32,373 nt of DNA from Vampirovibrio chlorellavorus (GCA_001858525.1 LAPX01000015.1:1-32373), one strand, 5' to 3'; shown: positions 1 through 32,373, counted from the first letter of the stretch. The notes: generated from the letters alone by a model not told the origin. Numbers and translations: made by a program.

Positions 1-36
1 AGCCCTCTAAACCACTCTGACAGGGAATAGTCTATC

Positions 37-501
37 TCAAAAACTTACGGGATAAGCTCTAACTTGTTTGGTCGGACTGGCCATTGAATCATTTGTTTGA
101 TGAGTCGTCATATCGACATAAATGACCTCACTTCTCGAATTGAGATCATTTATGTGTGACCGATACTCACCAAGATGCCAACACCCTAATAAGTCCGATT
201 GATCATTTTCAACAATAAGAATATTCTGGGCAGAATTTCCTCCCCAAAAATTAAACGCATCTATTCGCATCAATTCTTCTTTGCCGTCCCCATTTAAATC
301 CGCTTTGGCTTGTACACTATTACCAACAAAATACATCCCCCTTGGATCTTCCATATAGGGTAAGTACCCTAATGTGATCATTGGGATCCCCAAAAACAAA
401 AAGACGAAGCCAATTACTAATTTCAAAAAATGCTGAGCTAAAAAAGAACTCAACTTTTTACCTGTAGAATTGAGCTTTGAAATGAAATTCTTAAAAATCA
501 T
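37..501 (-). CDS. Membrane-anchored hypothetical protein
   Basis: I do not recognise a named family. From the ATG at 501 the product is 154 residues. A short basic N-terminus is followed by one strongly hydrophobic segment (about residues 24-46), which should anchor it in the inner membrane with the rest outside the cytoplasm. Just after it lies an Asp/Asn-rich stretch, DLNGDGKEEL, which resembles the calcium-binding loop of FG-GAP/dockerin-type repeats. The frame also stays open to a TTG at 516, but neither start has a clear ribosome binding site. The gene is AT-rich compared with the metabolic genes of the window. It is the last visible gene on the minus strand at this edge. Function is unknown; a secreted or periplasmic role is an inference. 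Confidence 0.6.
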   Translation of the reverse strand: MIFKNFISKLNSTGKKLSSFLAQHFLKLVIGFVFLFLGIPMITLGYLPYMEDPRGMYFVGNSVQAKADLNGDGKEELMRIDAFNFWGGNSAQNILIVENDQSDLLGCWHLGEYRSHINDLNSRSEVIYVDMTTHQTNDSMASPTKQVRAYPVSF

Positions 502-615
502 AAAACATTCAAACAATGTACATTTATTACTGATGAGTTCAAGTAAAAACCATTTTGCTGCTATTTATCAACTTTCTGTTTTATTGCGAAACGTGCAGCC
601 TTTTTTAAACCGAAA

Positions 616-640
616 TCCCGGCGGGAACAACCCACCGGGA
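616..640 (-). terminator. GC-rich hairpin, possible terminator
   Basis: Two 10-base arms (616-625 and 631-640) pair at nine of ten positions around a 5-base loop. It lies 40 bases after the stop of the minus-strand gene at 681-1043. Read on the minus strand it is followed by a broken T-run (TTTCGGTTT), so it is a weak intrinsic terminator at best. Confidence 0.35.
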
Positions 641-680
641 CCACAAAAGTAATCTTTTGATTAAAACGAATGGATGTCGC

Positions 681-1043
681 TTATTTCTGACCCATACTGC
701 TCAACAAGGTCATTAAAAACTGCATTAATTGACTGGCGTCAGGCTGCCCAGCGGCGCCAGAAGCACCAGAAGCACCTCCCAGCAATCCTGCCAGTGAAGA
801 CTGCTGTTGCTGTTGTTGCAAGGCCTTTTGTTGCTTTCGGATGGCGGATTGCTGCACCAGTCCATTGGCCCAGGAGAGAATGTCACTGCCGTCCGCATTG
901 TGGGTGACACTGTACGTCAAGTTATTCAAGCCATTCATAAAATCCGTCATGCTGTTGCCGGTACTGGTTGGCATGCCGGTGGGACTGGCCCCGTACATAT
1001 TGTTCATTGGCGAAAAACCAAGGGGAGAGGAAACAGGTAACAT
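681..1043 (-). CDS. Small Gln-rich protein with hydrophobic C-terminal motif
   Basis: A 120-residue protein of no family I know. The start is well supported: GGAGG lies seven bases before the ATG at 1043. The N-terminal half is rich in Met, Asn, Gly, Ser and Thr and has no signal peptide. A short helical stretch follows, then a Gln run (KALQQQQQQSS), a Gly/Ala/Ser linker, and a C-terminal hydrophobic amphipathic segment, DASQLMQFLMTLLSSMGQK. A closely similar segment (DAISQLFSIILTFLSSILG) occurs in the unrelated-looking protein starting at 31816, so the two may belong to one family of low-complexity proteins. The gene stands alone, divergent from the repeat protein at 1321. It could be surface-associated or a self-assembling protein, but nothing in the sequence proves that. 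Confidence 0.65.
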   Translation of the reverse strand: MLPVSSPLGFSPMNNMYGASPTGMPTSTGNSMTDFMNGLNNLTYSVTHNADGSDILSWANGLVQQSAIRKQQKALQQQQQQSSLAGLLGGASGASGAAGQPDASQLMQFLMTLLSSMGQK

Positions 1044-1320
1044 AAACGACCTCCGAAATTGAGAGGATCAAATCCTTGTATCAACCAAACCTTATAAAGA
1101 TATACTTGTTATAAAAATTTCCAGCGAACTGGATTGCTAATAGATATCATTTTTGTGTTTATTGATTACAAAAATTTACGCTTGACGGAAGTCTGAATGC
1201 AGAGCAAACAAGCTTTGCCAAGTCCTTGGCCAAAATACCAACCACAACCCTCCAACTCAATGAACGCAGGCTGGGATTCCCGCTTTGCTTTGTTTAGAAT
1301 AAGTGGGTTAGCGGCAATCC

Positions 1321-4300
1321 ATGGATTTTATTAACACCTCTATGAAAAGCGTGGCCTTTGGTTTTTCCCGGTTATTAGCTCGCTCTATATCACTCCTGAT
1401 GGTAACCAGCCTTATTACCGGCTGGATACCCAGCAGCTTTGCCGTGAAAGAGGAAGTAGTCCCCACCACACAGTCCGCCCCGGAAGTCGATACGGAACTT
1501 GAGAATCTGTGGAACCAGAGTATCGATGATCCTGCCCCGCAGAAACGTATGAAACCGGTTGTGCCGTCTACCTCTATCGCGCCCCAAAAACCAGCAACCA
1601 AAACGCAGCAAAAGCCTATCGCCACAACCCCCTCCAAACAATCGGCCCCGCCTATAAAAGAGACCAAACCCAAGACCAAGCCAGAGCCTGCCAAGCCCAT
1701 TACCCCGTCCAGTGAATTGGCAAAAACGCCAGCGCCTAAAGCCGAAACAACGAAAAAAGTAGTGAAAACGCCGCCTGTAGAGCCTTTAAAACCGGAATCT
1801 CCAAAAATAAAATCAAAAATCAAGCCAGAACCGCCGTTAGCCCTTCAAAAATCCGAAAAAGCGCAACCGGCTTCTGCAAAAGAGAAACTAAATGCCCCCA
1901 AGGTTAGCCCCTCGGTTCCTACTGACGCTAATGCACCCGCTGTAACCAAGATCAACGAACAGACACCATCTGACACCGTGTCTGCTCCCGCTCAAGCCAA
2001 AACGAAAAAAGCGCCAAAACCCAAAAAAGTGAAGCCCCAAAAGGCCAAGAAGGTCAAAGAAAAGCCCGCCAAAGCACAGCCCGAACCGCAAAAAGAATCG
2101 ACCGTTGAGAAAGCACTTCCAGAGAGTGCGAAGCGCCAACAGCCTCCTCCAAAAGTAAAGCCGGTGAAAGTTGAGGCCAAGCCGGAAGCGGTGCCTTATG
2201 CAAAACCGAAGACATCCAAGGCAGTTACACCTCCCACAGTGCCTGCTGAAGCGATGACGCCATCGGTTAAAGCGGAAAAAGCGAAGCCCAAAAAAGAGAA
2301 ACAGGCTCGTAAAGAGCGCCAACCCAAGCAGAAAAAAGAATGGGCCCCTATTGTAGAGACCAACCCGCAGGCTATAAAGGTTCAGCCAACGTCTGAAGCG
2401 AAAGGCATCCTGAATCCGACCGATCAGGCGCCTCAAGCACCGGAAGCCAAGCCTCTCATGACGCCGACCGTAACAGAGAGTAAGTCTGTTAAAACCAAGC
2501 AAAAGAAAACCAAACCGGCCAAAATCAAGCCGGAAAAAGTGAAACCCGTCGAGTCTAAACCCGCAAAAACTAAACCTGAAGTGGCCAAACCCGCGGCAAT
2601 CAAGCCCGAAGAACTCAAACCGGAAGTCGCCAACCCCAAGGCTGAAGCGGAAAAACCTGAGCTGGCAAAACCGGAAGCACCCAAACGCCAGAAAAAACAG
2701 AAGCCTGAAAAAGTGAAACAGGCCAAGGTGAAGCCGGAAAAAACCAAACCGGTTGAATCGAAACCCGCAGAAACCAAATCGGCAGAAGCAAAGCCTGAAA
2801 AACTCAAACAGGAAGTCGCCAAACCGAAGGCTGAAGCGGAAAAGCCGGAGCTGGTGAAAGCAGAAGCGCCCAAACGCCAGAAAAAACAGAAGCCTGAAAA
2901 AGTGAAACAGGCCAAGGTAAAGTCGGAAAAAAACAAACCGGTCGAGTCGAAACCCGCAGAAATTAGACCTGAAGTTGCCAAACCCGCGGCAATCAAGCCC
3001 GAAAAACTCAAACCGGAAGTCGCCAACCCCAAGGCCGAAGCGGAAAAACCTGAGCTGGCCAAGCCGGAAGCGCCCAAGCGCCAGAAAAAGCAGAAGCCTG
3101 AAAAAGTGAAACAGGCCAAGGTAAAGCCGGAAAAAACCAAACCGGTTGAATCGAAACCTGCAGAAATTAGACCTGAAGTTGCCAAACCCGCGGCAATCAA
3201 GCCTGAAAAACTCAAACCGGAAGTCGCCAACCCCAAGGCCGAAGCGGAAAAGCCGGAGCTGGTGAAAGCAGAAGCGCCCAAACGCCAGAAAAAACAGAAG
3301 CCTGAAAAAGTGAAACAGGCCAAGGTGAAGCCGGAAAAAACCAAACCGGTTGAATCGAAACCCGCAGAATCCAAATCGGCAGAAGCAAAGCCTGAAAAAC
3401 TCAAGCCCGAAGTCGCCAAACCCAAGGCCGAAGCGGAAAAACCTGAGCTGGCAAAACCGGTAGCACCCAAACGCCAGAAAAAGCAGAAGCCTGAAAAAGT
3501 GAAACAGGCCAAGGCGATGCCAGAAAAAGCCCAGCCGGTCGAGTCGAAACCCGCAGAAACGAAACAGGCAGACGCAAAGCCTGAAAAACTCAAGCCGGAA
3601 GTAGTAAAACCGAAGGCTGAAGCGGAAAAGTCCGAGCTGACCCAGCCCGAACCACCAAAACCGACTTTGGAACCGAAGGAAACACCGGCTAGCACTGCGC
3701 AGCTTATTCCGGAAGTGCCAAAACCCCCGACTCAATCCGAAGTGGCCCCTCCCTTAGGACTCTCCAAATCCACCCCGGTGATTGAGTCCTTGACGATGCC
3801 CGCCGAAGTGACCCAATTGGCCGCAGAGTACCTCAGAAGCCTGCAACAATGGCAACAATCCAGACAAAAAGAAAGTCTTGAGCCAGTCCTGAACAAAGGT
3901 CAGGAGGCTGCAAGGTCTATCCTTCAGCACGCAGACACCCTGACCGATGAGGATTTCGAGGTCATCAAGAAATCCATGCCCGGCTACCTCATCTTGCACC
4001 AGGAAATTGTGGTGGCAGGACCGGATCCGGCCTTTTTCCTGACCCTGGCTACGCAAAAGGGTAAACCTGCCGATTTGGCTTTTTTCAAACTGATGAATCA
4101 AACCCTGAATGGCTACTGGCCCAGCACTATGGAAGAATTGGACGACCTGAGCGGCTGCACCCGCTTTGGCAGCGGAGAACTGGTGCGTCTGTATGGTGAG
4201 TGGACCGCCTTCAAGCGGCAGTTTCCCACGGGTTATACCAAAGCGTTGCAAGATCCCAACCTGTTGCTGTTGAGCGATTTGGAAGATCAGCTGCTGAACA

Positions 4301-4485
4301 GTACCGCCGCTTGCGAAGGCCCTGAAAGCGTTCAGCAGGAGTTGCAAAGCTTTGTGCAAAACTTCCCTCGCTCTCCCCTGACGCCCAAAATCAAGCAACG
4401 CTTGCTGGATTTACAACAAAAGAAGCTGGATATGAGCTTTAATCAAGGGGTCAGACACCGCTTGAAAGAAGAGACCGGAGAATAA
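1321..4485 (+). CDS. Large Lys/Pro-rich repeat protein with signal peptide
   Basis: A 1054-residue protein with three parts. Residues 1-41 form a signal peptide or anchor: a basic start, a hydrophobic core, and a likely cut after SSFA. A second ATG at 1342 (MKSVAFGF) could be the true start; neither has a good ribosome binding site. Residues about 45-820 are almost entirely Lys, Pro, Ala and Glu, including imperfect tandem repeats at about 399-780 built round PKRQKKQKPEKVKQAK. Residues about 824-1054 form a folded, mostly helical domain with only two cysteines (about 946 and 998). The layout suggests an extended, highly basic rod linking the membrane or an exported N-terminus to a C-terminal domain, as in TonB-like or wall-spanning proteins, but no TonB domain is visible. 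It could also be surface-exposed. Function is unknown. Long open frames on the opposite strand are by-products of this composition. Confidence 0.75.
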   Translation: MDFINTSMKSVAFGFSRLLARSISLLMVTSLITGWIPSSFAVKEEVVPTTQSAPEVDTELENLWNQSIDDPAPQKRMKPVVPSTSIAPQKPATKTQQKPIATTPSKQSAPPIKETKPKTKPEPAKPITPSSELAKTPAPKAETTKKVVKTPPVEPLKPESPKIKSKIKPEPPLALQKSEKAQPASAKEKLNAPKVSPSVPTDANAPAVTKINEQTPSDTVSAPAQAKTKKAPKPKKVKPQKAKKVKEKPAKAQPEPQKESTVEKALPESAKRQQPPPKVKPVKVEAKPEAVPYAKPKTSKAVTPPTVPAEAMTPSVKAEKAKPKKEKQARKERQPKQKKEWAPIVETNPQAIKVQPTSEAKGILNPTDQAPQAPEAKPLMTPTVTESKSVKTKQKKTKPAKIKPEKVKPVESKPAKTKPEVAKPAAIKPEELKPEVANPKAEAEKPELAKPEAPKRQKKQKPEKVKQAKVKPEKTKPVESKPAETKSAEAKPEKLKQEVAKPKAEAEKPELVKAEAPKRQKKQKPEKVKQAKVKSEKNKPVESKPAEIRPEVAKPAAIKPEKLKPEVANPKAEAEKPELAKPEAPKRQKKQKPEKVKQAKVKPEKTKPVESKPAEIRPEVAKPAAIKPEKLKPEVANPKAEAEKPELVKAEAPKRQKKQKPEKVKQAKVKPEKTKPVESKPAESKSAEAKPEKLKPEVAKPKAEAEKPELAKPVAPKRQKKQKPEKVKQAKAMPEKAQPVESKPAETKQADAKPEKLKPEVVKPKAEAEKSELTQPEPPKPTLEPKETPASTAQLIPEVPKPPTQSEVAPPLGLSKSTPVIESLTMPAEVTQLAAEYLRSLQQWQQSRQKESLEPVLNKGQEAARSILQHADTLTDEDFEVIKKSMPGYLILHQEIVVAGPDPAFFLTLATQKGKPADLAFFKLMNQTLNGYWPSTMEELDDLSGCTRFGSGELVRLYGEWTAFKRQFPTGYTKALQDPNLLLLSDLEDQLLNSTAACEGPESVQQELQSFVQNFPRSPLTPKIKQRLLDLQQKKLDMSFNQGVRHRLKEETGE
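2515..3660 (+). repeat. Imperfect in-frame tandem repeats, 189/204 bp units
   Basis: The anchor PKRQKKQKPEKVKQAK begins at 2680, 2869, 3073, 3277 and 3466. Spacings are therefore 189, 204, 204 and 189 bases, or 63 and 68 residues. The two unit lengths differ by a five-residue indel around the VAKPAAIKPE segment. Partial, decayed units flank both ends. The copies are close at nucleotide level, so recent duplication or ongoing recombination, and copy-number variation between strains, are likely. Confidence 0.9.
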
Positions 4486-4489
4486 AAAA

Positions 4490-4524
4490 CACCGGCAGAC
4501 GCTTGGGTCCGCCGGTGATTTTAT
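4490..4524. terminator. Bidirectional terminator between convergent genes
   Basis: Arms at 4490-4500 and 4507-4517 (CACCGGC paired with GCCGGTG, extended by GAC/GTC across one A:C mismatch) are flanked by an A-run on the left and ATTTTAT on the right. It therefore works for the repeat protein gene ending at 4485 and for the acetyltransferase ending at 4549. Confidence 0.75.
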
Positions 4525-4548
4525 AGGCTTGCCAGAATCGAGCTAAAG

Positions 4549-5088
4549 TCAGGCCAAAACCAGGGCAGGCTTTTCCAGAGATCGCTTCATGAAAATATGA
4601 CAGCTGGCGTGTCCCGTATGGCCCAGACGATTGTCCAGCCGCTGGAAACCCAGCTTCTCATACATGGCGATGGCATTGGTCATAACGCCCACTGTTTCCA
4701 GGTACATTTGCTGATAGCCAAGGGCTTGGGCTTCCTGGAAGTTCTTTTCCAGCAATTTCCGACCAAAGCCGCGTCCCCGCAATAGGGGATGAAAGTATAC
4801 TTTTTGCAGTTCGCAAGTCTTTTCCGGGCCTGTATGGCCTTTTAAGGGGGCGAAACCGCCGCCTCCCAAAACCCGTCCGGTTGCCTGCTCCTGAATGACC
4901 CAATATCCCCGATCCGGCGCTTGATGGGGTGGCAATTGGTAGGCCGCAAACAAATCCTGTAGTTCAGGGTCGGCCGAGGCAAACCCCGGCCCAACGCATT
5001 TCAGTTCTGTCAAGACCGAGAGAATTAGGGCTTCCAGTTGAACACTGTCCTGGGGCTCAATAGGGCGAATTTGAAACAGAGAAGACAT
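4549..5088 (-). CDS. GNAT family N-acetyltransferase
   Basis: A 179-residue acetyl-CoA-dependent acyltransferase of the GNAT fold. The acetyl-CoA binding loop (motif A) is clear at residues 104-112, RGRGFGRKL, preceded by strand β4 (ELQKVYFHP). The motif B region reads MTNAIAMYEKLGFQR, typical of the family C-terminus. A Gly-rich strand, GRVLGGGGFA, precedes these. Length is usual for the family. Its ATG overlaps the stop of the upstream EamA gene (TGATG), so translation is probably coupled and the two genes form one operon. The substrate cannot be told from sequence; small-molecule amines, amino acids or protein N-termini are all possible. Confidence 0.88.
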   Translation of the reverse strand: MSSLFQIRPIEPQDSVQLEALILSVLTELKCVGPGFASADPELQDLFAAYQLPPHQAPDRGYWVIQEQATGRVLGGGGFAPLKGHTGPEKTCELQKVYFHPLLRGRGFGRKLLEKNFQEAQALGYQQMYLETVGVMTNAIAMYEKLGFQRLDNRLGHTGHASCHIFMKRSLEKPALVLA

Positions 5089-6050
5089 CAGGATGTAACA
5101 ACCTCCAATTCATTGGGGACGAGGGCAGAAGGGGTGGGCTTGCTGGCCCAGGGTCGGTTCATGATTTGCACCAAGGCCACGCCGCACAAAATGACAAAGG
5201 CACCCAGTACCATGGTCGGCGTGACCGTTTCGTGCAGGAACAGGGCGCCAAATACAACCGTCAGAACCGGTGTGACGTAGGCAAAAGTACTGGAAACAGA
5301 GACCGGCAAGTTTTTCAAGGCAAACAAATAGCAAGGGGTGGCAATCATGGTGCCGAAGCCAATCAGATACAAGAGCGCTAGCACGGAGGTGGTTGTGGGC
5401 TGCCATTGTCCCCACCAGTCCGGGGCGGTCCAGAAACAAACCGGAATCAGCAGCAGACCGGCCGTCAGATTCTGCAGGCCCACGGTCATAAACAGGGAAT
5501 CCGTGGTGGGATGCCGACGGGCGTAAATAGAGCCCACCGCCCAGCAAAAGGTCATTAAAGCCAGACCGGCCATGCACCACCAGAAAATAGCGGTGACTTG
5601 CAAAGGATGAGTAAGATGCGGGGAAAGCAAAATCACCATGCCCAGAAAGCCAATGATAATTCCCAGCCAGGAGAGCCCGGAAATACGCTCCCTCGGGGGT
5701 AACAGGGCCGACAACAGGGTCATCCACAGCGGGGTGGTGGCCACAAGGACGCTGCCAAAGCCGGTTGCTACGTACTTGACCGTCCAGCAGACGATGGAAT
5801 TACCGGCAAAAAACAGCAAAAATCCGCTCATGGCGTGAATTTTCAAATTTCGAACTGTGGGAAACGATTCCCCACGGAGGAGAGAGAAAGCAATCAGCAA
5901 ACCACCCGCTATCAGAAAACGCACGCAAGGCAGCAAGGCCGAAGGAATACTGTCTACACCCAGGCGAATGGCCCCACTGGTGGTGCCCCAGATTAAATAG
6001 ACAGCCAACAAAGCCGCATACGGTTTCCAGGAGTATTCACTTTGACGCAT
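5088..6050 (-). CDS. EamA/DMT-family inner-membrane transporter
   Basis: A 320-residue integral membrane protein of the drug/metabolite transporter superfamily, with about ten hydrophobic segments in two EamA repeats. The first repeat opens with YAALLAVYLIWGTTSGAIR. The second includes GLQNLTAGLLLIPV and ends in a typical final pair of helices (VFGALFLHETVTPTMVLG). A basic C-terminal tail follows. Members export amino acids or other metabolites, or take up small solutes; specificity is not visible here. The start is the ATG at 6050. The gene overlaps the GNAT gene by the last base of its stop codon. An exporter with an acetyltransferase is a combination often seen in amino-acid or toxic-metabolite efflux and detoxification, which is only a suggestion here. 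Confidence 0.9.
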   Translation of the reverse strand: MRQSEYSWKPYAALLAVYLIWGTTSGAIRLGVDSIPSALLPCVRFLIAGGLLIAFSLLRGESFPTVRNLKIHAMSGFLLFFAGNSIVCWTVKYVATGFGSVLVATTPLWMTLLSALLPPRERISGLSWLGIIIGFLGMVILLSPHLTHPLQVTAIFWWCMAGLALMTFCWAVGSIYARRHPTTDSLFMTVGLQNLTAGLLLIPVCFWTAPDWWGQWQPTTTSVLALLYLIGFGTMIATPCYLFALKNLPVSVSSTFAYVTPVLTVVFGALFLHETVTPTMVLGAFVILCGVALVQIMNRPWASKPTPSALVPNELEVVTS

Positions 6051-6679
6051 GAGAATAGTCTTCCGAAATCAGTTACCGGTGGGAACAGTGAAAGGAGTGG
6101 AAAAGTTAAAGAGTCTGCAAACGGTCTAAAAAAGGTACAAAAAGAGTTCAGAACGGGAGGAATCGATGTAATTGGTCTACAAAAGGTGAGTCGTCATTAT
6201 AAAAACTAAACTCTATTATAAGTTGCGCACAGGGTTTGTCCAAGCATGAGCTGGCCGCAACCCTTTTCCTTCATTCCCGCTCTTGGGTCTTTTTGGGTCC
6301 CTAAAGTTTAGGGGCAGTGGCCGCATGGCATCACACCGGCGAATCGCAGAGAAACAAAATCTGGCAAATTTGAGTGATTCGAAAACATAAATGTCTGTTT
6401 TTAGCAAAAAAGAAATATAAAACATTAGAACTCTATTTGTCATTCCCGCGCAGGCGGGAATCCACTTTTCCAAAGATGCGCTTCATTCATCTAATGAAAA
6501 CCTCTTTGAATTAATACACACTTTTGTTAACTTACCTGAAGTATTCCATTGTCTGCACTACTCCGATAAATGGATCTGCCAGGCTGGATGATGGACCTAA
6601 TCGACGCCTACTTATCAGGATGCACTTCATCGGCTATAGTTAAAAAGGACGTATAAAATAGCCCCAACCTAATACAGGT
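6051..6679. other. Non-coding gap with inverted repeats
   Basis: I see no convincing gene in these 629 bases. The only open frame of note (minus strand, 6216-6473) begins EKWIPACAGMT, the usual translation of an ATTCCCGC...GCGGGAAT dispersed repeat, and is not a real gene. A small palindrome CCCTAAAGTTTAGGG lies at 6299-6313. A TATAAAAT box at 6652-6659 could be a -10 element for the gene at 6680, but no good -35 accompanies it. Confidence 0.6.
6439..6464. repeat. Dispersed inverted repeat (ATTCCCGC/GCGGGAAT)
   Basis: Perfect 8-base arms (6442-6449 and 6454-6461) around a 4-base spacer, flanked by GTC and CCA. This matches the widespread REP-like or dRS3-like repeat seen in many bacterial genomes. 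Half-sites of the same motif occur nearby at 1275-1282 and about 6272-6279. Confidence 0.7.
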
Positions 6680-7501
6680 ATGAATTCTGAGATGAAACAT
6701 CTTTTTGTAGGGTCTTTATTTATTCTTTTTCTAGTTTTTAGCCCTGTTGGGCATGCCTATAAAGTCGAGAAACCTGAAAATATCCCTACAAACCCTCCTG
6801 AGTATGACGTCTTTAAATATATCCATGCTTCTCGTGAAGCAACTTTGATTTCTGTTGGTGAACAATCTAAAAAAGCAGAAGCCACAATTGGGGGAACACT
6901 ATATCTGGCTCAAACCCATCTGCTTTACCCGGGTTACCGGATTAAAAAGTATTTTAAAGGCTTAATGCCGGGCTCTTTGGGTATTCCCTTTAAATTTTGG
7001 TTAAATCAAGGGGACTTGTTTTTCAATCGGGAAGATACCAAATACCTTTACTTTGCCCCTACATCAGGAAAGTCTGGTGCATCCTTTCCTGGTCTTGGAG
7101 AAGTTGTTTCCGGTGAGGATTCTGTGGGCGTAAGGCGCCATAAAAAAAGTGGTGTTTTAGAATGGTTTGTAAATAATTCAGACTTTAACCAAAGCTCTCG
7201 TCATATTATTTGGCATCGACGGCTAACAAAGGATGAATTACAAACAGTTGACTACGTTCCGGAAGGATTGCCTTATAAGCTTTTAGGCTATAGAAAAATT
7301 GTTTATGATGGCTACTTTAACAACAACCTTATTTTTACCTTGGTTGATACAACAGGTGATAAGAGAAGCGAGCAAGAGTATCGTGTCACACCTGATGTCT
7401 CTGGAAAGACCATTGTGGTTATCGGAGGCATTGTTATTCAATGCTCCAATATCAATCCTTCAGGAATGACCTATGAATTACTAAGTATAAATGAGCATTG
7501 A
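6680..7501 (+). CDS. Secreted hypothetical protein, AT-rich gene
   Basis: A 273-residue protein that I cannot assign to a family. It has a clear signal peptide: MKHLFVGSLFILFLVFSPV, then cleavage after GHA. The mature protein is polar, with many aromatic residues and alternating hydrophobic patterns that suggest a β-rich periplasmic or extracellular fold. There is a single Cys near the C-terminus (IVIQCSN). Two in-frame ATGs, at 6680 and 6692, are possible starts; neither has a strong ribosome binding site. The base composition is markedly more AT-rich than the metabolic genes to the right, and the gene follows a repeat-bearing gap, so it may have come by transfer or be fast evolving. Nothing links it by operon to its neighbours. 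Confidence 0.65.
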   Translation: MNSEMKHLFVGSLFILFLVFSPVGHAYKVEKPENIPTNPPEYDVFKYIHASREATLISVGEQSKKAEATIGGTLYLAQTHLLYPGYRIKKYFKGLMPGSLGIPFKFWLNQGDLFFNREDTKYLYFAPTSGKSGASFPGLGEVVSGEDSVGVRRHKKSGVLEWFVNNSDFNQSSRHIIWHRRLTKDELQTVDYVPEGLPYKLLGYRKIVYDGYFNNNLIFTLVDTTGDKRSEQEYRVTPDVSGKTIVVIGGIVIQCSNINPSGMTYELLSINEH

Positions 7502-7672
7502 ATCGCACTCATTAAATTAGTCTGAAAGTCGGAAGTGGAATCTTTTAGTAGTTTCTGGACAACTTAACCACCATAAACGTTTAAAAACAAAAAGAAGCTG
7601 CAAATAGCATCCACTTCCAAAATCAAAAGCTGCTCCTCTGTGTATATGCTCGAATTTTGAGGACCCCAAACA

Positions 7673-8107
7673 ATGCCTGCAATCGACAAAGCCACTGGAT
7701 ACGGGGCAGCACTGCTGCTCATCATCCTCCTTTGGACCCTCCATCCTTATGCCAGTCAGGCTCAGGAAGGTAACCTGCAGGAATTGAACCGTACCAGCTA
7801 CGGCAGCCGGTTTTACATGGACAAGGACACCATTCAAACCCAGGGGAATGGCAAGCTGCAATACAATGTGATTGAATACCAATCGGGTCAGAACCAACCA
7901 GGCCGGGTCAGCAGCAGTGAAATAGACTGCAACACCGGGCAGCTGAAATCTTCCACGGAATCCTGGGACGAAACCAGCGAGGGGGCACAGACCAACCGCC
8001 TGCCCGGACCCAGTCGCCCGGTCAAAATTCCCGGTTATTCCAAATCATACGCCATCTTCAAGGAAATTTGCGGTGAATACGCGCCTGAGGCCAAAGGCGC
8101 TTGGTGA
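7673..8107 (+). CDS. Small secreted protein, surface-adhesin E-like
   Basis: A 144-residue exported protein. A hydrophobic signal segment (AALLLIILLWTLH) ends in a cut site after SQA. The mature part has the layout of the small adhesin-E-like family: a YGSRFYMDKDTI strand, a strand ending in EYQSG, SSSEIDC containing the first Cys, a variable middle, and FKEIC with the second Cys near the end. The two cysteines probably form a disulfide. Members found in many Proteobacteria are periplasmic or surface proteins and most have no tested function; the adhesin name comes from a Haemophilus protein. GAGGA nine bases before the ATG supports the start. The next gene is convergent, 26 bases away. The family call rests on pattern only. 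Confidence 0.6.
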   Translation: MPAIDKATGYGAALLLIILLWTLHPYASQAQEGNLQELNRTSYGSRFYMDKDTIQTQGNGKLQYNVIEYQSGQNQPGRVSSSEIDCNTGQLKSSTESWDETSEGAQTNRLPGPSRPVKIPGYSKSYAIFKEICGEYAPEAKGAW

Positions 8108-8133
8108 TCATCTCCTGAAGGGTTGGATCGAAT

Positions 8134-8736
8134 CTATTTGTATTCCCGTTCCCGTACCCATTTGGTGGAAATCCACTTCTCTCCGGCAATCACGGGCAGA
8201 GAGGCGTGCAAGGTCTTTCGGTCGACCTCTCCCTCGGGGGTCACGTTTATAAATAGTAAGGCGTCGCCTTTTCTGGGCTTCACCCGAATATCCATTTCAG
8301 GAAAATGCGTTTCCCCGCCTTCATCCACATCATTCAGATACATAATACAGGTGGCCATACGCTGCCCGCCTGCGGCCATGACCGTTGAAGAACCTTTCAG
8401 GTTGGGATCGAAAAAATCAAAATGAGGTCGATATTCCTGCCCCACTCCGTAGTTGAGTACCTGCAAGCCTTCGCCATTTTCCACTGGCAGGCCCAGCAGC
8501 AAGGCGATACGATCCTCAATCCCGGTAATGGTGGGGGTTTCTCGAATCATAAAGTAGGTACTGGTGCTACTGCGGGCTTCCACCAGGATAAACTTTCCGG
8601 TCTCCGGATCCACAGTGGTGGAGGGCGCAATCTTGGGTCGAGCCCGTTCAATGAGATGCGAGCATTCCTCGTCACTCAAAAAATTCCGCAAAGTCAAAAT
8701 ACGGGGCTGTGTGGATAATTCTACAATGTCGAACAT
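8134..8736 (-). CDS. 2-oxoglutarate/Fe(II) dioxygenase, prolyl 4-hydroxylase-like
   Basis: A 200-residue single-domain enzyme of the P4Hc family. The iron ligands are visible: the HxD pair at H105 and D107 in YRPHFDFFD, and the distal H177 in TLHASLPV. K187 in GEKWISTKWVRE is placed to bind 2-oxoglutarate. The entry segment ILTLRNFLSDEECSHLI is typical of the family. Length matches the bacterial catalytic domain without extensions. The family hydroxylates prolyl residues or related peptide substrates with O2 and 2-oxoglutarate. The Pro-rich proteins of this window are conceivable substrates, but there is no direct evidence. AGGA lies eight bases before the ATG. It probably forms its own transcription unit, 83 bases upstream of pseG on the same strand. 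Confidence 0.9.
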   Translation of the reverse strand: MFDIVELSTQPRILTLRNFLSDEECSHLIERARPKIAPSTTVDPETGKFILVEARSSTSTYFMIRETPTITGIEDRIALLLGLPVENGEGLQVLNYGVGQEYRPHFDFFDPNLKGSSTVMAAGGQRMATCIMYLNDVDEGGETHFPEMDIRVKPRKGDALLFINVTPEGEVDRKTLHASLPVIAGEKWISTKWVREREYK

Positions 8737-8819
8737 ACAGGGATCCTAGTAGTTTTGGGCTGAAACAACTTGAAAAAACAGATAATCAGCAACTGCTTAA
8801 CACAGAAAGCCTGAAGGTA

Positions 8820-9866
8820 TTATTCATTATAACTTTTTAAAGCCGCCAGCACCCGATTAATCCCGCAGCCGTCCACCAGCTGCATCCCTTGAGCCGCATA
8901 GGGTTTGAGCAACGCAGGATTCCGGGCAAAAGAGAGAACCGACTGGGCAATTTGTTCGGCAGTCACAGTGCCACTGGGGCCCAAGTACACCTGGGCTCCG
9001 GCTTCTGCCACTTCCTGACTGATTTGCCGCTGATTATCAGCGACAGCAAGGACAATGGCAGGCAGTCCCAAACAGAGACGCTCCCAAGTGGTGGTGCCCC
9101 CAGCCCCAATGGCCAAATCCGCTTCCGCCATCAGTCTGGCAATATGCGGGGTTTGACAGTGAAAATGCCAGCCGGGTTGATGTTGGCAACGGGCCTGAAT
9201 GGACGCTTTGGCCGGATTGCTGGCCCCCACAATGACATCCACTTGACAGTTGGCTAACTGCAAGCTGGAGAGTGCATCCAGTACGGTTTGCGTTTCCCCG
9301 GTGGGATCACTGCCTCCAAAGCAAACCTGAATGCGCTTTAATGTGGGTCGTTGGCGTTTCCCCGATGCCAGCAAGTCCAAACGCATCGCTTCAAATTCAG
9401 GACGCAACAAGGCGTAGGCAGGACCCAGCAAACACCGGGTGGTCGATGGCAGCAGGCCTTGATAGCGATCTTCTGGATGGGCGAAATAGTTTTGATCCAG
9501 TAACACATCGCAGTGGTGATTTCGATTGGCCAAATCGTCAATGATCAGTATCTTCCCCACCCGGTCCCGCAGGGAGCGCTCCCACTGGGCATCCAGTTGG
9601 TAATGATCCACCACCAGAAACTCCGGGGCGTTCTGTTGCAAATATTCGCTTACGCTTGCCGGAACGGCTGCCGGATTTTCATCCTCCCACACCAGCAGTC
9701 CAAAGCCCTGCTCCTCAATCCATCGGGTCATATCGCCGGGTAAGCGTCGACAGGCAAATGTGACATGAGCACCCTGTTGCACCCACTGATTGGCTAGGGT
9801 CAGGCACCGTACCACGTGTCCCGTACCCATTTCCACGGACGCATCGGCCCGAAATAAAACGTTCAC
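8820..9866 (-). CDS. pseG: UDP-2,4-diacetamido-2,4,6-trideoxy-altropyranose hydrolase
   Basis: A 348-residue GT-B-fold hydrolase. It removes UDP from the pseudaminic acid precursor and yields 2,4-diacetamido-2,4,6-trideoxy-L-altrose, the fourth step of the pathway. The family start is exact: FRADAS, then GTGHVVRC, with His at 17 where PseG has its catalytic His17. The nucleotide-binding C-terminal half carries IRIQ-type strands, CFGGSDPTGETQ, and AIGAGGTTTWERLCLGLP. The start is a GTG, and no ATG fits the motif. It follows the aldo/keto reductase-like gene after 42 bases on the same strand and is likely in one operon with it. The partners pseC, pseF, pseH and pseI are not in the window; pseB lies divergently 1.2 kb away. 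Confidence 0.9.
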   Translation of the reverse strand: MNVLFRADASVEMGTGHVVRCLTLANQWVQQGAHVTFACRRLPGDMTRWIEEQGFGLLVWEDENPAAVPASVSEYLQQNAPEFLVVDHYQLDAQWERSLRDRVGKILIIDDLANRNHHCDVLLDQNYFAHPEDRYQGLLPSTTRCLLGPAYALLRPEFEAMRLDLLASGKRQRPTLKRIQVCFGGSDPTGETQTVLDALSSLQLANCQVDVIVGASNPAKASIQARCQHQPGWHFHCQTPHIARLMAEADLAIGAGGTTTWERLCLGLPAIVLAVADNQRQISQEVAEAGAQVYLGPSGTVTAEQIAQSVLSFARNPALLKPYAAQGMQLVDGCGINRVLAALKSYNE

Positions 9867-9908
9867 AAAAACCGCCCCGACGACATGCTGTCCTTATTCA
9901 AGCTGACC

Positions 9909-10784
9909 TTATTCATACAAGTTCCATTGTAAGGGATCCACAAAACGGGCATCGTTGCTGGCAAAGGGAAAGAAATCATCCGCGGCCAACCCTGAGTGCA
10001 GGGCGGCTACCATCTCGCTGAGTTGATCGGCACTGTGCACCCCAATTAAAGCGTAATCCACCTCGGGTAAGGCCGTCACAAAGTTCAAGGCCCCTTCCAG
10101 CGGGGTCAGCCCTTCCTTCACCAGAAAATCATGGTACTGGGCCATCCGCTTTTTCAGTGGCCAAAACCAGGGATGAAGGTGCAGCGGATCCAGCAACACC
10201 CCTTGCAGCAGAATGTCTCGGGCATGCACCTCGATTTTTCTGCTTTTTAATTGACTTAAATGCCCACTGTGCACAAAACGCTGATCCAGGACACTCACGG
10301 GCAACTGCACAATATCCGGCTGAAAATATTGCAACAGCCAGTCCAGTGCCTCCGGGTGCGATACGGAAAAAGCGGTTTTTTCAATTAGCTTCTGCTTTTT
10401 TAAGGCCTCCATGCGATGAATCAGTCGCTCCCCTTGCCGGTTCATGACCGTGGGGTTAATAGTCGTTTTGAGGGCGTACACTTGAGGTTGAGACAAGACC
10501 TCCAAGGCTTCCATCACCCCTTGTTCCAGTTGATCCGCGTAAGAGCTGGCCCCAAGATCCGCTGAAAGCAGGTAAGGCTTGACTAACATTCTGAAATGGG
10601 CCTGTCCGGGCAAGCAACGCCCTACCACTGACAGGCTGTCTCCAGCCTCAGCTGCGGTATCCAGCATAGTAATGCCCGCCTGATGGGCCAGATTCAAGAT
10701 GTCCCGAACCGACTCCAATGGCACCGAGAGCGCATGCTTTCCGCTTTGCGCAGCAAATGCCACTGTACCCAAGCCCAATTTCAT
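9909..10784 (-). CDS. Aldo/keto reductase-like protein with altered active site
   Basis: A 291-residue protein with the AKR (β/α)8 pattern. The N-terminus MKLGLGTVAFAAQSGK and the segment GITMLDTAAEAGDSLSVVG are the family's second strand and DTA loop. The chosen start is the ATG at 10784, with AGGA upstream; the frame stays open to about 10880 but that extension does not resemble the family. Normal members have Asp, Tyr, Lys and His in the active site. Here Asp42 and Lys69 (MLVKPY) remain, but the Tyr position of DTAxxYG is Ala47, and the HH/His position after VYAL is Lys-Thr. The protein may therefore be a non-classical reductase or inactive. Similar proteins sit in flagellin- and polysaccharide-sugar clusters, which fits the pseG and pseB neighbours. 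Confidence 0.8.
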   Translation of the reverse strand: MKLGLGTVAFAAQSGKHALSVPLESVRDILNLAHQAGITMLDTAAEAGDSLSVVGRCLPGQAHFRMLVKPYLLSADLGASSYADQLEQGVMEALEVLSQPQVYALKTTINPTVMNRQGERLIHRMEALKKQKLIEKTAFSVSHPEALDWLLQYFQPDIVQLPVSVLDQRFVHSGHLSQLKSRKIEVHARDILLQGVLLDPLHLHPWFWPLKKRMAQYHDFLVKEGLTPLEGALNFVTALPEVDYALIGVHSADQLSEMVAALHSGLAADDFFPFASNDARFVDPLQWNLYE

Positions 10785-11046
10785 TGATTTAAAAATCCTG
10801 ATTCTGGAGTACCACTCTATCTGATTCTGATCATAACAAAAGCAGCCCGAATTTTTCCGCACTTGAATGGCAACTGGCAAAAATACTCAAATTGGATGAC
10901 GCATCCACAGGCCATAAAAAGGTTCAATGAAAGCAGTGCTCAAAAAGGATAAAGCCATTTTTTGTTCTGAGCCAGATTGAATTTTTTTAGATGTGGATAT
11001 GAGTTAAGTATCGCCTTATTGTGCAGGCAGGGACTGATCGAGGTAA

Positions 11047-12054
<1,008 letters not shown>

Positions 12055-12388
12055 ATAACAGCTTTCATAAGGTTGGAAACTTTACTGGTGCGAGCTTGAC
12101 CTGCTATCAGTGGGAATTCATCTGCCTTTTTTGAAGGTTAAAAAACCAACAGCCAACCAAATCGGTAGGTCGAAAATCTACGGCCCTTGCTTATACCGGG
12201 ATTGGCCGGGCCCAAGACCTATCAGTTTCCGTTAGCCTCAACGCCTGCTTCGTCTACCTTCGTGTATCTTTGCCCAAACCATTGGAGGGAGGGCACAGAC
12301 CTGGATTCCTTCAAATGCAGGAGGCGTGTACCTTTAGAAATGGCACACAATAATCATATCGAAGGCAATCCAAAAAAGAGTCCAATTT
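12055..12388. other. Non-coding gap after pseB
   Basis: I find no convincing gene, RNA or strong terminator in these 334 bases. An open frame from 12187 overlaps the next gene out of frame and has no coding character. A small GGTT/AACC dyad in an A-rich stretch near 12136-12150 is the only structure, and it is too weak to name. Confidence 0.5.
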
Positions 12389-12682
12389 ATGAGCAGAGAA
12401 ACCTTTTCCCTGTTGTTTTTCAGCCTGTTGGCTGTTGTAGGGGTTAGCGCCTCTTTTCACTGGATGGAAACGCACAGCACGCTGGATGCACAGCAGGCTT
12501 TGAGACAGGCAAAACCTGTTATTCAACACCTCAGCCAGGAAAAATCTACCCCCCTGCGCTTGGCCCAAATGACACCGCCCAGTAACGCTAATAGCAACTG
12601 GCAGATTGAGCTTCAGACTCCCGCCCGAAAAAAAGTCAACATTCTGGTGCAGGGAAATGGCGCGACCCGTGTGGTTCAGTGA
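12389..12682 (+). CDS. Small exported hypothetical protein
   Basis: A 97-residue protein with an N-terminal hydrophobic segment (FSLLFFSLLAVVGVSAS) that is a signal peptide or anchor. After it comes a Gln/Ala-rich helical stretch (LDAQQALRQAKPVIQHL), then a small, possibly β-rich end (WQIELQTPARKKVNILVQG). I do not recognise the family. A purine-rich AAAGAG eight bases before the ATG could serve as ribosome binding site. It sits between pseB and the PilP-like gene, all on the plus strand, but gaps of 334 and 290 bases make a single transcript uncertain. A role as an accessory of the downstream secretin system is possible from position only. Confidence 0.55.
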   Translation: MSRETFSLLFFSLLAVVGVSASFHWMETHSTLDAQQALRQAKPVIQHLSQEKSTPLRLAQMTPPSNANSNWQIELQTPARKKVNILVQGNGATRVVQ

Positions 12683-12972
12683 TTCTGCTTTGATGGGAAA
12701 CGCCTCACTGACCTGAATGGCAAAGGTTATAATTCGCAAGCGGTTTGTCTATCTGTCTCAGACTCACAATTTAAGTCTTAAGATTCTGCAAAGTCCTATG
12801 GATAGACGAGTTGATTTCATGACTAAAACGATATTCTGAACAATGAGACCCAATATAGATGTGGATATGAAGAAGACAACTTTTGACACATGGTTGTCGT
12901 TAAAGAGATTTATCCAAGCCTAAGCCAAGGATTAAGCAGGATCGAGGAAGGATCGGAAAGGCTGAAAGCATT

Positions 12973-14406
12973 ATGCTGAGTGAAAATCCAGGGAAGAAAA
13001 TGAACGAATCCAATAAGCAGAAAATCACAAACAATGAAAGCATTGAGATTGACGACCTCAAAGCTTCTTACTGGGCTTCTGTCGCCGCGTCTGCCCATAA
13101 TACCTTTTCAGAGCCCAGCACCTTCCAGCTTTCGCCCAATGAAGCCCAAAAATCACTCAGCGCGAAATCTCACTTTGTCCATCATAAAACGTCACAGTGG
13201 CTTTTGGCATCAAAGCCCAAAGCATTTGAATCGGTAAATCAAGATTTACCCAGTCAACCGACTTCTCCGATTGAGGGCTGTAATGGAGCGCTTCAAACTC
13301 ACCTGCCAGACATTTATCGTGTCACTCTAAGGTCGGATAAGGAGACAAAAATATCCAGTGATCCGTTGCTCAGTTTTTCAGGACCGTCTAAAAGCTTTAA
13401 GGCCTCAAACTCTGCAGATAATGGTCAGGGGGATAGCCTGAACTTGGCCAACGAACCATTGCATTGGGTTGATGAATTGGATAGTTTTAATCAGGACTTT
13501 TCAGACAACGATTTTTTACTGGTTAAAGAGCACTGGACCTCAAAAATTTTGAACAATCCCAAAATGGTTGCAGCTGTTATTGGTCTATGTCTTTTGGCCT
13601 CATCAGTTTACGCAGGCCTGGGTTATTGGTGGCTTACCTCTTCTAATTTATCGCATGCCGCGGAACCTGAAAATGGAAAGCCAACCACGCAGTCAAGTAG
13701 TCCCGATCTTTTCAATATTAAAGCTTTGCAAAAACAAGTGCCTTCTGCGCAGCCCACGAACAAGATCAATCCCAACGAGCGGCTGATTGCCCAAGCAGAA
13801 CCTGTGGCAACTTTTGCTATGGCAGATTCAGTGGAGGCTATTCCGGAACTGAGTGGACGACCGGATCCATTTTCTCCGTTAATCCAAGAAACCAATGGTT
13901 CTTTTATAGCCCCGACTCAAAATCAGGATGCCTTGACCGGGGTCCAGTACACTGGGTTTATTGGGGGTGTAAATAGCAAAAATAAAATTGCCATTATCAA
14001 GGTCGCTGATGCCAATCCCGCGGTGAGTCCAAAGACACTATTCAAAAAGGCTGGCGAATCATTTTACATTAATGGCGAACGTATTTATTTATTCGCAATT
14101 GGAAAAACCAGCCTGAGTTTACAGCTCAAAAATGAAAACCGATCCTTGGCGCTCAATCCTTATAAGATCATTGTGAATAATACAGCCACAACCAATGCCG
14201 CCGGTACCACTGGAAGCACTGGCGCTAGTCCCGCTGCTAGTGGTTCTAATTCAAGTAGCATCGTCAGTAGCGGTAGTGCATCATCTTCTATCGTGAGTTC
14301 TTCAACTGGGGAAAGTTCTAGCGCGAATGCCACAAATAATACTTCCACGAGTAGTAATTCTGCCAGGAATTCTGGTAATGGTATTAACATCAATTTGGAA
14401 GAATGA
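12973..14406 (+). CDS. Bitopic protein with PilP-like periplasmic domain
   Basis: A 477-residue protein. Residues 1-195 are polar and probably cytoplasmic, residues about 198-222 form one transmembrane helix, and the rest should face the periplasm. The segment GRPDPFSPL (about 295-303) and the following domain LTGVQYTGFIGG...ESFYINGERIYLFAIGKTSLSLQL (321-385) follow the pattern of PilP, the pilot-like protein that docks on the N0 domain of the PilQ secretin. The C-terminus (about 405-470) is a Ser/Ala/Thr/Asn-rich tail. Ordinary PilP is a short lipoprotein of about 175 residues with no cytoplasmic domain, so this version is unusual. The start may be the ATG at 12973 or the one at 13000, which has AGGGAAGAA just before it. 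It lies 104 bases before the first secretin gene. Confidence 0.7.
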   Translation: MLSENPGKKMNESNKQKITNNESIEIDDLKASYWASVAASAHNTFSEPSTFQLSPNEAQKSLSAKSHFVHHKTSQWLLASKPKAFESVNQDLPSQPTSPIEGCNGALQTHLPDIYRVTLRSDKETKISSDPLLSFSGPSKSFKASNSADNGQGDSLNLANEPLHWVDELDSFNQDFSDNDFLLVKEHWTSKILNNPKMVAAVIGLCLLASSVYAGLGYWWLTSSNLSHAAEPENGKPTTQSSSPDLFNIKALQKQVPSAQPTNKINPNERLIAQAEPVATFAMADSVEAIPELSGRPDPFSPLIQETNGSFIAPTQNQDALTGVQYTGFIGGVNSKNKIAIIKVADANPAVSPKTLFKKAGESFYINGERIYLFAIGKTSLSLQLKNENRSLALNPYKIIVNNTATTNAAGTTGSTGASPAASGSNSSSIVSSGSASSSIVSSSTGESSSANATNNTSTSSNSARNSGNGININLEE

Positions 14407-14510
14407 TTTTGCTTTACGGCAGTGAACCCTGTTTTGAGTGATTTTAGTCCGGAAAAGTTTCGTTTTAAAAATTTGATTCAATAGAGTTGAGAGATGAGAG
14501 GCAACCAACC

Positions 14511-16397
14511 ATGAAGAAAACGCTGGCACCATTGTTGGTCGCAATGATGACCCTCCAGGCGGTATCGCCATTGCCAACCATGGCTCAATCTCGTTTGGCC
14601 ACAGGCTCTCTAGACAATACGGCCCTGCTGGATGAAACACTGAGTGTACCCAACGGTAATCGGCGGATCACTTTAAGCGTTGATAATCAAAATATTCGAA
14701 ATGTCCTGTATGCCTTGGCTGATACTGGCAAGTTCAATTTGGTTATGGACGATTCGGTGACTGGAAATGTCACGATTGATTTATCCAAGGTGAGTATTAA
14801 CCAGGCGCTGCAATCGATTGCGTCATTGGGCAATTTGAAAATTTTAAAACAAAGTGGCAATATTTATCTGGTCATGTCCCGAGCCACTGCAGAGGCCAAA
14901 GGGCTGGATCGACAACTTTCCAAAGTCATTCCCCTGCATTACACCAACGCCACGCGGGTGGCCAGTATGCTCAACAATTCCCTGTTAGCCGGATCCGCTT
15001 CAGGGAGTGGATCTTCCGCAGGGGGAGCGAGCGGGACTGCCACGCAATCGGCCACTGCTGAAGCCAGGACAAACAGTATTATTTTGGTCGGCACAGCTCA
15101 AAAAATTGCATTGGCTGAAGCGGCCATCGCCAAAATGGATGTTCCTCGCCAAAGTAAAACATTTTACCTCAGTCACTCCAATGCTTTGGATGTTGCTACC
15201 TTGTTAGCGGGTAGTGCATTTAATGATGGGGTTGCCTCATTTTCAGTCGGAGCCGCTGGTGGGGGGGCTGCCGCTGGTGGTGCAGGCACCACTCCTACAA
15301 CGCCATCTTCCCTGAGAGTAGAGCGCCAGGATGTGCAAGAAGGCAGTGGTATTAATATTTTTGGTAGCAGTGGGAATGGGGTAACTTCTGGTCTTTCGAG
15401 TGCCGTAACACTCAGAGGATTTGTCAAAACGCAGGATAACGCCTCAGTATCGCCTGAAAGCGCCCTGATTATTCCGGATTCGCGTCAAAACGCCATCACG
15501 ATTATGGGTACCGCTGAGCAAATTGCTTTGGCCGAATCGCTTATTCCGACTTTTGATGCCCAACTGCCCCAGGTGTCTATCGAGGCTTCTTTGGTAGAAA
15601 TTACGGATACCAACAGTAAACAACTGGGAACCCGCTGGGGGATTGCTGATGGCAAACTGCAATTTGGTTTTAACAATCAGCCCCTCAGCTCAGTTTCGGG
15701 AACAGGGCTGATTGGCCTTTCCACTATTACTGATATTACAGATGTGAATGCTTTAGCCCGATCCGGAATTGCCTTTAATACCAGTCCCGCCGTAACTCGC
15801 CCGGATTATGCATTTCAAATCAGAAACCTGATTTCTCAAAACAAAGCAAAAGTGCTGGCCAATCCAACGGTGGTTGCGACTCACGATACCGAATCGATTA
15901 TCAGTATTGTGGATGAGATTGTGCGGCGGGTTGTGACCACGGTCGATGAAAGTGGATTTGCGACCCAAACTGTCGAAATTGGGGAAGCGGGTATTGTCAT
16001 GGATATCCTGCCCAAAGTGGGCGAAGACGGTACTGTCAGTATGCGTGTTCGTCCCTCGGTGACCAGTGTGCTTCGTGAAGAAACGGTTTTGGGTAACCTG
16101 GTTACCTTATTGCAGAAGCGAGATTTACTGGCTCAAAATGTCCGGCTAAAAGACGGTGAAACGCTGGTTATTGGTGGCTTGATTCAGGAGCGACAAACCG
16201 AGCGGATGGACAAATTGCCCGGTGTGGCAGAACTGCCTATTGTGGGTGCCATGTTTAGAGCGTCTCAAAGAACCGGAGTTCGTTCCGAACTGGTCATGAT
16301 GATTACCCCACATATTATCAGCAACACAAAGCTAACACCGGTCATTACCACTACGACCGAAGCAGGTACCCTGAGCAGCATGGCCGGAGGGAAGTAA
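14511..16397 (+). CDS. Secretin, PilQ/GspD type (first of tandem pair)
   Basis: A 628-residue outer-membrane secretin subunit. The signal peptide is residues 1-25 (cut after TMA). An STN/N0-like domain lies at about 51-122, and N-domain repeats at about 138-211 and 216-365. The secretin barrel domain is about 370-602, with NKAKVLANPTVVA, SIVDEI, VEIGEAGIVMDILP and the closing motif DGETLVIGGLIQ, then LPGVAELPIVGAMF. Two Gly/Ser/Ala-rich loops (161-176 and 247-259) are inserted in the N domains. Secretins form a ring pore for type IV pili, type II secretion or competence. The start is the ATG at 14511 with AGAGG nine bases before it; a TTG farther upstream (14487) is unlikely. The second secretin follows after three bases. 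No pilM, pilN or pilO genes are in the window. Confidence 0.9.
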   Translation: MKKTLAPLLVAMMTLQAVSPLPTMAQSRLATGSLDNTALLDETLSVPNGNRRITLSVDNQNIRNVLYALADTGKFNLVMDDSVTGNVTIDLSKVSINQALQSIASLGNLKILKQSGNIYLVMSRATAEAKGLDRQLSKVIPLHYTNATRVASMLNNSLLAGSASGSGSSAGGASGTATQSATAEARTNSIILVGTAQKIALAEAAIAKMDVPRQSKTFYLSHSNALDVATLLAGSAFNDGVASFSVGAAGGGAAAGGAGTTPTTPSSLRVERQDVQEGSGINIFGSSGNGVTSGLSSAVTLRGFVKTQDNASVSPESALIIPDSRQNAITIMGTAEQIALAESLIPTFDAQLPQVSIEASLVEITDTNSKQLGTRWGIADGKLQFGFNNQPLSSVSGTGLIGLSTITDITDVNALARSGIAFNTSPAVTRPDYAFQIRNLISQNKAKVLANPTVVATHDTESIISIVDEIVRRVVTTVDESGFATQTVEIGEAGIVMDILPKVGEDGTVSMRVRPSVTSVLREETVLGNLVTLLQKRDLLAQNVRLKDGETLVIGGLIQERQTERMDKLPGVAELPIVGAMFRASQRTGVRSELVMMITPHIISNTKLTPVITTTTEAGTLSSMAGGK

Positions 16398-16400
16398 ACC

Positions 16401-18728
16401 ATGAGAAACTTATTTCCAACCCTGGAAAAAATAGTCTCCAAGCAACGGATTGAGAAGAGTTTATCTCTTGCCCTCAGCGCTGGACTCATTTTCTCGCAAA
16501 GTGGATTATTGGCCGTGGCGGCTCCAACCAGCACCATTACCGGGGATATTCGGGTAACTGTTAATCCGACCAATATTAAGGCGAATATGCCGATTCCGGG
16601 AGGGCAACAGCTGGTGACCATGTCCTTTCATGGGATTTCCATTCAGGATGCCTTGAGAGCGCTGGCCCAAAAGGGAGCATTTAACGTTCTGATTGATGAA
16701 TCGGTGGTTGGTGAAATCAGTGTCGATCTGAATAATGTCACCATTCAGGATGCTCTGGAATCCATTAAATCTTATGGAAATCTGGTTTACTCCATTCAAG
16801 GGAACAACCTTACCGTTGCAAATGCCAATTCACCCAAAGGGCAAAGTTTCAAAAAAATGGCGACCCGGATTTTCCCCCTTAAAAATGCCAATGCCAGTCT
16901 GGTAGCCAGTATTTTAAACAATACCCTGTTTGCAGATTCAGCAGCTTCCGGTGCGAGTGGCGGCAGCGCAGGTGCAGGTGCCGGTGCGGGCAGTACAGGA
17001 CCGGTCACCCCAGATTTTCATACCAATAGCATTATCGTGGTTGGACAACCGCAAGATATTCAGGCCGTTGAAAAACATCTGGAAATTCTGGATCAGGCAC
17101 GACAAAGCAAAACCTGGCGGTTGAGTCATGCCAATGCTTTGGATGTAGCCACCATTTTATCCTCTAGTTTGTTTAATGAGGGTGTTCCTGTGCTGGCCGG
17201 TAGCGCCGGTGGTGGTGGCGGTGGGGCCGGAGGCGTTGGACAAAGTCCGGCACAGGTTCGGGTTGTCGCGGAAAATGTGCAAGAAGGTCAAGGTGCCAAT
17301 CAGTCCTCTCAAAGTGGCGGTAGCTCGGGTGGCCAAACCAGTTTGACCAATACCATTAACTTGCGCACTCGGGTTAAAGCTGTCGAAACCATTAGCATCG
17401 CCCCGAATGGACCTGTCATCCTGCCGGATACCCGACTCAACACTGTGACGCTTATGGGAACTGCGGAGCAAATTGCCATGGTGGAAGCCATGATTCCCAT
17501 GTTGGACCGTAAAATTCCTCAGGTTGTATTGGAAACTGCTTTAATCGAACTTAATGAAACCGGTATTCGGGAATTGGGTTTTAATTTTGGCTTGAACGTC
17601 GGTGGATTTAAACTCGGCTCAAATAATACATCGACCACTAATGGCAGGGGAAGTGCGATTGGGGTGGGCACTAGCAGTACCAGTCCGAGGGAAAGTCTTC
17701 TGCAATTTACGACCAGTCCTGCCAGGCGGATGAAGGATTTTTACTATCAAATTAACGCCTTGGTCAATCAAAATAAGGCCAAGTTATTGGCCAACCCCAG
17801 CATTATTACGGCGAGCAACGATGAAGCTGTGGTTAGTATTGTGGATGAAATTATACGTTCTGTGGAAATTACCCAAAGTGCCCTGAGTGCCCCAACGGCC
17901 ACTGTGAATATTGGCGAAGCAGGCATTGTACTGAACATGTTGCCCGTGGTTGGGGCGGATAATACCGTTTCCTTGAAAGTCCGTCCTGTAATTAGCACTG
18001 TGGCCGAAACCAAAACAGGCTTAAGCGGTACTACCATCACGCTGCTGTCAAAGCGAGAGGTTTTAACGCAAAACGTAAGTTTACAGGATGGTGAAACTTT
18101 TGTTCTGGGCGGACTGGTTCAAAATACGAATAAAGAAGCCGTTTTTCGGACGCCAGGTTTGTCCAACTTGCCTATTGTGGGTGCTTTGGCTCGAAATTCC
18201 ACACTGAACAAGAAGCGGACAGAATTGGTGGTCTTGGTCACGCCGCATATTTTAAGAGAAGATGGCGATATGACCAGCGGCAATAACAGCCACAGTCCTG
18301 GCGCTGGCATTAATCCGGCGACCCTCAGTCGCACTGGGAACGAGCCCAATATTCTGCCTGTTTCTCTACAAGGGGCAAACCATGCCAATGCCTTGCCCGC
18401 CATGGAGCAGGTTAGAGTTATTAACAGCACCACCAATGGCGTTGATCCCCTGGAACGTAAAAGTATGAGCAAGGCTGCCCCACGCCCATCCGGCGCCTTG
18501 TTACCGGATGAACTGATGCCTGCGCCGACCACAACCCAAAAGGCGAGCCCCAGCAGCAGTGCCATGGTTCCGGTCAGCTATCAACCGGCTCAATCAAATA
18601 CGGTTTATAAACCCACTTCGACACCCGCTGCCAGCCGAAGCACGCCAAACCATCCGGTTGTGCAGGCGCCTGCCCCAGTGGACACTTCCGATGCTGCCAT
18701 TCGGGCCATTCTGGACAAGTTCAAGTAA
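16401..18728 (+). CDS. Secretin, PilQ/GspD type with C-terminal tail (second of pair)
   Basis: A 775-residue paralogue of the preceding protein. The signal peptide ends near 40 (AVA). An STN/N0-like domain is at about 70-140, N-domain repeats at about 154-235 and 237-385, and the secretin barrel at about 385-620, with NKAKLLANPSIIT, SIVDEI, VNIGEAGIVLNMLP and DGETFVLGGLVQ. The same two loop sites carry Gly-rich inserts (183-199 and 267-280). Beyond the barrel is a tail of about 150 residues rich in Pro, Ser, Ala and Thr that the first secretin lacks. The start is supported by GGAGG ten bases before the ATG, inside the end of the first gene, so the two are one operon and probably coupled. A terminator follows. 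Whether the proteins form one mixed ring or two separate pores cannot be seen. Confidence 0.9.
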   Translation: MRNLFPTLEKIVSKQRIEKSLSLALSAGLIFSQSGLLAVAAPTSTITGDIRVTVNPTNIKANMPIPGGQQLVTMSFHGISIQDALRALAQKGAFNVLIDESVVGEISVDLNNVTIQDALESIKSYGNLVYSIQGNNLTVANANSPKGQSFKKMATRIFPLKNANASLVASILNNTLFADSAASGASGGSAGAGAGAGSTGPVTPDFHTNSIIVVGQPQDIQAVEKHLEILDQARQSKTWRLSHANALDVATILSSSLFNEGVPVLAGSAGGGGGGAGGVGQSPAQVRVVAENVQEGQGANQSSQSGGSSGGQTSLTNTINLRTRVKAVETISIAPNGPVILPDTRLNTVTLMGTAEQIAMVEAMIPMLDRKIPQVVLETALIELNETGIRELGFNFGLNVGGFKLGSNNTSTTNGRGSAIGVGTSSTSPRESLLQFTTSPARRMKDFYYQINALVNQNKAKLLANPSIITASNDEAVVSIVDEIIRSVEITQSALSAPTATVNIGEAGIVLNMLPVVGADNTVSLKVRPVISTVAETKTGLSGTTITLLSKREVLTQNVSLQDGETFVLGGLVQNTNKEAVFRTPGLSNLPIVGALARNSTLNKKRTELVVLVTPHILREDGDMTSGNNSHSPGAGINPATLSRTGNEPNILPVSLQGANHANALPAMEQVRVINSTTNGVDPLERKSMSKAAPRPSGALLPDELMPAPTTTQKASPSSSAMVPVSYQPAQSNTVYKPTSTPAASRSTPNHPVVQAPAPVDTSDAAIRAILDKFK

Positions 18729-18748
18729 ACCCATCATTTTAGAAACAG

Positions 18749-18783
18749 CAAAAACAGGCGTCTTTGGCGTCTGTTTTTGTTTA
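18749..18783. terminator. Bidirectional terminator between secretin and glpD
   Basis: Twelve-base arms (18749-18760 and 18768-18779) pair fully, with one G:U, around a 7-base loop, and are A-rich on the left and T-rich on the right. It lies between the stop of the second secretin and the stop of the convergent glpD gene and can serve both. Confidence 0.8.
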
Positions 18784-20568
18784 TGCCGTAGGAACCACCG
18801 AAACCGCCCGAAAGTGTAGATGCCTGGCCTGAATAAACGCTCGATATTGCTTAATTTCCATCTCGATTCTAGAGGCTTCCCAACCCAGTTCAGCGCCCAT
18901 ACACTGGGCCACCTGGGCTACCGACTGCATGCCCGCATCGGCATCAAAGGCACACCCAATCCGACGCAACATCACATCCGACACGGTGCAGGCCATCTGT
19001 TCGCGAATGGCATAAACCACCTGGGCCAGGATATCCAGCCCCCCATTGCAAAGTGGCTGCTTCCACTCTTTATTTTCAGCGGTTAGTTCCAGCACCCGAC
19101 TAAAGCGACTACCGTATAAATCGATGAGATGCGCAATCACCTCAGGAGCCATTTGAAACCGCTGACTGGCTGTGGCCATGTGTCCCGCTTTGTAGCTTTC
19201 AATCGCAGAAATTCCAGCGCCGCCGGGCAATGGTAGGTGCCGGGTGGAACAATCCGGGACCACTTGTCCATTGGGCAACCACAGATCGAAGGCCCGAACG
19301 GCATAATCCACGGTGGCCTGAGCCAAGTTCCGATAAGTCGTCAACTTGCCACCAATGACCGAAACCAGACCCTGCACCGGGTTTTGCGCATCACGGGCAT
19401 GATCCTCTATCCAGTGCTTTCTGGAAATTTTGCCGGGTTTGTCGGCATTCCCCGCCGGAAGGGGCCGCACCCCCGCATAGGTATAGAGCACCTCAGATAC
19501 GGACAGATTGGCCTGAGGCAGCACCCGATTGGTTTCGGTTAACAGGTAATTCACTTCTTCTAAACTGCCAGCGGCCTGGTCCAGATCGCCCTGAAACGGC
19601 AAATCGGTGGTGCCAATTAAATAAAATTCCTTCCGCCAGGGAATGATGAAAAAGGGTCGCCCATCAGATTCCGCTTCCACATACAAAGCCGTGTCTGGGC
19701 CACCCTGAAACCGGGGAACCACGATATGGGTGCCCAACGTTCCACCAATGCGGGGGCGTAAGGCAGACGCTTGCGTTTCGGTGTCCGGTTGCGTCAATGC
19801 GATCACCTGATCCAGCCAGGGCCCTGCGGCGTTAATCACCCCTTTGGCCTGAACCTGATAATGCTGCCCGGTGAGGGTGTCTTCAAATCCCACCCCGGTG
19901 ATTCGTCCATTGGCCATTTCAAAATGGGTGACCTGGGCATGGTTTAACACAGAGGCCTTGCCCGTTGCCTTGGCGGAAATGGCATTTTCCACGCAAATGA
20001 GTTCGGGAAAATCCACCTGGGCATCGTAATACACCGAGCCCCCTTGCAAACCGGACTTGAGAATTTTGGGATACCGGGCGGCAAAGCCAGTGGCCCCATA
20101 AACCTTGTGCCAAGGCAAACTTTTGCGGAAGGACAGAAAATCGTATAAGCACATGCCCATTTCAATCATCCAGAATGGGGTTTTGCCGCCGCCATAAGCG
20201 GGCAATCCCAAGGCCAAGGGGCGCACCAGATGCGGCGCATTTTTCAATAGCAATTCCCGCTCGGCCAACGATTCATAGACCAAATCCAGCTCCAGATTGG
20301 CCAGATAACGCAAGCCGCCATGAATCAACCGGCTGGAATAGGCCGAGGTACCTGAGCCAAAATCGTTCTTTTCCAGCAATAAAACGGTTAAGCCCCGCAA
20401 GGCCGCATCCCGAGCGATGCCGGTTCCATTAATGCCTCCGCCAATGACGATTAAGTCGTAAACGGGCCACGAAACGGTTCCAGTGTCCCCGGGTGAATGC
20501 TCGATTAACTGGCTGGATTGAGGGCATCGATTCGGCAAGGTGCACGCATCATTGCTTGGATTTGTCAC
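18781..20568 (-). CDS. glpD: FAD-dependent glycerol-3-phosphate dehydrogenase
   Basis: A 595-residue flavoprotein that oxidises glycerol 3-phosphate to dihydroxyacetone phosphate at the inner membrane and passes electrons to quinone. The dinucleotide-binding motif is GGGINGTGIARDAALRG from residue 43. Other family markers are EKNDFGSGTSAYSSRLIHGGLRYL, VINAAGPW, the YLIGTTDLPFQGD segment, YTYAGVRPL, and SVIGGKLTTYR, followed by the C-terminal domain. I chose the GTG at 20568, which has GGAGG eight bases upstream. The frame continues to a TTG at 20646, but that stretch is not family-like. About 35 residues before the FAD motif form an unusual hydrophilic extension. There is no glpK or glpF in the window, so the gene stands alone, divergent from the prp genes. 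Confidence 0.93.
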   Translation of the reverse strand: MTNPSNDACTLPNRCPQSSQLIEHSPGDTGTVSWPVYDLIVIGGGINGTGIARDAALRGLTVLLLEKNDFGSGTSAYSSRLIHGGLRYLANLELDLVYESLAERELLLKNAPHLVRPLALGLPAYGGGKTPFWMIEMGMCLYDFLSFRKSLPWHKVYGATGFAARYPKILKSGLQGGSVYYDAQVDFPELICVENAISAKATGKASVLNHAQVTHFEMANGRITGVGFEDTLTGQHYQVQAKGVINAAGPWLDQVIALTQPDTETQASALRPRIGGTLGTHIVVPRFQGGPDTALYVEAESDGRPFFIIPWRKEFYLIGTTDLPFQGDLDQAAGSLEEVNYLLTETNRVLPQANLSVSEVLYTYAGVRPLPAGNADKPGKISRKHWIEDHARDAQNPVQGLVSVIGGKLTTYRNLAQATVDYAVRAFDLWLPNGQVVPDCSTRHLPLPGGAGISAIESYKAGHMATASQRFQMAPEVIAHLIDLYGSRFSRVLELTAENKEWKQPLCNGGLDILAQVVYAIREQMACTVSDVMLRRIGCAFDADAGMQSVAQVAQCMGAELGWEASRIEMEIKQYRAFIQARHLHFRAVSVVPTA

Positions 20569-20732
20569 CCGTTTTCCTCCCTCAAAACCTACCGCCAACC
20601 TTGCGCCCTCTTCCCTGATCTTACCGTTTTTTTCAGACCCTGCCAATCATCACTGCCGAAGTCACACGGTTGTGATCGAGTTCATATTCCTTAAGAGTGA
20701 ACATAAGCACCGGGTATCAATGATGTTCAAGC

Positions 20733-20760
20733 TTGGCTTTCCCCGAAATCGGAGTAAAAT
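20733..20760 (+). promoter_or_regulatory. Candidate sigma-70 promoter for the prp genes
   Basis: TTGGCT at 20733-20738 and TAAAAT at 20755-20760 are separated by 16 bases. They lie just before a ribosome-binding-like AAGGGGAG (20768-20775) and the small ORF at 20779. The match is moderate and by eye only. Confidence 0.4.
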
Positions 20761-20778
20761 AAAAAGTAAGGGGAGTCG

Positions 20779-20910
20779 ATGGGAGTGCCTTCAACGCATC
20801 CAGTCAACGACTGTGATGACTCCTTTGTGATGGGATCTGCATTTTGGCAGTATGGAAGCCGCAAATGGTCCATGGGCCAAAGCCGAAGAAGAACGTTTGA
20901 TCAACAGTGA
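20779..20910 (+). CDS. Candidate 43-residue small ORF ahead of prpD
   Basis: A short open frame that begins at an ATG three bases after GGGGAG, an excellent ribosome binding site. It ends with TGA at 20908-20910, six bases before the GTG start of prpD. The peptide is polar and Trp-, Ser- and Arg-containing (for example SAFWQYGSRKWSMG) with no membrane segment. Its position suits a leader peptide or a small protein translationally linked to prpD. It might also be chance: the ribosome binding site could simply belong to a decayed start. I know no family for it. Confidence 0.4.
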   Translation: MGVPSTHPVNDCDDSFVMGSAFWQYGSRKWSMGQSRRRTFDQQ

Positions 20911-20916
20911 GAGAGA

Positions 20917-22338
20917 GTGAAGCCTGTGACAGTCATTACGCATCAAAAATCCTTATTGGCCGATCGTTTGGCCGACTATACCAGCCAATTGAGTTTTGAA
21001 AAGCTTCCGGGGGAAGCGGTTCTGGAAGCCAAGCGCCGGGTCATTGACGCACTGGGTTGCGCGATAGGGGCTTACGATGCCAAACCGGCCCAGATCGCCC
21101 GCAAGGTAGCCCAACTCTCCAGCAACCCCGATGGGGCCACGGTGTTGACCACCGGACACAAAACCTCACCGGATTTGGCCGCCTTTGCCAGCGGGGTGAT
21201 GATGCGCTATTTGGACTTCAACGACACTTACCTGTCCAAGGAACCCGCTCACCCCAGTGACAACATTGCCGCGGTGCTGGCCGTGGCTGAAGCGGAGAAA
21301 AAAAGCGGGAAAGACTTGATTACGGCCATTGTCCTGGCCTACGAAATTCAGTGTCGCCTGTGCGATGCGGCCAGCATTCGCTCCCGAGGCTGGGATCACG
21401 TTACCTATGGCGCCTTTTCCGCCGGATTGGCCGCTGGAAAGCTGTATGGCCTGAGCAAACAGCAACTGGTGCATGTGCAAGGGCTGGCCGCCACCCCCAA
21501 CAACGCCATGCGTCAAACCCGGGTGGGTGAACTCTCTCACTGGAAAGGCTGCGCTTTCGCCAACGCGTCTCGCAATGCGGTGTTTGCCGCCACCCTGGCC
21601 AAACACGGCATGACCGGGCCTTCGGAAATTTTTGAAGGCGAAATGGGCTTCTGGGCCCAAGTGTCCGGCCCGTTTGAACTGGCCCCCATGGGCGGGGAAG
21701 AGGGGAACCCGCACTTTATGATCAACCAGACGTATGTGAAGCACTTCCCGGCAGAATATCACTCCCAAAGCGCCATTGAGGCCGCCCTGGAGCTGCGGAC
21801 CCAAATTGGGGTGGATAATATCGATCAAAAAATCGAATCCATTACCATTGAGAGCTTTGACGCCGCAGTGGACATTATTGCCGGGTTTGTGGAGCATTGG
21901 GCCCCCAAAAGCCGGGAAACCGCCGATCACAGTATGCCCTATTGCGTCTCGGCAGCCCTCATTGACGGGGACATCACCCTGGATACCTTCAGCGATACCC
22001 GCATTCAGGAGCCCAAGCTGCGGGCCCTGATTCAGAAGGTCAAAGTCAACCGAAACGCCGAAATGACGGCTGGTTACCCGGAAGGTATTCCCAACCTGCT
22101 GGTGATCAAGACCACGGATGGGAAAGAGTTCAGCAAAAAAATCGCTTACCCCTTGGGGCACAACCGCAATCCCATGAACGATGTGGATATTGAGAAGAAA
22201 TTCCGCTCGCTGGCCCTGCGCTGGATGAGTGAGGCCAATGCCGATCGCATCCTGAAAGCCCTGTGGAGTCTGGAAACATGCACCGACATTTCACAGATCA
22301 TGGCCTTGTTTGCAGAAGCCATTGCCGCTGGTAAGTAA
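20917..22338 (+). CDS. prpD: 2-methylcitrate dehydratase, MmgE/PrpD family
   Basis: A 473-residue enzyme that dehydrates 2-methylcitrate to 2-methyl-cis-aconitate in the propionyl-CoA-oxidising 2-methylcitrate cycle. Family markers are MRYLDFNDTY at 96-105, AHPSDN at 111-116, RGWDHVTYGAFSAGLAAGKL, the long LSHWKGCAFANASRNAVFAA segment, and KHFPAEYHSQSAIEAALELR. The start is GTG at 20917 with a weak GA-rich site before it; a second GTG at 20926 is also possible. The length fits both PrpD and the related Bacillus MmgE. It is the first recognised gene of a prpD-prpB-prpC run, with prpB 24 bases downstream. The adjoining prpB and prpC make the assignment firm. No prpE (propionyl-CoA synthetase) or prpR regulator is in view. 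Confidence 0.93.
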   Translation: MKPVTVITHQKSLLADRLADYTSQLSFEKLPGEAVLEAKRRVIDALGCAIGAYDAKPAQIARKVAQLSSNPDGATVLTTGHKTSPDLAAFASGVMMRYLDFNDTYLSKEPAHPSDNIAAVLAVAEAEKKSGKDLITAIVLAYEIQCRLCDAASIRSRGWDHVTYGAFSAGLAAGKLYGLSKQQLVHVQGLAATPNNAMRQTRVGELSHWKGCAFANASRNAVFAATLAKHGMTGPSEIFEGEMGFWAQVSGPFELAPMGGEEGNPHFMINQTYVKHFPAEYHSQSAIEAALELRTQIGVDNIDQKIESITIESFDAAVDIIAGFVEHWAPKSRETADHSMPYCVSAALIDGDITLDTFSDTRIQEPKLRALIQKVKVNRNAEMTAGYPEGIPNLLVIKTTDGKEFSKKIAYPLGHNRNPMNDVDIEKKFRSLALRWMSEANADRILKALWSLETCTDISQIMALFAEAIAAGK

Positions 22339-22362
22339 GCGTTTACATATAAAGGAAAAGCC

Positions 22363-23274
22363 GTGAGCGAAGCCCTGCTAAATCCGCAAACCAATAAGCC
22401 CGCCCAGTTGCGAGCCTTGATGAAGCAGGGCACCATCGCCTTGCCGGGTGCTTTTAATGCCATTTCCGCTAAAATCATTGAATCAGTGGGCTTTCCCGGG
22501 GTGTATGTCTCCGGTGCGGGGCTGTCCAATGGGGTGGGCGGCTACCCGGACATCGGTTTTATGACGGCCACGGAAATGGCCACCCAGGCTGGCTATATCG
22601 CCCGATCCGTCAATATTCCAGCCATCGCCGATGCGGATAATGGCTACGGGGAGGCCATCAACGTATTCCGAACTGTGCAAGAATACGAGCGACAAGGGCT
22701 GAGCGGCCTGCATATCGAGGATCAAATCATCCCCAAACGGTGCGGACACCTGGACGGCAAGCAGGTTATTTCTGTGGATAACATGCGGGAAAAAATTGCC
22801 GCAGCCCGGGAAGCCCGGATCAATCCTGACTTTTTGCTGATTGCCCGTGTGGATTCCAAGGCGGTCAATGGGTTCGACGATGCCGTGAAGCGGGCCAACG
22901 CCTATATGGAGGCCGGAGCGGACATGATTTTCCCGGAGGCCCTGACCACCCGGGAAGAATTCGCAGAATTTGCCCGTCAGGTCAAAGCTCCCTTGCTGGC
23001 CAACATGACCGAATTCGGTAAAACCCCCTATTTAAGCCTCTCCGAATTTGAGACCCTGGGTTATACAATTGTCATCTTTCCAATGACGGCCTTTCGCATT
23101 ATGATGAAGGCGGTAGAGGATGGCATGCGTCAACTTCAGCAAGAAGGCACTCAAAGTAACCTGTTGCCACAGATGACCACCCGGCAGGATTTATACCAGC
23201 TCATTCACTACCAGGATTATGAACGGCTGGATTCCAGTTTGGCTACCCAGTTTTCGTCGAACACCCACCGTTAA
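22363..23274 (+). CDS. prpB: 2-methylisocitrate lyase
   Basis: A 303-residue member of the isocitrate lyase/PEP mutase superfamily. It cleaves 2-methylisocitrate to pyruvate and succinate, the last step of the 2-methylcitrate cycle. Visible motifs are the substrate entry loop YVSGAGLSNGVGGYPDIG at 48-65, the metal-binding IADADNGYG at 88-96, HIEDQ at 117-121, and the catalytic PKRCGH at 124-129 with Cys127. The family form here is typical of PrpB rather than isocitrate lyase, which is longer. The start is GTG at 22363 with AAGGAA close upstream. It lies in one transcript with prpD and probably prpC. Confidence 0.95.
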   Translation: MSEALLNPQTNKPAQLRALMKQGTIALPGAFNAISAKIIESVGFPGVYVSGAGLSNGVGGYPDIGFMTATEMATQAGYIARSVNIPAIADADNGYGEAINVFRTVQEYERQGLSGLHIEDQIIPKRCGHLDGKQVISVDNMREKIAAAREARINPDFLLIARVDSKAVNGFDDAVKRANAYMEAGADMIFPEALTTREEFAEFARQVKAPLLANMTEFGKTPYLSLSEFETLGYTIVIFPMTAFRIMMKAVEDGMRQLQQEGTQSNLLPQMTTRQDLYQLIHYQDYERLDSSLATQFSSNTHR

Positions 23275-23301
23275 TCGTCCAACGCATCAGAACTCAGTCG
23301 C

Positions 23302-23319
23302 CCGGATGAGCTTATCCGG
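23302..23319. promoter_or_regulatory. Inverted repeat ahead of prpC
   Basis: CCGGAT and ATCCGG form perfect 6-base arms around GAGCTT in the 105-base gap between prpB and prpC. A TACAAT box follows at 23332-23337, without a good -35. It may be an RNA hairpin or an operator for separate control of prpC; the evidence is only the symmetry. Confidence 0.35.
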
Positions 23320-23379
23320 AGACGGTTGTAGTACAATCCTCACAAGCATTTAAAGTCATCTGGTAAAAAGGGGACGACT

Positions 23380-24507
23380 ATGAAAACGGCAGAGTATAGC
23401 CCTGGGCTTGAAGGTATTATCGCCGGAACCACCACCATTTCGCACGTCAATCCAGATTTGTGCAGTTTAATGTACCGTGGTTACGATATTCGTGATCTGG
23501 TGAAGAATTCCACCTTTGAGGAAGTGGCCTTTTTGCTGCTGAAGGGCCATTTGCCCACCCAAAGCGAGTACGACGCATTCTGCGCCGAGCTGAAGCAGGA
23601 ACGAGATTTGCCCGCCGTGGTGATCGACAGTTTCAAGACCTTCCCGGCCAACAGCATCCCCATGGACATGTTGCGCACGGGCGCGGCCTTACTGGCTCTG
23701 CATGATCCGGATCGGGAAGACAACAGCCACGAGGCCAACTTACGCAAGGCTACTCGCCTGATTGCCAAGTTCCCGGCCTTGATCGCCTACTCTTATCGTA
23801 TTAACCGCGGTCAGGAAATCGTCAAACCGGATAACAGTCTGGGGCATGGGGAAAACTTCCTGTACATGCTGCAAGGCAAAAAGCCGGATGCCTACATTGC
23901 CCACGTGTTCGACAGTTCTCTGATCTGTTACGCCGATCACGGCTTTAACGCCTCGACATTCGCCAGCCGGGTAACGGTTTCCACCTTGTCCGATATCTAT
24001 TCCGGTCTGGTCGCAGCCATTGGCGCTTTAAAAGGCCCGTTGCACGGTGGGGCCAATGAAGAAGCCATGAAAATGTTGCAAGAAGTGGGCACCCCCGAGA
24101 ATGCCGAAGCTTGGGTCATCGACGCCCTGGCCACCAAGAAAAAAATCATGGGCTTTGGCCACCGGGAATACAAAAATGGCGATCCCAGAGCGTTCATTCT
24201 CACCGAAATGGGTGCCGAGATGAGCGAGAAACTGGGCGATACCCGCTGGTACAAGACGGCCTCCATTGTGGAGTCAGTCATGCGCCGGGAGAAAAACATT
24301 GTGCCTAACGTGGATTTCCCCACCTCTTATATTTACTACTTAATGGGCCTGCCCATTGAGATTTATACCCCCATCTTCGCCTTGGCCCGGGTTGCTGGCT
24401 GGACAGCGCACATGATTGAGCAGCTGGATAACAACCGCCTGATTCGTCCCAAGGCATTGTATGAAGGGCCGGATCACCTGGAATTTATGGCCAGAGCGCA
24501 ACGCTAA
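23380..24507 (+). CDS. prpC: 2-methylcitrate synthase / citrate synthase family
   Basis: A 375-residue type II-like short citrate synthase. It condenses propionyl-CoA with oxaloacetate to 2-methylcitrate, and such enzymes often also accept acetyl-CoA. The catalytic residues are present: His222 in GPLHGGANEEAM, His261 in MGFGHREYKNGDPRA, and Asp312 in PNVDFPTSYIYYLMGLP. His187 in ADHGFNAST is also conserved. AGGGGA before the ATG at 23380 supports the start. The gene follows prpB by 105 bases and ends in a strong terminator, so it closes the prp set. It could serve as an ordinary citrate synthase, but context favours prpC. Confidence 0.92.
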   Translation: MKTAEYSPGLEGIIAGTTTISHVNPDLCSLMYRGYDIRDLVKNSTFEEVAFLLLKGHLPTQSEYDAFCAELKQERDLPAVVIDSFKTFPANSIPMDMLRTGAALLALHDPDREDNSHEANLRKATRLIAKFPALIAYSYRINRGQEIVKPDNSLGHGENFLYMLQGKKPDAYIAHVFDSSLICYADHGFNASTFASRVTVSTLSDIYSGLVAAIGALKGPLHGGANEEAMKMLQEVGTPENAEAWVIDALATKKKIMGFGHREYKNGDPRAFILTEMGAEMSEKLGDTRWYKTASIVESVMRREKNIVPNVDFPTSYIYYLMGLPIEIYTPIFALARVAGWTAHMIEQLDNNRLIRPKALYEGPDHLEFMARAQR

Positions 24508-24525
24508 GCCCATTATAAACACCTT

Positions 24526-24560
24526 AAAAATGCCTGTTCTAGCTGGGACAGGCATTTTTT
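24526..24560 (+). terminator. Intrinsic terminator of the prp genes
   Basis: Perfect 12-base arms (24526-24537 and 24548-24559), with GC core TGCCTGT/ACAGGCA, surround a 10-base loop and end in a run of six T. It is 19 bases after the prpC stop. Confidence 0.92.
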
Positions 24561-24619
24561 GTGGCCTGGAAAATGTAAATTCTGGGGAGAATATAGATCA
24601 CCCTGGCGCGCAGAATGGC

Positions 24620-24625
24620 TATAAT
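24620..24625 (+). promoter_or_regulatory. Candidate -10 box (TATAAT)
   Basis: A consensus TATAAT lies 84 bases before the start codon of the cyclic-nucleotide-binding protein and after the prpC terminator. I see no matching -35. Confidence 0.3.
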
Positions 24626-24709
24626 GGGCACATGCGCGGTAAAACAGTTTTTCACAAATGCGCACTGTTAATAGTCATCACCATATAGAGGCGGGAACTG
24701 AACTTGTCC

Positions 24710-25159
24710 ATGCGACCCAGGCCCATTCGACAGTTTCGAAAAGGGCAAACCATCATACAGGAAGGCAGTGTCGGCGATTGCAGTTTTAAAATCCTGGTGG
24801 GTGAAGTGATTATCTGCAAGCACAACCAGCAGGGCAATTTGATTCCGGTGGCCAAAGTGGGCCCCAGTGAAATGTTTGGCGAAATGTACCTTTTTGAAAG
24901 CAACCACATCCGCACGGCTACGGCTATTGCTGTTAGCGACACGGTCAGCGTGGAGATTTACAGCCAAAACGAACTCAGCGAAATGCTGGCGCCCTTGAGC
25001 GAATCCACCCGGGATATTTTTAAAGGGTTAAGCCAGCGGCTCAAGATCGTGTCCGACAGTTATACAGATATGGCCCAAACTGCTCAGGCCCAGCCCGCCG
25101 TGGCGGTGGACAGTGGGCAAAACACCTTTATTACCCGCAAGCCGCAGCCGCCGCAATAA
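24710..25159 (+). CDS. Stand-alone cyclic-nucleotide-binding (CAP-like) domain protein
   Basis: A 149-residue protein consisting of one cNMP-binding β-roll. It opens with the family pattern FRKGQTIIQEGSVGDCSFKILVGEV. The phosphate-binding cassette region reads FGEMYLFESNHIRTATAIAV, keeping the Glu and Arg that contact a cyclic nucleotide, with one extra residue between them. A helix (SESTRDIFKGLSQRLKIV) follows, then a polar Gln/Ala tail. There is no helix-turn-helix, so it is not a CRP-type transcription factor; it probably acts as a ligand sensor that binds a partner. The start is the ATG at 24710 or the TTG at 24704; the purine-rich site is rather far from both. Its neighbour is convergent. 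Which nucleotide it binds, if any, is unknown. Confidence 0.82.
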   Translation: MRPRPIRQFRKGQTIIQEGSVGDCSFKILVGEVIICKHNQQGNLIPVAKVGPSEMFGEMYLFESNHIRTATAIAVSDTVSVEIYSQNELSEMLAPLSESTRDIFKGLSQRLKIVSDSYTDMAQTAQAQPAVAVDSGQNTFITRKPQPPQ

Positions 25160-25180
25160 GCAAGCCATTCGATCATTCAT

Positions 25181-25199
25181 GGTGAAGACAGGCCTCACC
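25181..25199. terminator. Weak hairpin between convergent genes
   Basis: GGTGA (25181-25185) can pair with TCACC (25195-25199) in the 44-base gap between convergent genes. The stem is short and there is no strong T-run, so a terminator role is only possible. Confidence 0.25.
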
Positions 25200-25203
25200 G
25201 GAT

Positions 25204-25908
25204 TTAATCATAATTTAGACGCGGGGCGGGCTTTCCGGTAATTTTGGCCAGCACCGGCAGAATCTCATCGCTATGCAACCGTTTTCCTTCGGCGTTGGCA
25301 AAGGCCAACCGCACGGTGCCCTGTTTATCGAGCACATATAAAGAGGGCCAGGCAATGCCTTTTTTACTGATGTTATTGACCCCAAACTGCTTGATCAGCT
25401 TTTTATCGGCATCCGGAATCACATGAAAGGTCAAGCCATGTTCCCCCACACTGGTCAGGGCATGGGCCCGATCGTCTGCGCTAATGGCCAGCACTTCCGC
25501 ATCCTGAGCCCGATAGTAGGACAGGTTCTCTTGAATGTTGGAGAGCTGATGGCCGCACACACTGCAAAAACTACCCTGGTAAAACACCAGCACCAGATTT
25601 TTTTTACCTTTAAAATCAGCCAGGCGAATGGGCTTGCCGTCCGCGGTCTGGGTGGTGAAGGCGGGGGCTTTTTTACCCACCGGAATGAGATCCAGAAACT
25701 CAAAGGCATCGGCTTGGGTTAAAACAGGAGACAATGATTCGGTAGGCTTTGACGCCACTTGTGTGTTCGTCGTTGAGGAAGGGGTCTCATTGACGGAAGG
25801 GGCTTTGGACTGCAGAGAGGGCGACGGGTTTACTGACAAAGCGTACACAAAGCCAACGGTCATTAGAGATATTGCGCCTACCACCCACAGGCTGGCCTGA
25901 ATTTTCAT
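25204..25908 (-). CDS. Membrane-anchored peroxiredoxin/thioredoxin-like protein (AhpC/TSA)
   Basis: A 234-residue protein. Residues about 5-25 are a signal anchor, 28-65 a Ser/Thr/Pro-rich linker, and 75-234 a redoxin domain: IPVGKKAPAFTTQTADGK, NLVLVFYQGSFCSVCGHQL, EVLAISADD, FHVIPDADKKLIKQFGV, and GIAWPSLYVLDKQGTVR. Cys115 and Cys118 form a CxxC in which the first Cys takes the peroxidatic/thioredoxin position. It should act in the periplasm as a peroxidase or thiol-disulfide enzyme. The ATG at 25908 has AGAGG eight bases before it and is preferred to the ATG at 25932. It is a single gene, convergent with the cyclic-nucleotide-binding gene. Confidence 0.88.
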   Translation of the reverse strand: MKIQASLWVVGAISLMTVGFVYALSVNPSPSLQSKAPSVNETPSSTTNTQVASKPTESLSPVLTQADAFEFLDLIPVGKKAPAFTTQTADGKPIRLADFKGKKNLVLVFYQGSFCSVCGHQLSNIQENLSYYRAQDAEVLAISADDRAHALTSVGEHGLTFHVIPDADKKLIKQFGVNNISKKGIAWPSLYVLDKQGTVRLAFANAEGKRLHSDEILPVLAKITGKPAPRLNYD

Positions 25909-26101
25909 AATGGAACCTCTGCTCATCAACATTTAACTTCTCTTTCCAACAACGGGTCTTGCTAAGCCCGGTTAAGCGCCAGGCGACAGGCATCAAACCA
26001 CTACAGTGCTCAACACTATGGGCCATCAGGTATCATCCGATTTTTGAATGAGCTTTCTGGAAAGTTTCATCCTCAGCCCAACTGCCCGAGTCATTCTATT
26101 A

Positions 26102-26107
26102 TATAAT
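26102..26107 (+). promoter_or_regulatory. Candidate -10 box (TATAAT)
   Basis: A consensus TATAAT, within a palindromic ATTATATAAT, lies about 50 bases before the TTG start of the large NTPase gene. No convincing -35 is present. Confidence 0.35.
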
Positions 26108-26155
26108 ACAGATCTCCAATCGTTTTTATCATGACGAGCAGAGTGGGAGCTATCT

Positions 26156-29100
26156 TTGACAAACGCCAATTCTCTTTATGACGCCCCGACCCGGGAAATC
26201 TACTTGCTGGAAAATGTGCCCATTCAGGGACGCAAAACCGAGCTGCGTCAGCTGCTAAAATTGCTGAATCTGGCCAAAACCGGCCAGCCCAAAGCGGCCC
26301 TGATCACCGGGGATGCCGGAATCGGTAAAACCGCCCTGCTGGAAACCTTTACCAGCCTGGTTCAGGAAGGCATTTATTGCCGGGTTTTAAGTCTGGGCAA
26401 AATGGACTATGCCTCGCCGGAAGAGGTTTATGTGGCACTGGTTGAGAAGCTACAGGCCGATGCCAATCACATTCTGGATGAAGCGCTGGTGGCTGTTAAC
26501 GAAATCACACAGGAGCTGGATTTACGCTGGGAGCGGCAGGATTTGGTGCGAGCCATTGCCCTGGTCAAGTTGCAAGAATCCATCGGCGGGAAAGACGCCA
26601 TTAGCCAGGAGCATTTGGTCAAGGCCATTCGTAGCCAGGTTCCTGCGGTTAAAAAACTCAAGTTCTCGGTTAATGAAAGCATTCAAAAGTTGGTGGATCT
26701 TATTGTGAACCCCTGGGTCATGGTGGCCACCTCGCTGCTCAACCCCATGAGCCCCGCTTTGCAAGAATCGATTCGTTTGGCAGAAGTCTTGCGGGACACT
26801 AATTTTGCTTCCCCCGGCAATCAGGATTACGCCGGACTGCTCAAGGCCAAATCAGGCGCTGAGCCCCAAACTTATCCAGTCACAGAGTCCAATGCCTTGC
26901 CGCCGGTCACGGCGACGCCGGAAAGTCCTGACTTAATTGATGGCATCGTGTCGGCGCCCAGACCGGTCAAAGCAATTCCGGCTGAACCTCTGCCCGAATT
27001 GAACGTGCTGATTGACGAGGCCGCTGCCCCCGACAATTTCGATTTCCTGCCCCCAGCGGTGATTGCCAACACACCGGCCGCCTTTGAACATGTGGCCGTT
27101 CCGGTGAGTCATGCGGGTGCTTCCCGTCTGGACAAAAGCATTAAACCGGCCAAGGACCCCTTGATTCGACACCTGATGGTTATTTTTAATTTCATCAACG
27201 CCACCCTGGAAAACATCGACAGTGGCATCCTGATAGCCATTGATGAGTGGGATCGGATTCAGGACAAGCCCCGTCAGGAAGATTTGAAAAACTTCCTCAC
27301 CGAATTGCTGTTTCAGATCACCGAACAAAAGAATTATCACTTTATGGTGGTCATGACGGCCCGTACCGAGGGCGAAAGCTACACCCTGGGCGGTGCGCTC
27401 TATAACCACTTCCGGACCAAGTTACTGCTGGATGCCTTGGGGGATGCGGCCTGCCGCAAGCTGATTCGAACCCCCTTGCTGGCACTAGGTGTGGAGCTGG
27501 ATGAGCCGGTCTATCGCACCCTGATTCAACTCAGCCGGGGCAACCCCTTCTGGTTGCTGAAAATCCTCAGCTTCATGAAGGAACGGGTGGAAGGCAATCG
27601 CCTGAAGCACGTGGACATGGAATTTTTCGAACGCTTGGGGATTGATAAGGTTAACAGCCTGTTTGAACTCAACTTTACCCGCCTGAAGCTGACCTTTTTG
27701 AATGACGAGGAGTCTCTCTACAAAGTGCTGGCCTCACTGATCAAGCATTTTGGGGAAAACCGGTTTTCGGCCAATCAGGCCATCAAGGAAATCAGCGCCT
27801 CTCAGGGCTTTACCGATGGTTACGTCTTTGAGGTCTTGCGCGCCCTGTTTCAACACGATTTTATTCAGCAGGTGGCGGATACCTCGCAGAAAAAAGCCGA
27901 AAAAGGCCAAGGGCCGTTTTACACCATTCAAAGTCGCTTTATTCTGGAATTTCTGCAAGAGAAGACCCGAGCCATTGAAACTGACATCTCTACCGATGAA
28001 AAGTTGATGTACCTGAAAAAGGTCATCCCCTTGTCGGTCAAATCCGGGGATCTGGATCGGGAAAAAACCATGGAAGTGATCGCCCTGGGTGATGCCATGG
28101 GGAACCCGGAAATCGTGAAATTCCTGGAAGATGTGTTTGTGCAGTTTATGCACGATGACAAGCCCGTGGTGCGAGTAACCGCGCTGAACAACATGGCCCT
28201 GATCGACTCTCCCACCGCTCGTGCAGAGCTGTTTAAGGCCATGAAGGATGAGGATTCCATGGTCCGGGAATACGCCGCCCGCAACCTGTTCATCATTTCC
28301 CAAAAACACGCCGATGCTCAATTGGCCGATCAGATCATGGATGTCATGATCCAGTCCATTGATGATGAATGTGAGGCTGTGCGGTCGCAAGTGTACAGCA
28401 CCTTATCGCGATACCGCTTGCACCGGGATTTAACCAGCGTATTTATCAAAGGCTTGTCTGATGCCTGTGGGGACGTTCGCCTCACCTCCGTCAAGAATCT
28501 GGCGGACGCCGAGAGCAATTCGCCTTATGTGTTCAACAGTTTTATGGACGCCCTGAGCGATAGCATCCCGGAAGTGAGACGCTACGCCTGTATTGGCCTC
28601 CAGCGCTTCCCCGGCCCGGAAGCCATTGACGTGCTGGTTAAAATTTTGCAAACCGACAACGACAGCGCCATCCGGGCCTTGGCCGCAGACTCCCTGAGTC
28701 GTATGGAAGATCAAAAGGCCTTTATTTCCCTGATTACGGCCCTGCGTCGGGAAGCTTCCGAAGACGTGAAGCTGGCCGTGGTTCGGGCTTTGGGTAAACG
28801 CCGTGGCTGGGAAAGCGAAGCGATTTTAGTGGAATCGCTGCAAAATGCCGACTGGGAGAACATGCCCGTGTTTGTATGGGCCTGTGTGCGCAGTCTGGGA
28901 CAAGTGGGTGGTACAGAACGCTCTCGGGATCTGCTGATGGATTTGCGCAAAAAAATCAGCAACCCCATTATTAGCAGCGCCATTGAGCACGCTTTACGTC
29001 GTTTGAACGAGCGGGTTCAGGAGCTGCGCCAAATGGAGCGTCAACTGGAAGAGGCCACCCCCTTAACTGTTGCCATTCCCAGTGAGTACGATGAAGATGT

Positions 29101-29353
29101 GGTGCTGCCGGAAGAGGAGTTGCCCCAGGAAATTTCCTCTGAGGAATCCGAGAGCCGTCGTGATCTGCAAATGCAGCAACCGGAATACGCATCAGGCAAT
29201 GCCAGTGAAGCGGATCGGCCATCCGAGCGGACTGTTGCGGTGACACATCCGGAAGCCCCTTCTCTGTTGGATACCAATGACCTGATCACCAAACGGCCGG
29301 TCAGTCAAAGCAGCAGAGCGGCATCGCTATTGAAATTGCCCTTTGAACGGTAA
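26156..29353 (+). CDS. STAND-like P-loop NTPase with C-terminal HEAT repeats
   Basis: A 1065-residue protein. The NTPase opens with the GRKTELRQLLKLL motif (25-37) and Walker A GDAGIGKT at 52-59. Walker B ILIAIDEWD is at 358-366, followed by VVMTART and RGNPFWLLKIL at about 461-471, which is the GxP motif of STAND-type ATPases. About 300 residues lie between Walker A and B, where 70-90 are usual. This insert has a helical part (100-225) and a Pro/Ala-rich linker (about 235-330). A winged-helix-like region (about 515-600) leads to HEAT repeats (about 665-985), then an acidic, disordered tail. The TTG at 26156 has GGGAG seven bases upstream, and the next Met lies past Walker A, so TTG is the start. 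The protein is soluble and is likely a signalling switch or scaffold. It is a single gene with no known partner nearby. Confidence 0.85.
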   Translation: MTNANSLYDAPTREIYLLENVPIQGRKTELRQLLKLLNLAKTGQPKAALITGDAGIGKTALLETFTSLVQEGIYCRVLSLGKMDYASPEEVYVALVEKLQADANHILDEALVAVNEITQELDLRWERQDLVRAIALVKLQESIGGKDAISQEHLVKAIRSQVPAVKKLKFSVNESIQKLVDLIVNPWVMVATSLLNPMSPALQESIRLAEVLRDTNFASPGNQDYAGLLKAKSGAEPQTYPVTESNALPPVTATPESPDLIDGIVSAPRPVKAIPAEPLPELNVLIDEAAAPDNFDFLPPAVIANTPAAFEHVAVPVSHAGASRLDKSIKPAKDPLIRHLMVIFNFINATLENIDSGILIAIDEWDRIQDKPRQEDLKNFLTELLFQITEQKNYHFMVVMTARTEGESYTLGGALYNHFRTKLLLDALGDAACRKLIRTPLLALGVELDEPVYRTLIQLSRGNPFWLLKILSFMKERVEGNRLKHVDMEFFERLGIDKVNSLFELNFTRLKLTFLNDEESLYKVLASLIKHFGENRFSANQAIKEISASQGFTDGYVFEVLRALFQHDFIQQVADTSQKKAEKGQGPFYTIQSRFILEFLQEKTRAIETDISTDEKLMYLKKVIPLSVKSGDLDREKTMEVIALGDAMGNPEIVKFLEDVFVQFMHDDKPVVRVTALNNMALIDSPTARAELFKAMKDEDSMVREYAARNLFIISQKHADAQLADQIMDVMIQSIDDECEAVRSQVYSTLSRYRLHRDLTSVFIKGLSDACGDVRLTSVKNLADAESNSPYVFNSFMDALSDSIPEVRRYACIGLQRFPGPEAIDVLVKILQTDNDSAIRALAADSLSRMEDQKAFISLITALRREASEDVKLAVVRALGKRRGWESEAILVESLQNADWENMPVFVWACVRSLGQVGGTERSRDLLMDLRKKISNPIISSAIEHALRRLNERVQELRQMERQLEEATPLTVAIPSEYDEDVVLPEEELPQEISSEESESRRDLQMQQPEYASGNASEADRPSERTVAVTHPEAPSLLDTNDLITKRPVSQSSRAASLLKLPFER

Positions 29354-29485
29354 CCTTAAGCCATCCGATCGAACCCGCCTGAGCCGTGCTGATACCCGGT
29401 GCTGGTCAGGCCTTCGCCTGTTTATTTCTCTTGTCGTTTAAAGTCAGGAGCGCCTTTGCAGCATGGATCACGGGGTAAGGGGCAA

Positions 29486-29533
29486 AAAAAATCAGCCCCA
29501 ATGACTGCGAAGTCGGCTTGGCGCTGATTTTTT
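29486..29533. terminator. Long bidirectional terminator hairpin
   Basis: Outer arms AAAAAATCAGC (29486-29496) and GCTGATTTTTT (29523-29533) pair perfectly. Inner CCAA/TTGG and GACT/AGTC pairings extend the stem. A- and T-runs on opposite sides let it end both the NTPase gene and the convergent aminotransferase gene. Confidence 0.88.
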
Positions 29534-29551
29534 ATACTGGTTAGAGACTGA

Positions 29552-30691
29552 TTAAGCCAGAACTGGTTGCGCTTTGAAGGCGGCGGTCAACGCTTGTACC
29601 ACTTGCTCTTGCTCGTCCAAACGCAATTCCGGGAACATGGGCAAGGACAGCACCCGATCACTGATAGCTTCACAGACCGGGAAGTCGGCAGGATTAAGGT
29701 TGAGATCGGCATGGGTTTGCTGCTTGTACAAGGGCACCGGGTAATAAATCATGCTTTGCACCTGAGCGGCTTGCAAGTGCTGCTGGATTTGCTCCCGTAT
29801 TTGAGCGGGATTGGGACCTTTTAGCTGAATGGTGTACTGATGAAAGACGTGCCCGCTGTTTTCCACCCGGCGTGGCACCTGAATCCACGCTGCCAAAGGA
29901 GCTAGCAAGGTGTCGTAGCGATTGGCCACCGCTTCTCGGGCGTGATTCCACTCATCAATGTGGGGCAGCTTAACCCGCAGAAGGGCAGCCTGAATCTCAT
30001 CCAGACGGCTATTCAAGCCCGGCTCCTCGTGATAGTAGCGTTTGCGACTGCCGTGTACCCGCAACATGCGCAGGCGCTCAGCCAGCTGGTTGTCATTGGT
30101 GGTGCACATGCCACCATCGCCAAAGGCGCCCAGGTTTTTGGACGGGAAAAAGCTGAAACAGCCGATATCCCCAATCGCACCCACCTTGGTGCCTTTAAAT
30201 TCAGAGCCGATAGCTTGGGCGCAATCTTCAATCACTGCCAGATTATGGGCTTTTGCCAATTGCTGAACGGCATCCATTTCTACGGCCTGACCGAAAATAT
30301 GAACCGGCAAAATGGCTTTGGTGCGGGGGGTAATCGCCGCTTCCAGCTTGGAGATATTGAAATTCATGGTGTCGGCGTCAATATCCACAAAAACTGGCTT
30401 GGCTTCTGCCCGAACAATGGATTCGGAGGTGGCCATATAGCTAAAGGGTGTGGTGATGACTTCATCACCCGCCCCGATTTTAAGGGCCTTCAGGGCCAAA
30501 AATAGGGCGTCGGTGCCATTGGCGCAACCAATGACATGTTTAACTTGTAAGTATTCAGCCATTTCCTGCTCAAAGGCAGTTACTTCTGGCCCTAAAATAT
30601 AATGGCCGGAGGCGGCTACCCGAATCAGGGCCTGATCAATCTTGTCCTTGAGCTGTTCGTACTGACGAGTCAAATTGAGAATGGGAATCAA
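29552..30691 (-). CDS. wbpE: DegT/DnrJ/EryC1 sugar aminotransferase, WbpE-like
   Basis: A 379-residue PLP-dependent sugar-nucleotide 3-aminotransferase. It probably converts a UDP-3-keto-GlcNAc uronic acid to the 3-amino sugar with glutamate as donor. The PLP lysine is Lys185 in FSFFPSKNLGAFGDGG. Asp156 in VIEDCAQAIGSE pairs with the PLP nitrogen, and CANGTDALFLAL binds the phosphate. SGHYILGPEVTAFEQEMA and SRLDEIQAALLRVKL are as in WbpE. The start is TTG, nine bases after AGGGGG; its product begins MIPILNL, as in the family. It lies downstream of, and overlaps by 56 bases, an acetyltransferase gene of WbpD type. A PseC role cannot be fully excluded, but the neighbour favours WbpE. Confidence 0.88.
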   Translation of the reverse strand: MIPILNLTRQYEQLKDKIDQALIRVAASGHYILGPEVTAFEQEMAEYLQVKHVIGCANGTDALFLALKALKIGAGDEVITTPFSYMATSESIVRAEAKPVFVDIDADTMNFNISKLEAAITPRTKAILPVHIFGQAVEMDAVQQLAKAHNLAVIEDCAQAIGSEFKGTKVGAIGDIGCFSFFPSKNLGAFGDGGMCTTNDNQLAERLRMLRVHGSRKRYYHEEPGLNSRLDEIQAALLRVKLPHIDEWNHAREAVANRYDTLLAPLAAWIQVPRRVENSGHVFHQYTIQLKGPNPAQIREQIQQHLQAAQVQSMIYYPVPLYKQQTHADLNLNPADFPVCEAISDRVLSLPMFPELRLDEQEQVVQALTAAFKAQPVLA

Positions 30692-31349
30692 GCGCGGTGT
30701 CCCCCTGGGTCAACTGCAATATTTTCCATTGGGACTGCCTGATATAGCGACGACTACAGTAAGAACATTGCACTTCCTGGGGCTCTTGGGCACTAGGCGC
30801 GATTTTCAATGTTTGTCCGCAGGTGCAACGCCAACCGGCTAGCCTGAGTGGATTTCCGTATACTATCGCAAAGTCGGGAATATTTCTATCGACAATCGTG
30901 CCCGCCTCAATAAAGGCGTATCGTCCCACGGTGGCCCCCGAGGCCACGGTGCTATTGGGCCCCAACTGGGCGCCTTGCCTCACCAGGGTAGGACTCACCC
31001 GAGAAATGTTGTTAGGCTGGGCCCGCATATGCCGGTTTTCGGCAAACACCACGCAAGGGCCACAGTAGACTTCGTTTTCTAAAATGACGCCGCTGTTGAG
31101 CTGGCTGCTGTTCATCACTCGCACGCCATCGCCGAGCAAAACACCGGAGGCAATGGAGACATTGCGCCCAATCAGGCAGTGATTGCCAATAATGGCGTGG
31201 GCCATGACATGGGTAAAGTGCAAAATGGCGGTATGCTCGCCCACATGGCAAGGGGCATCCACGTAGGCGGATTCGTGAACGTAGGCCGTACTGGCTCTGC
31301 GGTCTTCAAAGTATGGATCCGGTGTGGAGGAATGGATGCCTGCGAGCAT
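30636..31349 (-). CDS. wbpD: Left-handed β-helix sugar N-acetyltransferase, WbpD-like, with zinc ribbon
   Basis: A 237-residue acyltransferase. Residues about 22-170 are hexapeptide repeats of the left-handed β-helix (for example IIGNHCLIGRNVSIASGVLLG and TVASGATVGRYAFIEAGTIV), then the closing segment FAIVYGNPLRLAGW. The C-terminal part carries Cys175, Cys177, Cys195 and Cys198 (CTCG...CSYC), a likely small zinc ribbon that occurs in some WbpD relatives. The reaction would be acetylation of the 3-amino group made by the WbpE-like enzyme. The ATG at 31349 with GAGGG five bases upstream is the start. It is the first gene of the pair, and its end overlaps the aminotransferase start, implying coupling. 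The partners WbpA, WbpB and WbpI are not seen. Confidence 0.85.
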   Translation of the reverse strand: MLAGIHSSTPDPYFEDRRASTAYVHESAYVDAPCHVGEHTAILHFTHVMAHAIIGNHCLIGRNVSIASGVLLGDGVRVMNSSQLNSGVILENEVYCGPCVVFAENRHMRAQPNNISRVSPTLVRQGAQLGPNSTVASGATVGRYAFIEAGTIVDRNIPDFAIVYGNPLRLAGWRCTCGQTLKIAPSAQEPQEVQCSYCSRRYIRQSQWKILQLTQGDTALDSHSQFDSSVRTAQGQD

Positions 31350-31815
31350 AGCAACCCTCAAATTAAAGCCTCTTCTATACTTACTTTACCATAGGTTGTA
31401 AATATTGCTTCTATTTGAATAGTAAAGTGGTCCAGAAAGACCAAGCCGTTTATTCATTGCTTCCCCTCCCAAACCATTCCGCTTTCTTCTTCAATAAGCA
31501 AATTCCCAGCCGTAATCGTTCAGAGTGCTTAAACATTTTCTCGCTATCAAGGCTTTCTTGGACAGGTGTATCCAGCGCCATATTTGGCAGATTCGGCGGG
31601 TTGGGTGGCCACTGCAGAGTCCTGTCAGAAATATACAAAATATTCTTTTATTAACTAATAAAGCAATCAAAAGAAATCATTTGTTTTTATTTTTTATATA
31701 CAAATAGGCAGATCAGAGAATAAACTCAATCTCTGATTCGATGGACATAGCCAGACTTGTAATAGAGAGAGACAACTATCAATTCTGTTGCAGGTCCTAA
31801 ATTTAGGAGAGACTC
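31350..31815. other. Non-coding gap with divergent control regions
   Basis: These 466 bases separate the divergent wbpD-like gene and the gene at 31816. No gene is supported; short open frames on both strands lack ribosome binding sites. The part after about 31640 is very AT-rich, which suits a promoter region, and includes the inverted repeat at 31712-31737. I could not define a clear -35/-10 pair. Confidence 0.5.
31712..31737. promoter_or_regulatory. Inverted repeat upstream of the Pro/Thr-rich protein gene
   Basis: ATCAGAGA and TCTCTGAT are perfect 8-base arms around a 10-base spacer, 78 bases before the start codon. They may be an operator or a 5'-leader hairpin. No T-run follows, so a terminator is unlikely. 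Confidence 0.45.
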
Positions 31816-32373
31816 ATGTTAATTAATCCATCCTCTCAACGGTTGCCGTTGAGCGCTCTGAATGCGACCGCACAATCGGTTAGCCTGCTGGGCACAGAAC
31901 AGGCGGGCGTGAATCAGCTCAGACCCCAAGCAGCCCCCAGCCCTATTGCGAGCACTTTAGGAAGTCCTTTGATGGCGGCCAATTCACAAGATGCCATCAG
32001 CCAACTATTTAGTATTATTCTCACTTTCCTGAGTAGCATTTTGGGCAACAATCTGCCCACCGCCGCTCAGGCAAGCCCTCAGCCAACACAGCCAGCCCAG
32101 CCAGAATCGGCTCCCTTGGGTCAGGCTGATGCGGACGCTGGGAATTTAATGGACTTGTTGACTCAACTGATGCAGGCTGAGGGTGATCCGTCTGCTACCG
32201 AAGCAGGCAATGGAAATCCTGAAATCGGAGGGAGTGTAGCCGGAGACGCACAACCAGTTCTGAACTATCCCAGCCCCACGCCCACGGAGCCTCCTGCAGA
32301 GGATACGGATCCAGTTCCGACTTATCCCACCCCAACTCCCACCCCCTCTTATCCTACCCCTACCCCTTCGCAG
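31816..32373 (+). CDS. Pro/Thr-rich protein with shared hydrophobic motif (3' end missing)
   Basis: The open frame runs from the ATG at 31816 to the window edge, 186 codons so far, with AGGAGA six bases before the start. There is no signal peptide. Residues 1-55 are Ser/Ala/Gln/Leu-rich. Residues about 58-78 form a hydrophobic motif, DAISQLFSIILTFLSSILG, which is close to the C-terminal motif of the small protein at 681-1043. A Pro/Gln/Ala linker and the helix NLMDLLTQLMQAE follow. The visible end is turning into Pro/Thr repeats (SYPTPTPS, TYPTPTPT), as in cell-surface or wall-spanning linkers, so a long repetitive protein probably continues beyond the window. Family and function are unknown. 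Confidence 0.8.
   Translation, partial: MLINPSSQRLPLSALNATAQSVSLLGTEQAGVNQLRPQAAPSPIASTLGSPLMAANSQDAISQLFSIILTFLSSILGNNLPTAAQASPQPTQPAQPESAPLGQADADAGNLMDLLTQLMQAEGDPSATEAGNGNPEIGGSVAGDAQPVLNYPSPTPTEPPAEDTDPVPTYPTPTPTPSYPTPTPSQ

Follow-up and report, generated by a model that had tools for sequence, protein, structure and literature searches.

The closest described relatives of the locus analyzed here are the type IVa pilus secretin PilQ, encoded in pilMNOPQ loci, and the type II secretin GspD, encoded next to gspC. In these systems, PilP and GspC connect the platform in the inner membrane with the secretin N0 domains. Secretin rings are, to our knowledge, treated as homo-oligomers, and we know of no natural ring of two full-length secretin paralogues; the literature searched contained no such ring either. 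The use of two secretin-family genes in one system has been described for rhizobial type III secretion, with RhcC1 and RhcC2 (PMC3459982, PMC4311626). One of these two is truncated, and the other came from a Tad locus. In contrast, the two genes of Vampirovibrio chlorellavorus described here, secretins A and B, are both full length and sister paralogues, and no two-secretin arrangement matching theirs was found in the literature searched, which agrees with the first-pass annotation of this DNA, in which the pair had been set apart from known loci. The genome paper of V. chlorellavorus describes a full pilus gene set and leaves pilQ unmentioned in its main text; the A/B pair was not reported in the literature searched, and Table S3 of the genome paper may list these genes (PMC4451040).

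Secretins A and B, together with the upstream gene P3, lie on one contig (C9) of the 3.03-Mb genome, which is assembled in 28 contigs; this entire contig of 32,373 bp is the window referred to below (Table 1). The Vampirovibrionales are a branch of non-photosynthetic cyanobacterial relatives, with an algal predator among their members. For comparison at the level of the order, 18 genomes were used, 10 of family f1, 4 of f2, and 4 of f3 (f1, f2, f3, f4, and f6 are working labels for families, not published names).

Table 1. Position of the secretin pair, its upstream gene, and their parts in the window
Feature	Position	Strand	Remarks
P3, PilP/GspC-like inner-membrane clamp gene	12973..14406	+	477 aa; predicted helix 196-223; no Pfam/NCBIfam match
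P3 HR-like domain, residues 324-394	13942..14154	+	seven strands, pLDDT about 76-91; Foldseek
Secretin A	14511..16397	+	628 aa, short tail; Pfam Secretin, Secretin_N, STN
Secretin A pore core	15828..16319	+	PF00263, residues 440-603; same place in genome search
A/B junction	16386..16403	+	GGAGGG 16386-16391, TAA of A 16395-16397, ATG of B 16401-16403; read directly
Secretin B	16401..18728	+	775 aa, long tail; Pfam Secretin, Secretin_N, STN
Secretin B pore core	17757..18257	+	PF00263, residues 453-619; same place in genome search
Secretin B tail	18252..18725	+	158 aa, Pro/Ser/Thr-rich, probably disordered
Secretin B C-terminal helix, residues 764-774	18690..18722	+	within motif DTSDAAIRAILDKFK; predicted model

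A and B share one domain order, an STN/N0 domain followed by two Secretin_N domains and the Secretin core (Pfam Secretin E-values of 5.6e-34 for A and 3.1e-35 for B). With 117.6 (A) and 121.7 bits (B) against PF00263, for which the curated cut-off is 27.5, both are members of the secretin superfamily, and they align with 42% identity over 566 aa (E = 7e-129). Furthermore, loops rich in Gly, Ser, and Ala are inserted at two matching sites (residues ~160-180 and ~245-262 in A, ~178-200 and ~262-276 in B). Thus, the two full-length secretins of like domain order with two common glycine-rich loop sites, as first read from the DNA, were recovered by profile search and alignment. The Pro/Ser-rich tail ascribed to B alone is real as well: the pore core is followed by 26 residues in A and by 158 in B, of which 33% are Pro, Ser, or Thr. 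Among the orthologues, tails are 60 to 207 residues long in B and about 18 to 50 in A, and the pattern of a short-tailed A and a long-tailed B holds in all genomes with the pair.

The full-length model of B has a mean pLDDT of 43 and was relied on solely for the order of the N domains and for the helix at the C terminus. In this model, the tail is predicted with a pLDDT of <50 at residues 620 to 759, and the end helix that follows the disordered linker reaches 72 to 76. Ends resembling this helix are present in 8 of the 10 f1 genomes and missing in the other two (G012 and G013) and in f3. The tail with its end helix is reminiscent of an S-domain, whose pilotin-binding helix carries the signature Hyd-X-Ala-Phe (PMC6532946). 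However, the tail of B ends with DTSDAAIRAILDKFK and lacks this signature, and A has no such helix. A classical pilotin S-domain therefore survives as a suggestion, and since the helix is also missing in f3, G012, and G013, we assign no role to it.

Closer inspection of the gene starts revealed a Shine-Dalgarno-like GAGAGG at 14496-14501, 9 nt 5' of the ATG of A; because this site precedes the ATG, the TTG at 14487, which the list of open reading frames gives as the start of A, is less likely. Only 3 bp separate the stop codon of A from the start codon of B, and the GGAGGG site of B is located inside the last codons of A. Across the genomes in which the junction could be read, it ranges from an overlap of a few bases to 23 bp, with the start of B being approximate in G005, G006, G010, and G011. 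From this arrangement, the two genes look translationally coupled. Promoter signals were not above chance (8 found versus 8.3 expected).

P3 has no family match in Pfam or NCBIfam. It is predicted to consist of a probably cytoplasmic N-terminal part, one transmembrane helix, low-complexity linkers, and an HR-like domain at the C terminus, and it carries a motif of the RxDPFxP type. In Foldseek, the HR-like domain best matched PilP (2y4y) and GspC (3oss), with a probability of 1.00 and a TM-score by target of 0.65 to 0.69; the corresponding E-values are weak (0.03 to 0.04) because most of the P3 model is disordered. The sequence profile of P3 against GspC is weak as well (E = 0.96). A better-scoring match of the profile to DotF/IcmG (E = 0.0016) covers a stretch N-terminal to the HR domain and was not read as homology. 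The predicted structure of P3 thus combines an HR-type beta fold at the C terminus with an inner-membrane anchor, as expected for a clamp of the PilP/GspC kind.

How does the locus compare with those of PilQ and GspD? It shares with the type IVa system the secretin core and N domains, a PilP-like neighbor, and relatives of PilM, PilN, PilO, PilB, and PilC in the genome. Unlike a PilQ locus, it has two secretins, the pilM and pilN genes are fused and unlinked, and P3 has a transmembrane helix and no obvious lipobox. With the type II system it has in common the order of a GspC-like gene followed by a secretin, with P3 as a transmembrane-anchored HR protein, and the PilM-PilN fusion is similar in layout to GspL; it differs in having two secretins, no gsp operon, and no Hyd-X-Ala-Phe pilotin motif. 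The NCBIfam models are likewise divided, PilQ (TIGR02515) being the best match of A (205.9 bits; B, 174.7 bits) and GspD (TIGR02517) that of B (192.8 bits; A, 184.3 bits), with all scores below the respective cut-offs of 284.35 and 351.35. The most likely role of A and B is that of the outer channel in a machine of the pilus or secretion type.

A Tad origin (RcpA/CpaC) is excluded by tree position and gene context: the genome has five secretin genes, namely, A, B, secS on contig C23, and one in each of two Tad-type clusters (C26 and C23), and A and B stand apart from the two Tad secretins in the tree and have no Tad genes next to them.

The cassette P3-A-B is present in 10/10 f1 and 4/4 f3 genomes, as judged by searching the 18 genomes of the order and inspecting the neighborhoods; B is split by a contig break in G016 and G017, with both fragments found. 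P3 adjoins A and B wherever the locus is intact. Neither secretin was lost in any of these 14 genomes. The genes flanking the cassette are conserved inside the genus and different beyond. In the 4 f2 genomes, an adjacent secretin pair was not seen, and the best match there is a lone secretin accompanied by GspE and GspF; two of the four also have Tad-like secretins, and a cluster of the pilMNOPQ type is present in G003. In the tree built from A, B, and secS, the 14 A orthologues form one clade (93/88), B a second (100/98), and secS a separate third (100/100). The separate clades of A and B point to a single duplication older than the split of f1 and f3, and independent duplications in f1 and f3 were ruled out by the AU test (p = 0.009 and 0.010). 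When the tree is extended to other lineages, A and B are still separate and group with single secretins of f4 and one sericytochromatia-like sequence; a long-branched entry that then falls beside B leaves the deeper branching order unsure. The gene upstream of the f4 single secretin resembles a TPR protein. A glmS gene lies by the cassette in G009 and by the f4 single secretin, in different order and orientation, and was discarded as a sign of synteny.

Larger distances were saturated for dN/dS, and only close pairs are informative; between these, the ratio is 0.04 to 0.06 for A and 0.075 to 0.10 for B. Together with the full-length reading frames, these values show, at the level of codon substitutions, that both genes are under purifying selection, and decay of either copy to a pseudogene can be discarded. 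Loss or decay of one copy in close relatives, which the first-pass annotation had named as evidence against its reading, was thus encountered in none of the 14 genomes. In sum, the tandem pair of A and B is genuine, of great age, and faithfully retained in one branch of the Vampirovibrionales (families f1 and f3).

The same annotation had noticed that pilMNO do not accompany the secretins. This is true for the immediate neighborhood, where PilP-like P3 is the only member of the pilMNOP set, but at the scale of the genome the idea that pilus partners are lacking does not hold. A PilM-PilN fusion gene followed by pilO is located on contig C28 and a PilB-PilC pair on C23 near 10 kb, both unlinked to the cassette and co-occurring with it. 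Orthologues of the PilM-PilN fusion were found in 14/14 genomes with the pair (E < 1e-54), and f2 has weak matches to the PilM region or none. An orthologue of the motor, PilB2, is present in 13 of the 14 (53 to 100% identity), the exception being G007, which is 81% complete; in f2, matches to PilB2 are limited to the secS-linked motor and PilT-like genes. A second PilMN-like and PilO-like pair is located on C26, and two PilT-like genes are present in the genome. Two different genes resembling PilM-PilN fusions, each followed by a PilO-like gene, are present in one genome (L067:7873-10287 and L092:6774-9197), and neither adjoins a secretin. The secretin SecS (locus L016) also follows a PilP-like gene and, like B, is long tailed with a possible end helix. 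Unlike A/B, it is a single secretin of its own clade, with a separate set of linked GspE, GspF, and PilP-like genes, and occurs across f1, f2, and f3. The simplest assignment of the co-occurring genes is to two type IV filament machines that probably operate in parallel, their genes scattered, with the A/B pair belonging to one of them. From co-occurrence across one phylogenetic contrast, we infer this assignment and that PilMNO and PilBC serve the A/B channel; P3 would serve it as well. As a side note, the prepilin-type N_methyl signature was found at 43 places (40 over the cut-off), many of them in small clusters, a large repertoire for a genome of 3 Mb.

In our model, A and B would be obligate partners that together make up the outer-membrane channel of a single machine of the type IV pilus/type II secretion class, with A as the conserved pore-core subunit and B as a second, tailed subunit. 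P3 would act as the clamp that connects the inner-membrane platform with the secretin N0 domains, a function for which PilW of Thermus offers a parallel (PMC13039148). The platform, with its genes at two other loci, would consist of the PilM-PilN fusion, PilO, and PilC with the PilB motor; PilB may power the assembly of a filament that exits via the channel, and the C-terminal helix of B may serve to attract a factor for targeting or anchoring. We put the probability of this model at just under one half (about 0.48). The apparent coupling and the lasting co-retention moderately favor an obligate partnership. It is possible, at somewhat less than even odds, that A and B are mixed or alternate in a single ring, an obligate hetero-oligomer in which B alone provides the long targeting or anchoring tails; a mixed ring was also among the options of the first-pass annotation. 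Mixed secretin rings are physically possible, since full-length and truncated PulD make mixed multimers in vitro (PMC4604470). The model is weakened by the low identity of A and B inside one genome (23 to 43%), by the missing pilotin signature, and by the lack of the end helix in f3, G012, and G013.

The strongest competitor is a pair of separate homomeric channels on one inner-membrane platform, through which filaments or cargo of two kinds would leave the cell; the tail would then specialize B. Both proteins have complete N domains and pore cores, the genome offers 43 prepilin-type places and two PilT-like genes, and the two secretins evolve at unequal rates, with 54 pore-core columns conserved at ≥90% in A and 24 in B. 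However, there is a single P3 gene for two secretins, and in Thermus a single PilQ suffices for two types of pilus (PMC13039148), so a second filament needs no second secretin. Furthermore, joint use in one channel is made somewhat likelier than use in two by the apparent translational coupling, the clamp gene common to both secretins, and the fact that neither was lost. We therefore mildly favor a shared ring over two rings and regard two channels as somewhat less likely. The lower conservation of its core and its long, variable, disordered tail could also mean that B has chiefly an accessory role and forms no channel itself, surrounding or underlying the A ring as a secretin-like collar or anchor; this is improbable, since B retains a complete pore domain with a score equal to that of A and is under purifying selection. 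Least probable is an ordinary tandem duplication retained for dosage or by chance without division of labor, for although tandem secretin duplications recur in the class (recently and more than once, in Tad-like form and in Obscuribacter-like genomes), A and B have been distinct since before the f1/f3 split, have only 23 to 43% identity inside one genome, and differ consistently in their tails with no loss in any genome examined.

Searches of the class and phylum with the A profile had suggested that the pair is unique in the phylum, but this was overturned when 15 more genomes from the class and phylum were searched for secretins in general and three f4 genomes proved to have tandem Tad-like secretins (L166:6617-11387 in G094, L167:6738-11491 in G088, and L168:6284-11358 in G065), with no obvious Tad cluster. 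These Obscuribacter-like tandems also consist of two adjacent full-length secretins. In contrast to A/B, they belong to the Tad-like lineage and, according to the tree, arose by repeated, recent, and separate duplications; related genomes have a single copy, and in G098 the copies are dispersed. A and B are set apart from them by age, fixation, tail asymmetry, and the linked clamp gene. As fixed, ancient, and apparently coupled full-length paralogues, they offer a natural case for studying whether a ring can be assembled from two gene products and why this would be kept, and the probable presence of two parallel machines with scattered genes bears on the annotation of attachment and secretion apparatuses in the Vampirovibrionales.

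Two further features of the window are mentioned here. At 1321-4485 (+), a 1,054-aa open frame without a Pfam match has a signal-like start and a long part rich in Lys, Pro, Glu, and Ala; it contains 189-bp tandem repeats at 2602-3629, and the AT skew is strong (0.55 in 1501-3000). Downstream of the cassette, at 20917-24507 (+), genes of the MmgE/PrpD, PEP-mutase/ICL, and citrate synthase families follow each other and resemble a methylcitrate (propionate) pathway; they stay beside the cassette within the genus.
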